The notes beneath the pieces are model-generated. The model was not told the DNA's origin, did not search any database, and worked only from the letters and a program-made list of their open reading frames with translations. A stretch of 64,000 bases of DNA from Actinomycetospora soli (lineage in GTDB: Bacteria; Actinomycetota; Actinomycetes; Mycobacteriales; Pseudonocardiaceae), in assembly GCF_021026295.1 (NCBI RefSeq), contig NZ_JAJNDA010000016.1, positions 62,001 to 126,000 of the forward strand, read 5' to 3'. Positions 1 to 64,000 of the stretch are shown in pieces (position 1 is the stretch's first letter; every line of letters begins with the position of its first letter). The position numbers and the translations under genes are program-made.

Positions 1-809
1 ACCACCGCGGCCTCCTCGTCGGAGGCCTCGACGAGCGGGAGACGCAGACCCGGGCCGCACAGCCCGAGCATCGCCAGGGCGGCCTTGACCGGGATCGGGT
101 TCACCGTGACCGACAGCGCGTCGAGGATCGGCTTGAACGCCGCCTCGAGTTCCGCGCGGTGCTCCGGCTCGCGGGCCATCCGGGCCATGAGGTCGCCGCA
201 GACGTGCGAGGCGACGGAGATGACGCCGCACTCCCCCAGGTCCAGCACGGGGGCGTACAGCTCGTCGTTGCCGGCGTAGATGCCGAGGCCGTCGACCTTC
301 GCGAGGTTCGCGTTCGCGGCCTGCTTGACGTAGTCGACGTGCTCGATCTGGGCCAGCTCGGCGAGCTCGTCGTTCGGCACGTCGCGGGAGACGCGCGACG
401 GGATGTTGTAGAGCACGATCGGCTTGTCGGTGGCCTTCGCGACCTCGCGGTAGTGCGCGGCGAGACCCCGGCGGTTGGGCCGGTTGTAGTACGGGGTGAC
501 CGAGAGGATCGCGTCGACGCCCGCGGCGGTCGCGCGCTCGGTCATCTCGACGGCGTGGCGGGTGTCGTTCGAGCCGGCCGACCCGACGATCGTCACGCCG
601 GCGGGGCGCTCCGCGCAGGCCAGCTCGACGAGGCGCATGTGCTCCTCGATCGACAGGGTGGGCGACTCACCGGTGGTCCCGCACACGACGATCCCGTCGG
701 AACCGTGGGCGGCCAGGTGGTGCATCAGGTCGACGAAGGTCTTCTCGTCGACGGCCCCCTGCTCGTCGAAGGGCGTGACGATGGCGGTGAGGACGGTTCC
801 GAGCGACAC
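1..809 (-). CDS. dapA: 4-hydroxy-tetrahydrodipicolinate synthase (partial, C-terminus off the left edge)
   Basis: Condenses pyruvate with aspartate semialdehyde, the first committed step to meso-diaminopimelate and lysine, in the cytosol. About 269 residues are present of the usual 295-300. The N-terminus reads VSLGTVLTAIVTPFDEQG, followed by the family signature CGTTGES, the tyrosine segment LYNIPSR and the Schiff-base lysine segment DYVKQAA. The start is a GTG at 807-809. No convincing Shine-Dalgarno precedes it; instead a 6-bp hairpin ends 3 bases before the start. The gene lies 52 bp downstream of mdh on the same strand. It feeds DAP to the MurE reaction encoded further right. Identity is secure from the motifs; a non-lysine paralogue of the family is possible but less likely. 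Confidence 0.9.
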   Translation of the reverse strand, partial: MSLGTVLTAIVTPFDEQGAVDEKTFVDLMHHLAAHGSDGIVVCGTTGESPTLSIEEHMRLVELACAERPAGVTIVGSAGSNDTRHAVEMTERATAAGVDAILSVTPYYNRPNRRGLAAHYREVAKATDKPIVLYNIPSRVSRDVPNDELAELAQIEHVDYVKQAANANLAKVDGLGIYAGNDELYAPVLDLGECGVISVASHVCGDLMARMAREPEHRAELEAAFKPILDALSVTVNPIPVKAALAMLGLCGPGLRLPLVEASDEEAAV

Positions 810-812
810 CCG

Positions 813-828
813 GACAGGTTGCCCTGTC
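813..828 (-). promoter_or_regulatory. Perfect 6-bp hairpin with a GNRA loop just before the dapA start
   Basis: On the mRNA strand this reads GACAGG-GCAA-CCTGTC and ends 3 bases before the GTG of dapA. The stem is perfect and the loop fits the stable GNRA tetraloop class. It lies in the 52-bp gap between mdh and dapA. It could hinder initiation or act as a weak mdh terminator, although no U tract follows. Function is inferred from position only. Confidence 0.35.
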
Positions 829-861
829 GGGGTGCCGCCCGTCGACACCGGGTGGGCCGTC

Positions 862-1920
<1,059 letters not shown>

Positions 1921-1942
1921 TCACCTCACCGCGCCCACCGGG

Positions 1943-3217
1943 TCAGTCGCCGACGACGAGCTGCGAGCGCCGCTGACCGATGTAGCGGAACGTCAGCGCC
2001 AGCGACACCATGATCCGGTTCCGGTTGCCGAGCAGCGCGAAGATGTGGACGAACATCCACGCGAGCCAGGCGATGGTGCCGGTCAGCTTCGGGCCGTGGG
2101 CGATCTCGGCCACCGCGGCGCGGCGTCCGATGGTGGCCATCGTGCCCTTGTCGAAGTACTTGAACGGCGACAGCGGCCGGCCCTCGAGCAGCGCGACCAG
2201 GTTCTTCGCGGCGTGAGAGCCGGTCTGGATCGCGGGCTGGGCGAGCTGCGGCAGCGGGTTGTCGTCGATGACACCGATGTCGCCCGCGACGAACACCTCG
2301 GGGTGCTCGGGCACGCGCAGCTGCGAGTCGACGACGATGCGGCCGCCGCGGCCCTGGGTGAGGCCCCACTTCTTCACCGTGTCGTGCGCGGCGACCCCGG
2401 TGGCCCAGATGGTCATCTGCGCCGGGATCTCCTCGCCGCTCTTGAGCACCACGCGGTCGCCGCGCACCTCGGACACGGCGGTGCCCAGGCGGAGCTCGAC
2501 GCCGCGCTCGCGCAGCTGGTTCGCGGCGTACTGGCGCAGCTTCGCGTCGAACGGCCCGAGGACCTTGTCGGTCATCTCGAGCAGGATGACCTTGACGTGG
2601 TCCGGGTCCAGCTCGGGGAACCGGGTCGGCAGCATCGAGTTGCGCAGCTCGGCCAGGGTCCCGGCCATCTCGACGCCGGTCGCGCCGCCGCCGACCACGA
2701 CCACCGACGCGCCGTCGGTCTCGCCGGTCGCCGCGATGTGGTCCAGGTAGCCCATCATCCGGTCGCGCACCGCGAGCGCCTCGGCGCGGGTGTAGATCGG
2801 GTAGGCGTTCTCGCGGGCCCCGGGCACGCCGAAGTAGTTCGTCGTGACCCCGTTGGCCAGGATCAGGTAGTCGTAGGAGAGGGCCGGCCCGACGTCGAGG
2901 GTCAGCACCTTCGCCTCGGGGTCGATCTCGGTGACCACGCCCTTGCGGAAGGTCACCCACGTCGAGCTCTTGCGCTCCACGCCGGAGACGAACGAGCGCG
3001 CGCCGTAGGTGATGTCGCCGGGGTTCAGCGCGCCCGTGGCGACCTGGTAGAGCAGCGGCTGGAAGGTCGAGTAGCTGTGCCGGTCGATCAGCGTGACCCG
3101 CACCGGCGCCTTGCGGAGCGAGCGCACCGCGGAGATCCCGGCGAAGCCCGCTCCCACCACGACGACGTGGGGACGCGTGTCCGTCCCGGCCGCTCCCGAC
3201 GACTGCGCGGCACTCAT
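1943..3217 (-). CDS. ndh: Type II NADH dehydrogenase (NDH-2)
   Basis: Single-subunit, non-proton-pumping NADH:quinone oxidoreductase attached to the cytoplasmic membrane. The 424 residues contain an FAD-binding GAGFAGI motif near residue 22, a second dinucleotide fold VVVGGGATGVEMAG near 180, and the late FAD segment VFVAGDIG. The C-terminal 70 residues hold hydrophobic stretches (IAWLAWMFVHIFALLG and MVSLALTFRYIG) that fit membrane attachment. The ATG at 3215-3217 follows a GAGG-containing leader. It sits 103 bp upstream of mdh, so TCA-derived NADH and its oxidation are encoded side by side. The family call is firm. Confidence 0.93.
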   Translation of the reverse strand: MSAAQSSGAAGTDTRPHVVVVGAGFAGISAVRSLRKAPVRVTLIDRHSYSTFQPLLYQVATGALNPGDITYGARSFVSGVERKSSTWVTFRKGVVTEIDPEAKVLTLDVGPALSYDYLILANGVTTNYFGVPGARENAYPIYTRAEALAVRDRMMGYLDHIAATGETDGASVVVVGGGATGVEMAGTLAELRNSMLPTRFPELDPDHVKVILLEMTDKVLGPFDAKLRQYAANQLRERGVELRLGTAVSEVRGDRVVLKSGEEIPAQMTIWATGVAAHDTVKKWGLTQGRGGRIVVDSQLRVPEHPEVFVAGDIGVIDDNPLPQLAQPAIQTGSHAAKNLVALLEGRPLSPFKYFDKGTMATIGRRAAVAEIAHGPKLTGTIAWLAWMFVHIFALLGNRNRIMVSLALTFRYIGQRRSQLVVGD

Positions 3218-3386
3218 CAGCCCTGCACCTCTCTCCCCTCCGCGCTGGCCGGTTCGATTCAGACCAGCTCATGCGGTACCTCTGACGTACCCTCCATCGT
3301 CCTCCGTCACGCGGCGTCGTCCAGCGCGCACCCGTACCGTGCACGTCACGTCGTGTCTCCGCTCACGCGGACCACACCGACGGGGG

Positions 3387-4223
3387 TCACCCGGTCGGCG
3401 GCACCGGCCCGTCGTCGGGAACGGGCCCGACGACGGGTCCGTCCGCGCGGCCCGGTCCCTGCTCGGGCAGCAGCGGCGACACGGCGAGGCGGGTCCGGGT
3501 CGCGTCCGGCAGGGCGACCTGGACCGCCCGGACGCCGGGCCGCGCCCGCAGGGCGGGCACGTCGGCCGGGGCCACTCGGACGACGACCGCGACGAGGCAG
3601 GCGCAGTCGGGGCGCCCCAGCGCGGCGGCCTCGGCGGCGGCGACCGCCGCCCGCCTGGTCCCCGGCGCCGCGACGGTCGCGTCCTGCGTGGCCTGCCCGG
3701 CCGCCGTGGTCAGCGCCGCCCGCAGGGCCGCCTCGGGCGGCGCGGGCTGCAGGTCGATCTCCCGCAGCGCGGTCTGCACGCGGGGGAACGGCACGCGCAC
3801 CACGGCCCGCAGCGGGGTCACGTTCCCGACGGCGGCTGCGGCGGACCCCGGCGCGAGGCTCGCGTCGAACTGCACGAGCGCGAGCCGCGGCGCGGGGTCA
3901 CCGGGCTCGGGCACCGCGGCGACGCGGGCCAGGTAGGCGGTGACGTCCTCCCCCGGCCCGGGCCCGAGGCGGACCGCGTCGGTCCCGCCCGCCGGGCCGC
4001 CGGTCGGATCGGGGCCGCTGCGCTGGGTACCCGCCGCCCAGGCCGTGACCAGGACGACGACGAGCAGCACGGCCACCGCGATCACATAGCGCGGCCAGCG
4101 CGGCAGGTCCTCGTCCTCCTCCTCGTCGTCGACGGGGTCGGGCCCCTCGCTCAGTTCGAGGCCCGCAGGACGTCGAGGGCGTGCGCGAGGTCCGCGGGCG
4201 GTTCGCTGACGAACTCCACCCAC
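3387..4223 (-). CDS. Hypothetical single-pass membrane protein
   Basis: I do not recognise this family. The N-terminal part is acidic (a run of D/E before LPRWPRY), followed by one clear transmembrane helix ([19 protein letters not shown]). An extracytoplasmic Ala/Pro/Val-rich domain of about 180 residues follows, with a lone CAC motif in PDCACLVAV. The topology suggests an exported domain anchored by its N-terminus. The start is uncertain. The GTG at 4221-4223 gives 278 residues but overlaps the pseudouridine synthase by 73 bp and lacks a ribosome site. A CTG at 4152-4154 overlaps the upstream TGA as CTGA and would give 255 residues. Confidence 0.65.
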
Positions 4224-5086
4224 CGGCCGTCGGCGGGGTGGTGCAGGCCGAGGCGGTGGGCGTGCAGCCACTGGCGGGTCAGCCCGAGGCGCTTGGAGAG
4301 CGTCGGGTCGGCGCCGTAGCCGGAGTCGCCCACGCAGGGGTGGCGCAACGCGGAGAAGTGCACGCGGATCTGGTGCGTGCGCCCCGTCTCGAGCTCGACC
4401 TCGAGCAGCGAGGCCGCCGGGAACGCCTCGAGCGTGCGGTAGTGGGTCACCGACGGCTTGCCGTCGGTCATCACGGCGAAGCGCCAGTCGTGCTTCGGGT
4501 GCCGGTCGATGGGGGCGTCGATGGTGCCGTCGCTCGGGTCCGGGTGGCCCTGGACGACCGCGAGGTAGATCTTGGCGACGGTCCGCTCGCGGAAGGCGGT
4601 CTTGAGCACCGAGTAGGCGCGCTCGGACTTGGCGACGACCATCACCCCGGTGGTGCCGGCGTCGAGCCGGTGCACGATGCCCTGCCGCTCGGCCGCGCCG
4701 GACGTCGCGATCGAGACGCCGAGGGCGGCGAGGCCGGCCACGACGGTCGGCCCGGTCCAGCCCGGGCTCGGGTGCACCGCCACGCCCACCGGCTTGTCGA
4801 CGACCACGATCTCGTCGTCCTCGTGCAGGACGACCAGGCCCTCGACGGCCCGCGCCGTGACCACGCGCTCGGCCGGGTCGCGCTCCGGGTCGGGCAGGTC
4901 GACCTCCAGCCAGCTGCCCGCGACGAGCCGGTCGGACTTGCCGGCCGCGGCGCCGTCGAGGCGCACGGCGCCCTCCTCGGCGAGCGCGGCGACGACGGTG
5001 CGGGACAGCCCGAGCATGCGGGAGAGCCCGGCGTCGAGCCGCATCCCGTCGAGGCCGTCGGGGACCGGCAGGGTGCGCAGGCTCAT
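4151..5086 (-). CDS. RluA/RluD-family 23S rRNA pseudouridine synthase
   Basis: Isomerises specific uridines, probably in 23S rRNA, to pseudouridine. The 311 residues comprise an S4-like RNA-binding domain at about 15-75 and a catalytic domain with the signature [17 protein letters not shown], whose aspartate is the nucleophile. It also has the [16 protein letters not shown] segment and the C-terminal GRTHQIRVH motif. The ATG overlaps the lspA stop as ATGA, implying coupled translation. The lspA-rlu pairing is common in bacteria and supports the call. The exact target uridines cannot be told from sequence. Confidence 0.92.
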
Positions 5087-5700
5087 CGACCCGACCCCGT
5101 GGTCGAGCTGCGCTGCGCTGCGTCTCCGGCCCCCACCGGCTCGCGCCCGGACCGCGTGCCGTCGATCTCGATGCCCCACAGCGCGAGCCCCACCAGGAGC
5201 GCGCCGCCCAGGCAGATCGCGGAGTCGGCGGCGTTGAACACCGGCCACCAGCCCACCGAGACGAAGTCGACCACGTGGCCCTGCAGCGGCCCGGGGCTGC
5301 GGAAGAAGCGGTCGACCAGGTTGCCCAGGGCCCCGCCGAGGACCAGGCCCAGCGCGATCGCCCAGCCCCGCGAGCGCATGCGCCGCGCGTAGCGGGCGAT
5401 CCCGACGACCACGGCGACCGCCACCAGGGTCAGCAACCACGTCATGCCGGTGGCCAGCGAGAACGCCGCGCCCGGGTTGCGCACCAGCACGAGGCTGACG
5501 GTGCCGTCGAACAGCAGCGGGATGCGCTCGCCGTCGACCATGGCGGCGACGATCGCGATCTTCGTGGCGAGGTCGACGACGAGGACGACCACCGCGACGG
5601 CCACCAGGAGCGGCAGCCGACGGGAGCCCGGAGCGGCCTGCCCCGGCACGGTCGCGTCGGTGGCGGCGCTCGCGGCGGTGCCGTCGCTGGCGTCGGTCAT
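5083..5700 (-). CDS. lspA: Lipoprotein signal peptidase (signal peptidase II)
   Basis: Membrane aspartyl protease that removes signal peptides from diacylglyceryl-modified prolipoproteins. The 205 residues have four hydrophobic helices after an Ala/Thr-rich N-terminal tail of about 30. The conserved motifs are present: [19 protein letters not shown] (first catalytic Asp) and [12 protein letters not shown] (second catalytic Asp). The ATG at 5698-5700 follows GGGGAGGATGGGG. The stop overlaps the next start (ATGA). A likely substrate in this window is the LppM-like lipoprotein at 39.7 kb. Confidence 0.95.
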
Positions 5701-5756
5701 GTCCCCATCCTCCCCCGCCGCGCCGCGAGCTCGCCGTGAACCCCCGCACGCCCCGC

Positions 5757-7244
5757 TCAGGGGGACGTCGGGGTGCCGGAGTCCCCGCGCCAGCGGGCGA
5801 GCCGGCCGGAGCGGTCGACCGCCCGCAGCCGACGTTCCGCGGCCTCGCGCGCGGTGGCGGTGGCGACGACGAGCAGCTGGTCGCCCTCCTGGATCCGGGT
5901 GTCGGCCTGCGGGGTGAAGCTCGCCCCGCGGCGCACCACGAGCGACAGGCCCGTGCCCTCGGGCAGACGCAGCTCCCGCACGTAGACCCCGTGCATCCGC
6001 GACCCCTGCGGGACGGTCATCTGCAGCAGGTCCGCGCGCAACGCCTCCAGCGGCGCCGCGTCGACCTCGATCTCCTGCACCGGGGGCTTCGCCAGGCCGA
6101 GGGCCTTCGCGACGGCGGGGAGGGTCGTCCCCTGCACGACGGTCAGCACGACGACGAGCACGAACACGGCGTCGACCAGTTCGCGCGCCCCGGGCAGCCC
6201 CCCGGTGAGCGGGACCAGCGCGAGCACGATGGGCACCGCTCCGCGCAGCCCCGCCCACGACAGGAACGCCTGTTCCTGCCACGGCACGCGGAACCAGACC
6301 GCCGCCGCCACGACCGACAGCGGCCGGGCGACCAGGAGCAGGACCGCGGCCGCGATCACGGCGGGGACGACGGCCGGGAGCAGCCGGTCCGGGGAGACGT
6401 AGAGGCCGAGCAGCACGAACAGACCGATCTGGGCGAGCCAGCCGACGCCCTCGGCGAACGACCGGGTGCCCTCCCGGTGCGGCAGCGCGGCGTTGCCGAG
6501 CACCAGGGCGGCGACGTAGCAGGCGAGGAGCCCGGAGGCGTGCAGGCTCTGGCCGAGGGCGTACGCGCCGACGCACACCGCGAGGGTCGCGAGGGGGTAG
6601 AGGCCGGTCGCCGGGAGCGCGGAGCGCCGCAGGCCCGTGGCGCCGAGCCGTCCGATGACCACGCCCAGCACCCCGCCCAGGACGAGCTCGTAGACGACGA
6701 GCAGCGGGTCGGTCCAGGAGACGGCGGTGCCGGCGGAGAGCAGCAGGACCGCGATGAAGGCGGGCGCGTCGTTGAGACCGGACTCGAGCTCGAGGGCACC
6801 GACCAGCCGGCCGCCGAGCCCGAGCCCGCGCAGCACGCTGAACACGGCCGCGGCGTCGGTCGACGCCAGCACCGCGCCCCAGAGGAAGGCGACGCGCAGG
6901 TCGAGGCCCAGGAGCCAGTGCAGCGCGTAGCCGGTGACCGTGATGCTGACGGCGACCGAGATCGTCGAGAGCGCGATGCCCAGGCCGAGCGCCGGACGGA
7001 CCGTCGACCAGCGGGTGGAGAGCCCGCCGTCGGCCAGGATCAGGACGAGCGCGGCGACCCCGAGGGCCTGGGTGAGCGCGGCGTCGTCGAAGCGGATGCC
7101 GAGACCGGCCTCGCCGATGAGCACCCCGATGCCGAGGTAGAGCAGCAGCGAGGGCAGACCGAGCCGGGTGGAGAAGCGGACGGCCACGACCGCGAGCAGC
7201 ACGACGGCCGAGCCGATCCCCAGCAGCAGCGGCAGCCGGTCCAC
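5757..7244 (-). CDS. CPA1-family K+(Na+)/H+ antiporter with C-terminal TrkA-C-like domain
   Basis: Probably exchanges K+ or Na+ for protons across the membrane. About twelve hydrophobic helices fill residues 1-390, with the family's ion-site segments [14 protein letters not shown] and [16 protein letters not shown] cytoplasmic region at about 400-480 resembles a TrkA-C/RCK regulatory domain ([28 protein letters not shown]). This architecture matches NhaP2/CvrA-type K+/H+ antiporters. The GTG start at 7242-7244 is preceded by GGGAGGG at about 10 bases. It is a separate unit upstream of lspA on the same strand. The ion preference is inferred. Confidence 0.85.
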
Positions 7245-7333
7245 GCGCCGCGGCCCTCCCTGTCGTCACCCATCCCGACCCGAGGGGCGATCGTAGCGCC
7301 GCGACCCCGGCCGACCCGGCGTCGTCGTCCGAC

Positions 7334-8182
7334 TCAGGTCCGCCAGCTGAACGTCACACGCTCGGCGGGCGGGGTGGTGGGGCCGTCGTGCGTCGCGAGC
7401 ACCTCCGCGACCTCGCCCGCTCGGTCGGGCGGGAGGCAGAGCCGGCGGGTCACCCGGGCCGCGCGGGCGTCCGGGTCCTCCACCGGCCGCGGGTCCGCCG
7501 TCCACCGCCGGACCTCCGGCTCGACGCCGAGCTCGGTCAGCACCGCGAGGGCGTCGTCCGCCGTCGGCGGCGCCGGGCGGCGCACGCCGTGGAAGCGGTC
7601 CCAGAACGGGTCGAGCCAGGCCTGCGGGTGCGTCGCGTGGATCTCCATGACGACCCCGACGCGCGCCGCGGCGGTCAGCCCGGAGGCGAAGGCGGCGAGG
7701 TCGCCGGTGTCGTACCCGACGTGGTGGCAGAGCACGAGGTCGGCGGTGCCGGTGTCGGGCAGCGCCTCCGGCCACGAGCCGAGCACGCCCTGGTAGGGCA
7801 TGTCCCACTCCAGGCAGGCGCGGACGAAGGCGGCCAGCATGTCCGACGCCGGGTCCACCCCGACGACGTGGCGCGCCTCCCCCACCAGCGCGAGCGACGC
7901 CGCGCCGGCGCCGCACCCGACGTCGAGCACGGTCCGGTCGGGCGAGGCGGCGAGCACGGCCACCGCCGCGCGGCGCGACGGCGTGTCGGCCGGCTCCGCG
8001 GCGGGCAGGAACCGCTCCGGGTCCTGGCGGTAGGGGCTGGCCGGGGCGTGGGCGAGGATCTCGTCCGGGACCGCCCGGGCCGCCATGAGGGCGGCCCAGC
8101 GAGCGGCGGCGGTGCGGGTCGGGGTGCCGGTCGGGGTCTCCACGGTGACCATCTGATCACGGGCGGCCCCGACCCGCTCCAC
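7334..8182 (-). CDS. Class I SAM-dependent methyltransferase
   Basis: A Rossmann-fold methyltransferase of unknown substrate. Of 282 residues, the SAM-binding motif I is TVLDVGCGAGAASLAL near residue 85, motif II is VVGVDPASDML, and the post-II acidic/histidine segment is ADLVLCHHVGYD. The start is ambiguous. The GTG at 8180-8182 lies one base after the stop of the upstream gene, and an in-frame ATG at 8152 is also possible. The near-zero spacing suggests co-transcription with the PQGQQ-repeat protein. Nothing in the context reveals the substrate. Confidence 0.82.
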   Translation of the reverse strand: MERVGAARDQMVTVETPTGTPTRTAAARWAALMAARAVPDEILAHAPASPYRQDPERFLPAAEPADTPSRRAAVAVLAASPDRTVLDVGCGAGAASLALVGEARHVVGVDPASDMLAAFVRACLEWDMPYQGVLGSWPEALPDTGTADLVLCHHVGYDTGDLAAFASGLTAAARVGVVMEIHATHPQAWLDPFWDRFHGVRRPAPPTADDALAVLTELGVEPEVRRWTADPRPVEDPDARAARVTRRLCLPPDRAGEVAEVLATHDGPTTPPAERVTFSWRT

Positions 8183-8183
8183 C

Positions 8184-10184
8184 TCAGCGGCGGCTGTCGG
8201 CCCCGTGCTGCTCGGCGAGCGACCGGACCGGGGTGCACCAGGAGCACCCGGTGAACCCGAGTTCGATCGCCTCGGACACGGGGAGCGGGATGACCTCGCG
8301 GCCGAAGAGGTAGCCGCACCGGCCGAGGTGGAAGCGCGGCTCCTCGTCGATCACCAGCACCTCGTCCACGCGGGCGACGACGACGTCGAGGCTGGCGCGG
8401 TCGGGCTGCTCGTCGTCCGGCTCGGGCGCGCGGGCCGGCGGCGGCGTCATCGGCGGCGGCGTCATCGGCGGCGGCGTCTGCCGACCGTGCCCGTTCGTCC
8501 CCGTGTGCTCCGTGTCCGCACCCTGCCCCGCGCCATCCCGACCGGGGGTCTGGGCCGGAGGAGTCTGGGCCGGAGGAGTCTGGGCCGGCGGGGTCTGGGC
8601 CGCAGCGGACGGCGCCCCGCCGTCGGCGTCGGCCGGCTGGTGCGGCGGCGGACCGTCGCCGAGCCGGGTCTGCGCCGGCTGCGACGGGGCCTGTCGGGGC
8701 ACCTGGCCCTGCTGGCCCCGCGGCTGCTGACCCTGCGGCTGCTGACCCTGCGGCTGCTGACCCTGCGGCTGCTGACCCTGCGGCTGCTGGCCCTGCGGCT
8801 GCTGGCCCTGCGGCTGCTGGCCCTGCGGCTGCTGGCCCTGCGGCTGCTGGCCCTGCGGCTGCTGGCCCTGCGGCTGCTGGCCCTGCGGCTGCTGGCCCTG
8901 GGGGCGACCCCGTGGCGCCTCGCTGCCGTAGCCCTGCGGCGCGGCCTGGGAGTAGCGCTCCTGCGGCGCCTGACCCTGCGGCGCCTGGCCCGCGGCCGAC
9001 GCCGGGGGTCCCGACGCGCGGTCCCGGCCGCCCGAGGTGGCGGCAGCAGCGGCGGCACCGGCGGCGACGCCGGCCGCACCGAACGCGGCGGCGGCACCGG
9101 GACCACGTCCCTCCGACGCGCCGGGGCGGCCCTCGGCGGCGGCCTGGGCGGAGTCGCCCGGACGCCCGGACACGGCCGTCGTGTCCGACTCCGGGCCGTC
9201 GACCCGCGAGTCCTGACGCTCCGGACGCTCCGGGCGCTCCTGCGGCGCACCGGCCGGCGCCTCGCGGCGGGCCCGCTCGAGGGCGTCCGCCGGCATGCGG
9301 TTGGTGGCGTCCTGCTCGTCCTCCGGGCCGTGGTTCGACACCGACGACGGGGTGGCGGCGGACGCGACGGGGCCACCGACGGTCGCGGTCGCGGCGGCCG
9401 GTCCCCGGCCGTCGGCCTGCGTGACGTCGGACGCGCCGGAGGCGACCGCGCTGCTGCGGTCCCGGGTCGGCGCCTCGGTCACCGCGTCGGGGCCGTCGCC
9501 GACGCGCGGGGCGGACGACTGACCCGCGGGGGCCTGCGGGGCACCGGGACGACCCGGGCCCTGCGGTGCGCGGGGCGGCCCGGGCGGACCCTGCGGCGGC
9601 ATCCCGCCCGGCCGGGCACCCGGTCCGGCCGCGGGGGTGTTGGGGAGGGGCACGAGCCCCAGGAAGCGCGAGCCCTCGGGGGCGTTGGGCACGCGCGACG
9701 GGTCGTGCCCGAGACGGCCCGAGGCGGAGGCCCGCAGGCCCCGCGGGATCCCACGCGGACGCGCCGGGGGCGGCGGCATGGGGGCCCGACCGCCCGGCCC
9801 GCCGTGCGGCCCCTGCTGACCCTGCCCGTGCTGTCCCTGCTGGCCCTGACCCGGCTGACCCGGGCCGGACTGGCCGGTCGGCGGACCCACGGGACGGTCC
9901 TGCGGGCCGGGACCCGAGGCGCCCACGGGCTGCGACGAGGGCTGCTGCGCCCACGCCTCCTGCCCCGGCGCACCGGGGCCGGCGGGAGCGCCGACGGCGG
10001 CCGGAGCGGCCTCCGGCGTGGTGGCGCGGGCCTTGCGCCGCCGCATCACGTCGGCGATCAACAGGCCGGCGGCCACCGCGCTGGCGGCCACCGAACCCCA
10101 GGCCCAGGCCGCCGTGGCGGTGACCACGGCGACCACGAGCAGGGCGAACGCCGCCAAGACGCAGAGCAGGACGAGCAGAAGCAC
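8184..10184 (-). CDS. Repeat-rich membrane protein with PQGQQ tract and Cys/His C-terminal motif
   Basis: Function unknown. Of 666 residues, 1-50 form two short hydrophobic helices ending in RRRK, so the rest is probably cytoplasmic. Residues about 55-590 are disordered and rich in P, Q, G and A. This region includes GQQGQHGQGQQG runs, twelve tandem PQGQQ units and one PRGQQ, then four AQTPP-type units and TPPPM repeats. The last 65 residues are ordered and contain FHLGRCGYLFG and GFTGCSWC, an H-x3-C...C-x2-C pattern that could bind metal. The GTG start follows GAGGGG. It lies next to wag31 on the same strand, so a link to polar growth is possible but unproven. Confidence 0.85.
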   Translation of the reverse strand: MLLLVLLCVLAAFALLVVAVVTATAAWAWGSVAASAVAAGLLIADVMRRRKARATTPEAAPAAVGAPAGPGAPGQEAWAQQPSSQPVGASGPGPQDRPVGPPTGQSGPGQPGQGQQGQHGQGQQGPHGGPGGRAPMPPPPARPRGIPRGLRASASGRLGHDPSRVPNAPEGSRFLGLVPLPNTPAAGPGARPGGMPPQGPPGPPRAPQGPGRPGAPQAPAGQSSAPRVGDGPDAVTEAPTRDRSSAVASGASDVTQADGRGPAAATATVGGPVASAATPSSVSNHGPEDEQDATNRMPADALERARREAPAGAPQERPERPERQDSRVDGPESDTTAVSGRPGDSAQAAAEGRPGASEGRGPGAAAAFGAAGVAAGAAAAAATSGGRDRASGPPASAAGQAPQGQAPQERYSQAAPQGYGSEAPRGRPQGQQPQGQQPQGQQPQGQQPQGQQPQGQQPQGQQPQGQQPQGQQPQGQQPQGQQPQGQQPRGQQGQVPRQAPSQPAQTRLGDGPPPHQPADADGGAPSAAAQTPPAQTPPAQTPPAQTPGRDGAGQGADTEHTGTNGHGRQTPPPMTPPPMTPPPARAPEPDDEQPDRASLDVVVARVDEVLVIDEEPRFHLGRCGYLFGREVIPLPVSEAIELGFTGCSWCTPVRSLAEQHGADSRR
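8709..8903 (+). repeat. 13-unit, 15-bp coding minisatellite (PQGQQ)
   Basis: Thirteen head-to-tail units of 15 bp read ctgctg(a/g)ccctgcgg on the plus strand. They encode PRGQQ once and PQGQQ twelve times on the minus strand. Most units are identical at the DNA level, with one a/g difference that splits the array into two homogenised blocks. The period is a multiple of three, so unit gain or loss keeps the frame. The near identity indicates recent expansion or slippage. Confidence 0.97.
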
Positions 10185-10255
10185 GATCGACCCCTCACCT
10201 ACCGGGTCGGGTCACCGGTCGCAGGCCTTCCCCTGCCCCGACCGGATCGCCCGAC

Positions 10256-11191
10256 TCAGCTGCCGGCTTCGGCCCGGGAGCCGTATCCGCTGGTCGCGTA
10301 TCCCCCGGACCCGTTGCGGCTCGACCCGTCGGCCGGAGCCGCCGAGCCACGTCCCTCGAGGTCGCGGAGCTGCGACTCCAGGTAGGTCTTGAGCCGGGTG
10401 CGGTACTCGCGCTCGAACGTGCGCAGCTCGTCGATCTTCTTCTCGAGGCCGCTCTTCTGCTGCTCGATGAGGGTGATCGTCTCGTTGTGCTTGCGCTGCG
10501 CGTCGCGCTCGAGCGTCGAGGCCTTGTCACGGGCCTGCCGCTCCAGGGTCTCCGCCCGGGTGCGCGCGTCGTTGAGCATCGTCTCGGCGCGGCTGCGCGC
10601 CTCGTTGACCATGCTGTCCGACTTGGTGCGCGCCTCGGAGAGGAGCTGCTCGGACTTGGTCCGGGCGTCCGACAGCATGCCGTCCGCCTCGGACTTGGCC
10701 TCGGCGGTCAGCCGGTCGGCCATCTCCTGCGCGAGGCCGAGGACCTTCGCGGCCTGGACGTGGTGGTCACCCCCGCCCACGGGCGAGGGGTCGGCGCCGA
10801 AGGGCGGCGGCACGACCGACTGCTGCGGGGCGGGCTGGGCCACCGGCATCGGCTGCTGCACCGTGCGCGGCGCGTCCTCGACGGGACGCTGCTGCTGCTG
10901 CGGCTGCACCATCGTGGTGGCCGGAGCGGGCGGCTGCGACGGGCTGCTCGGCTGTGACGGGGCCTGCGCGGCCTTGCTACGGGCGTCGTCCAGATCGGCG
11001 TGGGCACTCGAGAGCTGCTGCTCGAGCTGCTCGACCTGCTCGCGGAGATCGTTGTTCTCCTCGATCAGACGCCCGAGCTCGGCCTCGACGAGGTCGAGGA
11101 ACGCATCGACCTCGTCCTCGTTGTAGCCCCGCTTGCCGATCGGCGGCTTGCTGAACGCGACGTTGTGGACGTCGGCAGGGGTCAGCGGCAT
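10256..11191 (-). CDS. wag31: DivIVA-family polar growth protein Wag31
   Basis: Cytoplasmic scaffold that binds curved membrane at poles and septa and directs cell wall synthesis. The 311 residues start with the conserved DivIVA N-terminus ([19 protein letters not shown], then [13 protein letters not shown]). A first coiled coil extends to about residue 65, a P/Q-rich linker covers 75-145, and a long C-terminal coiled coil covers about 155-275 with many A/E/R heptads ([15 protein letters not shown]). The tail is Ser/Gly rich. The ATG follows GAGGAG. It is separated from sepF by 385 bp rather than by yggT. Confidence 0.96.
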
Positions 11192-11287
11192 CGGATCTCC
11201 TCAAGCACTCCTCGGCTGCGGAACCCCAGGTACCTCGGGCTCTTCGAGCTCCGCGACACGCAGAGTATGACCTCTGCGAGCAGGTGA

Positions 11288-11293
11288 ACCATA
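11288..11293 (-). promoter_or_regulatory. Candidate -10 element for wag31
   Basis: The minus strand reads TATGGT, matching the TAnnnT core, about 95 bp upstream of the wag31 ATG. No clear -35 was found at 17 bp. The call rests on this element and on the hairpin next to the sepF stop, which together suggest that wag31 has its own promoter. Confidence 0.3.
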
Positions 11294-11558
11294 GTGGACA
11301 GGTCCAGGGATGCGCTGCGAACGACGCCCGATCGGTGACGGAGCGCCACGGATCATGCTCAGGCCACTCACACGCGTACCTCGCGACACGCCAGAGAGCG
11401 ATCGGCCGGACGGTGCGGAACCGCTCACCGACGTCGACCGGCCGTAGCGGCCGGACATCCCCTGCTCCACGCGGCACGGCTGGGCCGGTCGGACGCTCAC
11501 CGCCCTCGTCCGACCACCCACCGCAATCGCCTGGCGAGGTCTTGCCCGCTCTCAGATT

Positions 11559-11575
11559 CGGCTCAGGAAGAGCCG
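11559..11575 (-). terminator. Hairpin directly after the sepF stop
   Basis: A perfect 6-bp stem CGGCTC/GAGCCG with a 5-nt loop begins 1 base after the sepF TGA. No U tract follows, as is usual in high-GC actinobacteria. It is a plausible end or attenuation point of the ftsZ-sepF transcript. Confidence 0.45.
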
Positions 11576-11576
11576 C

Positions 11577-12551
11577 TCACGACGTCTCGGCGAACTTCCG
11601 TCGCTCGGTCGCCGAGACCTCGACGTTGGGCGGTGAGAGAAGGAACACGCGGTTCGTGACCTTCTCGATCGAGCCGCGCAGGGCGAAGGCGAGCCCCGCC
11701 GCGAAGTCGACGAGCCGCTTGGCGGCGGCGTCGTCCATCTCGGTGAGGTTCATGATCACCGGAATGCCGTCGCGGTAGCGCTCGCCGATCACGCGGGCCT
11801 CGTTGTAGCTGGTGGGGCGCAGCGTGGTGATCTCGGGGACGGCAGGGGTGTCGGTGCTCTTCGCCGGGGTCGCCTCGACGGCGCGGACCGGGCGGACGGG
11901 CTCCTCGGACAGCGCGAGGGCGGCGGCGCCCGACGCGCGCAGCGCCTCGGTGCCCGAGCCGCCGGCGGACGCGAGCGAGCCCGACAGCGAGCTCGCGGAC
12001 GACGAGGAGGAGGACGACGACGACCCCACGGCCGCGAGGGCACCCCCGCGCGAGCGCGAGGTGTGGTTCGGCCCGGTGTTCTGCTCCCAGCTACGACCCC
12101 GGGTGGTGGAGCGGACGGACACGTCGGCCTCCTCGTCACGGTCACCGGACGTCGTCCGGTCGTCGTCGGCGAGCCGCGGGAGCTCGCGCTCGGCGCGGCC
12201 CTCGGACTCGGGGTCCCGGGGGCGCGGGGTGCGGACCCGGTCGTCGGTCAGCGGCCGGTCGCGCTCGGGCGCGCCCCGCCGCTCGTAGCGGTCGTCGTAC
12301 CGGTCGGACTCGTAGCGGTCCCCGTAGGAGTCGTACCGCTCCTCGAAGCGGTCGGACTCGAAGCGCTCGGACTCGTACCGGTCGGCGTCGGGACGCCGCC
12401 GGCCGTACCGGTCCGCGGCGTAGCCGTCGTAGCGGTCACCGGCGCGGGAGGGGCGGTCGCCGTACGGGTCGTCGCTGTACCCGTCGTAGGCGTCCAACTC
12501 GTCCGCGGGCACCATGCCGAAGTACGCCTTCACCCGGTGCAGAGCGGTCAT
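11577..12551 (-). CDS. sepF: Cell division protein SepF with a long low-complexity insert
   Basis: Membrane-binding partner of FtsZ; in actinobacteria it is the main Z-ring anchor. The amphipathic N-terminus [15 protein letters not shown] and the C-terminal SepF domain are clear (last 85 residues: [48 protein letters not shown]). Between them lies an unusually long disordered region of about 200 residues with D/R/Y repeats and a run of nine serines. The total is 324 residues, versus roughly 150-220 in most relatives. The ATG at 12549-12551 was chosen by homology and a GGGGAGAGGG leader. It is the last gene of the ftsZ group. Confidence 0.95.
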
Positions 12552-12633
12552 GGCAGCCCTCTCCCCTTCACCGCCGACCGACCCGCGAGACAGCCGACTT
12601 ACATCCGTGTCATTCACTCACACGGAACGCTAG

Positions 12634-13374
12634 CTACCGGGTGCCGAGGAGCGCCGTTCCGACACGCACACACGTCGAACCGTGCTCGATCGCGGCCTCG
12701 AGATCGCCGGACATGCCTGCTGAGACGGTCCTCGCGTGGGGAAACGCCGTGCGCACCCGCTCGGCGACGGCCGCAAACGTGCCGAAGGCCTCTCCGGGGT
12801 CGGCGTCGCGCGGAGCCACCGTCATCACGCCGTCGAGGGACAGGTGGGCACTGCGTCCGACACGCTCGGCCAGCACCTCGACCTCGTCGACCACCACCCC
12901 GCCGCGGCCCTCGGCGCCGTCGAGGCTCACCTGCACCAGGACGTGCAGCGGTTCGGACCGCTCCCCCGCGTCGAGCGCGGCGCCCGCCGCGCGGTCGAGG
13001 GCGTCGACGAGCCTGGGCGAGTCGACCGAGTCCACCGCGTGCGCCCACCGCGCGAGCGAGCGCGCCTTGTTGCGCTGCAGCCGGCCCACGATCCGCCACC
13101 GTGCCGCCGCGTCGGGACGCAGGGCGGCGAGCTCGTCGGCCTTGGCCGCGCCCTCCTGCTCCTTGTTCTCCCCGAACTCGGCGAGGCCGAGGTCGACCAG
13201 GAGGGCGACGTCGGAGGCGGGCCAGGTCTTCGTGACGGCGAGCAGGCCCACCTCGGCCGGGTCGCGCCCGGCCGCGCGCGCCGCCGCGTCGATCCGACCG
13301 CGCACGTCGGCCAGCGCCCTCCGGAGCGTCTCGCGGCGCGCGTCCTCGGCCGGCTCGGTGTCGGGTCGGCTCAC
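12634..13374 (-). CDS. YggS/PLP-homeostasis family pyridoxal-phosphate-binding protein
   Basis: Binds pyridoxal 5'-phosphate and is thought to buffer free PLP; no catalysis is established. The 246 residues form an alanine racemase-like barrel, with the PLP lysine in LLAVTKTWP, the segment FGENKEQEG, RWRIVGRLQRNKA, and phosphate-binding residues in VSAGMSGDLEAAIEHGSTCVR(V)G. The GTG start overlaps the pgeF stop as GTGA. The ftsZ-pgeF-yggS-sepF order is conserved across actinobacteria and supports the call. Confidence 0.93.
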   Translation of the reverse strand: MSRPDTEPAEDARRETLRRALADVRGRIDAAARAAGRDPAEVGLLAVTKTWPASDVALLVDLGLAEFGENKEQEGAAKADELAALRPDAAARWRIVGRLQRNKARSLARWAHAVDSVDSPRLVDALDRAAGAALDAGERSEPLHVLVQVSLDGAEGRGGVVVDEVEVLAERVGRSAHLSLDGVMTVAPRDADPGEAFGTFAAVAERVRTAFPHARTVSAGMSGDLEAAIEHGSTCVRVGTALLGTR

Positions 13375-14090
13375 CGGCGGTCGTACTCCCACCAGACGAC
13401 CCCGGCGAGGCGGCCGGTCGGCCGGGTGCGGCGGTGGCTGAAGAGCTGGTCGTCCTCGAGCGTGCACCGCGAGTCGGCGTCCACCGCCGTCACCCCGTGC
13501 TCGCGCAGCTGGCGCACCAGCCCCGCGCGCAGATCCAGCGACGGCGTGCCGATCCGCGTGGTGCCCGCGCTGCCCGGCAGCGCGGCGTCCACCTCGTCGC
13601 GCATCGCGGCGGGGACCTCGTAGCACTGCCCGCACACCGACGGCCCCAGCAGGACGTCGACGCGCTCCCGCTCGGCGCCGAGCTTCTCCATCGTCGCGAG
13701 CGTGGCGGGCAGCACGCCCGCGGCAGCGCCCGTCCGGCCCGCGTGGGCCGCGGCCACCACGCCCGCCTCGGCGTCCGCGAGCAGCACCGGCACGCAGTCC
13801 GCGACGACGACGGCGAGCGCGAGCCGGGGCTCCTCGGTCACCAGCGCGTCCGCGGTGGGGATCTCCTGCTGCGGGCCCTCGACGACCGCCACGTCGGTGC
13901 CGTGGACCTGGTTCATCCACGCGACCCGGGACGGGTCGAGCCCGATGCCGCGGGCGAGCCGCTCGCGGTTCGCGGCGACCGCCGCCGGGTCGTCCCCGAC
14001 GTGGTCACCGAGATTGAAGGAGTCGTACGGGGGCCGCGACCGGCCGCCCGCACGCGTGGTCAGGACACGACGTACCCGCACGCCGCCCAT
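13371..14090 (-). CDS. pgeF: Multicopper polyphenol oxidase-like purine nucleoside phosphorylase (YfiH/PgeF)
   Basis: Members of this family are zinc enzymes acting on purine nucleosides, and some have been linked to peptidoglycan editing. The 239 residues hold the metal ligands in NQVHGTDVAV, VVADCVPVLLAD and VAAAHAGRTG. The SFNLGDHVGDDPAAVAANR segment is typical of the family. The ATG at 14088-14090 lies 19 bp after the ftsZ stop. The stop overlaps yggS. Confidence 0.92.
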   Translation of the reverse strand: MGGVRVRRVLTTRAGGRSRPPYDSFNLGDHVGDDPAAVAANRERLARGIGLDPSRVAWMNQVHGTDVAVVEGPQQEIPTADALVTEEPRLALAVVVADCVPVLLADAEAGVVAAAHAGRTGAAAGVLPATLATMEKLGAERERVDVLLGPSVCGQCYEVPAAMRDEVDAALPGSAGTTRIGTPSLDLRAGLVRQLREHGVTAVDADSRCTLEDDQLFSHRRTRPTGRLAGVVWWEYDRR

Positions 14091-14109
14091 CGTCTCAAGC
14101 CCGCTGGTG

Positions 14110-15369
14110 TCAGCGCATGAACGAGGGGACGTCCACGTCGTCGTCCTCGGCCTTCTTCGCCGGCTTCTCCGCCGCGGCGGGCTCCTTCTCCTCCGGGGTG
14201 CTCCCCTGCCGGGCCGCCTCGAGCTCCTCCGGCTTCGGCACCGGCGTCGCCGGCGTCGTCGGCGCCTGCGCGACGGCGGGCGGGATCACCGGCTGGGGCT
14301 GGCTCGGCGGCTGCGAGTGCCGCGGCCCCGAGTCGCCACCGGCGATCGGCCCGCGCCCGGGGCCGCTGCGCGCCGGCGGCTGCCCCAGGGCGCTCCCCGG
14401 CACGGACTTCGAGTGCGTCGGGGCGCCGGAGTCGAAGCCGGCGGCGATCACGGTCACCCGGACCTCGTCGCCGAGCGAGTCGTCGATCACCGTCCCGAAG
14501 ATGATGTTGGCGTCGGGGTGGGCGGCCTCCTGGACGAGCGAGGCGGCCTCGTTGATCTCGAACAGGCCGAGGTCCGAGCCGCCGGCGATGGAGAGCAGCA
14601 CGCCGTAGGCGCCGTCCATCGACGCCTCGAGCAGGGGCGAGTTGATCGCCTTGCCCGCGGCCTCGACGCTGCGGCCGTCACCGCGGGCCGACCCGATGCC
14701 CATGAGGGCGCTGCCGGCGCCGGACATGACGCTCTTGACGTCGGCGAAGTCGAGGTTGATCAGACCCGGCGTCGTGATGAGGTCGGTGATGCCCTGGACA
14801 CCGGAGAGGAGCACCTCGTCGGCGGACCGGAAGGCGTCCATGAGGGAGAGCGACACGTCGCCGAGCTGGAGCAGCCGGTCGTTCGGGATGACGATGAGCG
14901 TGTCGCACTCGTTGCGCAGCTCCTGGATCCCGTTCTCGGCCTGCGTGGCGCGGCGCTTGCCCTCGAACGAGAACGGGCGCGTCACGACACCGATGGTCAG
15001 GGCGCCGAGCTTGCGGGCGATGCCCGCGACGACGGGGGCGCCGCCGGTGCCCGTGCCGCCGCCCTCACCCGCCGTCACGAAGACCATGTCGGCCCCCTTG
15101 AGGACCTCCTCGATCTCCTCGGCGTGGTCCTCGGCCGCGCGGCGCCCCACGTCGGGGGCCGCGCCGGCGCCGAGCCCCCGGGTGAGCTCGCGCCCGACGT
15201 CGAGCTTGACGTCGGCGTCGGACATCAGCAGGGCCTGGGCGTCGGTGTTCACCGCGATGAACTCGACGCCCTTGAGGCCGACCTCGATCATGCGGTTGAC
15301 GGCGTTGACGCCGCCGCCACCGATGCCGACGACCTTGATCACGGCCAGGTAGTTGTGCGGGGGCGTCAT
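14110..15369 (-). CDS. ftsZ: Cell division GTPase FtsZ
   Basis: Tubulin homologue that forms the Z ring. Of 419 residues, the tubulin signature [10 protein letters not shown] is at 101-110, with the T7-loop region around [17 protein letters not shown] Pro-rich linker runs from about 320 to 400, and the acidic C-terminal peptide ends [11 protein letters not shown], which binds SepF/FtsW-type partners. The ATG at 15367-15369 was preferred over an upstream in-frame start because AAAGGCGG precedes it and the protein start [15 protein letters not shown] is conserved. A 255-bp gap with its own repeats separates it from the secreted-protein gene upstream, so it probably has its own promoter. Confidence 0.97.
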
Positions 15370-15421
15370 GGGACCGCCTTTCACTGCGGAGCTCGGCGAC
15401 ACCGGCCGACACGCGGGGCGA

Positions 15422-15462
15422 CCCTCGACCCTCGACCTCGAGTGGAGGTCTATGGTCGAGGG
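15422..15462. repeat. CCCTCGACC repeats in the ftsZ leader
   Basis: On the plus strand CCCTCGACC occurs twice, overlapping (15422-15430 and 15429-15437). Its reverse complement GGTCGAGGG lies at 15454-15462. The second copy and the inverse form a 9-bp stem with a 16-nt spacer, about 60-95 bp upstream of the ftsZ start. It could be an operator or an mRNA hairpin; no regulator is implied by the context. Confidence 0.5.
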
Positions 15463-15624
15463 CTCCCCGTTCCGGTGTCCGCGCGACCGTAGGCAGCCGA
15501 CACCGCGTGATGCACGCAGGCGCGCCGGGTGTGTCCCGCCTCGATGTCACCCGTCTGCCCCAACCGGTGCGAACTCTGGATGACGGGTCGAGACTTCCCG
15601 GCGCCGCGTCCCGGGTGAGCGGCC

Positions 15625-17130
15625 TCAGCCGGTCACGGACGCGTAGGACGACCCCAGCCTGGCGTCCGACAGCTCGTAGGTGCCGGTCTGGCCGATGCCG
15701 GTGTCGCGGTAGAGGCCGAGCTTCCAGTAGCTGTACATGCCGGGGTAGAGCGTGCCGCCCGGGGGCTTGAAGCCGGCGACGCGCTGCTGGCCGTCCAGCC
15801 ACGCGTCGACGAACCCCTTCGACGGGTCGGACGAGAACTTCACGTGCAGCACCACGGTGACGACCTTGCCGGTGACGGCCGGGCCGATCGTCTTGTCGAA
15901 GCTGCGCGACCCGCCGGGCCGGCCGAAGCCGCCGGAGAGGACGAAGTTGCCGTTGCCGATGCGCAGCTCGAGCGGCGGGCTGCCGGTCCCCTCGTTCTTG
16001 AACTGCGTGATGAGCTGCCAGGAGTTCGTCTGGACCGGGAAGCCGTCGGCGAGGCGCACCGAGAGCCGGATGTAGCGGTCCTGGCCCTCGGTGAAGTTGT
16101 CGACGTTCGGCTCGATCTCGGAGCGCTTGCCGCCGCCGGGCATGGTGAAGCGCAGCGCCTTGCGGCCGGGGAGGTCGGTCGCCGCGACGACGGTGGGCGT
16201 CTTCGCGCCGACCATGTTCCAGGGCGTGTCCTTGAACATGCCCAGGCCCTGCGCGGTGATGTTCGCGTCCCAGATCGCCTTCGGGGCCGGCGCGGGCGCC
16301 GGGGTGGTGCCCGACGCCGGGGTCGGCCGGATCGGGATGACGGTGGTGCTGGGCGGGGCGGTCGTCGTCGCGGGTGCCGAGGTCGTGGCCGGCGCCGAGG
16401 TCGTGGCCGGTGCCGACGTCGCGGCGGGCGCCGACGTCGTGGCCGGTGCCGACGTCGCGGCGGGCGCCGAGGTCGCCGGCACGGCCGCCGTGGTGCTCGG
16501 TGCCGCCGGGGCCGTGCCCGAGGCGGGCGCCGCGGCCGTGGTGGAGGTGGTGAGCCAGAGCCGTTCGACGGCGGGGCTGACCGCCCCGCTGCCCCCGAGC
16601 ATGACGATGCGCGCCTGGACCTGCGTGGTCAGGGCGGGCAGGACCGTGCGGGCGCCGTCCTTCGTCGGGAGCCACCGGCTCCACGTGCCGTCGGGCAGGA
16701 CGCCGCGGACGTCCACGCGGGCGGTGGTGCCGGGCGGCAGGTCGGCGGTGAGGGTCGGGGTGATCGCGTTCGTCGCGGCGGCGGGCCGGCGCGGCGGCAG
16801 GACCATGACGCCCTCGGAGCGCGCCTTGGCGGTGGAGGGCGTGACGAGCCGGATCGCGCCGTCGACGAGGCGCACGTTCACGTCGTCGCCGCCGGAGACG
16901 GCGAGCTCGGTGCCCCAGCTCTCGCCGGTGGGCACGGCGGTGGCGGAGGCGGCGAGTCCGACGACGGCGGCGAGCAGTGCCCCCGCACCCGCCGTCAGGA
17001 AGGCCCGGCGGCGGCGCCAGCCGCGGCGCTCGCGCTCCGCGGCGGCGGTCGAGGGCCGGGCGCCCGCCCCGGCGTGCGGGGAGAGCGGGCGGTCGGCGAG
17101 GGGATCGAGGAGCTCAGCAGGACGCGACAC
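15625..17130 (-). CDS. Secreted protein: shared N-terminal domain plus heparin-lyase-like C-terminal domain
   Basis: Probably exported and acting on or binding polysaccharide outside the cell. Of 501 residues, WRRRRAFLTAGAGALL near 38-53 resembles a Tat signal. Residues about 70-200 form a domain shared with the next gene (ESWGTELAV, VDVRGVLPDGTWSRW, ERLWL). A T/S/A/P-rich linker with SAPATT-type repeats runs from about 200 to 280. The last 210 residues resemble the concanavalin-fold polysaccharide lyase (heparin lyase I-like, PF14099) group: KRSEIEP, YIRLSVRLADGFP, SWQLITQFKNEG, PPLELRIGNG, YWKLGLYRD. The GTG start follows GGAGG. It overlaps the upstream gene by 17 bp. Catalytic activity is not proven. 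Confidence 0.82.
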   Translation of the reverse strand: MSRPAELLDPLADRPLSPHAGAGARPSTAAAERERRGWRRRRAFLTAGAGALLAAVVGLAASATAVPTGESWGTELAVSGGDDVNVRLVDGAIRLVTPSTAKARSEGVMVLPPRRPAAATNAITPTLTADLPPGTTARVDVRGVLPDGTWSRWLPTKDGARTVLPALTTQVQARIVMLGGSGAVSPAVERLWLTTSTTAAAPASGTAPAAPSTTAAVPATSAPAATSAPATTSAPAATSAPATTSAPATTSAPATTTAPPSTTVIPIRPTPASGTTPAPAPAPKAIWDANITAQGLGMFKDTPWNMVGAKTPTVVAATDLPGRKALRFTMPGGGKRSEIEPNVDNFTEGQDRYIRLSVRLADGFPVQTNSWQLITQFKNEGTGSPPLELRIGNGNFVLSGGFGRPGGSRSFDKTIGPAVTGKVVTVVLHVKFSSDPSKGFVDAWLDGQQRVAGFKPPGGTLYPGMYSYWKLGLYRDTGIGQTGTYELSDARLGSSYASVTG

Positions 17131-18472
17131 GGGGGGCCTCCACGGCGGCGGCGGGGACGTACTGCTGGGGACCGACCTGCAGCCACTGGCTGCTCGCGCC
17201 CTGCGAGCCGACGCGCGGCTGGCCCTGGGCGACGCAGGTGACGGCCATCCGGGCCCCGGCGGCGACGGCGCCGACGGAGGAGGAGGCGTCGGTCGGGGCG
17301 GAGCGCACGACGAGCGTCGGGGCGCCGGTGGGACGGGCGAGGGCGGAGGGACCGGTGCCGGTCCAGAGGTAGGTGACGGTGACCCAGCTGTTGTCCCGGA
17401 GCTGGAGGTCGTCGTAGTAGGTGCCGTCGGCGAGGTCGATGCCGGCGGGGTTGGCCACGCGGCGGCCGAAGCCGTCCTTGCCGCCGTTGTAGCCGCGCTG
17501 GAACGCGGCCTGGGCCTGCGGGAGCCCGAGCGTCAGGTCGCCCCACTGCTGGCGCCCGACGTTCCAGTAGTCGTCGCGGATGTTCCACGGACCGACGTCC
17601 CAGACCGGGGACCAGGCGCAGCGCCCGTTGGGGGCGCAGACCTTGACGGTGTAGTCGCCCTTGTCGCGGGGCGAGAGGCCGCGCCGCGAGGGCAGGGCGA
17701 CGAAGTGGTCGCGCGGGACGATCACGTGGCCGTTGGCGGTGGTGTTCCCGACGAGGCCGATGCGGGTGGCGAACACGCGGCTGGTGACGGGGGCGACCTT
17801 CGCCGGGGTGGGGGCGGCGGTCGGCACCGTGGGCGCCGTGGGCGCCGTGGTGGGCGCCGTCGTCGGCGCGGTGGTGGGCGCGGGCGCGGTGGTGGTCGGG
17901 GCGGGCGCCGGGGTGGTCCCGACCCGGTCGCCGGCGAGCCAGAGCCGCTGCAGCGCGGGGCTCGCGCCGAAGTCGCCCGCGACGAGCGTGACGCGCACCT
18001 GCAGGTCGTTCATGGCCTCGGACAGCCGTGCGGGGCCGCCGGGGCTCGCGGTGCTCCACTGGCTCCACGTGCCGTCGGCGCGGACCCCGCGCACGTCGAC
18101 GAGGACCTCGCCGCCGGGCGGGACGTCCGCGGTCACCGTGGCGGTGACGCGGTCGACCGGCGCCGACAGCCGGCGCGGCGAGAGCAGCAGCTCGCCCTCG
18201 TTGCGGGTGGAGCGGGCGCTCTGGGCCCGCACCACGCCGTCGGCGAGGCGGATCGCGCCCGCGGTCGCCACGACGTTGGTGTCGTCGGCGTTCTCGACGG
18301 CGAGCTCCGGCACCCAGGTCTCCCCGGGCTCCGAGGCCCGAGCCACGGGGGCGTGCCCGAGGGTGGCCCCCAGGATCGAGGCGGCCAGGAACGACACCGC
18401 CGCGGCGACCAGCACCCGGCGCACCCGTGGTGGCGCCGCACCCCCGGTGTCCCGGCCCGTCCTCATGCCCAT
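17114..18472 (-). CDS. Secreted protein: shared N-terminal domain, RlpA/expansin-like domain and SH3-like tail
   Basis: An exported wall-associated protein by inference. Of 452 residues, a signal peptide covers about 1-46 (VRRVLVAAAVSFLAASILG, cleavage near ARAS). Residues 50-185 match the N-terminal domain of the neighbouring gene (ETWVPELAV, VDVRGVRADGTWSQW, LQRLWLAG). A Thr/Pro/Ala linker covers about 190-230. The next 150 residues (VIVPRDHFVALPSR, WDVGPWNIRDDYW, ANPAGIDLADGTYYDDL) look like a double-psi beta-barrel of the RlpA/expansin kind, with a likely disulfide in VCAPNGRC. The end resembles bacterial SH3. The ATG at 18470-18472 is downstream of a strong hairpin. Enzyme activity is unknown. 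Confidence 0.82.
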   Translation of the reverse strand: MGMRTGRDTGGAAPPRVRRVLVAAAVSFLAASILGATLGHAPVARASEPGETWVPELAVENADDTNVVATAGAIRLADGVVRAQSARSTRNEGELLLSPRRLSAPVDRVTATVTADVPPGGEVLVDVRGVRADGTWSQWSTASPGGPARLSEAMNDLQVRVTLVAGDFGASPALQRLWLAGDRVGTTPAPAPTTTAPAPTTAPTTAPTTAPTAPTVPTAAPTPAKVAPVTSRVFATRIGLVGNTTANGHVIVPRDHFVALPSRRGLSPRDKGDYTVKVCAPNGRCAWSPVWDVGPWNIRDDYWNVGRQQWGDLTLGLPQAQAAFQRGYNGGKDGFGRRVANPAGIDLADGTYYDDLQLRDNSWVTVTYLWTGTGPSALARPTGAPTLVVRSAPTDASSSVGAVAAGARMAVTCVAQGQPRVGSQGASSQWLQVGPQQYVPAAAVEAPRVASC

Positions 18473-18785
18473 CGCGCTCGCACCTCTCCCACCGTCGTGA
18501 CGACGGGTGGGAGTTGACGCTGCGTGACACATCTGGGTCAAGCGAAACGCGTGGTGTGCACGTGAGTGATAACCAGAGTGGTGAAACCCGTTCGCGCAGG
18601 TCACACACCCTTCACGGGTCCCCCGGAGGGGTCACGGCCGCCACGGACGAGGGAGGCGGAGCCCCGGCCGCACACGCTCGGTGCCCGTCGGCCACCGGAG
18701 ACACGGTGACCGCGCGTGACACTTCGAGTGGTGATCGAGGGTTCGTCCGTCGCGGTCCGGAGGCGGCGCCGCCCGGGGCACCGTG
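18473..18785. other. 313-bp gene-free gap between ftsQ and the secreted-protein pair
   Basis: No gene was found. It contains the hairpin at 18486-18513 and AT-richer stretches such as the one at 18541-18600 that could hold a promoter (minus strand TTGACC near 18536-18541). I looked for a c-di-AMP riboswitch, which often precedes such wall hydrolases, and did not find its conserved core. Confidence 0.6.
18486..18513 (-). promoter_or_regulatory. 12-bp hairpin enclosing the probable ribosome-binding site of the 17114-18472 gene
   Basis: The arms pair over 12 bp with one bulged base and a 3-nt loop; the key stem is CTCCCAC/GTGGGAG plus CGTCG/CGACG. On the mRNA the 3' arm contains GGTGGGAG, which with the adjacent AGG is the only Shine-Dalgarno-like sequence before the ATG at 18472. 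The hairpin would hide it. Structure is seen; regulation is inferred. Confidence 0.55.
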
Positions 18786-19667
18786 TCAGCTGACGACGGG
18801 CAGGTCGGGCGTGGAGACGTCGTAGACGGAGCCCGGGCGCGTCAGCAACGGCCCGAGCACCGCGGCCTTCCGCTCGTCCTCGGCGTCGGCCCCCCAGCGC
18901 ACCGTGCGGCCGTCGAGGGTGAACGACACGTCGTAGGCGCTCGCCGCGCGCAGCTCCGTGACCTTGCTGCGCAGCGCGGCCGGCAGCGCCTCCAGCACCC
19001 GCACGGCGGCCACCGTGGCCGGGTCCTGCGGCGAGGGCGCCACGCCGGGCGGGAGCACGAGCCGCGGCACCCCGGCGGGCGGGGCGGGCATCGTGCGGTA
19101 GACGAAGCCGGTGGCGTCGAGCAGCCCGACGCCGCCCGGCGCGGGCACCGCGGCGACCGGCTCCCGCTCGGAGACCGCGACCGTGACGGTGCCCGGCAGG
19201 GACCGCCGGACGTCGACCGACGCGACCCGGGGGATGGCCGCGACCCGCGCGTCGACGTCGCCGGTGGACAGCCAGAGCAGCGACGTGTCCGGCGGCACCG
19301 TCGCGGCCTGCTGGACCGTCGGGAGGGTCTCCGGGGACGCGCCCGTGACCTCCACGGCCTGCACGTCGAACACCGGGGAGAACCCGAGCAGCCAGACCAG
19401 CCCGCCGAGGACGGCGAGCGTCCCGATCACCACGGTCCACCGCCGGCGCAGGGCGCGACGGCGGGCGGCGCGGGCGTCGAGGGCGGGGTGGTCACGGGGG
19501 CCGCGGTCCCGCGGGGGCCGCGACGACGGGCGGCGGGACCGCCCGTCCCGGCCGGCGTCGGCCCGGCCGCGGCCGCCCTCGCCGCGCGCGCGCCCGCCCG
19601 GGCGACCCGACCTGCCGTCGGGAACGCCGGACCGGGAGCGGCGGGTGGGGGGCGCCAGCGGACTCAG
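18786..19667 (-). CDS. ftsQ: Cell division protein FtsQ (POTRA domain)
   Basis: Bitopic divisome protein that bridges FtsL/FtsB-type partners and late synthases. A basic N-terminal tail (many R/G/D) is followed by one transmembrane helix ([20 protein letters not shown]). A POTRA domain ([12 protein letters not shown]...) comes next, then the FtsQ beta domain ([19 protein letters not shown]). No ATG or GTG exists between the murC stop and the helix. The start is taken as the CTG at 19665-19667, which overlaps the murC TGA as CTGA and gives 293 residues. A GTG at 19433 inside the helix is the alternative. Confidence 0.88.
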
Positions 19668-21145
19668 CCCCCGACGGGAGCGGGCGTGTCGCGCCCCTCG
19701 ATCTCGGTGAGGACCTCGGGGCCGAGGACGGTCACGTCGCCCGCGCCCATCGTGATGACGAGGTCGCCCGGCCGCGCGAGGTCCGCGAGCAGGGCCGGGA
19801 CGGCCGCCCAGGACGGCTCGTAGTGCACGTGCTCGGCGGGCAGCGTGACGTGGCGGGCGACGGTCGCGCCGTTGACGCCCGGCTCGGGCTGCTCGCGCGC
19901 GCCGTAGACGTCGAGCAGCACCACCTCGTCGGCGAGCGACAGGGCCTCGCCGAACTGCTCGGCGAAGTCCCGGGTCCGCGAGTACAGGTGGGGCTGGAAC
20001 GCCACGATCAGCCGGCCCCGCTCCCCCAGCACCGGGCGCGCCGCGCGCAGCTGGGCGGCCACCTTGGTGGGCGCGTGGGCGTAGTCGTCGTACACGCGCA
20101 CCCCGTGGGCCTCGCCCCGGAGCTCGAAGCGGCGTCGCACCCCGGTGAAGGACGCGAGCCCGTCCAGGAGCCGGTCGAGGGGGGCACCGAGGTCGAGCCC
20201 GGCGAGCAGCGCGGCGCAGGCGTTGAGCGCCTGGTGCTCCCCCGCCACGCCGAGGCGCACGGTGTACTCGGCACCGTCCACGCGGATCGTCAGGACCCCG
20301 GTCGAGGCCTCGGCGCGGTAGTCGAGCACCGTGACGTCGTCGGGCCCGGTCGCGGCCCGGCCGTAGCGGCGCACGCGCACGCCGGTGGCGGCCACGCGGT
20401 CGCCGAGGGCGGCGGCGCCGGCGTCGTCGGCGCACACCACGAGCGCGCCACCGGGCTCGATGCGGGCGGCGAACGCGTCGAACACCGCGACGTAGGCCTC
20501 GACGGTCCCGTGGTGGTCGAGGTGGTCCGGCTCCACGTTGGTGACGATCGCGACGGCGGGCGAGTAGGCCAGGAACGAGCCGTCGGACTCGTCGGCCTCG
20601 GCCACGAAGACGTCGCCGTGCCCGTGGTGGGCGCTCGAGCCGGACGTCAGCAGGTCGCCGCCGATCATGAACGACGGGTCCGTGCCACACGCCTGCAGCG
20701 CCACGACGAGCATCGACGTGGTCGACGTCTTGCCGGCGCTGCCGGACACGCAGGCCGCGCGGTGGTCGGCCATCAGCTCGGCGAGCACCGCCGAGCGGTG
20801 CAGCACCGGGATGCCGCGCGCGGCCGCCTCGAGCAGCTCCGGGTTGTCCGGGTCGGCCTGGTGCACGGCCTTGGTGGTGACGAGGGCGGTCGGCCCGCCC
20901 GGCAGGAGGTCGAGGTTCGCGGCGTCGTGGCCGACCGAGACCTCGGCGCCCAGGGTGCGCAGCGCGAGGACCGCGCGGGAGTCCTTCGCGTCGGACCCGG
21001 ACACCATCGCGCCGCGGGCGAGCAGGATCCGGGCGATCCCGCTCATCGCCGCGCCGCCCGCGCCGATGAAGTGCACGCGCGAGAGCAGTCGCGGCAGCTC
21101 CGGGACGACCGCCTGCTCGCCGGGCTGCATGATCTCCTCGGTCAC
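19664..21145 (-). CDS. murC: UDP-N-acetylmuramate-L-alanine ligase
   Basis: Adds L-alanine to UDP-MurNAc, the first peptide step of lipid II synthesis. The 493 residues contain a N-terminal Rossmann domain ([15 protein letters not shown]), the central ATPase domain and a C-terminal ligase domain ([20 protein letters not shown]). The P-loop reads [11 protein letters not shown], whereas most MurC proteins have GTHGKTTT. The lysine and threonine are kept but the usual T-H is [11 protein letters not shown] and [10 protein letters not shown] are intact. The GTG start overlaps the murG stop as GTGA. Confidence 0.95.
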
Positions 21146-22260
21146 CGCTGGGTCCCCTCTGTGCCCTCTGCCGCGTCCAGCACCATCCGGGCCAGTGTCT
21201 CGTCCGCGTCCGCGTGCCCCGTACGCCGGGCTCCCACGCTCATCGCGGAGAGCCGTTCGCCGCTGGTCAGCAGCGGGACGACGAGCTCGAGCACCCTCTC
21301 CGGGGTCAGGTCGGCGTCCTCGACGAGGATGCCGCCGCCGTGCTCCACCACGGGGAGCGCGTTGAGCCGCTGCTCGCCGTTGCCGTGCGGCAGCGGCACG
21401 TAGATCGCGGGCAGCCCCACCGCCGAGACCTCCGCGACCGTCATGGCACCGGACCGGCAGATCGCGAGGTCCGCCGCGGCGTAGGCCAGGTCCATCCGCT
21501 CCAGGTAGGGCACCGCGACGTAGGGCGGCCGGCTCGCGGTCACGTCCACGCTGTTCTTCGGCCCGTGCGCGTGCAGCACGCCGATGCCGGCCTCCGCGAG
21601 CCCGGCGGCCGCTCCGGACACGGCCTCGTTCAGCGAGCGCGCCCCCTGCGAGCCGCCGAAGACGAGCAGGGTGGGGGCGTCCGGGTCGAGCCCGAAGTGG
21701 GCCCGGGCCTTCGCGCGCAGGGCCTCGCGGTCGAGGGTGGTGATGGCGCGGCGCAACGGCATCCCGATCACCGGCCCGGAAAGGCCCGACCCCGGGACCG
21801 CCGCCGCGACGGCGGCCGCGTGCCGGGCGCCGACCTTGTTCGCGAGGCCGGCACTCGCGTTGGCCTCGTGGATCACCACCGGCACCCGGGTGCCGGGCAG
21901 CCGGGACGCCAGGTAGGCGGGCAGCGCGACGTACCCGCCGAACCCGACGACGACGTCGGCGTCGACCGCCTTCAGCACCTGCCGCGTCCGGCGCACCGAC
22001 GCCACGACCCGCCACGGCAGCGCCGCCAGGTCCTTCGACGGCTTGCGCGGCAGCGGGACCGGCGGCACCAGCTCGAGGGGGTAGCCCCGCTTCGGCACGA
22101 GCGTCGTCTCCAGCCCGCGGGCCGTGCCCAGGGCGGTGATCCGGGCGTCCGGGCGCAGCCGCCGCACCGCGTCGGCCAGGGCGAGCGCCGGCTCGATGTG
22201 GCCGGCGGTGCCGCCGCCGGCGACGACGACGGAGAGCGGACGGCGGGGACGGTCGGACAC
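21142..22260 (-). CDS. murG: UDP-GlcNAc:undecaprenyl-PP-MurNAc-pentapeptide GlcNAc transferase
   Basis: Converts lipid I to lipid II at the inner face of the membrane. The 372 residues form a GT-B fold with the glycine-rich loop [15 protein letters not shown] near residue 12. The second domain has [35 protein letters not shown] and [15 protein letters not shown]. The GTG start at 22258-22260 follows GAGGAGTCC. It lies 13 bp downstream of ftsW. Confidence 0.96.
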
Positions 22261-22273
22261 CAGGTGGACTCCT

Positions 22274-23554
22274 CTAGGTCGTGCGGGCGCGCCCCGGCTC
22301 GGGCGGCGGCAGGCCGAGCATCCGCGCGAGGCGGCCTTGGCCGTGGGTGCGCAGCGCGGCGGCGGCGTCGGTCTCGTGGCGGGCGAAGTTGGCGAGCAGG
22401 CCGCCCGCGAACAGCGCGAGGGCGAGGGACGTGCCGCCGGAGGACACCAGCGGCAGCGGGATCCCGGTGACCGGGAGCAGGCCGACGACGTAGCCGATGT
22501 TGATGGCCGCCTGGACCACCAGCCACACCGTCAGCGTCGCGGCCACCACCCGGATCCACGGGTCCACCGAGCGCGCGGCGATGCGCAGCCCGGTGTAGGC
22601 GAGGGTGGCGAACAGCGCGATCACCGCGGACGCGCCGAGGAAGCCGAGTTCCTCGCCGATGATCGCGAAGATGAAGTCGTTGTCGGCGTTGGGGAGGTAG
22701 CTCCACTTCGCCCGGCCCTGCCCGAGGCCCTGGCCGAACAGCCCGCCGTCGGCGAGCGAGAACAGCGCCTGCCGGGCCTGGTAGGCCGGGCCGAGCGGGT
22801 CGGCGTTCATCGGGTCGAGGAACGCGGTCAGCCGGCTCTGCCGGTAGCTCGCGGCCACCCCGAGGACGACCACCCCGACGACGCCGAGCGTGCCGAACAG
22901 GGCCAGCAGCCCGAGCGGCGCCCCGGCGAACCAGAGCAGGCCCACGACGATGACGCCCAGCGAGATCGTCGTGCCGAGGTCGGGCTGCAGCATCACCAGC
23001 GCGAAGATCAGCACGGCGACCGGCACCATCGGCAGCAGCGCCTGCCGCCACCGGCGCGGGGCCGGGCGGTGCCGCACGAGCACGTGCGCGCCCCACAGGG
23101 CGAGCGCGATCTTGGTGATCTCGCTGGGCTGCAGCGACAGGCCCGCGATCCGGAACCACGACCGCGAGCCGTTGACCTGCGCCCCGAGCCCCGGCACGAG
23201 GACCAGTGCGAGCAGCACCAGGCAGGCGGCGAGCAGCCACGGGCTCGCCGCGCGCCACCGCCGCGGCGGGACGCGCAGGCCGAGCCAGAACAGGCCCGCG
23301 CCCAGCACCGCGAAGGCGAGCTGGCGGAAGAACACCCCGTAGGACGAGCCGCCCGCGGCGTAGGCGTTCACCGAGGACGCGGACAGGACCATGACCAGGC
23401 CGAGCGCGGTCAGCAGGCCGAACACCGCGAGCACCAGGTGCAGCGAGGTCAGCGGGCGCCCGAGCCACTGCGAGAGCGCGCCGCCGAGGGCGCGCACGTT
23501 CGGCGGGGCCTGCCGCGTACGGCGCGGTGTCCGCCCCGTCGTGCGGGTGGTCAC
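22274..23554 (-). CDS. ftsW: SEDS peptidoglycan polymerase FtsW
   Basis: Septal peptidoglycan glycosyltransferase of the SEDS family, working with FtsI. The 426 residues have about ten transmembrane helices between 38 and 395. The family motifs are [21 protein letters not shown], the catalytic-loop region [22 protein letters not shown] (split here for length) and PLVSSGGTS. Short charged tails lie at both ends. The GTG start overlaps the murD stop as GTGA. Confidence 0.95.
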
Positions 23555-25077
23555 GACGACGGGTCCGCGGCCGGCTCCGCCACCGCGCCCGGTTCGGGCT
23601 CGGCGTCGGCCGCCGGGTCGGGCTCGGCGCTCGCCCCGCTCGCGCCCGCGACGCGCTGGGCGGCCGCGGCGAACGCGTCCCCGCGCTCCGCGTAGTCGCG
23701 GAACATGTCCATCGAGGCCGCCGCGGGGGCGAGCAGCACGACGTCGCCGGGCCGGGCCATCGTCGCGGCCGACCGGGCCGCCGCCAGCATCGGGTCCATC
23801 GGACCATCGTCACCCCCGCCGACGTCGTCGACCGGCACCTCGGGGGCGTGTCGGGCGAGAGCCTCCAGGAAGCGGGCCCGGTCGGCGCCCAGCAGCACCG
23901 CGCCGGCGAGGCGGCCGGCGTTGGCGAGGACGAGGTCGTCGACCGCGGCGCCCTTGAGCAGGCCGCCCGCCACCCACACGACGCGGCCGTGCGCGGCGAG
24001 CGAGGCGGCGGCCGCGTGCGGGTTGGTGGCCTTGGAGTCGTCGACCCAGCGCACCCCGCCCGACTCGGCGACCACGGCACCTCGGTGCGCGCCGGGGGCG
24101 TACGCCCGCAGCCCGGCCGCGACCGCCTCCGCGGTGACGCCGTACGACCGGGCCAGCGCGGCGGCGGCGAGCGCGTTCGCCTCGCCGGGCGGGCCCGCCG
24201 GGACGATGTCGGCCACCTCGGCCAGCACCACCCCGCGGCGGTCCTCGCCCCCGGCGTCGTCGAAGGCCCGGTCGACGAGTCGCCGCACGCCGCGCGTCGT
24301 CTCGACCCCCAGCTCCCCCGGGCCGGGCTCGCCCCGGGTGAAGCCGACCCGCCGTCCGGTGGCCGCGCGCAGCAGGCCCGCGGCCCGCTCGTCGTCCAGT
24401 CCGCCCACGGCGACCCGCCCGCGCAGGACGCGCGCCTTCGCGCCGGCGTAGGCGGCCATCGAGCCGTGCCCGTCGAGGTGGTCGTCGGCGACGTTGAGCA
24501 CCGCGCCCGCGAACGGGGCCACCGACGGCGACCACTCCAGCTGGAAGCTCGAGAGCTCCACCGCGAGCACCCGGTGGCCGGCCCGCAGGGCGTCGACGAT
24601 CGGCAGCCCGATGTTCCCGCAGGCCACGGCGTCGAGCCCGGCCGCGAGCAGGATCGCCTCGAGCATGCCGGTGGTGGTCGTCTTGCCGTTGGTGCCGGTG
24701 ACCGCGAGCCACGCGGGCGGGCCCTCCGGGCACACCGCGGGGTCCTGCCCCAGCCGCCACGCCAGCTCCGGCTCGCCGATCATCTCGACGCCCGCGTCGC
24801 GGGCGGCGAGCGCCAGCGGGGAGTCCGGCCGGAAGCCGGGACTGGTGACGACGAGGTCGCAGCCCGCCGGCAGCGCGGTGAGGTCGGTGGTGGACCCGGC
24901 GTCGCGGTCGGACAGCGTCGCGAGCTGGGCGGGGTCCGCGTCCGCGACCGTCACCCGGGCGCCGAGCTCCAGCAGGACGTCGACCACCGAGGCACCGGTG
25001 CGCCGGGCCCCGGCGACCAGCACGTGCCGGCCGTCCCATCCCCCGCCGCTGCGCTCGCCCCGGCTCCGGTCAGCCAC
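23551..25077 (-). CDS. murD: UDP-N-acetylmuramoylalanine-D-glutamate ligase
   Basis: Adds D-glutamate to UDP-MurNAc-L-Ala. The 508 residues include the P-loop [13 protein letters not shown], the Mg/substrate segment [23 protein letters not shown] and the C-terminal [12 protein letters not shown]. The last 40 residues are an A/E/P-rich tail not needed by the family fold. The GTG at 25075-25077 was chosen because it overlaps the mraY stop by 8 bp. Further-upstream starts would lie inside mraY. Confidence 0.94.
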
Positions 25078-26137
25078 CGGACGCAGCCAGCCACTCGCTG
25101 TAGAACAGCCCCAGGCCCAGCGCACAGCAGATCGCGGCGAGCAGCCAGAACCGGATGATCACGGTCGTCTCGGCCCACCCGGCCAGCTCGAAGTGGTGGT
25201 GGAACGGGGCCATCCGGAAGAGGCGCCGTCGCGTCGTCCGGAAGACCGCCACCTGCAGCACCACCGAGAGCGCCTCGACGACGAACACGCCGCCGAGCAC
25301 CACGAGCAGCAGCTCGGTGCGCGTGACCATCGCGAGGCCGGCAAACAGGCCGCCGAGCGCCAGCGAGCCGGTGTCGCCCATGAAGATGCGGGCCGGGGCG
25401 GCGTTCCACCACAGGAACCCGATGCACGCCCCCATGCCGGCGGCCGCGACGAGCGTGATGTCCAGCGGGTCGCGGACCTGGTAGCAGCCGGCCTCGATCG
25501 CGGTGCCGCAGTCGTTGCGGAACTGCCAGAACGAGACGATGAGGTAGGTCGCGAGCACCATCGCCGAGATGCCCGCGGCGAGCCCGTCGAGGCCGTCGGT
25601 GAGGTTCACGGCGTTCGAGGCCGCCGTGACGATGAGGTAGCAGAACAGGACGAACCCGACGCTGCCGAAGCCGACCACGGCGATGTCCCGCACGAAGGAC
25701 AGGTTCGTCGAGGCGGGTGTGAGGCCCTGTTCGTCGACGAACTGCAGCGCGAGCACCGCGAAGATCACGGCGGTGACGAACTGGCCGACGAGCTTCGCGG
25801 TCTTGTTCAGCCCGAGGTTGCGCTGCCGGCGGATCTTGATGAAGTCGTCGAGGAAGCCGACCACCCCGAGCGAGGTCATCAGCATCAGGACCAGCAGCCC
25901 GGACGCCGAGATCGACACGTCGGCGGCGAGGTGGGAGGCGAGGTAGCCGACCCAGATCGCGATGAGGATCGCGACGCCGCCCATGGTGGGGGTGCCGCGC
26001 TTGCCCTGGTGGCTCTGCGGGCCCTCCTCGCGGATCTCCTGCCCGAAGCCCTGCTTGATGAACAGCCGGATCACGTACGGCGTCAGCAGGATCGACACCG
26101 CGAGGGCCAGCCCCGCGGCGACCAGCACGCCCTTCAT
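25070..26137 (-). CDS. mraY: Phospho-MurNAc-pentapeptide-transferase
   Basis: Transfers phospho-MurNAc-pentapeptide to undecaprenyl phosphate, giving lipid I. The 355 residues have ten transmembrane helices with the aspartate-rich motif [21 protein letters not shown], and the metal/catalytic segments [13 protein letters not shown] and MAPFHHHFE. The ATG overlaps the murF stop as ATGA and follows GAGGCGGGGG. Confidence 0.97.
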
Positions 26138-27567
26138 CGCTGCGCCCCCGCCTCGAGCAGTGCCCGGGCGACCGTCTCCAGCCCCGCCGAGCGACTCGCC
26201 TTCACGAGCACGACGTCGCCGGGCTCGGGGTGCACGGCCTCGACCGCGCTCGCGGCGTCCGGCACGAGGTCGGAGTCCAGGCCGGCCGCGCGGGCCGCCT
26301 CGTGGACCTCGCGCGCGGCCTCGCCCACGACGACGAGGCGGTGCAGGCCGCTGCTCGCGGCCAGCCGGCCCAGCTCGGCGTGCGCGGCGTCCGCGTCGGC
26401 GCCGAGCTCGGCCATCGCGCCCAGCACGGCCGTGTGCCGGCCACCCATGGCGGCCAGCGTGGCGAGGGCGGCGCGCATCGACTCCGGGTTCGCGTTGTAG
26501 GCGTCGTTGAGCACCCGGACCCCGTCCGGCCGCTCCCCCACCTCCATGCGCCAGCGGCTGCGCGGGACGGCCGCGCCGAGCACCTCGGCCACGGTCCCGA
26601 CGTCGAGGCCGGTCGTCTCCAGCGCGATCGCCGCGGCCACGAGGGCGTTGTCGACCTGGTGCGCGCCGCGCAGGCCCAGGGCGACCTCGGCCTCGCCGGC
26701 CGGGGTCACCAGCCGGAACCGCGGCCGGCCCTCGTCGTCGATCACCTCGTCGACCGCGCGGACGTCGGCCTCCGGCGCGCGGCCGGCGTGCACGACGCGG
26801 GCGGCCGTGCGGGAGCGCATCGCGGCGACCACCGGGTCGTCGGCGCCGAGCACCGCGACCCCGCCGTCGGCGGCGGCGGGGAGCGCCTCGACGAGCTCGC
26901 CCTTGGCCTGCGCGATCGCCTCGCGCGACCCGAACTCGCCCAGGTGCGCGGACCCGACGTTGAGCACCGCACCGACGCGCGGCGGGGCGACCCGGCACAG
27001 CGCCGCGATGTGGCCGCGGCCGCGGGCGGAGAGCTCGAGGACCAGGTGCCGCGTCGACGCGTCGGCGCGCAGCACGGTCCACGGGTGCCCGAGCTCGTTG
27101 TTGAAGCTCCCGGGCGGCGCGACCGTGGGGCCGTCGTGCTCGAGCAGGCCCGCGATGAGGTCCTTCGTGGAGGTCTTGCCCGAGGAGCCCGTGAGGCCGA
27201 CCACGTCGAGGTCGGGCAGCGAGTCCACCGCGTGGCGCGCGAGGGTCTGCAGCGCGACGAGCACCGCCGCGCCGCCCGCGTCGAGGGCGGCGTCGGGGAC
27301 GGGTGCGTCCGCGGGCAGCGGGTCGACCAGCACGGCGGGCGCGTCGACCTCGCGGGCGGCCAGGACCCCGGCCGCCCCGGCGGCCACGGCCGTCGTCGCG
27401 AAGGCGTGCCCGTCGACGCGCTCGCCGGGGAGCGCGACGAACAGCCCGCCCGGGGTGACCGCGCGGCTGTCGAACTCGACCGTGCCCGTGACGCGCTCGT
27501 CCCCGGTCGCCCGGTGCAGTCGTCCGCCGACGAGGCGGGCGAGCTCCGCGAGGGTCAGCTCGATCAC
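26134..27567 (-). CDS. murF: UDP-MurNAc-tripeptide-D-alanyl-D-alanine ligase
   Basis: Adds D-Ala-D-Ala to the UDP-MurNAc-tripeptide, the last cytosolic precursor step. The 477 residues contain the P-loop [33 protein letters not shown] and the C-terminal [15 protein letters not shown]. The GTG start overlaps the murE stop as GTGA and follows AGGAGG at a good distance, one of the strongest ribosome sites in the cluster. Confidence 0.96.
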
Positions 27568-29225
27568 GCAGGATCCTCCTGGATGGCGGTCGTGAGTTCG
27601 TCGACGTCGGAGAAGGGCCGGGTCTCGGCGCCGACCTTCTGGCCGAGTTCGTGGCCCTTGCCGGCGACGACGACGACGTCGCCCGGTCGCGCGGCGGCCA
27701 CGGCCGCCCGGATCGCGGCGCGGCGGTCGCCCTCCTCGGCCACCTTCGCACGCGCCCCGTCCGCGGCCCGCGCCCCGTCCAGCATCGCGGCGCGGATCGC
27801 CGCCGGGTCCTCGGTGCGGGGGTTGTCGTCGGTGATCCAGACGAGGTCGGAGAGCTGCGCGGCGAGGGCGCCCATCACGGGGCGCTTCTCGCGGTCGCGG
27901 TCGCCGCCGCAGCCGAGCACCGTCAGGACCCGTCCGCGGTCCTTCCCGTCGCTGCGCTCGCCCCGGTCGATCTGCGAGCGCAGCGTCCGCAGCAGCGCCT
28001 CGACCGCGGCCGGCTTGTGCGCGTAGTCGACGACGGCGAGGTAGGGCTGGCCGACGTCGACCCGCTGCATCCGCCCCGGGACGGTCACCGTGGCGAGACC
28101 GGCCGCGAGCCGCTCGGGGTCCAGCCCGACCGCGTGCCCGCAGGCCAGGGCGACGAGCGCGTTCGCGACGTTGAACGACCCCGGCAGCCGCAGCTCGACC
28201 GGCAGCGCGAGCCCGTCGGGCCCGTCGGCGCGGAAGGACTGCGAGCCGTCGGGGTGCACCACGACGTCGGCGGCGCTCCAGTCGGCGGGCCCGCCCGTGC
28301 TCACCGTCGTCGCCTCGACCGTGGCGGCGAGGCGGCGGCCCCAGTCGTCGTCGACGCAGACCACGTGCCGCTGCGCGCGCCCGTCGAACAGGCGGGCCTT
28401 GGCGGCGAAGTAGTCCTCCATCGTCGGGTGGAAGTCGAGGTGCTCGGCGGAGAGGTTGGTGAAGGCGCCGACGGCGTAGTGCGTGCCGCCGACCCGGCCC
28501 TGCGCCAGCGCGTGGCTGGAGACCTCCATCGCCGTGTGGGTCACGCCGCGCTCGACCATCGCCGCGAGCAGCGCCTGCAGGTCCGGCGCCTCCGGCGTGG
28601 TGAACGCGCTCGGGACCCGCCGTCCGTGCATCCGGGTCTCGACCGTGCCGATCAGCCCGGTCGTGGTCCCCGCGGCCGCGAGGGCCGCCTCGAGCAGGTA
28701 CACCGTGGTCGTCTTGCCGCTGGTCCCGGTGACCCCGAGCAGCGCCAGGTGCGACGACGGGTCGCCGTACAGCCGCGCGGACGCGGGCCCGAGGGCCTCG
28801 CGCGGCTGCGGGTGCACGAGGGTCGGCCCGTTCCCGACGGCGGGTCGGGTCGCGCCGTCGGGGTCGGTCAGGACCGCGACGGCGCCCCGGGCGAGGGCCT
28901 GGTCGGCGTAATCGGCGCCGTGGGCGCGCGCGCCGGGCAGGGCGGCGAAGAGGTCCCCGGGCCGCGCCTCGTGCGCACGGAGGGTGGCACCCGTCGTCGT
29001 AACGTCGGGGCCGCGCAGCTCGGGGGCCGTCCCGGTGGCCTCGGCGATGCGGTCCGCGAGGCTCGCGAGGGTGGTCGGGACCACGGTGTCGGGCCGGATC
29101 ACGCCCTCCTGCGCGGTCGCGTCGTCGCCACCCGGAGCGGCGCTCGACGAGGGCCCCGTACGGCCCCCGGGGGGCTCCACGGCGGTCCGGCTGGGCGCGG
29201 GCGGCACGGGCGGAAGGCTACTCAC
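27564..29225 (-). CDS. murE: UDP-MurNAc-L-Ala-D-Glu:meso-diaminopimelate ligase
   Basis: Adds the third peptide residue to UDP-MurNAc-dipeptide. Of 553 residues, the P-loop is [16 protein letters not shown], and the DAP-specific motif DDNPRTEDP is present, so meso-DAP rather than lysine is the substrate. The N-terminal 45 residues are a P/S-rich extension. The GTG at 29223-29225 is used. It lies 66 bp downstream of the tetR gene on the same strand, not next to ftsI as in relatives, so its transcription may start within or upstream of tetR. Confidence 0.95.
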
Positions 29226-29291
29226 CGTCCCGATCGGGCCCGCCCGCGCCCTCCCGCCCGCGGGTCGAGCGCCGGTGGCCCGATCGCGGTC

Positions 29292-29933
29292 TCAGCCGTC
29301 GTCGTCGGGCGTGTCGCGCGCCCCGTCGTCGAGGCCGTGCAGGTGGGCCGTGACGGCGGCCGTGGTGCGCTCGGCGTCGCCGGTGGCGAGCAGGTCGAGC
29401 AGGGCCCCGCGGAGGACGGCGAGCAGCAGTGCGCGCTCGGCGGTGCCCTCCGGGGTGGAGACGCGCTCGGAGGGCTGGTGGGCGGCGAGCAGGAGGTCCC
29501 AGTCGGTGACCGTGTCGCGGGCGAACCCGGCCCACGGGCTGTCCCGACCCCCCTCCGCGTCGGGCTCGTCGCCCAGCGACCGGCTGTAGGCCTCGAGCCA
29601 GAGCCGGAGCAGCCCGCGGTGCTCGGGCGCGGCGAGCCAGGCCCAGAGGTCGTGCCCGACCCGGGCGAGCCCGGCGTCGTCGGGCAGGGCGTCGAGGACC
29701 CGCAGCTGGTCGGCGCGCGAGCGCCCGAGTAGCGCGCGGACCAGCCCGTCCTTGCTGCCGAACAGGTAGAGCAGCACGCGCGGGCTGGACCCGACGGCCT
29801 CGGCGAGCGGGCGCAGCGACATGCCGGCCCAGCCGTGCTCGAGGACCCAGCCGTACGTCGCGTCGAGCAGTTCACGTCGGCGCGCCGACCCGGTCCCGTC
29901 GGTCGCCGCACTCGCCTCGTCGGTCGCCGTCAC
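29292..29933 (-). CDS. TetR-family transcriptional regulator
   Basis: A DNA-binding repressor by family. Of 213 residues, the N-terminal helix-turn-helix covers about 18-65 (RRRELLDATYGWVLEHGWAG, SLRPLAEAVGSSPRVLLYLFGSKDGL). The C-terminal ligand/dimer domain is alanine and leucine rich. The GTG start at 29931-29933 lies 17 bp from a perfect 20-bp palindrome, so autoregulation and control of the divergent GNAT gene are likely. The gene interrupts the ftsI-murE junction and is read into murE. Confidence 0.9.
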   Translation of the reverse strand: MTATDEASAATDGTGSARRRELLDATYGWVLEHGWAGMSLRPLAEAVGSSPRVLLYLFGSKDGLVRALLGRSRADQLRVLDALPDDAGLARVGHDLWAWLAAPEHRGLLRLWLEAYSRSLGDEPDAEGGRDSPWAGFARDTVTDWDLLLAAHQPSERVSTPEGTAERALLLAVLRGALLDLLATGDAERTTAAVTAHLHGLDDGARDTPDDDG

Positions 29934-29950
29934 GAGGGACAGTGTGCTTC

Positions 29951-29970
29951 ACTGAAACACTCGTTTCAGT
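29951..29970. promoter_or_regulatory. Perfect inverted repeat, probable TetR operator
   Basis: ACTGAAACACTCGTTTCAGT: 8-bp arms ACTGAAAC/GTTTCAGT around a 4-base centre. It lies in the 52-bp divergent gap between tetR and the GNAT gene, the classic place for a TetR operator. Binding would block both promoters. Confidence 0.8.
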
Positions 29971-29985
29971 CAGGAGGGTGTGAGC

Positions 29986-30459
29986 ATGGGTGAGGTCACC
30001 GTCCGGGCGGCCGACCGTCCCGGCGACCTGGGCTGGGTGGTGATGGCGCACGGCGAGCTCTATGCCGCGGAGTACGGGTGGGCCGTCGAGCAGGTCACGG
30101 CGGGGATCGTGGCGGCCTACACGCCGGGCCCCGACGCCGCCTGGATCGCCGAGCTGGACGACCGCCGGGTCGGCTGCGTGTTCTGCGTACGGGAGGACGC
30201 GGGCACCGCGCGGCTGCGGCTGCTCCTGCTCGACCCGGCCGCCCGGGGGCTCGGCGTCGGGCGCACCCTCGTGCGCCGGTGCGTCGCGCACGCGCGGGAC
30301 GCCGGGTTCTCCCGCCTCGTGCTGTGGACCAACGCGCCGCTGGCCGCCGCCCGCGGGATCTACCTCGACGAGGGGTTCGTGCTCACGGCCGAGGAGCAGC
30401 ACGACGAGTTCGGCGTGCCGCTCCTCGGCCAGGACTACGAGCTGGACCTCACGGCGTGA
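29986..30459 (+). CDS. GNAT-family N-acetyltransferase (MarR-associated type)
   Basis: Acetyl-CoA-dependent transferase, substrate unknown. Of 157 residues, the acetyl-CoA loop is LLLLDPAARGLGVGRTLV near 75-95, followed by the typical GFSRLVLWTNAPLAAARGIYLDEGF segment. The ATG at 29986 is preferred over a GTG at 29980, because AGGAGG at 29972-29977 is 8 bases from the ATG and only 2 from the GTG. It is divergent from tetR, and its 3' end overlaps the ftsI 3' end by 11 bp in convergent orientation. Confidence 0.88.
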   Translation: MGEVTVRAADRPGDLGWVVMAHGELYAAEYGWAVEQVTAGIVAAYTPGPDAAWIAELDDRRVGCVFCVREDAGTARLRLLLLDPAARGLGVGRTLVRRCVAHARDAGFSRLVLWTNAPLAAARGIYLDEGFVLTAEEQHDEFGVPLLGQDYELDLTA

Positions 30460-32356
30460 GCTGCAGCGGCACCTGACGCGGCGGCGCCGTCGACACCGGC
30501 ACGTCGCCGTGCGCGGCGAGGTAGGAGCCGATGTCGTGGAACAGCGGCGCCGCCGAGTCGCCCCCGGGCGGCGCGTCGAGCATGAGCGCGACGACGTAGC
30601 GCGGGTGGTCGGCCGGGAACATGCCGGCGAAGGTGATCCAGTACGTCGACTTCGCGTAGCAGCCGCACGACGGGTCGACCTGCTGCGCCGTCCCGGTCTT
30701 GCCCGCCACCGGGTAGCCGTCCATCGCGGCCTTGGCCCCGGTGCCCTCGTTCGGGCTCTTCCCGGCCTGGGTCACCGACTGCAGCATCTGGCGCATCGTC
30801 TGCGCGGTCTGCGGGGACATCGCCCGGATGCCCTCGGGTGCGGGCGTCGGGGTCCGCACCCCGTCCGGGGCGACCGTCGCGGAGATGACCCGCGGCGGGA
30901 CGCGCACCCCGTCGTTGGCGATGGCCTGGTACATGCTCGCCATCTGCAGCGTGGTCATCGACAGGCCCTGGCCGATCGGCAGGTTGCCGAACGTGGAGCC
31001 CGACCACTTGTCGCGGGCCGGCACCGAGCCGCCGCTCTCGCCGGGCAGCTCGACGCCGGTCTTCGACCCGATGCCGAGCTTGGCGAGCATGTCGGCGAAG
31101 CGGTCGGGGCCGACGCGCTGCGCGGTCATCAGCGTCCCGACGTTCGAGGACTTCCCGAGGATGCCGTTCATCGTCATCGGCACCGGGCCGTGCGACCAGG
31201 CGTCGTTGATGGTGCGGTCGGCGACCTTGATGCTGCCCGGCACGGTCAGGACGTCCTCGGGACGGATCAACCCGGCCTCGAGCGCCGCCGAGAACGTCAC
31301 GGCCTTGTTCACCGAGCCGGGCTCGAAGGGCGTGGTGACCGCGGGGTCCCCGGAGACCGGGCCACCGCCGGCGCCGGCGTTGGCCAGCGAGAGGAGCTGC
31401 CCGGTCCGCGCGTCGAGCACCACGGCGCTGCCGCCCTTCGCGCCGGTGCGCGCGACGTAGGCGGAGAGCTTCTGCTGCACGGTGTACTGCAGGTCGGCGT
31501 CGAGCGTGAGGACGATGTCCGTGCCCGCCTGCGCGGGCTGCTCGGCGCGGGTGGAGCCCGGGATCACGGCGTCGCTGCCCTCGGCGGTGTCGACGACGCG
31601 GAACCCGTCCTGCCCGGCGAGCACCGTGTCCTCGGCGCTCTCCAGCCCGACGTTGCCGTTGATCCGGCCCTTGTCCATCGACCAGGACGCGCTGCCGACG
31701 ACGGAGCCGCCGACGTCCCCGGCCGGGTACTGCCGCGACTCCCGGTCCTCCTGCGCGATCTCCGGGAACTGCTCGCGGATGGTGCGCGCGGCGGTGGGAT
31801 CGACCAGCGGCGCCAGCACGACGTAGCTGCGGTCGCTCATGAGGGCCGCGTAGAAGGGCGCGGGGTCGGTGCGCAGGATCGCGCCCATCCCCTGGGCGAT
31901 CGCGGCCTTGCGCTGCTCGGGCGTCGGGGCGCCCGGGGTGTTGCGGATCTCGGGGGTCGACCAGTCGGCGGTGATCCGGCGCGGGTTCCCGACGAGCGCC
32001 TTGGCCTCCACCGAGAACGCCAGCGGCGTGCCGTCGCGGTCGAGGATCGCGCCGCGCTCGGCGGGTACGACGAGGCGGGTCATCCGCTGCTTCGCGGCGT
32101 CGGCGGCGAGGTCGCCCGCGCTGATCGCCTGGACCTCCACGAGCTTGCCCGCCGCGATCACGAGGAGCACGACGAGCAGCAGGCGTCCGATGCGCAGGCG
32201 GCGGCGCGGGTCCGGCGGGCGTGGGGGCCGCGGCCGGCGGGGCGGGCCGCTGCGGGGCGGCGGCGCGGGACGGCGCGGCGGCGTGCGCTCGTCGCGGCCG
32301 CGCGGGGCGGGGAACCGGGACGGCGGCCGGGTCAGGGTCGCGGGCGGGCGCGCCAT
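30449..32356 (-). CDS. ftsI: Class B penicillin-binding protein 3 (FtsI/PbpB)
   Basis: Septal peptidoglycan transpeptidase. Of 635 residues, an R/P-rich cytoplasmic tail covers 1-53 and the transmembrane helix about 54-72. The dimerisation domain follows (RGAILDRDGTPLAFSV). In the transpeptidase domain Ser348 is in PGSVNK, SSN is at 403-405 and KTGTA at 553-557. The ATG shares one base with the ftsL-like stop (TGATG). The 3' end collides with the inserted GNAT gene, so transcript from ftsI meets an opposing transcript before murE. Confidence 0.96.
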   Translation of the reverse strand: MARPPATLTRPPSRFPAPRGRDERTPPRRPAPPPRSGPPRRPRPPRPPDPRRRLRIGRLLLVVLLVIAAGKLVEVQAISAGDLAADAAKQRMTRLVVPAERGAILDRDGTPLAFSVEAKALVGNPRRITADWSTPEIRNTPGAPTPEQRKAAIAQGMGAILRTDPAPFYAALMSDRSYVVLAPLVDPTAARTIREQFPEIAQEDRESRQYPAGDVGGSVVGSASWSMDKGRINGNVGLESAEDTVLAGQDGFRVVDTAEGSDAVIPGSTRAEQPAQAGTDIVLTLDADLQYTVQQKLSAYVARTGAKGGSAVVLDARTGQLLSLANAGAGGGPVSGDPAVTTPFEPGSVNKAVTFSAALEAGLIRPEDVLTVPGSIKVADRTINDAWSHGPVPMTMNGILGKSSNVGTLMTAQRVGPDRFADMLAKLGIGSKTGVELPGESGGSVPARDKWSGSTFGNLPIGQGLSMTTLQMASMYQAIANDGVRVPPRVISATVAPDGVRTPTPAPEGIRAMSPQTAQTMRQMLQSVTQAGKSPNEGTGAKAAMDGYPVAGKTGTAQQVDPSCGCYAKSTYWITFAGMFPADHPRYVVALMLDAPPGGDSAAPLFHDIGSYLAAHGDVPVSTAPPRQVPLQLTP

Positions 32357-33162
32357 CAGCGGCCGCCGCCCGTGGCGCCGGCGCCGGCGGGGGCGGGCGC
32401 GGGCGAGCCGCCCGCGGAGGACTGGACACCGGTGGCGGGGTCGGCGGTGAGGGCCTCGGGGTCGGCCTGCGAGCGGGCGTCCTGGGAGGTGGTGCTCCGG
32501 GGCTCAGCCGCAACGCCTCCTGCCGCCGGGGCGGCCGGGTCCGCCGGGGCGGCCGGGTCCGCCGGGGCGGCCGGGTCCGCCGGCGCGGGTGGGGCCGGGG
32601 CGGGCGGCGGGGCCGCGGCCCGCGCCTTCTGCGGCGTGCCGACGACCTGGCTGCTGCCGTCGGGGCGGACGAGGATCACGGCGGGCGTGCCGGCGGGCAC
32701 CATGCCGATCCGCTGCGCGGCGGCGGCGAGCGCGGGCGCGGCCTGCATCGCGGCGACGTCGCGGTGGAGACGCTCGACCTCCTCGGAGCGGTCGCGCGTG
32801 GCCTGGCGCGCGTCGTCGAGGCGGTACGAGTCGGCCGCGGCGGCGGTCGAGAGCCACAGCGTCGCCACCAGCCCCGACGTCAACAGCACCATGATCAGGA
32901 GCACGAACGGCGCGGTGCCGCCCGCGATCTCGGCGGCCGCGGCGGTGCTCGCACCGCGGGTGCGCTTCGTGCCCGGCGCCGGGGCACGACGGGACGTGGC
33001 GCGCGCCCGGGCGCCCGCCTTCGTGGTGCCCGTCGTCGGCCCGTCGGCCGTCGTGGTCCTCGCCGTCGCCGTGGACGTCGAGGCCCGGGGGTCCTTCGTC
33101 GTCCTCGCCGGACCCGCGGCGCGACCCGTCGTCGTGCGCTGGGTCAGGGTTCCCGAGCTCAT
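32356..33162 (-). CDS. ftsL: FtsL-like bitopic division protein
   Basis: Small divisome protein that binds FtsB/FtsQ-type partners. Of 268 residues, a T/R/A-rich cytoplasmic tail covers 1-80, and the transmembrane helix ([21 protein letters not shown]) is at about 84-104. A coiled coil follows ([29 protein letters not shown] split over 110-138), then the [10 protein letters not shown] motif common to actinobacterial FtsL. The last 100 residues are an A/P/G-rich tail with ADPAAP repeats, much longer than usual. Position between rsmH and ftsI supports the call. The ATG overlaps the rsmH stop as ATGA. Confidence 0.85.
32525..32578 (+). repeat. Three 18-bp tandem repeats in ftsL
   Basis: Three identical copies of gccggggcggccgggtcc run head to tail and encode the ADPAAP repeats of the FtsL-like tail on the minus strand. 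The reading frame is kept. Confidence 0.9.
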
Positions 33163-34166
33163 GCCGCCTCCCGGACGCGTTCCGCGGCTCGCAGCCGCAC
33201 CGAGGCCGCCCGGGGATTCGCGGCGACCTCGGCCTCGTCGGCCTTCTCCGCGCCGCGGGTGAGCAGCGCGAGTTCGGGGTGGTCCTCGTCGCGCAGCACC
33301 GGCATGTCCGGCGGCGCGGTGACCTGGGACCGCTGGGTCAGGACGCGCTTGACGATGCGGTCCTCCAGCGACTGGTAGCTCATGACGACGATGCGGCCGT
33401 GCAGCGCGAGCGCGTCGACGGCGGCGGGCACCGCGCCGGCGATGGCGTCGAGCTCACCGTTGACTTCGATGCGCAGCGCCTGGAACGTCCGCTTCGCGGG
33501 ATGGCCGCCGGTGCGGCGGCTCGCGGCGGGGATGGCCTGCTCGAGGATGGCGACGAGCTCCGCGCTGGTCCGCAGCGGAGCCCGTCGCCGGGCACGGACG
33601 ACGGCCTCGACGATGCGCCGGGCCGCACGTTCCTCCCCGTAGTCGCGGAGCACCCGGACGAGCTCGCCGGGCGCGTAGGTGTTGAGGACGTCCGCCGCGC
33701 TCGGACCCGTCGTCGGGTCCATGCGCATGTCGAGCGGTGCCTCGCGGGAGTAGGAGAAGCCGCGCTCGTCCTCGTCGAGCTGGAGCGAGGAGACGCCGAG
33801 GTCGAACAGGACGCCGTGGACCGGGCCGAGGTCGAGCCGGTCGAGGACGTCGGCGATCTCGTCGAAGACGGCGTGCACGAGGTGGGTGCGTCCGGCGTGC
33901 GGTGCGAGCCGCTCCCCGGCGAGCCGCAGGGCCTCGGGATCGCGGTCGAGCCCGACGAGCGTGAGGCCGGGGTGGCGGGCGAGGAGCGCCTCGGCGTGTC
34001 CGCCCATCCCCAGGGTGCCGTCGACGACGACGGCGTCGGGCCGGTCGAGCGCGGGCGCGAGGAGGTCGAGGCAGCGCTCGAGCAGCACGGGGACGTGGCG
34101 CTCACCCGTGGTGCGCATGTGGGTGAACGGCGGGACGTCGTCGCCCGAGGGCCCGGTCGGGTCCAT
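33159..34166 (-). CDS. rsmH: 16S rRNA (cytosine-N4)-methyltransferase RsmH
   Basis: Methylates C1402 of 16S rRNA. The 335 residues have the SAM motif [28 protein letters not shown], the family segment [34 protein letters not shown] and the C-terminal [16 protein letters not shown]. The ATG at 34164-34166 follows GGAGGCGGACG. An in-frame upstream extension of 51 residues is not supported. It is 214 bp downstream of mraZ, a long gap for this pair. Confidence 0.96.
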
Positions 34167-34380
34167 CGTCCGCCTCCACCGTGTCCGCTCGGGCGCTCGT
34201 CTGGTGCGTGCGGACCGGCGGGGACGCCGATCCGCGCCCGGCGGGGCACGGATGCCGTCACGTCCCGGCCCGCAGGGCGGGCGGACCTGGCACCGGGGAA
34301 GGTGTGCCAGGGCCGTCACCCTGCGGGTCGGGGCCTCACGGCACCCGAACCCCCGCGCCTGGGCGGGTCGTTCGGTGAGG

Positions 34381-34812
34381 TCAGAAGACCCCGGGGAGAA
34401 CCTCCTGCTGGGCCTGCGCGTAGCTGTCCTCGTGCTCGTCCTGGTAGGCCTGCCACCGGGTCGAGTCCCAGATCTCGAGGCGGCTGACCGCCCCGATCAC
34501 GGTGCACTCCCGGTCGAGCCCGGCGAACCGCCGCAGCTCGGCGTTGATCGGGATGCGCCCCTGCGAGTCCGGACGCTGCTCGTCGGTGCCGGCGAACAGG
34601 TAGCGCTGGTACGCGCGCACCCGCTCGTCGGTGAACGGCGCCTCGGCGACCTTCCGGGCCATCTGCTCGAACTCGTCGCGAGGGAACACGTACAGGCAGT
34701 GGTCCTGCCCCTTCGTGATCATCAGCCCCCCTGCGAGCTCGTCCCGGAACTTGGCGGGCAGGGTCAACCTGCCCTTGTCGTCCAACCGCGGGGTGTGGGT
34801 GCCGAGGAACAC
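34381..34812 (-). CDS. mraZ: Transcriptional regulator MraZ
   Basis: AbrB-like ring-forming DNA-binding protein that usually represses its own dcw operon. The 143 residues have two repeats, each with a D-x2-G-R signature ([10 protein letters not shown] and DSQGRIPIN). The GTG start at 34810-34812 follows GGGAGGTGGGGCC. It is the first gene of the dcw run. A promoter and phased GTGG boxes lie just upstream. Confidence 0.96.
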
Positions 34813-34843
34813 GGCCCCACCTCCCCGATGAGGCCCCTATCGC

Positions 34844-34878
34844 CCCACTGCTCACCACAATACCCCACCTCGCTCCAC
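34844..34878 (-). promoter_or_regulatory. MraZ operator: four GTGG boxes in 10-bp phase
   Basis: Read on the minus strand from 34878: GTGGA, GTGGG, GTGGT and GTGGG, each starting exactly 10 bp after the previous one (34878, 34868, 34858, 34848). A weaker AGGGG is at 34838. MraZ is known to bind short direct repeats at its own promoter, TGGG-type with 5-bp spacers in E. coli. The boxes cover the spacer and -10 of the promoter. Confidence 0.75.
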
Positions 34879-34884
34879 CTTCAA
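34857..34884 (-). promoter_or_regulatory. mraZ promoter
   Basis: -35 TTGAAG (34884-34879), 16-bp spacer, -10 TATTGT (34862-34857), minus strand. The implied leader is about 35-40 nt before the mraZ GTG. Both hexamers match the vegetative consensus at 4 of 6. Overlap with the GTGG boxes supports the assignment. Confidence 0.6.
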
Positions 34885-35061
34885 CCTCGCCGGGGCGGCG
34901 TGTGCGCCCCGATCGGTGGAGTTCGCCCAGGTCAGTGCCGGTGGGGGGAGGTGGGGGATGCGGGGAGTCGGCCTGTCGACGATCCCTGATCCACCTGGTC
35001 GGAGCAGGCAATGACACGCGATCAGACGCCTGCCGAGGGCGCTCCGGGCCTGCTCGGGGGC

Positions 35062-35237
35062 GCGGTGGGGCGAGGTGGGGCGGCCCGTGGAGCGAGGTGG
35101 GGCGACCCGTGGGGCGGAGTGGGGCGACCCGTGGGGCGGAGTGGGGCGGCCCGTGGGGCGAGGTGGGGCGGCCCGTGGGGCGAGGTGGGGCGACCCGTGG
35201 GGCGGAGTGGGGCGACCCGTGGGGCGGAGTGGGGCGC
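35062..35237 (+). repeat. 22-bp minisatellite of paired GTGGG boxes
   Basis: Eight tandem 22-bp units of the form cccGTGGGGCGgaGTGGGGCGa; the first is partly degenerate. Each unit carries two GTGGG pentamers 10 bp apart (GTGGG-N5-GTGGG), and 12 bp separate the pairs. Fifteen GTGGG and one GTGGA occur in all. The period is not a multiple of three and all frames give low-complexity R/G/W protein, so it is not coding. It starts about 180 bp upstream of the mraZ promoter, with the boxes on the opposite strand to those of the mraZ operator. Confidence 0.92.
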
Positions 35238-35330
35238 CCGGGGCGTGAGAGTGACACCAGGCAGCCCGCGAGGCGCCTGGACCTGCCTCACGTCACCCTC
35301 GCGGACGGCGGCGGGTCGACCCCGGACACA

Positions 35331-35375
35331 CGAACGCGCCGCCGACCCGGAGGGGTCGACGGCGCGTCGGGTTCG
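35331..35375 (-). terminator. Long hairpin downstream of the DUF3040 gene
   Basis: Arms pair as CGAAC/GTTCG, GCGCCG/CGGCGC and CGACCC/GGGTCG, with single-base bulges, a short loop and one 5-nt internal bulge. It begins about 50 bp after the DUF3040 stop. No T tract follows. It is probably a terminator separating that gene from mraZ. Confidence 0.5.
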
Positions 35376-35423
35376 TGGGGCGAGCTACTCCTGCTCGAAC
35401 CGCTTGCGGAAGCGCTCCTCCAT

Positions 35424-35792
35424 CTAGGTGGTGAAGCGGCTCTTGTCCTTCTCGCCGGCCGGGGCGGCCTTGCCGTCTCCCTCACCAGCGGCCGCCTCAC
35501 CCTTCTTGCCACCGGTCGCCGTGATCGCGAGGACCGCACCGGCGAACATCATGAGGAAGCCGATCACGCTCACGACCGGGAACCCGCCCGGCGAGAGCGC
35601 CTGGATGAACACGAGGCCCATCACCAGGGCGACGACTCCGACGACGAAGAGCACCACGCCTTGGATCCGCCGGCGCCGGGACGGCCGCCGGAGGCGACCT
35701 CCGCGAACGGTCGACGCGAACTTCGGATCCTCGGCATAGAGAGCGCGCTCGATCTGGTCGAGCAGGCGCTGCTCGTGCTCGGAGAGCGGCAT
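35424..35792 (-). CDS. DUF3040 family membrane protein
   Basis: Function unknown, widespread upstream of mraZ in actinobacteria (Rv2169c position). Of 122 residues, the conserved N-terminus is MPLSEHEQRLLDQIERALY and DPKFA. Two transmembrane helices follow (VVLFVVGVVALVMGLVF and VIGFLMMFAGAVLAITA), then a charged tail. The ATG at 35790-35792 follows GGAGGAGAATC. Confidence 0.9.
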   Translation of the reverse strand: MPLSEHEQRLLDQIERALYAEDPKFASTVRGGRLRRPSRRRRIQGVVLFVVGVVALVMGLVFIQALSPGGFPVVSVIGFLMMFAGAVLAITATGGKKGEAAAGEGDGKAAPAGEKDKSRFTT

Positions 35793-36037
35793 GATTCTCC
35801 TCCGGCACCGGAACGAGAGCGTGGATCGGCCCCGGGGGAAGGGACGATCGGCACATCGACGTGATGGCTGTCCCTCATCGTACGAGCCCTCCGGCAGTCC
35901 GACTACCCGGACCGGTGTTCTGCCCCGACGATCATGCTTTCGGCCGGTGAGACGCTGGCCACGGGCCACTCCACGCGATCACCCGACCGCGTCCGGTGAT
36001 CTCCGGCCGCAGATCCACGAGCGGCGTCACACGGACC

Positions 36038-36823
36038 TCACGCGACCGGGGAATCGGCCCCTCGCCGGGCGAGGACATGGATCCGCGAGGCGAGGTCACG
36101 GAGGGGCGGCGTGGTCGACGCGAGCTCCTCGAGCGCGACGAGGTCGCCCGGCGAACCGGCGTCCGGCGCGTGCTCGGGCACGAGGTCGGCGAGGACGCGG
36201 TGGCCCTGGACTCGCTCGAGCGTGAGCGCCGACTCCTGCTCGACGAGGGCGGTCACCTCCGCGGTGTCCATCCGCCGCAGGAGCTGGTCGGCGGCACCCC
36301 ACCGGCCCGCCGGGTCGGCGAGCATGCGCCGCGCCTCCCCCACGCGCCCGCTCACCACGCGGGCCAGCACCGCGGCGTAGCGGTTGGCCACGAGCAGCGA
36401 GACGAGGCCTCCGGGAGCCGTCGCGCCCGCGAGGGAGCGCACTGCGGCCGCCGGGTCGTCGACGTACTCGAGCAGCCCGTGGCCGAGGACGAGGTCGGCG
36501 TGCAGCCCGTCGGTGACCTCGGCGAGCGCGTCCACGTCGGCCTGGAGGGCGCGCACCCGCTCCCCGACGCCCGCGTCGCGGGCCCGGCTGCGGAGCACCG
36601 CCAGGGCGTTGGCGCTCGAGTCGACGACGGTGACGTCGCACCCGTCCGCGGCGAGCGGGACCGCCCACGCACCGCTCCCACCGCCGACGTCGAGGACGCG
36701 CACCGGTCCCACGGCGGAGCCGCGCCGCGCGCGGGCGGCGTCCAGTTCGGCACGCAGGCTGTCGGCCACGACGTCGACGGCCGGGGGCACGGGCGATCGG
36801 GCCGGGCGAGCGGTCACGGCCAC
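36038..36823 (-). CDS. SAM-dependent methyltransferase
   Basis: Class I methyltransferase of unknown substrate, conserved at this spot in actinobacteria. About 261 residues hold motif I VRVLDVGGGSGAWAVPLA, DVTVVDSS and the segment LVLGHGLLEYVDDP. The start is uncertain. The GTG at 36821-36823 has GGTGAG about 8 bases upstream, the GTG at 36817 is close by, and the ATG at 36841 lacks a ribosome site. It is divergent from the parA-like gene. Confidence 0.85.
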   Translation of the reverse strand: MAVTARPARSPVPPAVDVVADSLRAELDAARARRGSAVGPVRVLDVGGGSGAWAVPLAADGCDVTVVDSSANALAVLRSRARDAGVGERVRALQADVDALAEVTDGLHADLVLGHGLLEYVDDPAAAVRSLAGATAPGGLVSLLVANRYAAVLARVVSGRVGEARRMLADPAGRWGAADQLLRRMDTAEVTALVEQESALTLERVQGHRVLADLVPEHAPDAGSPGDLVALEELASTTPPLRDLASRIHVLARRGADSPVA

Positions 36824-36863
36824 ACCGTAGTGCTCACCCATCGGGGATCCCCGCGCGAGCCGG

Positions 36864-36869
36864 TACGTT
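36864..36869 (+). promoter_or_regulatory. -10 element for a leaderless parA-like mRNA
   Basis: TACGTT fits the TAnnnT -10 core and ends 6 bases before the GTG start at 36876, leaving no room for a Shine-Dalgarno. This spacing is the hallmark of leaderless transcripts in actinobacteria. Confidence 0.5.
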
Positions 36870-36875
36870 GCCTTC

Positions 36876-37742
36876 GTGTACGTGACCGGTGTGCTCAGCC
36901 TCAAGGGCGGGGTCGGCAAGACCACCGTCACCCTCGGGCTGGCGGGAGCCGCCGCGAAGCAGGGGCTGCGCACGCTCGTCGTCGACCTCGACCCCCAGGG
37001 CAACGCGACCACCGCCCTGGAGCCCGGCGAGAGCGAGACCACCGTCGCGGACGCCCTCGAGCACCCCTCCCCTGCCGTGCTCGCCACGTCGATCGCCCCG
37101 AGCTCGTGGGACGACACGATCGACGTCCTGGTCGGCTCGGAGGACATCGAGCGCCACAACCACCCCGATCCGGGCTCCCAGCGGCTCGGCCGGCTGTCCC
37201 GCCTGCTCGCCGCCCTGCCGCGCAGCACGGTGGTCGACGCCGACGAGACGGCACCGCCGCGCCGGGGCGCCACGGCGGGCGCGTCGCTGCCGCACTACGA
37301 GCTGGTCCTGATCGACTGCCCGCCCTCGCTCGGGCAGCTCACCCGCTCCGCCCTCGTCGCCGTCGACCGCGCCGTGCTCGTCACCGAGCCGACGATCTTC
37401 GCGGTGTCCGGGGTCCAGCGCGCCTTCGAGGCCGTGCAGGCCGAGCGCGCCCACAACCCGCGCCTGCAGCCGCTCGGCGTACTGATCAACAAGTACCGCA
37501 CGCGGTCGGCCGAGCACGAGTTCCGGGTGAACGAGCTCCGCGAGCTGTTCGGGCCGCTGGTGCTCTCCGGTGTGCTGCCGGACCGCACCGCCGTGCAGCA
37601 GGCCCAGGGGGCCGGCGTGCCGATCCAGCGGTGGGACACCCCGGGCGCCCGGGAGATCTCCCAGCAGTTCGACGTGCTCCTCGGCCGGATCGTGCGCGCG
37701 GGCCACAGCGCCCGTGAGCGCCGCGGTCGCCGGACCGGCTGA
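36876..37742 (+). CDS. ParA/MinD-like P-loop ATPase
   Basis: Partitioning or positioning ATPase. The 288 residues have the deviant Walker A LKGGVGKTTVT near residue 10, Walker A' DLDPQGNATTAL, and Walker B LVLIDCPPSLG. No ParB gene is adjacent, so it is probably not the chromosomal soj/parA of the origin region. It is a stand-alone ParA paralogue next to the dcw cluster. The GTG start is likely leaderless. The gene converges on the HEPN gene, with the stops only 10 bp apart. Confidence 0.88.
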   Translation: MYVTGVLSLKGGVGKTTVTLGLAGAAAKQGLRTLVVDLDPQGNATTALEPGESETTVADALEHPSPAVLATSIAPSSWDDTIDVLVGSEDIERHNHPDPGSQRLGRLSRLLAALPRSTVVDADETAPPRRGATAGASLPHYELVLIDCPPSLGQLTRSALVAVDRAVLVTEPTIFAVSGVQRAFEAVQAERAHNPRLQPLGVLINKYRTRSAEHEFRVNELRELFGPLVLSGVLPDRTAVQQAQGAGVPIQRWDTPGAREISQQFDVLLGRIVRAGHSARERRGRRTG

Positions 37743-37756
37743 GCCGACCGGCTCAG
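37739..37756. terminator. Bidirectional hairpin over two convergent stop codons
   Basis: CTGAGCCG-AC-CGGCTCAG is a perfect 8-bp inverted repeat. It contains the TGA of the ParA-like gene on the plus strand and the TGA of the HEPN gene on the minus strand. Probably the shared terminator. Confidence 0.5.
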
Positions 37757-38301
37757 GGCGTCCGCAGTCCGGCCACCGTCCGGGTGACGAGGGCGAGGAA
37801 GAGGTCGGCCTGGCGCACCATGTCGTCGGCGTCCCGCTGACCCACCAGCCGCGTCGCCCCGGCCTCGACGGCCGAGCGGGTCGAGGAGTGGGCCGCGAAG
37901 AACGCCGCCCACTCGCCGTACTCGGGGGCGACCGAGCCGAGCAGCGTCCATGCGTCGGTGGGCCGCGACGAGCGTCGCGCGACCGCGCGGACCGCGAGGA
38001 CGGCGGCCGCCGACCGCAGCGCGGACAGGTGCGCGAGGCGGAACCGCTCGGCCGGGGTGGCCGCGCCCTGGGCCTCCCGGAGCCCCTCGCGGGCGGCACC
38101 GAGCAGGGTGACGACCGAGCGCGACGGCGGCGGCGCCGGCGGGCGCGGTGCGGCCGACGACCGACGACGGGCCTCACCGCGGTGCCCGGCCACGGGCGCA
38201 CGTCCGGCCGGTCGCGGGCGGCCGCCGCCGCGCGGGGCGGGCGCCGAGGCGCCTCCGGTGTCGAACAGGTCGCCGGTGCTGCAGGTGGTGGGGGTGCTCA
38301 C
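37753..38301 (-). CDS. SAV_6107-type HEPN domain protein
   Basis: Function unknown; HEPN folds are often RNA-binding or RNase domains. Of 182 residues, 1-60 are a P/R-rich disordered tail. The helical domain follows (LLGAAREGLREAQ, PAERFRLAHLSALRSAAAVLAVRA, YGEWAAFFAAHSSTRSAVEAG, ADDMVRQADLFLALV). A canonical RxxxxH RNase motif is not obvious. The GTG start follows GAGGAG. It lies downstream of the DUF6504 gene and of the LexA box on the same strand. Confidence 0.82.
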   Translation of the reverse strand: MSTPTTCSTGDLFDTGGASAPAPRGGGRPRPAGRAPVAGHRGEARRRSSAAPRPPAPPPSRSVVTLLGAAREGLREAQGAATPAERFRLAHLSALRSAAAVLAVRAVARRSSRPTDAWTLLGSVAPEYGEWAAFFAAHSSTRSAVEAGATRLVGQRDADDMVRQADLFLALVTRTVAGLRTP

Positions 38302-38359
38302 GGGGGACTCCTCGCGGGTCGGACGGGTCAGGCGGACGGGGCGGAACGGGGCGGTCAGG

Positions 38360-38650
38360 TCAGGTCAGCCACCGGAGGTCCCAGACCCCCGGGCCGGAGC
38401 GCATGCGCAGGACGAACTCGGCGGCCGGCAGGTGAGGCTCGTCGGAGCGGCGGGCGAGCACCCGCCAGCACCGGCAGCGGTCTCCCCCGATGGGCATGGC
38501 CGAGCGGAACGGCCACCGCGACTCCTCGATCCACCGCTCCTGGACCTCGGTGACCAGGTAGTGGCTGTCCCTGCGGTTCGGCCGACGGTGGAACTCGACG
38601 GGGTCCCCGTCGACGCACCGGACCTGGACCGGCGAGGGATTGCGAACCAT
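38360..38650 (-). CDS. DUF6504 family small protein
   Basis: Unknown function. The 96 residues contain VEFHRRPNRRDSHYLVTEV, a W-rich segment (ERWIEESRWPF) and DRCRCWRVLAR, then FVLRMRSGPGVWDLRWL. The compact basic/aromatic make-up suggests nucleic-acid or protein binding. The ATG at 38648-38650 follows GGAGGACGC. It is the first gene downstream of a consensus LexA box (130 bp away), so SOS induction together with the HEPN gene is likely. Confidence 0.82.
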   Translation of the reverse strand: MVRNPSPVQVRCVDGDPVEFHRRPNRRDSHYLVTEVQERWIEESRWPFRSAMPIGGDRCRCWRVLARRSDEPHLPAAEFVLRMRSGPGVWDLRWLT

Positions 38651-38779
38651 GCGTCCTCCACGGCGGCGCGTTCCTCCCCACCCCGCCTCGTGCGGGAGCG
38701 GGCTGTGCCTGCCACCGTGGGGAAGCCGGCGGCCGGCCCGGCCGACGGAGCGCTTCCCCACGCCCCGCCGACCCGGTCG

Positions 38780-38797
38780 ATCGAACACGTGTTCGAT
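38780..38797. promoter_or_regulatory. LexA-binding SOS box
   Basis: ATCGAACACGTGTTCGAT is an 18-bp perfect palindrome. Its core TCGAAC-N4-GTTCGA is the actinobacterial/Gram-positive LexA consensus. It lies in a 291-bp gene-free gap between the DUF6504 gene (minus) and the GNAT gene (plus), 130 bp and 145 bp from their starts. Confidence 0.85.
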
Positions 38798-38941
38798 ACC
38801 CCTGAGTGAACCCTGCACCGGCCCGGACGTCAAGTCGTCCGGGAGTGGGCGTGATCCGCGCCGCCCGGCGTGATGAGATGGCCCGATGGACCGGGAGGCG
38901 ACGGCGTCGGCGACCCCCGCCCGCGCGTCGCGGGCCGCCCG

Positions 38942-39631
38942 ATGACGGCCGCACCGGAGGACGTGCACCTGGTCGACCTCGAGCCCGCGGACCTCGGCCG
39001 CCGTCTCGACGAGGCCCTCGAGCTCTACGTCCGGGCGATGGGCTACCCGGCGGGCACCGCCCGGCAGCGGGCCCCGATGTGGCTCGAGCACTCCCGCCGC
39101 GTCGGGTGGCGCGCGGTCGCGGCCGTGGACGACGACGACACCCTCCGCGGGATCGCGTACGGCTACCCGGGAGCCCCCGGGCAGTGGTGGTACGAGGAGG
39201 TCCGGCGCGGGCTGCGGCGGGCGAACCGGCCGACGCGCTCGGTCGGCGGCGCGCTGTTCGGCAGCGGGCTCGGGCGGCTGCTCGGGGACGGCGGGTCGCA
39301 CACGGACACGCCCGACCTCGACCCGTGGCCCCTCGACGACGACCCGGACCGCTACCTCGGCGACTACTTCGAGCTGACCGAGCTCCACGTGCGCACCGAC
39401 GTCCAGGGCCGCGGCCTCGGGGAGGCGCTGCTCCGGCGCCTGCTCGACCGGGCCGACGCGGGCCACGTGCTGCTCTCCACGCCCGAGGCGCCGGTCCCCA
39501 CCCGCGCCTGGCTGCTGTACCGGCGGTGCGGCTTCCGCGACCTGCTGCGCCACCACCGGTTCTCGAGCGACCCGCGCCCCTTCGCGGTGCTCGGCCGGCC
39601 GCTCCCCCTCGAGTCCCGCGACGAGGCCTGA
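38942..39631 (+). CDS. GNAT-family N-acetyltransferase (Rv2170 position)
   Basis: Acetyltransferase with unknown substrate. Of 229 residues, the acetyl-CoA loop is LTELHVRTDVQGRGLGEALL near 145-165, and the C-terminal part is RAWLLYRRCGFRDL. The insert with HTDTPDLDPWPLDDDP is acidic. The ATG at 38942 has no clear ribosome site, and an in-frame start at 38870 would add 24 R/G/P-rich residues. Same synteny as Rv2170, upstream of lppM. Confidence 0.85.
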   Translation: MTAAPEDVHLVDLEPADLGRRLDEALELYVRAMGYPAGTARQRAPMWLEHSRRVGWRAVAAVDDDDTLRGIAYGYPGAPGQWWYEEVRRGLRRANRPTRSVGGALFGSGLGRLLGDGGSHTDTPDLDPWPLDDDPDRYLGDYFELTELHVRTDVQGRGLGEALLRRLLDRADAGHVLLSTPEAPVPTRAWLLYRRCGFRDLLRHHRFSSDPRPFAVLGRPLPLESRDEA

Positions 39632-39696
39632 CCGCACCGGGCCGCGTCGGGCCGCGTCAGGCCGTGGCTGTCGGACCCGCCTGGCACGATGTCGAC

Positions 39697-40371
39697 GTGC
39701 CCACCCGCCGTCGCCGACGCTCCCTGGTCCTGCTGGCCGTCGTCCTGGCGCTGGTGGCGCTGCTCGGCACGGGCTGCGTCCGCGTCCGCGCCGGCCTCGC
39801 GGTGTCCCCGGAGGACACCGTGTCGGGCACGATCGACATCGGGACGCCGGACGGCACGCCCGCGGGCAACGGCCCGCCGCTGCAGGTCCCGTCGGATCTG
39901 TCCGGCGACGTGACGATCACCCGCTACGAGCAGGACGGCTACATCGGCTCGCGGGTCGAGTTCGAGGACCTGTCGTTCGACGACGTGTCCCGCCTGCTCC
40001 CCCAGATCAGCCCCACCACCTCGTCGGCCGTGCGGCTGCAGCTGCGCCGGGCGGGCGACCGGGTGCTGCTCTCGGGCCAGGTCGACCTGACGCGCGTGGC
40101 GCCGGAGAGCGCCGACGTGCAACTGAAGATCGCGTTCCCGGGCACGGTGCGTCAGACCGACGGCACCGTCTCCCAGGGTGTGGTGAGCTGGACCTTCACC
40201 CCCGGTGCGGTCGGCGAGGTCAACGCCGTCGCGGAGTACCCCGACCCCGACGCCCCGTCGTGGGTCAGCTGGGCACTGCTGCTCACCGCGGTCGTCCTCG
40301 TCGCAGCCGGCGTGGTGTTCGCCCTGGCGGCGGCGACGCGCCCGCGGGTCGACCGTCGGGCGCGCCGCTGA
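39697..40371 (+). CDS. lppM: LppM-like membrane lipoprotein
   Basis: An envelope lipoprotein; in mycobacteria LppM affects phagosome traffic. Of 224 residues, the signal ends in a lipobox-like LLGTGC near residue 28. The LppM domain (VEFEDLSFDDVSRLLPQI, LQLRRAGDRVLLSGQVDL) occupies 30-190. A C-terminal transmembrane helix (SWALLLTAVVLVAAGVVFALAAA) precedes a basic tail. The GTG start at 39697 is preceded by CACGAT and 6 bases, compatible with a leaderless transcript. Acylation would depend on the lspA product. Confidence 0.86.
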   Translation: MPTRRRRRSLVLLAVVLALVALLGTGCVRVRAGLAVSPEDTVSGTIDIGTPDGTPAGNGPPLQVPSDLSGDVTITRYEQDGYIGSRVEFEDLSFDDVSRLLPQISPTTSSAVRLQLRRAGDRVLLSGQVDLTRVAPESADVQLKIAFPGTVRQTDGTVSQGVVSWTFTPGAVGEVNAVAEYPDPDAPSWVSWALLLTAVVLVAAGVVFALAAATRPRVDRRARR

Positions 40372-40410
40372 ACGGCGCGACCCGGCGGGTCGCGCCGCGC
40401 GGCACGGGCG

Positions 40411-41298
40411 TCAGGCGGTCGGGTCCGCCGCGATGCCGAGCCGCTGCACCACGTCCACGACGGCGGGGTGGCGGTTCATGCTGATGTAGTGGATGTTGCC
40501 GACGCCCTCGTCGAACATCCGCTGGGAGAGCTCGACGCACAGGTCGATGCCCGCCTCCCGGAACCCGGCGGCGTCGTCGACCAGGGGCTCGAGCCGCTCG
40601 GCCATGGCCCCCGGCAGGGCGGCCCCCGAGAAGTCGGCGCCGCGCTCCATCGCCTTCGGCGTCGTGATCGGCATGAGCCCGGGCATGATCGGGATCTCGC
40701 AGCCGGCGGCGGCGATCCGGTCCCGCATCCGCAGGAACTGGTCGGCGTCGTAGAACATCTGCGTGATCGCGAACTCCGCGCCCGCCTTCACCTTCTGCAC
40801 GAAGAACCGCGTGTCGGTGTCCTCGTCCGCCGAACGCGGGTGCAGGTAGGGGAACGCGGCGACGCCGACGCAGAAGGTGCCGAGGCGCCGGACCATGTGG
40901 ACCAGTTCCTCGGTGTAGGAGAACCCGGCGGGGTGCGGCACCCACTCGGCGTCCTTGTCGTTCGGGGGGTCGCCCCGGATCGCGAGGACGTTCGAGATGC
41001 CCGCCTCGGCGTACGAGCCGATGACGTGGCGCAGGTCGTCCATCGAGGCGTCGACCGCGGTGAGGTGCGCCATCGCCGTCAGGGTGGTGTCGGTGGCGAT
41101 GCGTCCGGTGGTGCGCACGGTGCGATCGCGGCTCGACCCCCCGGCGCCGTAGGTCACCGAGACGAACGCCGGGTCCAGCGGCTCGATCGAGCGCACCGTG
41201 TTCCAGAGCGTGCGCTCCGCCTCGTCGGTCTTCGGGGGGAAGAACTCCACCGAGAAGGTCGGCGTCCCACGCTGGATCCGCTCCATGACAGTGGCCAT
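40411..41298 (-). CDS. metF: Methylenetetrahydrofolate reductase family protein
   Basis: Expected to reduce 5,10-methylene-THF to 5-methyl-THF for methionine synthesis. The 295 residues form a TIM barrel with the start FSVEFFPPKTDE, the FAD/NAD segment VSVTYGAGGSSRDRT, LAIRGDPP, and QMFYDADQF. The position matches Rv2172c, whose mycobacterial homologue is an atypical MTHFR, so cofactor use may differ from the E. coli enzyme. The ATG at 41298 follows TATGGT plus 6 bases. Confidence 0.9.
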   Translation of the reverse strand: MATVMERIQRGTPTFSVEFFPPKTDEAERTLWNTVRSIEPLDPAFVSVTYGAGGSSRDRTVRTTGRIATDTTLTAMAHLTAVDASMDDLRHVIGSYAEAGISNVLAIRGDPPNDKDAEWVPHPAGFSYTEELVHMVRRLGTFCVGVAAFPYLHPRSADEDTDTRFFVQKVKAGAEFAITQMFYDADQFLRMRDRIAAAGCEIPIMPGLMPITTPKAMERGADFSGAALPGAMAERLEPLVDDAAGFREAGIDLCVELSQRMFDEGVGNIHYISMNRHPAVVDVVQRLGIAADPTA

Positions 41299-41304
41299 CC
41301 GGTG

Positions 41305-41310
41305 ACCATA
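41305..41310 (-). promoter_or_regulatory. -10 element for a leaderless metF mRNA
   Basis: TATGGT on the minus strand ends 6 bases before the metF ATG. No Shine-Dalgarno is present in that gap. Confidence 0.45.
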
Positions 41311-41430
41311 CGTGGCCGGGCGGCGCGTGTGGGGCTTTCGTGTGACGGTCGACGCGAGGGCTTGCGCCCGACCAGCCGGTCCGGCGTGGGTTCCCTACCC
41401 TGGTGATCGCCGACGGCGGGAGGAGATCGG

Positions 41431-42558
41431 ATGACCTTGGGCCGGACGCTGTCCGCGCAGGACACGGGCCCCGCCGGGGCGCTCGACGGGATCGCGGCGA
41501 TCGAGGCGGACCTGCCCGCGGCGGTCACCGCGGAGCTCGGCCGCTACCTCGACGGTCGACGGGAGACGTGCGCGGACCTCGCGCCCGAGTTCGTCGACGC
41601 CGTGGACGATCTCGCGACGATGGCCCTCGGCGGCGGCAAGCGCCTGCGCCCCACCTTCGCCTGGTGGGGCTGGCGCGGTGCGCGCGGGTCGTCGCCGTCG
41701 CCCGAGGTGGTGCTCCGGGCCGTGTCGGCGCTCGAGCTCGTCCAGGTCTGCGCCCTCGTGCACGACGACCTCATCGACGACTCCGACCTGCGCCGTGGGC
41801 TCCCGACGGTGCACGCGCGCTGGACCGCCCGACACGCGGAGCGTGACTGGATCGGTTCCTCCGAGCGGCTCGGCGCGGCGGTCGCGATCCTCGTCGGCGA
41901 CCTCGCCCTCGCCTGGTCCGACGACATGCTCCGGGCCGCCGGGCTCGACGCGGCCACCCTCGGGCGCGTCGCCGCGGTGTGGGACGCGATGCGGACCGAG
42001 ATGCTGACCGGCCAGTTCCTCGACGTCGTCGGCCACGCGACCGACCAGGCCACGCCCGAGGGCGTCCTGCGCATCAGCCGCTACAAGACCGCGGCCTACA
42101 CGATCGAACGCCCGTTGCACCTCGGCGCCGCGCTGGCCGGCGCGGACGACGACCTCGTCGCGGCGTACCGACGCTTCGGCACCGACCTCGGCATCGCCTT
42201 CCAACTGCGCGACGACCTGCTCGGCGTCTTCGGCGACCCCGCCGTCACCGGCAAGCCCGCGGGCGACGACCTGCGCGAGGGCAAGCGCACGCTGCTCGTC
42301 GCGCTCGCCCGCCGGCACCCCGACCAGGACGCCGCGGCGCCCGTCGAGCACGCGCTCGGGCGCGACGACCTGACCCCCGCTGACCTCGACGCCGCGCGCA
42401 CCGCGCTGCAGGAGCTCGGCGTCGTGGACGAGGTGGAGGACCGCATCACCACGCTGACCACGTCGGCGCTCGACGCGCTGACCGCCGCCGACGTCGAGCC
42501 GGCGGCGCGGGAGTGCCTCGTCGCGCTCGCCGCCAAGGCGACCCGGAGGACCTTCTGA
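41431..42558 (+). CDS. crtE: Geranylgeranyl diphosphate synthase-type polyprenyl synthetase
   Basis: Makes C15-C20 prenyl diphosphates, here most likely GGPP for carotenoids. The 375 residues have GGGKRLRPTF, the first aspartate-rich motif LVHDDLIDDSDLRRG, and the second, FQLRDDLLGVFGD. The ATG follows GGGAGGAG. Its stop overlaps the crtI start (TGATG), so the substrate supply is co-translated with carotenoid synthesis. The locus corresponds to idsA2 in mycobacteria. Chain length is inferred from the operon. Confidence 0.92.
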   Translation: MTLGRTLSAQDTGPAGALDGIAAIEADLPAAVTAELGRYLDGRRETCADLAPEFVDAVDDLATMALGGGKRLRPTFAWWGWRGARGSSPSPEVVLRAVSALELVQVCALVHDDLIDDSDLRRGLPTVHARWTARHAERDWIGSSERLGAAVAILVGDLALAWSDDMLRAAGLDAATLGRVAAVWDAMRTEMLTGQFLDVVGHATDQATPEGVLRISRYKTAAYTIERPLHLGAALAGADDDLVAAYRRFGTDLGIAFQLRDDLLGVFGDPAVTGKPAGDDLREGKRTLLVALARRHPDQDAAAPVEHALGRDDLTPADLDAARTALQELGVVDEVEDRITTLTTSALDALTAADVEPAARECLVALAAKATRRTF

Positions 42559-44039
42559 TGGCCGGCGGGAACCACGTCGTCGTCGTGGGTGCGGGCCTCG
42601 GCGGCCTCACCGCGGCGCTGCACCTGCGCGGAGCGGGCCGCGAGGTCACCGTCGTCGAGCGGGAGCCGTTCGCCGGTGGCCGCGCCGGGCGGATCGACCT
42701 GCCCGACGGCCGGGGCGGGGCCTTCCGGCTCGACACCGGCCCCTCGGTGATCACGATGCCCGACCTGCTCGAGGAACCGCTGGCCGCGGTCGGCGAGAAG
42801 CTGGGCGACCGCCTCGACCTCGTGCGCCTCGACCCGGCCTACCACGCGCAGTTCGCCGACGGCAGCGAGATCCGGGTCCACACCGACGGCGACGCCATGG
42901 AGCAGGAGATCCGGGAGAAGATCTCCCCCCGTGACGCCGAGGGCTACCGCCGGCTGCGCGCCTGGCTGACCGAGCTGTACGGCGTCCAGATGGCGACCTT
43001 CATCGACGCCAACTTCGACTCGCCGCTCGACGTCCTCTCCCCCGATCTCGTCCGCCTGGGCCTGCTCGGCGGCTTCGGCCGGCTCGGACCGCGGATCGCG
43101 AAGTTCATCGACGACGAGCGCCTGCGCCGGATCTTCTCCTTCCAGGCCCTCTACGCCGGGGTGCCGCCGGCCAAGGCGTTGGCGGCGTACGCGGTGATCG
43201 CCTACATGGACACGATCGCCGGGGTCTACTTCCCGAAGGGCGGGGTGCGCGCCCTGCCCCAGGCCTACGCCGACGCGGCGGCCGCGGCGGGCGTGGAGTT
43301 CCGCTACGGCACCACCGTCACCGGGCTGACCCGCAGCGGGTCGCGGATCACCGCGGTCGAGACCGACGACGGGGCCGTTCCGACCGACGCCGTCGTGCTC
43401 ACCCCCGACCTGCCGGTGGTGCACCGCATGCTCGGGCGGACGCCCCGGCGCGCGGTGCCCCTGCGCTGGTCGCCCTCGGCGTACGTCGTGCACCTCGGCC
43501 TCGACCGGCCGATGGCCGACCTCGGCCACCACACGATCTCCTTCGGGAACGCCTGGGCATCGACCTTCGACGAGATCATCGCCGACGGCCGCCTGATGTC
43601 CGACCCCTCGCTGCTGATCACGCGGCCGACCGCGACCGATCCGTCGCTCGCCCCCGCGGGCGGTGACTACGTGTCGGTGCTGGCGCCCTGCCCGAACCAG
43701 GACACGGCGCCCGACCTCGACTGGGAGCGGGTGGGACCGCGCTACCGCGACGAGCTGCTGGACGTGCTCGCGGGGCGCGGGATCGACCTGGGCGACCACG
43801 TCGTCGCGGAGCACCGCATCTCCCCCGCCGACTGGGCCGGGATGGGCATGGCCGCCGGCACCCCGTTCTCCGCGGCGCACACGTTCGCGCAGACCGGGCC
43901 GTTCCGGTCGAGCAACCGCGTCCGCGGGGTGGACAACGCCTTCCTCGCGGGCTGCGGCACCACCCCGGGCGTCGGGGTGCCCACGGTGGTGGTCTCCGGG
44001 AAGCTCGCGGCCGCGCGGATCGCCGGGATGCGTCCGTGA
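42558..44039 (+). CDS. crtI: Phytoene desaturase
   Basis: FAD-dependent desaturase that turns phytoene into neurosporene or lycopene. Of 493 residues, the FAD motif [17 protein letters not shown] lies at 6-22, followed by [11 protein letters not shown]. The CrtI C-terminal signature is [16 protein letters not shown]. Family length is 490-510. The ATG shares one base with the crtE stop. The stop overlaps crtB as GTGA. Confidence 0.93.
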
Positions 44040-45034
44040 CGACGGGTGTGGCCGCTCCCGCCGTCCCGCCGCGCAGGGCGGCGGCGGAGCTGGACGCGGC
44101 GGGCATCACGGCACCGGCCCTGCGCGGCGCCTACGCGCGGTGCCGCGCCCTGAACGCCGAGCACGGTCGCACCTACTTCCTCGCGACCCGCCTGCTCACG
44201 CCCGCCCAGCGCCCGGCGATCCACGCCCTCTACGGGTTCGCGCGGATGGCCGACGACGTGGTGGACGCCCCCGGCGCGGCCACGGTCGCCGAGGTCGTGG
44301 CACGGATCGAGGAGATCCGCGCCCGGATGCGGGTCGCGCTGTCGGGGACGCGCGACGTGCTCACCGAGGAACCCGTGGTCGCCGCCCTGGCCCACACCGT
44401 CGACCGCTACGGCATCGACCACCGCCACCTCGAGGACTTCATGGACTCGATGGCGATGGACCTGACCGTCACCGACTACCCGACGTTCGACGACCTCGCG
44501 GTCTACGTGCACGGCTCGGCGGCGGTGATCGGGCTGCAGGTGCTGCCGGTCCTCGGCACCGTCGTGCCGCGGGAGGAGGCCGAGCCCGCGGCGGCGGCCC
44601 TCGGCGTCGCCTTCCAGATCACCAACTTCCTGCGCGACGTCGGCGAGGACCTCGACCGCGGGCGCATCTACCTCCCCGCGGACGAGCTGGCCGCGTTCGG
44701 GGTCGACCGCGAGCTCCTGACGTGGTGCCGGGAGCAGGGCCGCACCGACCCGCGGGTGCGCCGGGCGATCGCGCACCTCGTCGCCCGCACGCGGGCGATC
44801 TATCGGCGCGCCGACGCCGGGATCGCGCTGCTCGACCCCGTCTCGCGGCCCTGCGTGCGCACGGCGTCGGTGCTCTACGGCGGCATCCTCGACGAGATCG
44901 TGGCGGCGGACTACGACGTGCTCGCCCACCGCGTCGTCGTGAGCAACGCCCGCCGCGCCGCCGTCGCCGGTCCCGGCCTGCTGCGCGCCGTCGCGGCCCG
45001 CCACCGGCCCGGAGCACGCCGCCGCGCCCGGTGA
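44036..45034 (+). CDS. crtB: Phytoene synthase
   Basis: Joins two GGPP molecules head to head. The 332 residues have the first aspartate motif [14 protein letters not shown] and the second, [18 protein letters not shown], plus IYLPADEL. The GTG start overlaps crtI, and the stop overlaps the following CxxC protein, again as GTGA. No cyclase or later carotenoid gene follows, so the end product cannot be told from this window. Confidence 0.94.
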
Positions 45035-45378
45035 CGGCCGTGCCCGACGAGCTCGTCCTCGCGTTCGACGCGGACTGCCACCGCTGCCGGACGGTGGCCC
45101 GCGAGGTCCGGCGGCGGGTGCCGGAGCTCGAGGTGCTGCCCCTGCGCGACTACCGCGTGCGGGCCTGGCGCGCCGGGGCCTACGGCGCGGACCCGCCGCA
45201 CGCCCCGACGCTGCTCGCCGTGACCGTCACCGCGGACGGCCGGGACCGGGTGCGGGCCTGGCACGGACCCGCCGTCGTGGGCGGACTGCTGCGGACGCTG
45301 GGGCCGCGGCGCACCGCGGCCCTCGCACCCGTCGTCGTCGCCCTGGTCAGAAGGCCATCGCCTGGGCGCGCCGCTTGA
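45031..45378 (+). CDS. Small CxxC (DCC/thiol-disulfide oxidoreductase-like) protein at the end of the crt operon
   Basis: Probably a thioredoxin-fold or DCC-type protein. Of 115 residues, the N-terminal strand is [20 protein letters not shown], with a C-H-R-C pair at about residues 15-18. A second half has APTLLAVTV and an Ala/Pro/Arg-rich tail. The GTG start overlaps the crtB stop (GTGA). The 3' end overlaps the Rv2175c-like gene on the other strand by 32 bp. Composition and tight coupling suggest it is real; function in carotenoid synthesis is a guess. Confidence 0.7.
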
Positions 45379-45706
45379 CCTCGCCGCCGCGGTCCGAGCG
45401 CAGCGCCTCGATCGGCGCGCCGGGCAGCGTCGGGTCCTCCTGGAAGAGCCAGCGCAGGATCTCCGCGTCGGTGTAGCCCCCGTCGCGCAGGAGCGTGATC
45501 AGCCCGGGGAGGCCCTTGACCACGCCGGTGTCGACGAGGAAGGCGGCGGGGACGATCCACTGGTCGCCCTCGCGGACGCCCAGGAGCTGGCCCTGTTTGA
45601 TCATCTGGCCGACCCGGGTGCGGGGCACGCCGAGTCGCTCGCCGGCCTGGGCGAGGGTGAGGGCGTCGATCTCGCGGCCGACGAGAGCGGTCAGTGCGGC
45701 GGTCAT
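45347..45706 (-). CDS. Rv2175c-like winged HTH DNA-binding protein
   Basis: DNA-binding protein; its M. tuberculosis homologue is phosphorylated by PknL. The 119 residues have the helix-turn-helix TLAQAGERLGVPRTRVGQMIKQG, the wing GDQWIVPAAFL, and a conserved C-terminal helix pair (LPGLITLLRDGGYTDAEILRWLF split over 80-102). The ATG at 45704-45706 is taken. CAGTCT plus 6 bases precedes it, so it may be leaderless. It is divergent from pknL, as in mycobacteria. Confidence 0.9.
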   Translation of the reverse strand: MTAALTALVGREIDALTLAQAGERLGVPRTRVGQMIKQGQLLGVREGDQWIVPAAFLVDTGVVKGLPGLITLLRDGGYTDAEILRWLFQEDPTLPGAPIEALRSDRGGEVKRRAQAMAF

Positions 45707-45803
45707 CGGAGCAGACTGTGCCAGAGCGACGGCCCGCACAACATCAGCCCCACGGGAGACACGGTGCCGCGCGTCGTCCACGCCGCGCCGCGCCTGCCGC
45801 GCC

Positions 45804-45809
45804 TAGCAT
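45804..45809 (+). promoter_or_regulatory. -10 element for a leaderless pknL mRNA
   Basis: TAGCAT ends 6 bases before the pknL ATG at 45816. No Shine-Dalgarno lies in between. Confidence 0.5.
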
Positions 45810-45815
45810 CCAGCC

Positions 45816-47024
45816 ATGCCGCGCGACACCGCTCCGGGGACCGCCCGCACGGTGCTCGACGGCCGCTACCGCGTCGGCGAGGTGATCGCCCGCGGTGGGA
45901 TGTCCACCGTGCACCGCGGCACCGACCTGCGCCTGGACCGTCCGGTGGCGGTCAAGATCATGGACCCGTCGTTGGCGCAGGACCCGGCGTTCGTCCGCCG
46001 CTTCGAGCGCGAGGCGCGGGCGGCGGCGCGTCTGTCCCACCCCGGGATCGTCGCGGTGCACGACCAGGGACGCCACGCCGACGGGACGATCTTCCTCGTC
46101 CTGGAGCTGGTCGAGGGCGGCACGCTGCGCGACGTCCTGCGCGAACAGGTCCGCCTCGCCCCCGCGAGCGCGCTGACGGTGGTGGAGCAGGTGCTCGCGG
46201 CGCTGTCGGTGGCGCACCGCGGCGGCATGGTGCACCGCGACGTCAAGCCGGAGAACGTGCTGGTCTCGAGCACCGGGCAGCTCAAGGTCGCCGACTTCGG
46301 ACTGGTCGCCGCGGCCTGGGACGGCGCCGCCGACGGGTCGCTCGACACCGGCGGCTCGACCTCCGACGACCTCATCCTCGGCACCGCCGCCTACCTCGCC
46401 CCGGAACAGGTCCAGCACGGCCGCACCGACGAGCGCAGCGACGTCTACCAGGCCGGGGTGGTGCTGTTCGAGCTGCTCACCGGCGTCCCGCCGCACGGCG
46501 GCGACACCGCGCTCGCCGTCGCGTACCGGCACGTCAACGTCGACGTCCCGGCGCCCTCCACGCGGGCGCCGGGCATCCCGAGGGCCCTCGACCGGCTCGT
46601 CGTCGCCGCCACCCGCCGCGACCCGGACGACCGGCTGGCCGGCGCGACGGCGTTCCTCGAGGCCGCCCGGCGCGCGCGGCAGGAGGAGTCGCTGCCGTTC
46701 GCCCCGGTCGCGGCCCCGCAGCGGCGACGCACCGCCGCCGCCCCTCCCCCGCACACCGGCACCCGGGTGTTCACCGGCCCGACGCCCCGCGCGCCGGTCG
46801 ACGACCCGCCCCCGCCGTTCCGCGCGCCGGACCCGGAGCCCGAGGACGAGCCGGACCCGCCGTCGCGCGCGGACCGCAACGCGGACGTGGTGGACCGCGT
46901 GGAGCGCCACGCCCGGCGTCGCGACCGCATCCGGTCGCGCCGGATCTTCACCATGTGGGTGCTCGCGGTGATCGCCGCGAGCGTCGCCTCGGGCGTCGTC
47001 GGCTGGGGTCTGGGGACCCCCTAG
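45816..47024 (+). CDS. pknL: Serine/threonine protein kinase PknL
   Basis: Membrane-bound Hanks-type kinase. Of 402 residues, the kinase domain covers about 17-280: glycine loop ARGGMSTVH, Lys47 in VAVKIMD, catalytic Asp142 in HRDVKPEN, DFG at 160-162. A P/E/D-rich juxtamembrane segment covers 285-375, and one transmembrane helix (FTMWVLAVIAASVASGVVGWGLG) sits at the very end, with no extracellular sensor. That matches mycobacterial PknL. The likely substrate is the divergent Rv2175c-like protein. Confidence 0.94.
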   Translation: MPRDTAPGTARTVLDGRYRVGEVIARGGMSTVHRGTDLRLDRPVAVKIMDPSLAQDPAFVRRFEREARAAARLSHPGIVAVHDQGRHADGTIFLVLELVEGGTLRDVLREQVRLAPASALTVVEQVLAALSVAHRGGMVHRDVKPENVLVSSTGQLKVADFGLVAAAWDGAADGSLDTGGSTSDDLILGTAAYLAPEQVQHGRTDERSDVYQAGVVLFELLTGVPPHGGDTALAVAYRHVNVDVPAPSTRAPGIPRALDRLVVAATRRDPDDRLAGATAFLEAARRARQEESLPFAPVAAPQRRRTAAAPPPHTGTRVFTGPTPRAPVDDPPPPFRAPDPEPEDEPDPPSRADRNADVVDRVERHARRRDRIRSRRIFTMWVLAVIAASVASGVVGWGLGTP

Positions 47025-47028
47025 ACGC

Positions 47029-48423
<1,395 letters not shown>

Positions 48424-48434
48424 TCAGCCTACTG

Positions 48435-49388
48435 TCACGCCACCCGGTGCTGGATCGGTTCCCCTCGGACGAAGCGGCCGACGTTCGTCACGAACTCCCG
48501 CGCCATGCCGGCGTAGGACTGCTCGGTGATGCCCCCGACGTGCGGCGTGACGAGCACGTGGTGCTCCAGCAGCTCGTCGTGGGGGTCGATGGGCTCCACC
48601 CAGGTGACGTCGAGTCCGGCGCCCGCGAGGCCTCCCCCGGCCAGCGCCGCCAGCAGCGCGTCGCGGTCCACCACGGGGCCGCGCGCCACGTTGACGAGGT
48701 GCCCGCCCGGGTTCAGGGCCGCGAGCGCGGTGTCGGACACGATGCCGCGGGTCGCCTCGGTCAGCGGGCAGGCGACGACGAGGTCGTCGCACCCGGCGAG
48801 GGCCTGCGCGAGGTCGCCGTGGCGGTACTCGTCGACGACGGCGGCGGCCGCCGGGTAGTCCGACGCCTCGCGGCGCCCGATGCCGACCACGCGCACCCCG
48901 AAGGCGCGGAGCCGCACGGCGACCTCGACCCCGATGTCGCCCGTGCCGAGCACGGCCACCGTGCGCCCGCGCAGCATGACGCCCATGGGCGACCCGACCG
49001 CCTTCTCCGCGACGCCCGCCCGCGCCTCCTCGTAGCGGCGCAGCAGCGCCAGCAGCAGGAGCAGCGCGATCTCCGCGACGGCGGTGGCGTTGCCCGATCC
49101 GCCGCCGGGCACGTTCGCCACGGGCACGCCCCGGGTGCGGGCGGCCTCCAGGTCGACCCCGGAGACGCCCACGCCGAACTGCTGCACCAGACGGGCCCCG
49201 CACGCGTCGATCAGCGCGCCGTCGATCGTGCTGCCCAGGGGGGCGAGCACGTCGGCCGGCACCGGGGCCGAGTGCGGCACGTCGACCAGCTCCGCCCCGT
49301 CCAGCTCCGGGATCGCGAGGTCCGCCAGGGCCTCGGTGAGACACCGGCGGACCTCCGGGAAGCCGCCGCCGACGAGTCCGATGCGCAA
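48435..49388 (-). CDS. D-2-hydroxyacid dehydrogenase family protein
   Basis: NAD(P)-dependent dehydrogenase, substrate unknown (phosphoglycerate dehydrogenase-like). The 317 residues hold the Rossmann motif AVLGTGDIGVEVAVRL near 155, the catalytic Arg in LVNVARGPVVD, a Glu in DVTWVEP and His in LVTPHVGG. The only in-frame start with a ribosome site is TTG at 49386-49388, after GGAGGCACG. A hairpin lies between it and the upstream nitroreductase gene. Confidence 0.82.
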   Translation of the reverse strand: MRIGLVGGGFPEVRRCLTEALADLAIPELDGAELVDVPHSAPVPADVLAPLGSTIDGALIDACGARLVQQFGVGVSGVDLEAARTRGVPVANVPGGGSGNATAVAEIALLLLLALLRRYEEARAGVAEKAVGSPMGVMLRGRTVAVLGTGDIGVEVAVRLRAFGVRVVGIGRREASDYPAAAAVVDEYRHGDLAQALAGCDDLVVACPLTEATRGIVSDTALAALNPGGHLVNVARGPVVDRDALLAALAGGGLAGAGLDVTWVEPIDPHDELLEHHVLVTPHVGGITEQSYAGMAREFVTNVGRFVRGEPIQHRVA

Positions 49389-49424
49389 CGTGCCTCCGGC
49401 CTGTGAGCAGTTCTGACGGTCATA

Positions 49425-49445
49425 CCCGTGAGAAGTACTCACGGG
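49425..49445. terminator. 8-bp hairpin between the nitroreductase-like and dehydrogenase genes
   Basis: CCCGTGAG-AAGTA-CTCACGGG: perfect 8-bp arms with a 5-nt loop, 11 bp after the nitroreductase-like stop and 37 bp before the TTG start of the dehydrogenase. Either a terminator or an operator. Confidence 0.5.
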
Positions 49446-49455
49446 CCTCGGGCAC

Positions 49456-49884
49456 CTAGACGGGCTCGGCCACGAACACCGGGATCTCGCGGTCGGTGGA
49501 CTTCGCGTAGTCGGCGTACGAGGGGAAGGCCGCGACGGCCCGCTCCCACCACTGCGCGCGCTCGTCACCGGTGACGATGCGGGCGCGGTAGGTCTTCGTC
49601 TCCCGGCCGTCCTGGATGGGGAACTCCGGGTGCGCGACGATGTTGTGGTACCAGGTGGGGTGCTCGTCGGCCCCGCCCTTCGAGGCGACGATCGCGTAGT
49701 CCCCGTCGTGCTCGACGCGCATCACCGGGGTGTGCCGCAGCTTGCCGGTCTTCGCCCCGCGCAGCGTCATCAGGATGATCGGGGATCCCTTGACGGTGAT
49801 GCCCTCGGTCGTCCCGGTGCGCTGGATCTGCTCGATCTGCTCGCGCACCCAGTCGGTCGGGTTGGTCTCCACCTGCTCGCTCAT
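49456..49884 (-). CDS. Deazaflavin (F420)-dependent nitroreductase/quinone reductase family protein
   Basis: Split-barrel protein of the Ddn family, which uses F420H2. The 142 residues include ILMTLRGAKTGKLRHTPVMR, YAIVASKGGADEHPTWYHN and a C-terminal FPSYADYAKSTDREIPVF, all typical. The ATG at 49882-49884 lacks a strong ribosome site. It is 28 bp downstream of the exoribonuclease gene. The substrate is unknown. Confidence 0.9.
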   Translation of the reverse strand: MSEQVETNPTDWVREQIEQIQRTGTTEGITVKGSPIILMTLRGAKTGKLRHTPVMRVEHDGDYAIVASKGGADEHPTWYHNIVAHPEFPIQDGRETKTYRARIVTGDERAQWWERAVAAFPSYADYAKSTDREIPVFVAEPV

Positions 49885-49912
49885 ACGCCGGGGAACCCCG
49901 TTTCGCGGACGA

Positions 49913-50434
49913 TCATTCCGACGGGTGCCCGTGGTCTCCGCCCATCCGGGCGCGCCAGATCTCGTCGATGACCGTCCACTTCACGAGGTTGTGGCGGGCG
50001 TCGGCGAGGGCGTCGTGGGCGTCCGGCGGCGCGGGCGGGAGCTCGGGGCGCCCGACGTCGTCCCAGCGCTGGCGCAGGTCGCGGGTGAAGCGGGGCAGCT
50101 CGCGCGGCAGGGCGGGCATGGCACCCCAGAGCTGGGCCACCACCACGTGGTCGTACGGCGCGTTCCAGGCCCACAGCTCGACCGGACCCGCACCCGCCGT
50201 CACGAACGCGAAGAAGTCCTCGCGGATCTGCAGCCGGCTGCGCCAGGCCGGGTCGGACGAGGGCGGGAGCTTGTCCAGCACGTTCTTCCGCACCCACGGG
50301 CCGGCCTTCATCGGGTCGAACGCGCGGGAGATCGCGTAGAACTCCCGCCCGTCCTCGTCGACCGCCCCGAGGGAGACGAGATCGATCGTCGTCCCGTCCT
50401 CGATGAACTCGCAGTCGTAGAAGATCCGTGCCAC
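49913..50434 (-). CDS. 3'-5' exoribonuclease, RNase T/DEDD family (Rv2179c-like)
   Basis: Degrades RNA 3' overhangs in its mycobacterial homologue. The 173 residues have the catalytic Asp7 and Glu9 in IFYDCEFIEDG, a central WAWNAPYDHVVVAQLWG with the second Asp, and DAHDALADARHN with the last DEDDh residues. GTG at 50432-50434 is the start, with CACAAT upstream and no Shine-Dalgarno. It lies 14 bp downstream of plsC. Confidence 0.9.
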   Translation of the reverse strand: MARIFYDCEFIEDGTTIDLVSLGAVDEDGREFYAISRAFDPMKAGPWVRKNVLDKLPPSSDPAWRSRLQIREDFFAFVTAGAGPVELWAWNAPYDHVVVAQLWGAMPALPRELPRFTRDLRQRWDDVGRPELPPAPPDAHDALADARHNLVKWTVIDEIWRARMGGDHGHPSE

Positions 50435-50448
50435 GACGCGCGATTGTG

Positions 50449-51141
50449 TCAGGCCGCCGTGGCGTCGCCCGCGCTCTCCTTGGCCTTCGAGGCGTAGACG
50501 TCCACGTACTCCTGGCCGGAGAGCTCCAGGATCGCGTCCATCACCTCGTCGGTGATCGCGCGCTCGACCTGGCGGTCGTCGGCGATGCCGGCGTAGCGGG
50601 AGAAGTCCAGCGGGCGCCCGATGGCGATCGTGATCTTCACGGGGCGCCAGAACCGGGATCCGACCGGGTTCGCGCGGTCGGTGCCGATCATCGCGACCGG
50701 CACCACGGGCACCCCGGCCTCCAGGGCCATCCGGGCGACCCCGGTGCGGCCCTTGTAGAGGCGGCCGTCGGGCGAGCGCGTGCCCTCGGGGTAGATCCCG
50801 AACAGCCGACCCTCGCGCATGACCCCGATCCCGGTGTCGAGGGCGGCACGGGCGGCGCGCCCGTTGCCGCGCTCGATCGGGACCTGGCCCATGCCGGTGA
50901 AGAACCAGCGCTGCAGGGTGCCGATCGGACCCGTCGTCGTGAAGTACTCCGCCTTGGCCGGGAAGGCCATCCGCCGCGGCACCATGAGCGGGAGGACGAA
51001 CGAGTCGAGCACCGCGAGGTGGTTCGACGCGACCAGGGCCCCGCCGGTGCGCGGCAGGTTCTCCGCGCCGCGGACCTCCGGCCGGAACGCCACCCGCATG
51101 AGCGGACCCATGAAGACCCACTTCATCAACCAGTAGAGCAC
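50449..51141 (-). CDS. plsC: 1-acyl-sn-glycerol-3-phosphate acyltransferase (PlsC-like)
   Basis: Acylates lysophosphatidic acid or a related acceptor at the membrane. The 230 residues have block I ASNHLAVLDSF (HX4D), VPIERGN, block III GIYPEGTRSPDG and VPVVPVAMIG. A short hydrophobic N-terminus can attach it to the membrane. The GTG start follows AAGGGGAG. It is divergent from the hydrolase gene across a 206-bp gap. Confidence 0.92.
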   Translation of the reverse strand: MLYWLMKWVFMGPLMRVAFRPEVRGAENLPRTGGALVASNHLAVLDSFVLPLMVPRRMAFPAKAEYFTTTGPIGTLQRWFFTGMGQVPIERGNGRAARAALDTGIGVMREGRLFGIYPEGTRSPDGRLYKGRTGVARMALEAGVPVVPVAMIGTDRANPVGSRFWRPVKITIAIGRPLDFSRYAGIADDRQVERAITDEVMDAILELSGQEYVDVYASKAKESAGDATAA

Positions 51142-51347
51142 CGCTCCCCTTCCCCGCCGACCCTCGGATGTCGCAGCCTAGGCAGCGGCGTGTCGGGCGA
51201 CAACGACAGCGCGTCGCCGACGGTCCACCGACCGGCCACCGACGACACCACCGGATCGGGCACCTGCACGTACCGCACCGGTGTGGGACGTGACACGATG
51301 ACGCCCAGGGCGTCCCCGCGCCCGCCATCCCCGTCGTGGAGGCACGT

Positions 51348-52127
51348 GTGCCCGTGATGCCCGGGGCGGAGCCGTTCTCCGCCGACCCCGAGGGCGCCGA
51401 GATCGGCGTGGTGCTCGCGCACGGGTTCACGGGCTGCCCGCAGAGCATGCGGCCGTGGGGGGAGCACCTCGCGGCCGAGGGCATCGCGGTCCGCGGCCCG
51501 CGGCTGCCCGGGCACGGCACCCGCTGGCAGGACATGCAGGCCACCCGCTGGCCCGACTGGTACGGCGAGATCGCCCGCGCCGTCGACGACCTGCTCGGCC
51601 GCTACCGGTCGGTGTTCGTCTTCGGGCTCTCCATGGGCGGCACGCTGACGCTGCGGGCGGCCGAGGAGTACGGCGACCGGATCACCGGCATCTGCCTGGT
51701 CAACCCGTCGGTGACGACGCTGCGCCGCGATGCCGCCTTCGCCCGCTACCTGGCGCGGCTGTGGCCGTGGGCGCCGGGCGTGGCGAACGACGTCGCGAAG
51801 CCGGGCGTCACCGAGCTCGGGTACGACCGGGTGCCGCTCAAGGCGTTCGTGTCGCTGACCGAGCTGTGGTCGGTGGTCCAGACCGATCTCCCCCGCGTGA
51901 CGAGCCCGGTGCTGCTGTACCGCTCGACCGCCGACCACGTCGTGGAACCGGTGAACGCGAGCCTCGTCCTCGACGGGGTGTCCGCCACCGACGTCACCGA
52001 GGTCGTCCTGCAGGACAGCTACCACGTCGCGACCCTCGACCACGACGCCCCCAGGATCTTCGCCGGCAGCACCGAGTTCGCCCGCCGGCTGCACGCCGCA
52101 CGCGCAGAGGCAGGACATCCCGCATGA
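51348..52127 (+). CDS. Alpha/beta hydrolase (carboxylesterase/monoacylglycerol lipase-like)
   Basis: Serine hydrolase probably acting on acyl esters. The 259 residues have the oxyanion segment GVVLAHGFTGCPQSM, the nucleophile elbow FGLSMGG, the acid in YRSTADHVVEP and the His in DSYHVATLDHD. GTG at 51348 was chosen over the GTG at 51336, since GGAGG at 51338-51342 is 5 bases away. Downstream in-frame GTG and ATG also exist. The stop overlaps the next gene as ATGA. Confidence 0.88.
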   Translation: MPVMPGAEPFSADPEGAEIGVVLAHGFTGCPQSMRPWGEHLAAEGIAVRGPRLPGHGTRWQDMQATRWPDWYGEIARAVDDLLGRYRSVFVFGLSMGGTLTLRAAEEYGDRITGICLVNPSVTTLRRDAAFARYLARLWPWAPGVANDVAKPGVTELGYDRVPLKAFVSLTELWSVVQTDLPRVTSPVLLYRSTADHVVEPVNASLVLDGVSATDVTEVVLQDSYHVATLDHDAPRIFAGSTEFARRLHAARAEAGHPA

Positions 52128-52702
52128 GCACGCCCGACCCGGAGGACCCCGCCCGCCGCGACGAGGCCGGCTCCGGCCAGTCCGCCGACGCGCGCCGCTT
52201 CGAGCTGCCCGACGACGTCGACGCCGCGTTCGCGGCGATCGTCGCCGACTGGGCCGCCGCGGACGCGCCGCGCTGGCCGGTCGTGCCCGACGAGGACGGG
52301 CCGTCGTCCGGCGTCGGGCTCGCCACGCCCCCGCAGGGCCAGCCGTCGGCGCACCCCGAACGGTCCGCCGACGAGCTGTTCACCCCGGCCCCGGAGCCGA
52401 CGCAGCCCACCCCGCCGCCGTCGCCGCCCGCGGCCCACCGGCCGCACGCACCTCGGCGTCCCGAGGACGAGCACTTCGTCCCGCCGGAGCCGCCCCCGCT
52501 GCCCCGGATCGGGCTGTCCAGCCTGTTCGGGCTCCTGCTGCTCGTGGCCGGCGTGGTCCTGCTCGCCCTGCCCGCGCTCGTCGGCGGGGTCGCCGGGCTC
52601 GGCATCGTCCCGGGCCTGCTGGCCATGGCGGCCGGCCTCGGCTGGCTCGTCGTCGGGATGCGGCGCCCGTCGGAGTCCGAGGACCCCGAGGGCACCGTCT
52701 AG
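52124..52702 (+). CDS. Hypothetical membrane protein with disordered N-terminal half
   Basis: I do not recognise the family. Of 192 residues, 1-125 are acidic and P/A-rich, with one more ordered segment (FELPDDVDAAFAAIVADW). Two adjacent hydrophobic helices follow (SSLFGLLLLVAGVVLLALPAL and IVPGLLAMAAGLGWLVVGM), then a short charged tail. It is coupled to the hydrolase by ATGA. The TAG stop overlaps the TAG of the ROK gene on the other strand at a CTAG. Confidence 0.8.
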   Translation: MSTPDPEDPARRDEAGSGQSADARRFELPDDVDAAFAAIVADWAAADAPRWPVVPDEDGPSSGVGLATPPQGQPSAHPERSADELFTPAPEPTQPTPPPSPPAAHRPHAPRRPEDEHFVPPEPPPLPRIGLSSLFGLLLLVAGVVLLALPALVGGVAGLGIVPGLLAMAAGLGWLVVGMRRPSESEDPEGTV

Positions 52703-53652
52703 AGCCCGCGCTCCCCGGCGTCGAGCGCGGCGCCGATCATCCCGGCGTCCCCGCCGAGCACCGCTGCGCGCACGTCGGCCAGCCGCCGGTGGCCGCGCCC
52801 GGTGACCTCGTCGGCGTACACCGCCCGGGCGTCGTCGAGGTAGAGCTCCGACGACGCCGAGACCTCGCCGCCGATGACGACGACGTCCGGGTCGAACGTG
52901 TCCGCCACCATCGCGAGGCCCCGCCCGAGCCAGGCGGCGAAGTCGGCGACGACCCGCAGGGCGAGGTGGTCCCCGCCGGCGGCGGCGTGCGCGACGTCGC
53001 GCCCGGACAGCGGCAGCCCGCGCTCCCACGCCACCCGCAGGGTGGAGAAGTCCTCGCTCGCCGACACCAGCTCGTCGGCGCTCGCGCCCAGCGCGGTGCC
53101 GCTGCAGTAGCGCTCGAGGCAGCCGCGCTTGCCGCAGGGGCAGGGGCGTCCGTCGGGCACGACCACCACGTGGTCGAGCTCGGGTGCGACCCCGAAGGCC
53201 CCGCGGAAGACGTGCCCGTCGATCACGAGCGCGGCCCCGATCCCGGTGCCGAGCGCCACCAGGACCGCCACCCGCGCGCCGGCCGCCGCACCGACCCGGT
53301 GCTCGGCGAGCCCGGCGGCGTTCGCGTCGTGCTCGAGGGTGACGGGGAGTCCGAGGCGGTCGGTCATGCGGTCGACCACCGGCTCGTCCCGCCACGGCAG
53401 GTGGGCCCCGAAGGACACCGCCCGCCGGTCCGGGTCGACGAAGCCCGCCACCGCGAGCCCCACCGCGCCGACCTCCCGGCCCGCCGAGCGGGCCTCGTCG
53501 GAGAGGTGGGCGACGAGCTTCGCGACGGTCCCGTCGAGCTCCGAGGACTGCCGCGGCGTCGCGGCGACCCGGCTGGCCAGCAGGGTCCCGTCGGCCGCGA
53601 CGAGGCCCGCCTTGACCGTCGTCCCGCCGATGTCGACCCCGACCGTCAGCAC
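52699..53652 (-). CDS. ROK-family sugar kinase (glucokinase-like)
   Basis: Phosphorylates glucose or a related sugar with ATP. Of 317 residues, the phosphate loop is GVDIGGTTVKAGLV near residue 5, the catalytic region is LEHDANAAGLAEH, and the ROK zinc motif is CPCGKRGCLERYCSG near 165-180. The second phosphate segment is VVIGGEVS. The GTG at 53650-53652 overlaps the upstream gene by 7 bp. Glucokinase is the best guess; substrate choice is not visible. Confidence 0.9.
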   Translation of the reverse strand: MLTVGVDIGGTTVKAGLVAADGTLLASRVAATPRQSSELDGTVAKLVAHLSDEARSAGREVGAVGLAVAGFVDPDRRAVSFGAHLPWRDEPVVDRMTDRLGLPVTLEHDANAAGLAEHRVGAAAGARVAVLVALGTGIGAALVIDGHVFRGAFGVAPELDHVVVVPDGRPCPCGKRGCLERYCSGTALGASADELVSASEDFSTLRVAWERGLPLSGRDVAHAAAGGDHLALRVVADFAAWLGRGLAMVADTFDPDVVVIGGEVSASSELYLDDARAVYADEVTGRGHRRLADVRAAVLGGDAGMIGAALDAGERGL

Positions 53653-54329
53653 GGGCGTGGCCGTCGACGGACGGGGATGCGCTGCACCCCGCGGCGCGCG
53701 GTCGCGTGGGCGGCGGGTCCGGTGCCGTTCCCGACGACGGATGCGGTCGCCTCCGGCTCGGCGGCCGGGGCGCCGGGCGCCCGGCGCGGGCTCGGCCGGG
53801 GACCGCGGCGGCCGGTGGGACGGTCGGCGGGCGTCGCGGCGGGTGCCTCGTCGTCGGTACCCCGGGCGGCGGGGGCCGGGTCGAACGTGGCGTGCGGCGC
53901 GACGTCCCAGGGGACGTCGGCCGCCCAGCTCGGCGTGCCCCACTCGGCGGGCCAGCCGGCCGGGGCGGTCGGCGGGGTCGGGGTGGTCGGGGTGGTCCGG
54001 GTGCTCGGGGTGTCGGGTGCCGGCGGCGGGGCGTGGTGGTCGTGGCTGCCGGTGGCGTGCGCCTGCAGGAGCAGCCGCAGCAGGACCAGGAGCCCGGACG
54101 CCTGCTCGGCGAGGGTGGCGGTGAGCTCCGGCTGCTCCCCGCGCAGAGCGGCGACCAGCGCGCAGACCGGGCACCAGGTGCAGGGACCGGGACTCTGCCG
54201 CGGCCGCTCGCCGGGCTCGCCCCGCGGGGCCTCGACGCGCGCGCCCACCCAGTCGAGCAGCGTCGTGGCGGTGGCGCGGGCCTCCTGGGCCAGGCGCTCC
54301 CGCGCCGCCCGGTCGGCGTCGGTCGTCAT
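53646..54329 (-). CDS. Hypothetical protein with CxxCxxC motif (Rv2186c-like position)
   Basis: Conserved in actinobacteria next to the ArsA-like gene; function unknown. Of 227 residues, the N-terminal 95 are ordered: a helical part (RERLAQEARATATTLLDW), then Cys50, Cys53 and Cys56 in GPCTWCPVCALVAAL, then LLVLLRLLLQAH. The rest is a P/T/A/R-rich disordered tail ending in basic residues. The cysteines may bind metal. The ATG follows GGGGGG. It sits 25 bp downstream of arsA. Confidence 0.82.
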   Translation of the reverse strand: MTTDADRAARERLAQEARATATTLLDWVGARVEAPRGEPGERPRQSPGPCTWCPVCALVAALRGEQPELTATLAEQASGLLVLLRLLLQAHATGSHDHHAPPPAPDTPSTRTTPTTPTPPTAPAGWPAEWGTPSWAADVPWDVAPHATFDPAPAARGTDDEAPAATPADRPTGRRGPRPSPRRAPGAPAAEPEATASVVGNGTGPAAHATARRGVQRIPVRRRPRPC

Positions 54330-54354
54330 GCGGTCCCCCCGTTCCCCCGGGTGC

Positions 54355-55593
54355 TCATCGCATCCAGACCGCGGGGTCGGGTCGGAAGGCGACCGAGAGC
54401 ACGTCGTCGTCGAGTTCCGCGCCGACGACCTCGCACCGGCGCAGCACCGGCGGCAGCGCCACCGTGCGCCGCCGGCTCCCGACGGTGACCGCGAGGTCGT
54501 CCCCGATGCGGGCGAGGTCCACCTCGCCGTCGCCGATCCCGGGAACCTGCAGGTCCAGGGCGTACTCGCTGTCCACCGACGTCCCCACCCCGGCGACGCG
54601 CCGCAGCTCCATCAGCGGCCGCACGGCGGCGCCCTCGAGCGGGTCGTCGTCGCCGTAGAGGTCGTCGGCGAGCTCGGCGAGCTCGCCGATCCCGACGGGC
54701 TCCCCCGCCCGGTGCGCGACCGTGCGGACCCCGACCCCCGTGCCCGCGGTCAGCTCGGCGAGGTCGGCCAGCACGTCCTCCTGCTCGCGGCGGCGCACCC
54801 GCAGCCACTGCACCGCGGCACTGCGCCCCGTGCCCGGGTCGGGCACCAGCCGGTTCGCGATCAGGCCGTCGACGTGCAGTTCGTGCAGCGCGAGCGCGGT
54901 GACCGTGCGGCGGGTCTCCGCGGCGACGACCCGCTCCGGGGTCAGCACGAGGCGGATCGTCGTGGTGGACCGGTCGGCGAGCATGGCGCGCAGCCCGGAG
55001 AGCTGCTCGGCCAGGCGGGAGAGCGACGCCGCGGCCGCGTCCCACTTCGCGACGGTGGCCCCGCTGCCGGCCAGACCCGCCAGCACGCCCCGGACGGCAC
55101 GCCGGTGGGCGGGGAACAGGCGCTCGAGGTAGCCGCCGAGCGCCTCGGGCAGGCTCAGCAGCCGCAGGGTCTCGGCCGTCGGGCCGCAGTCGACGACGAC
55201 GACCTCCCACGGCCCGTCCTCGGTGGCCCGCCGGACCTGCTCGAGGGCGAGGAGGTCCTCCACCCCGGGCAGCACGGTGAGTTCGTCGGCGACGATGTCG
55301 TCGACCCCCGCACCGGCCAGGAGGGTGCGCAGCTGGGCGCGCAGCGGCTCCCAGGCCTCGTCGACGAGGGCGCGGGTGTCAACGTGGGCGGCGAACAGGC
55401 CGGGCATCGTCGTCCCGTCGATCTCGGTGGGCTCACCGCCCAGCGGGACGTCGAAGGCGTCGCCGAGCGAGTGCGCCGGATCGGTCGAGAGGACCAGGAC
55501 CTTGCGGCCCGACCGCGCGAGCGCCACCGCCGTGGCCGCCGCGGTCGTCGTCTTGCCGACCCCGCCCTTGCCGGTGAAGAGCAGGACCCGCAC
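54355..55593 (-). CDS. ArsA-like anion-transport/Get3-family ATPase
   Basis: P-loop ATPase related to ArsA/Get3; not expected to act on arsenic, since no arsenic genes are near. The 412 residues have Walker A LFTGKGGVGKTTTAA near residue 5, STDPAHSLGDAFDV and VVVVDCGPTAETLRLL, with a C-terminal beta domain (LDLQVPGIGDGEVDL) typical of the actinobacterial type. The GTG start shares one base with the SRPBCC stop, so the two are coupled, as in Rv2184c-Rv2185c. Confidence 0.9.
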   Translation of the reverse strand: MRVLLFTGKGGVGKTTTAAATAVALARSGRKVLVLSTDPAHSLGDAFDVPLGGEPTEIDGTTMPGLFAAHVDTRALVDEAWEPLRAQLRTLLAGAGVDDIVADELTVLPGVEDLLALEQVRRATEDGPWEVVVVDCGPTAETLRLLSLPEALGGYLERLFPAHRRAVRGVLAGLAGSGATVAKWDAAAASLSRLAEQLSGLRAMLADRSTTTIRLVLTPERVVAAETRRTVTALALHELHVDGLIANRLVPDPGTGRSAAVQWLRVRRREQEDVLADLAELTAGTGVGVRTVAHRAGEPVGIGELAELADDLYGDDDPLEGAAVRPLMELRRVAGVGTSVDSEYALDLQVPGIGDGEVDLARIGDDLAVTVGSRRRTVALPPVLRRCEVVGAELDDDVLSVAFRPDPAVWMR

Positions 55594-56021
55594 TAGCCCT
55601 CCACGCGCCGCTTGAGGCCGGTCAGCGCCGTGTCCATGATCCTCTTCTCGGCCCGCCGCTTGATCAGGCCCGGCATGGGGACCGCGAGGTCCACCGACAG
55701 CGTGTAGGTCACGGTCGTCTCCTTCTCGGAGCCGGCGAGCCGGTAGCGCCCGCGCTGGCCGCGCTGCATCTGCCCGGACACGAGGTCCCAGGTGACGCCG
55801 TCGTCGACCCAGTCGTACGCGAGCACGTAGGTGTCCTTGAGCGGACCGGCGTCCAGGGTGAACCGGACCTGCTCGGGTCGGCCCTCGTCGTCGTGCGTGA
55901 GGACCTTCGCGGAGGTGATCGAGTCCGCCCACTCGGGATAGGCGGGGAAGTCGGCGATCACGTCGAGCACGGCCGTGGGAGCGGCCGCGATGGTGATGGA
56001 CTGCGTGGACTCGTCCGCCAT
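55593..56021 (-). CDS. SRPBCC (polyketide cyclase/lipid transport-like) protein
   Basis: START-like fold that binds a hydrophobic ligand. The 142 residues have the start TQSITIAAAPTAVLDVIADF, PAYPEWADSI, and a C-terminal amphipathic helix (GLIKRRAEKRIMDTALTGL). Matches Rv2185c by position and coupling to the ArsA-like ATPase. The ATG lacks a clear ribosome site; TAACCT lies 8 bases upstream. Confidence 0.88.
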   Translation of the reverse strand: MADESTQSITIAAAPTAVLDVIADFPAYPEWADSITSAKVLTHDDEGRPEQVRFTLDAGPLKDTYVLAYDWVDDGVTWDLVSGQMQRGQRGRYRLAGSEKETTVTYTLSVDLAVPMPGLIKRRAEKRIMDTALTGLKRRVEG

Positions 56022-56118
56022 GGCGCCGAAGGTTACCGTCGCCCGGTCGCCCGGCTCGCCCCGCCGTCACCCTCGCCACGCCCGGGGCAGGTGTGAGGCG
56101 GCCGTGATGTCACCTCGG

Positions 56119-56919
56119 TCACCATCGGGCCACCGCCGGGGTCCCCCGGCGCCGGAAGTGCCCCACGTTCAGGCACTCCGTCGGGCCGATCCGGGTGCGC
56201 GCGGTCAGGGGCGCGTGCACGTGCCCGTAGAGGGCGAGCCGGGGCCGGGTGGCCCGGATCTGCTCCAGCAGGGCGGGCGAGGTGAGCTCGTGGGTGCGCG
56301 CCACCACGTCGTAGGCGAGCTCGGCGACGGCGGGCGGGGCGTGGCTGCACAGCACGTCCACCGCCCCCAGCGCCTCGACGGCCGCGGTGAACTCCTCCGT
56401 GGCGCGCATGTAGGACCGGAAGGCGCCGGCCCGCGGCTCGACCCCCGGCGGCAGCGGGACGCCCCCGACGAACCCCACCCGCGTGTCCCCGATCTCGACG
56501 ACCTCGCCGTCCACCGCCCGCACGTGGGGGTGGTCGGCGAGGAACTCGGGCCACATCGCCGGGATGTCGACGTTGCCCGGCATCAGCCACACCGGCACCC
56601 GGACGGCGCCCAGCGCGGCGAACATCCGGGCGTACTGGCGGTGGACGGCCTCGTCGATGCGGGCGCGGGGGTCGTCGACGTCGGCCCACAGCCGCTGCGT
56701 GAACTCCCGCAGCGCCCCTGGGCCGCCCTCCGAGCGCAACCGGGCGAACTCGATCGTCGCGTCCGGGCCCAGGATGTCGGCGAGGATGCCGTTGGTCGGC
56801 TCGTCGTAGTCGACGAAGTCGATCAGGTCCCCCAGCACGACGAGGGCCTCGGCACCCTCGGCCGCGCGGGCGAGGTCCTCGCTGTTGCCGTGGACGTCGG
56901 AGACGACGTGCACCCTCAT
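56119..56919 (-). CDS. Metallophosphoesterase
   Basis: Calcineurin-like phosphoesterase, substrate unknown. The 266 residues have metal motifs VVSDVHGNSEDL, VVLGDLIDFVDYDE, MPGNVD, CSHAPP and LYGHVHAP. Its ATG overlaps the stop of the upstream SRPBCC gene (ATGA). The order of motifs is complete, so it should be active. Confidence 0.9.
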   Translation of the reverse strand: MRVHVVSDVHGNSEDLARAAEGAEALVVLGDLIDFVDYDEPTNGILADILGPDATIEFARLRSEGGPGALREFTQRLWADVDDPRARIDEAVHRQYARMFAALGAVRVPVWLMPGNVDIPAMWPEFLADHPHVRAVDGEVVEIGDTRVGFVGGVPLPPGVEPRAGAFRSYMRATEEFTAAVEALGAVDVLCSHAPPAVAELAYDVVARTHELTSPALLEQIRATRPRLALYGHVHAPLTARTRIGPTECLNVGHFRRRGTPAVARW

Positions 56920-57353
56920 GCGTGGGCCGGCGTCGGTTCACCCGGACGACGGGTCCATCCCGGTGCGTCGCCGGCGGGCGCCTCCAACCGGGCCTTGAGG
57001 TCGAACGCCACGGCCTTCGCGGCCCGCTGGCGGCGCAGCGCCTCGCGCGCCGGACCGCTGCGCCCGCGCAGGAGCCGCCGCGCGGACCCGCCCTCGGGCC
57101 CGGGGGCGGGGTCGAGGCGCAGGAACCAGTGGACCACCGTCCCGTCTCCGACCGCCTCGCACCACACCTCGGCGCTGCCGACCCAGCGGCCGGTGACCGA
57201 CCAGCGGATCCCGGCGGCGCCCCGGTCGGCGAAGACGTGCAGCTCGAGGTCGGGCCAGAGCCGGGGCCAGTCCGCGGGATCGGCGAAGGCGGCCGCCACG
57301 GCGGCGGGCTCGGCCAGCACGAACGTCTCGTCGATCACGTCCAGCGCGGCCAC
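56916..57353 (-). CDS. SRPBCC family protein
   Basis: A second START-like protein. About 145 residues: AALDVIDETFVLAEPAAVAA, WPRLWPDLELHVF, IRWSVTGRW, VVHWFLRLD, and a basic C-terminal helix (RQRAAKAVAFDLKARL). The GTG at 57351-57353 is the likeliest start (CACGCT plus 6 bases upstream, no Shine-Dalgarno). A GTG at 57338 is an alternative. Coupled to the phosphoesterase by ATGA. Divergent from fadD15. Confidence 0.82.
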   Translation of the reverse strand: MAALDVIDETFVLAEPAAVAAAFADPADWPRLWPDLELHVFADRGAAGIRWSVTGRWVGSAEVWCEAVGDGTVVHWFLRLDPAPGPEGGSARRLLRGRSGPAREALRRQRAAKAVAFDLKARLEAPAGDAPGWTRRPGEPTPAHA

Positions 57354-57531
57354 CGCGACAGCGTGCCCGACGTCTCCGCCGGTCGCAGCGTCGCCCCGCG
57401 GTCCTCGTGTCCGATCTGCCGGTTTTGTCCGGGATACCGCCGGGTAGTGACGGCGGTGCCGTCCGGCCCCTAGGCTTCCCGCACGCCGGTGTCGCAGGTG
57501 ATCCCGGTCGAGGTGGAAGGGTGTGTGCGGG

Positions 57532-59325
57532 GTGCAGGAGTACAGCGTGCCGGCGGCGGCCAAGGTCGCCGACGACGACCGACTGACCGACGCGGTCTGG
57601 GCGAACGCCGCCGAGCACCCGTCCGACACCGCCTACCTGCGCCTGGTCGACGATGCGTGGCGCCCGACGACGTTCGGGGAGTTCCGCGACGAGGTCGTGG
57701 CGGTCGCGAAGGGCTTCATCGCGGCGGGCCTCGAGGCCGGCGACCGCGTGGGCATCGTCGCGAAGACCCGCTACGAGTGGACGCTCATCGACTACGCGCT
57801 CTGGACGGCGGGCTGTGCCGGCCTCCCGATCTACGAGACGTCCTCGGCCTCGCAGTACGAGTGGTGCCTGTCGGACTCCGGGGCGCGGGGCGTCGTCATC
57901 GAGACCGACGAGCACCGGCAGACGCTGGAGAAGGTGCAGCAGAACCTGCCCGAGCTCGCCCACGTGTGGCAGATCGACGGCTCGTCGCCCGCGGTCGAGG
58001 CGCTCAAGGAGGCCGGGCGCGACGTGCCCGACGCCGACGTCGAGGCCCGGCGCACCGGGGTCCACGCCGACGACCTCGCCACGCTGATCTACACCTCGGG
58101 CACCACGGGCCGCCCCAAGGGCTGCGAGATCACCCACCGCAACCTGCTCTTCGAGGTCCGGGCCGCGGGCGACACCTTCGGCACCATGATGGAGGCCGGG
58201 AACTCGACGCTGCTGTTCCTGCCGCTGGCGCACATCTTCGCCCGGGTGGTGCAGATCGCCGCGCAGGAGCAGCGCTACGTGGTCGGCCACTTCGCCGACA
58301 CCTCGAAGCTCTCCGGGGAGCTGCCGCGCTTCAAGCCCGACTTCCTGCTCTCGGTGCCCCGCGTGTTCGAGAAGGTCTACAACTCGGCGAAGCAGAAGGC
58401 CTACCAGGGCGGCAAGGGCCGGATCTTCGACCTCGCCGAGGCGACCGCGGTCGACTACTCGAAGTCGCTGGACACCGGCGGACCCGGCCTGCTGCTGCGC
58501 GGCAAGCACGCGCTGTTCGACGCCCTCGTGTACTCCAAGCTGCGGGCGGCCCTGGGCGGGCAGTGCCGGGGCGCGGTGTCCGGCGGCTCGGCGCTCGGCG
58601 CCCGGATCGGCCACTTCTTCCGCGGCATCGGGGTGCCCATCCACGAGGGCTACGGCCTGACCGAGACCAGCGCCGCCATCACCGCCAACGCCGAGGGCGA
58701 CATCCGGGTCGGCACGGTGGGACGTCCGCTGCCCGGCGTGACGATCGCGATCGCCGACGACGGCGAGGTCCTCGCCAAGGGCGACGTCGTCTTCCGCGGC
58801 TACTGGAACAACGCCGAGGCCACCTCCGGCGCGCTCGAGGACGGCTGGTTCCACACCGGCGACATCGGCGTGCTCGACGACGGGTTCCTGTCCATCACCG
58901 GACGCAAGAAGGAGCTCATCGTCACCGCCGGCGGCAAGAACGTCGCCCCGGCCGTGATCGAGGACCGCATCCGCGCCCACCGGCTGGTCAGCCAGGCCCT
59001 CGTGGTCGGCGACAACCGGCCGTACGTGGCCGCGCTGATCACCCTCGACGAGGAGGCCCTCCCCGGCTGGGCGTCGGAGCACGGCAAGTCCGGCAGCACC
59101 GCGTCCGACCTCGTCGACGACGCCGACCTGCGCGCCGAGATCCAGTCGGCGATCGACGACGGCAACGACGCGGTGTCCAAGGCCGAGTCGGTGCGCCAGT
59201 TCCGCATCCTGACCTCGGACTTCACCGAGGACTCCGGCGAGCTGACCCCGACGATGAAGCTCAAGCGCAACGTCATCGCCGACCAGCGGGCCGACGAGAT
59301 CGAGGCGGTGTACGCGCAGCGGTAG
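57532..59325 (+). CDS. fadD15: Long-chain fatty acid-CoA ligase (FadD15-like)
   Basis: Activates fatty acids with ATP and CoA. The 597 residues have the AMP motif LIYTSGTTGRPKGCEITH, GYGLTETSAA, WFHTGDIG, and the C-terminal catalytic lysine region TPTMKLKRN. The GTG at 57532 was preferred over the GTG at 57523, since AGGTGGAAGGG lies at a suitable distance only from the former. The locus matches Rv2187. It ends at a strong hairpin facing the pimB-like gene. Confidence 0.93.
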   Translation: MQEYSVPAAAKVADDDRLTDAVWANAAEHPSDTAYLRLVDDAWRPTTFGEFRDEVVAVAKGFIAAGLEAGDRVGIVAKTRYEWTLIDYALWTAGCAGLPIYETSSASQYEWCLSDSGARGVVIETDEHRQTLEKVQQNLPELAHVWQIDGSSPAVEALKEAGRDVPDADVEARRTGVHADDLATLIYTSGTTGRPKGCEITHRNLLFEVRAAGDTFGTMMEAGNSTLLFLPLAHIFARVVQIAAQEQRYVVGHFADTSKLSGELPRFKPDFLLSVPRVFEKVYNSAKQKAYQGGKGRIFDLAEATAVDYSKSLDTGGPGLLLRGKHALFDALVYSKLRAALGGQCRGAVSGGSALGARIGHFFRGIGVPIHEGYGLTETSAAITANAEGDIRVGTVGRPLPGVTIAIADDGEVLAKGDVVFRGYWNNAEATSGALEDGWFHTGDIGVLDDGFLSITGRKKELIVTAGGKNVAPAVIEDRIRAHRLVSQALVVGDNRPYVAALITLDEEALPGWASEHGKSGSTASDLVDDADLRAEIQSAIDDGNDAVSKAESVRQFRILTSDFTEDSGELTPTMKLKRNVIADQRADEIEAVYAQR

Positions 59326-59338
59326 GGCCTTTCGCGAG

Positions 59339-59383
59339 CGAACGGCACTCTCGCGCACATAGATGCTGCGAGAGTGCCGTTCG
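59339..59383. terminator. Perfect 16-bp inverted repeat between fadD15 and the pimB-like gene
   Basis: CGAACGGCACTCTCGC pairs perfectly with GCGAGAGTGCCGTTCG across a 13-nt loop. It lies between two convergent genes (stops at 59325 and 59396), so it is a bidirectional terminator. It may also be a copy of a dispersed repeat. Confidence 0.75.
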
Positions 59384-59395
59384 TTCGTTCGGGCG

Positions 59396-60565
59396 TTACT
59401 CCGGACGGGCGAGCGTCTGGAGGCGGCGGGCCCGGGACGCCCACGTCCACTCCGCCTGCATCCACCGTCGCCCCGCCGCCCCGGTCCGCGCCGCCTCCTC
59501 GGGGTCGGCGAGCAGGTCGGCGACCACGTCCGCCACGTCGGCAGGGTCCCGCCCGTCGGTGAGCCGACCGGTGCGGGTGCCGGCGGGTCCGCCGCGGACC
59601 GTCTCGGGGGCGCCGCCGGACCGACCGGCGACCACCGGCACCCCGGACGCCGACGCCTCGAGCAGCACGATCCCGAGTCCCTCGACGTCGAGCCCGCCGC
59701 CCAGGGTGCGGCACGGCAGCGCGAACACGTCGAGCGCCGCGTGGTGGGCCGGGATCTCCTCGTGGGCGAGCGGACCGGTGAACACGACGTCGTCCTCGAC
59801 GCCGACCTGCGCGGCGAGGCGCTGCAGCCGGTCCCGGTCGGGACCGTCGCCCGCCACGACGAGGGCCGCCCCCGGCACGCGGCGCCGGATCGCGGGCAGC
59901 GCCCGGATCAGCACGTCCTGCCCCTTGCGCCGCACCAGCCGGGACACGATCCCGACGACGGGTCGCTCCCCCAGGCGGTGCCGCGCCCGGATCTCGTGCC
60001 GCGCGCCCGGGTCGGGCCGGAAGCGGGTCGTGTCGATCCCCGAGGGCAGCGGCTCGAGGACGGCGTCCGGGCCGAGCGCGGGCGCGATGCGGGCCCGCGT
60101 GTAGCGGCTGACGGTGGTGACGACGTCGGCGTCCCGCGCGATGCGGTGCAGCAGCTGTCGGCTGCCGGGCAGCATCGACCAGCCGACCTCGTGGCCGTGG
60201 GTGCTGGCCACCATCCGCGACGCGCCCGCCCGGCGCAGCGCCGGCGCCATCAGCCCGAGCGGGGCGGCGGCGCCGAACCAGACGGTGTCGTGGCCGGACA
60301 GCAGCTCGACGGCGCGGCGCACGGCGGCGGGCGTCGGCAGCATCATCGTCGTCGGCAGCCGGTGCACCGGGAAGGGTTGTTCCGCGTCGAAGGCGGCGCA
60401 GCGCCCGTCGGAGTCCGTCGCGTCCGGCCAGGTCGAGGCGAGCACGGTCAGCGTGCCCGGGGGCAGCCGGACGGCGAGTTCGTGCAGGTAGGACTGGATG
60501 CCGCCCGGGCGCGGCGGGAAGTCGTTGGTGACGAGCAGGATCCGGCCCGTCGCCGGGGCGGTCAC
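59396..60565 (-). CDS. pimB: GT4 mannosyltransferase, PimB-like
   Basis: GDP-mannose-dependent transferase adding the second mannose to phosphatidylinositol mannoside, by analogy with Rv2188c. Of 389 residues, the N-terminal DFPPRPGGIQSYLHELA is typical, and the C-terminal domain has GIVSRLVRRKGQDVLIRALP, VVAGDGPDRDRL and VEGLGIVLLEASASGVPVV with the E-x7-E motif. The GTG overlaps the NlpC/P60 stop as GTGA. It uses a TAA stop, rare in this window. Confidence 0.9.
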   Translation of the reverse strand: MTAPATGRILLVTNDFPPRPGGIQSYLHELAVRLPPGTLTVLASTWPDATDSDGRCAAFDAEQPFPVHRLPTTMMLPTPAAVRRAVELLSGHDTVWFGAAAPLGLMAPALRRAGASRMVASTHGHEVGWSMLPGSRQLLHRIARDADVVTTVSRYTRARIAPALGPDAVLEPLPSGIDTTRFRPDPGARHEIRARHRLGERPVVGIVSRLVRRKGQDVLIRALPAIRRRVPGAALVVAGDGPDRDRLQRLAAQVGVEDDVVFTGPLAHEEIPAHHAALDVFALPCRTLGGGLDVEGLGIVLLEASASGVPVVAGRSGGAPETVRGGPAGTRTGRLTDGRDPADVADVVADLLADPEEAARTGAAGRRWMQAEWTWASRARRLQTLARPE

Positions 60566-61635
60566 GGGGGCGTGATGCGGCGGATGGTCGAGACGTTCCC
60601 CCGCACCGGGGCCACCTTCACCACGTCGCCGGATTGCGGGGCCTCCAGGAACCGGCCCCCGCCCACGTAGATCCCGACGTGGGTGGCGGGACTCCCGAAG
60701 AAGATCAGGTCACCCACCTGGACCTGCGAGGGGTCGACCAGCTGCCCGACCTGCTGCTGGGCCGCGGCGACCCGGGGCATCCCGACGCCGATCTGCCGGT
60801 ACGCCCACTGCACGAGCCCCGAGCAGTCGAAGGTGTTCGGGCCGGTGGCGCCCCAGACGTACGGTGCGCCCTGGCGGGTCAGGGCGGCTCGCAGGGCGGC
60901 GACCCCGAGCCCGTCGCCGGGGATGTTCGTCGGGTAGTTCGTGATCCCGCCGGACCGCAGCAGCGCACGGTCGCCGCGGGAGAGCCGGGCGAGGGCGGCG
61001 TTCGCGGCCGCGACGTCCCGGTCGGCCTGTGCCTTCGTGCGGGTGGCGTCCTCGAGGGTGCGCGCCGCGTCGTCGGCCGCCCGGCTCGCGTCGGTGGCGC
61101 GGGCCTCGGCGTCGCGCTGCGCGCCGTCCGCGGCGGCCGACGCGTCGAGGTAGCGCTGCAGCACCGCGCGGTTGGCCGAGGAGACCGTGTCGAGCAGCTC
61201 GACCTTGTCCAGGTAGGCCTGCGGGGTCGGGCTGGACAGCAGTGCACCGAGCTGGTCGAGGTCACCGCCCTGGTAGGTGCTGCTGGTGAGCTGGTCGACC
61301 GCCACGTAGGCGCGGTCGAGCGCCTGGCGGGCCGTGGCCACCGCGGCCCGGGCGTCGTCGGCCGCCCTCCGGGTGCGGTCGGCCTCCGCCCGCCGCACGG
61401 GCAGCTGCTCCCGCGCCCCCATGGCCGCCTCGTTGGCCGCCTCCGCCCGGGCATTGGCCTCGGCCAGGGCACGGACGACGTCGTTCGCCCCGGGCGGGAC
61501 GATCGGGTCGGCGGCCGCGGTGCCGGCCGCGGCGGGCAGGAACAGGGCCGCGAACGCGAGCAGCAGCACGACCAGCACCGGCGTCGGGGTCCGACGACCG
61601 GGGCGCGCGTCGCGGCGGGACGGTCGGGGCGTCAC
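60562..61635 (-). CDS. Secreted NlpC/P60 peptidoglycan endopeptidase (RipC-like)
   Basis: Cleaves wall peptides outside the membrane. Of 357 residues, a signal peptide covers about 18-42 (VLVVLLLAFAALFLPAAAG). A long coiled coil covers about 50-225, and the NlpC/P60 domain the last 115. The catalytic Cys is in FDCSGLVQWAY and the His in ATHVGIYVGGG; the third site reads FLEAPQSG rather than the common HAP. Coiled coil plus NlpC suggests activation by FtsEX-type partners, as for RipC. The GTG start follows a weak leader. Confidence 0.9.
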   Translation of the reverse strand: MTPRPSRRDARPGRRTPTPVLVVLLLAFAALFLPAAAGTAAADPIVPPGANDVVRALAEANARAEAANEAAMGAREQLPVRRAEADRTRRAADDARAAVATARQALDRAYVAVDQLTSSTYQGGDLDQLGALLSSPTPQAYLDKVELLDTVSSANRAVLQRYLDASAAADGAQRDAEARATDASRAADDAARTLEDATRTKAQADRDVAAANAALARLSRGDRALLRSGGITNYPTNIPGDGLGVAALRAALTRQGAPYVWGATGPNTFDCSGLVQWAYRQIGVGMPRVAAAQQQVGQLVDPSQVQVGDLIFFGSPATHVGIYVGGGRFLEAPQSGDVVKVAPVRGNVSTIRRITPP

Positions 61636-61764
61636 GGGGCGGGGAGGTCCCTTTCTCGGCCAGGGCGGCCTCCCGGCGGGCGACGGTGCGGGGAGCTCGT
61701 CCCCGGGAGGTGACGGGACGGTAACCGACCCCGGTCGACGCCCTGCAGCGTGGTGCCCCGGACG

Positions 61765-62046
61765 TCATCCCGCGTCCCGGCGACGCGTGCGCACCGTGCG
61801 GGGCGCGGCCGGCTCCGCCGCCCCCGGCACGAGCCGCAGCCGCGGGATGAGCCCGTGGTCGGCCAGCACCTCGAGCGCACGGCGCTCGACCGGACCGAAC
61901 TCGAGCGGCAGCGGCGCCCCCGGGGCCGCCGGCTCCCGGGGCCCCTCGTCGCGCGCCGGCACCTCGGGCACCCCGAGCAGCACCCCGACGACGCAGTCGT
62001 CGCACGCCTGGTGCCGTACCACGCAGGTGTCGCAGTCGATGAGCAT
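61765..62046 (-). CDS. Small Cys-rich hypothetical protein (Rv2189c-like position)
   Basis: Conserved actinobacterial small protein, function unknown. Of 93 residues, the first 20 hold four cysteines in [20 protein letters not shown], a possible metal site. The rest has [19 protein letters not shown] and a basic tail. The ATG at 62044-62046 follows GGAGGCCGCG. It lies 129 bp upstream of the NlpC/P60 gene. Confidence 0.83.
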
Positions 62047-62153
62047 CGCGGCCTCCGCCGATCGGCCCCGGCATCTCCCGGGGAGTCGTGGCGGACGGTA
62101 GGAGGGGGGTCCGACAGTCACGCGGCGTCGCGGGTCGGGGTGTGACCGGCGTC

Positions 62154-63491
62154 TCAGATCCGGGCCAGCCGCTCCAGCAGCACACTGGAGGGCACGGGGT
62201 GCGCCCCGCGGCGCCGCACCGAGTCCACGACCGCCCGGTCGGAGGTGACCACCACCAGCGGGCGCCCCTCCGGCTCGGCGTCGACCAGGGTGCGGATCAG
62301 GTCGTCGGCGATCACGCCCGGTTCGGAGAACAGGACGCGCACCCCGCGCACCGACGCCGTCGGCACGCCGGAGATGCCGGCCCCGTCGAACACGAGCGTG
62401 GTCTCGGCATGGGTCCGGGCGGCGAGAGGGGCCACCGCGGCGACGAGGCGGTCGCGCTGGGCCGCCAGGGACAGCCCCGGCCAGCCGGTCTTCGTCACGT
62501 TGTAGCCGTCGACGAGCAGGTGGACCTCGGGCAGGCCGAGCAGCCGGTCGAGGGTCGCCGGGTCGGTGACGCGGGCCATCGGCGCCCGCGCCGCGGACCC
62601 CACCAGCTCGGCCGGTCGCGGCCCGACCCGGTGGTCGTCGGCCCGGAGCCCCAGCTCGTGACGCAGCCCGGCCGCGGCGCCCGCGACGGTGTCCACGAGC
62701 AGGGCCAGCCGCGCGTCGTCGGCGTGCCGGGCCTCGTGCGCCGCGCGCCGGGCGGACTCGAGCTCGGCCGTCGCCCGGCGGGCCCGGGCCTCGGCCGCGG
62801 CCACCGCCTCCTGGTCGCGCCCGCGTTCGCGGCGCAGGTCCTCCAGCTCTCGCACGAGGTGGCCCTGGCCCTCCTCGAGCCGCCGGGTCGCGTCCGCGGC
62901 CGCCACCTCCGCGGCCCGGACGCGCACGCCCTGCTCGCGCAGCCGGGCCCGCAGCTTCGCCACCTCGTCGCTGAGGTCCGGCGTCGCCGTCCCCGCCTCG
63001 GCCCGGGCCGCGTCGCGTTCCGCGGTGACCCGCTCCAGCTCCCCCGCCAGCCGGTCGGCCCGGGCGAGCGCCGCGTCGCGCTCGGTCCGCAACTTCCCGA
63101 CGTCGGCCCGTTCCCCGGCGTCGCGCAGCAGGTCACCCGCCGTGTCGCCGTCGCCGGCGAGCACCGCGACGGCCGCGGCGTGCACCGGCTCCGCCACCGG
63201 CGGGTCCCACTCCTCGGGACGGTGCTCGCGCCACCAGGCCACGACGTCCTCGGCGAACCCGTCGGCCGAGCCCAGCGCCGCCAGCAGGGGGCCGGAGCCC
63301 ACCTTGGCGCGCTTGGCGGGGGCGAACCGCGCGATGGGGCGCACGGGGGCGGGGAGGTCGGTCGAGGGCATCTGCCCGACCGCCCGGCTCACCAGCTCGG
63401 CGACCCGGCTGCGAACGGTCTCGGGGGCGGCGTCGAGGAGGGCGGCGCGCAGGGCCGCACCGTGCGGCGCCTCCACCTCCCCCGCTGCCAT
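62154..63491 (-). CDS. NYN (YacP-like) domain RNA-binding/nuclease protein
   Basis: The NYN/PIN fold usually means a metal-dependent RNase. Of 445 residues, 1-110 are helical and 120-275 form a long coiled coil rich in A/R/E. The NYN_YacP domain covers 300-445 with [41 protein letters not shown] and [11 protein letters not shown], keeping the acidic residues of the site. The ATG is at 63491. It is divergent from the exonuclease gene. Confidence 0.9.
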
Positions 63492-63563
63492 CCGCCCAGG
63501 CTAGCGGCCCGAGGGCACTCGACCACCCGTGACTGTCGGGGGGTCGATCTAGCGTGCGGCGGC

Positions 63564-64000
63564 GTGGAGGCACCGCGCCCGGTGACGGGACCCGACCCGC
63601 AGCTCACGTTCGAGGAGCTCGGGACGCCGCTGCACGCGGCCACCTTCGTCGTGCTCGACCTCGAGACCACCGGCGGGCCGCCCGCGGGCTCCGACGCCGG
63701 CGACGGGCCGGACGCGATCACCGAGATCGGGGCGGTGAAGGTGCGCGGCGGACAGGTGGTCGGCGAGTACGCGACGCTGGTCGACCCGGGGCGCGACGTC
63801 CCCCCGCAGATCGTCGCGCTCACCGGGATCACCACCGCGATGGTGTCCGCGGCGCCCCGGTTGCCGGCGGTGCTCCCGGGGTTCCTGGAGTTCTGCGCCG
63901 GGGCGGTGGTGGTGGCACACAACGCGCCCTTCGACGTCGGGCACCTGCGGGCCGCGTGCCGGCGGCACGGGTCGGTCTGGCCCCGGCCCCCGGTGGTGTG
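63564..64000 (+). CDS. DEDDh 3'-5' exonuclease (DnaQ-like), partial at the right edge
   Basis: About 145 residues before the window ends. [10 protein letters not shown] holds the first two acidic residues, [14 protein letters not shown] and [11 protein letters not shown] follow, and [13 protein letters not shown] holds the next Asp. In Rv2191, at this position in mycobacteria, such a domain is fused to a UvrC-like GIY-YIG nuclease; whether that holds here lies beyond the edge. GTG at 63564 is preceded by TAGCGT and 8 bases. A later GTG at 63582 is also possible. Confidence 0.85.

Follow-up and report, generated by a model that had tools for sequence, protein, structure and literature searches.

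Two genes of Actinomycetospora soli, here called A and B, lie between ftsQ and ftsZ in the dcw cluster, and this placement raises the question of whether the position of the pair says anything about what its products do. A first-pass annotation of the window (the whole stretch of 64,000 nucleotides that was analysed) had taken the place in the cluster as a sign that the two proteins bind or remodel envelope glycans at the septum. A search of the literature, in so far as the sources were accessible, found no paper on such a gene pair.

The gene pair and its two proteins

The annotated arrangement, i.e., two genes on the same strand as ftsQ and ftsZ that overlap by 17 bp, was confirmed, with both open reading frames at the positions given in Table 1; 319 nt separate ftsQ from B, and 255 nt separate A from ftsZ. 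Gene names here and at other loci (ftsZ, murC, moaA, modA, menA, menD etc.) were read from the sequences, with FtsQ confirmed by Pfam, and genes in the fetched loci were called with a small codon-based caller. The dN/dS ratio was 0.15-0.49 for A and for B (21 species pairs each), a computed sign of purifying selection on both genes, and GC and GC3 match those of the dcw neighbour genes; A and B are therefore true coding genes. Horizontal gain of the pair was considered as well, and there was no sign of it in the composition, which is like that of the neighbouring genes. Elsewhere in the same cluster, a TetR-like plus a GNAT-like gene, recognised by eye, were seen at 29292-30459 between murE and an ftsI-like gene.

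Table 1. Positions of the gene pair, its domains and adjoining features in the window
Feature	Position	Strand	Remarks
ftsZ upstream region common to the clade without the pair	15428..15554	minus	
Gene A	15625..17130	minus	501 aa, GTG start; tail, membrane segment, jelly-roll N domain, linker, PF14099 domain
A lyase-type domain (residues 285-501)	15628..16278	minus	R336-S-E, Q376-F-K378, Y468-WKLGLY
A linker, Ala/Thr/Pro/Ser-rich (residues 200-284)	16279..16533	minus	
A jelly-roll N domain (residues 65-199)	16534..16938	minus	
A residues 1-42, preceding the membrane segment	17005..17130	minus	RPLSPH motif at residue 14, in 7/7 dcw copies
Overlap, B end and A start	17114..17130	minus	17 bp
Gene B	17114..18466	minus	450 aa, ATG start; signal segment, jelly-roll N domain, linker, RlpA-like barrel, SH3 domain
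B SH3 wall-binding-type domain (residues 375-450)	17117..17344	minus	
GGAGG within B	17137..17141	minus	6 nt ahead of A's GTG start
B RlpA/expansin-type barrel	17351..17791	minus	TTANGH at 242, VWDVGPWN at 288, GIDLADG at 342
B jelly-roll N domain	17921..18334	minus	
Conserved non-coding block upstream of B	18511..18603	minus	

A and B carry the same jelly-roll N domain, and both are predicted, from a hydrophobic N-terminal segment alone, to be exported. In B, a TP-rich linker joins the jelly-roll domain to a middle domain that has no Pfam match. When the model of B (pLDDT 85.2) was compared with the PDB by VIA-align, the middle domain matched double-psi barrel and expansin chains, and with the RlpA motifs also aligning, the RlpA/expansin-like domain that had been claimed for this protein is borne out; the C-terminus matched SH3 chains in the structure comparison, and the SH3 match of the single B sequence falls below the Pfam cut-off. 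Residue D290 of the D-x-GP motif is invariant across 47 aligned sequences and, in an alignment with DPBB_1 relatives, coincides with their motif Asp; in our reading, it would correspond to the catalytic Asp of RlpA described in the accessible part of PMC9712689. After TANG, B has His, and Glu stands there in 5 of the 12 RlpA-type domains compared.

PF03330 (DPBB_1) had no match in the 18 genus genomes or in 47 B relatives, and a profile search for the SPOR domain gave no match in B or 47 relatives. B thus shares with RlpA the double-psi barrel fold, the aligned TANG and D-x-GP motifs, predicted export and a wall-binding end domain, but differs in having no PF03330 match, an SH3-type domain in place of SPOR, an extra jelly-roll domain and His after TANG; judged by the two profile tests, B is placed outside the RlpA family. 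Unlike bacterial expansins, B ends in an SH3-like domain, and the expansin-type C-terminal binding domain was not found in it. The first part (SH3-type region) of NF038016, the model of the GsmA spore-wall hydrolase, is matched by 31 of 47 B relatives; B itself scores 32.8 bits against a cut-off of 240, and the remainder of GsmA is unmatched. In a viral fold library, phage and lectin-like proteins were matched weakly, as was one RlpA-like phage protein.

The other protein had been described as ending in a heparin-lyase-like domain, and this description also held. The C-terminus of A matches PF14099 at 88.7 bits, above the curated cut-off of 29.9, and structure comparison (model mean pLDDT 57.3) gave a lyase/heparinase-like jelly-roll fold whose closest match is glucuronan lyase; clostridial toxin-complex structures among the fold matches were set aside as jelly-roll look-alikes, and a search of solved structures with the A sequence returned no match. 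The roles of Q-x-H and the other lyase motifs are taken from PL7 lyases, as given in the accessible part of PMC6165035. Q-x-H is Q-x-K in 6/6 dcw rows, 7/7 rows from the second (moa) locus of the pair and 4/4 glf-locus rows, the same rows retaining the R-S-E and Tyr motifs, and other PF14099 paralogues of the window genome retain His at this position. With Lys in the place of the His that is catalytic in PL7/heparinase-type lyases, lyase activity of A is putative, and A is, by its sequence, a PF14099 member with an altered base residue. This Lys sets A apart from its PF14099 relatives PL20 endo-glucuronan lyase and heparin lyase I, as do its fusion to the jelly-roll N domain and its co-translation with B; Cip1 of Trichoderma reesei differs from A in being fungal, bearing a CBM1 and having no partner gene, according to the available text of PMC3764139.

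Copies, coupling and upstream regions in the genus

The distribution of the pair was followed in a genus sample of 18 genomes, one of which (G014) has no assembled ftsQ. All 7 clade I genomes in which the ftsQ-ftsZ interval is assembled carry the pair there, and none of the 10 clade II genomes does; in the 10 genus genomes without it, the gap is 227-287 bp. A. termitidis, A. sp. NBRC 106378 and A. chiangmaiensis (L089-L091) also have the pair at this site. Every one of the 18 genomes has a second pair elsewhere (the moa copies), and 17 of them share its neighbours, namely moaA, modA and genes of regulator and transport type; moaA itself was on the fetched piece in 12 genomes, and the contig of G004 is too short to tell the neighbours. 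Furthermore, a lone B-like gene stands beside menA in all 16 genus genomes examined, and several other Pseudonocardiaceae have such a gene next to menA or close to it. The pair is real, conserved and duplicated. Whether it is always found between ftsQ and ftsZ, as the first-pass annotation had asked, has a divided answer: the place is fixed within clade I, and the second pair elsewhere, the lone gene by menA and the clade II genomes speak against a general rule.

Within the genus, the N domain is limited to this family. It had 5 matches in each of 6 clade I genomes, all at the three known loci (dcw, moa, men), 6 in G016 (the sixth weak), 3 in 9 of 10 clade II genomes, 2 in G004 and 3 in the incomplete G014. 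These counts and placements put A and B in one small actinobacterial family built on one jelly-roll domain, in which an RlpA-like wall protein is paired with a lyase-type protein.

In the B tree (54 rows), support was 100/100 for the 18 moa rows, 100/98 for the 16 men rows and 88/83 for the 7 dcw rows, and dcw and moa were sisters (98/99). The lyase-domain tree, which holds 34 of 35 rows with one distant row omitted, also joined dcw to moa (88/86), with the glf-locus copies nearby. That the dcw copy arose late out of the moa copies of clade I was rejected (AU p 0.0012). Both trees and the AU test suggest that the dcw/moa split predates the split of the genus and that the dcw copy was lost in clade II, or else, less probably, that the copies evolved at greatly different rates. 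The analysis keeps this ancient duplication, and the location in the genome, distinct from function.

All 25 of the 25 pairs have GGAGG together with a start codon lying 17 nt ahead of the end of B; the frame from the coupled start fits arithmetically in all 25, and the open frame was displayed in 14 (7 dcw, 7 moa). In the conserved block upstream of B, 72 of 121 columns are invariant across 7 genomes. A riboswitch or other known RNA was considered for this block and rejected: Rfam gave no family match, its sole hit being sub-threshold and inside B (sX12, E 0.48), and no conserved fold was found across the 7 genomes. The motif ATCACYCACRTGC occurs upstream of 7/7 dcw B genes and, within two mismatches, upstream of 15/18 moa B genes, two of the 15 being poor matches; it was found at 0/16 men copies and at none of the other B relatives scanned. 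No regulon is claimed for ATCACYCACRTGC, because its genome-wide matches are mostly terminator-like palindromes of the other clade. In the clade II genomes G011 and G002 (L246-L251, L253-L260), a palindrome of ~50 nt, GCACGTGAGTGATC...GATCACTCACGTGC, is repeated, often at gene ends, and resembles a dispersed terminator-type repeat. Control by MtrA was likewise set aside, with only imperfect half-sites seen by eye against the motif in the accessible parts of PMC6265350 and PMC5650626; in the partly available literature, nothing further was found on an MtrA-regulon role, GsmA or PF14099 in actinobacteria.

The ftsQ-ftsZ interval and the septum

The statement that ftsQ and ftsZ are neighbours in nearly all actinobacteria proved too strong. 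Among genomes with both genes on one contig, the two are >750 bp apart in 12/18 from the family's other genera and in 8/21 from other families of the order. Fifteen such intervals from other genera were read, three short intervals of 756-832 bp within the family not being among them. Each of the fifteen has other called ORFs, in one case of just 72 aa, and the A/B module is in none of them. In many Pseudonocardiaceae and other Mycobacteriales, the interval (L183-L197) holds unrelated genes, some of them DinB-like by eye. Of 56 genomes in which a single contig carries both ftsQ and ftsZ, 7 have the pair beside ftsZ, and these belong to one clade; the placement in the dcw cluster is not conserved across relatives.

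The final stretch of the A-ftsZ gap corresponds to the clade II ftsQ-ftsZ gap, among the matches listed (six genomes against nine), indicating that ftsZ retained its own upstream region. Because the interval often holds unrelated genes in relatives and ftsZ keeps this region, position gives a septal role no support, and the moa pair in every genus genome and the empty interval of clade II weigh against the same claim. Of the proposed envelope-glycan role at the septum, the link to surface glycans is plausible, and the septum step finds no footing in position. In Pseudonocardiaceae, what lies between ftsQ and ftsZ often has nothing to do with division, and position-based readings call for caution.

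PF14099 paralogues and competing explanations

PF14099 is represented by 10-12 copies in 7 clade I genomes, by 4-6 in 10 clade II genomes and by 5 in the incomplete G014; it was present in 28/190 sampled genomes of the family's other genera, with at most 5 copies. Contexts were read in the window genome and three further genomes. In the window genome, 2 of 12 copies adjoin a UDP-galactopyranose mutase gene and 2 of 12 lie <8 kb from a decaprenyl-phosphate phosphoribosyltransferase gene, i.e., 4 of 12 are near arabinogalactan-precursor genes, and the copies of G003 are laid out in the same way (paralogue loci by these genes: L171, L172; L240, L242). In G011 and G051, copies lie <10 kb from UDP-glucose dehydrogenase, Wzy, Wzz or sugar-transferase (exopolysaccharide) genes. 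In two paralogues of the window genome the domain is joined to GH12, and one of the two carries a cutinase domain as well (L176:7830-11087, L177:8307-10358); two copies bear ricin-type lectins. Near the eight copies other than the four by arabinogalactan-precursor genes, GH12 fusions included, no envelope-glycan genes were seen.

The explanation that we favour, at roughly even confidence, is that B and A form a co-translated exported pair that remodels or cross-bridges the cell's own envelope glycans and is not division-specific; judged from sequence and models, it would work like a wall-glycan binding and remodelling pair. This explanation combines computed domains, overlap, shared N domain, copy history and purifying selection with inferred activities of B and A. 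B would be held to the wall by its SH3 domain, and its RlpA-like barrel would loosen or cut glycan; A, membrane-anchored or released, would use its glucuronan-lyase-like domain to act on, or merely bind, an acidic or secondary polysaccharide. The common jelly-roll domain may direct A and B to one ligand, and the ribosome-binding site in the end of B may hold their amounts in step. The dcw pair would be an old duplicate of the moa-type-locus pair, and with an insertion-tolerant interval, its own conserved upstream block and ftsZ control left intact, no division-specific role is needed. If this is true, lyase-fold proteins would take part in the turnover of the envelope, and would do so in a genus where that fold has expanded greatly.

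The domains and folds, the coupling in every pair, the genus-confined N domain, the sister dcw and moa copies and the PF14099 expansion, with some copies near arabinogalactan-precursor or exopolysaccharide genes, argue for the own-glycan explanation; the Lys at the lyase base position of A, the His after TANG in B, the sub-cut-off SH3 match and the eight copies with no envelope-glycan gene seen nearby argue against it, and the GH12 and cutinase fusions of two paralogues point instead to outside biomass. The pair might accordingly attack plant, fungal or lichen walls, with B loosening them like a microbial expansin and A cleaving uronic-acid glycans for food. We regard this as possible, though on the unlikely side, since B ends in a wall-binding-type SH3 domain and has no expansin C-terminal domain, the tail of A ahead of the membrane segment is conserved in 7/7 dcw copies, and some PF14099 copies are near envelope-glycan genes. 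The grading of these and the following two explanations rests on the PF14099 expansion and its contexts, set against the GH12/cutinase fusions and the ricin-type lectins. The conserved tail, whose RPLSPH motif is absent from the displayed moa copies, would suit a dcw pair that serves as a division- or sporulation-septum module, with the tail recruiting and the pair remodelling septal glycans; the constant position in clade I, the resemblance of the B SH3 region to the GsmA model and the work of RlpA at the septum in Pseudomonas (accessible parts of PMC9712689 and PMC6895207) are consistent with such a module. It is nevertheless improbable, given a pair that is missing between ftsQ and ftsZ in clade II and duplicated elsewhere, and an interval that accepts unrelated inserts with the ftsZ upstream region intact. 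That a duplicated coupled pair of an RlpA-like wall binder and a Lys-type glucuronan-lyase-like protein was wired into the dcw cluster of one clade, with the conserved cytoplasmic tail of A coupling an envelope-polysaccharide enzyme to the divisome, we rate as a long shot.

Finally, A and B could both be non-enzymatic and form a glycan-binding surface or matrix layer, the barrel and lyase domains being kept as binding folds; precedents are Cip1, which has the same fold and no significant lyase activity (PMC3764139, available text), and E. coli RlpA, which is without transglycosylase activity (PMC9712689, available text). The Lys of A, the long Thr/Pro linkers and the A' proteins (counterparts of A at the moa-type locus) of clade II and of the window genome (G000), which have no lyase domain, would fit such a layer. 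We consider it very improbable, as A retains R-S-E, Gln and the Tyr motif, and there may be solved jelly-roll lyases that rely on Lys: 6kzk, among the fold matches of A, is a K143A mutant, and the mutated Lys is presumably a candidate catalytic residue. In the window genome, A' (L169:10637-11470, moa-type locus) has no lyase domain and still has the tail that follows this domain in its sisters, as would be expected after an in-frame loss. The A' genes of clade II, which also have no lyase domain, encode a long Thr-rich tail (L180, L181, L182, L209-L210, L212-L216) with a conserved ending like SWWGxDLLxWLxRAF.
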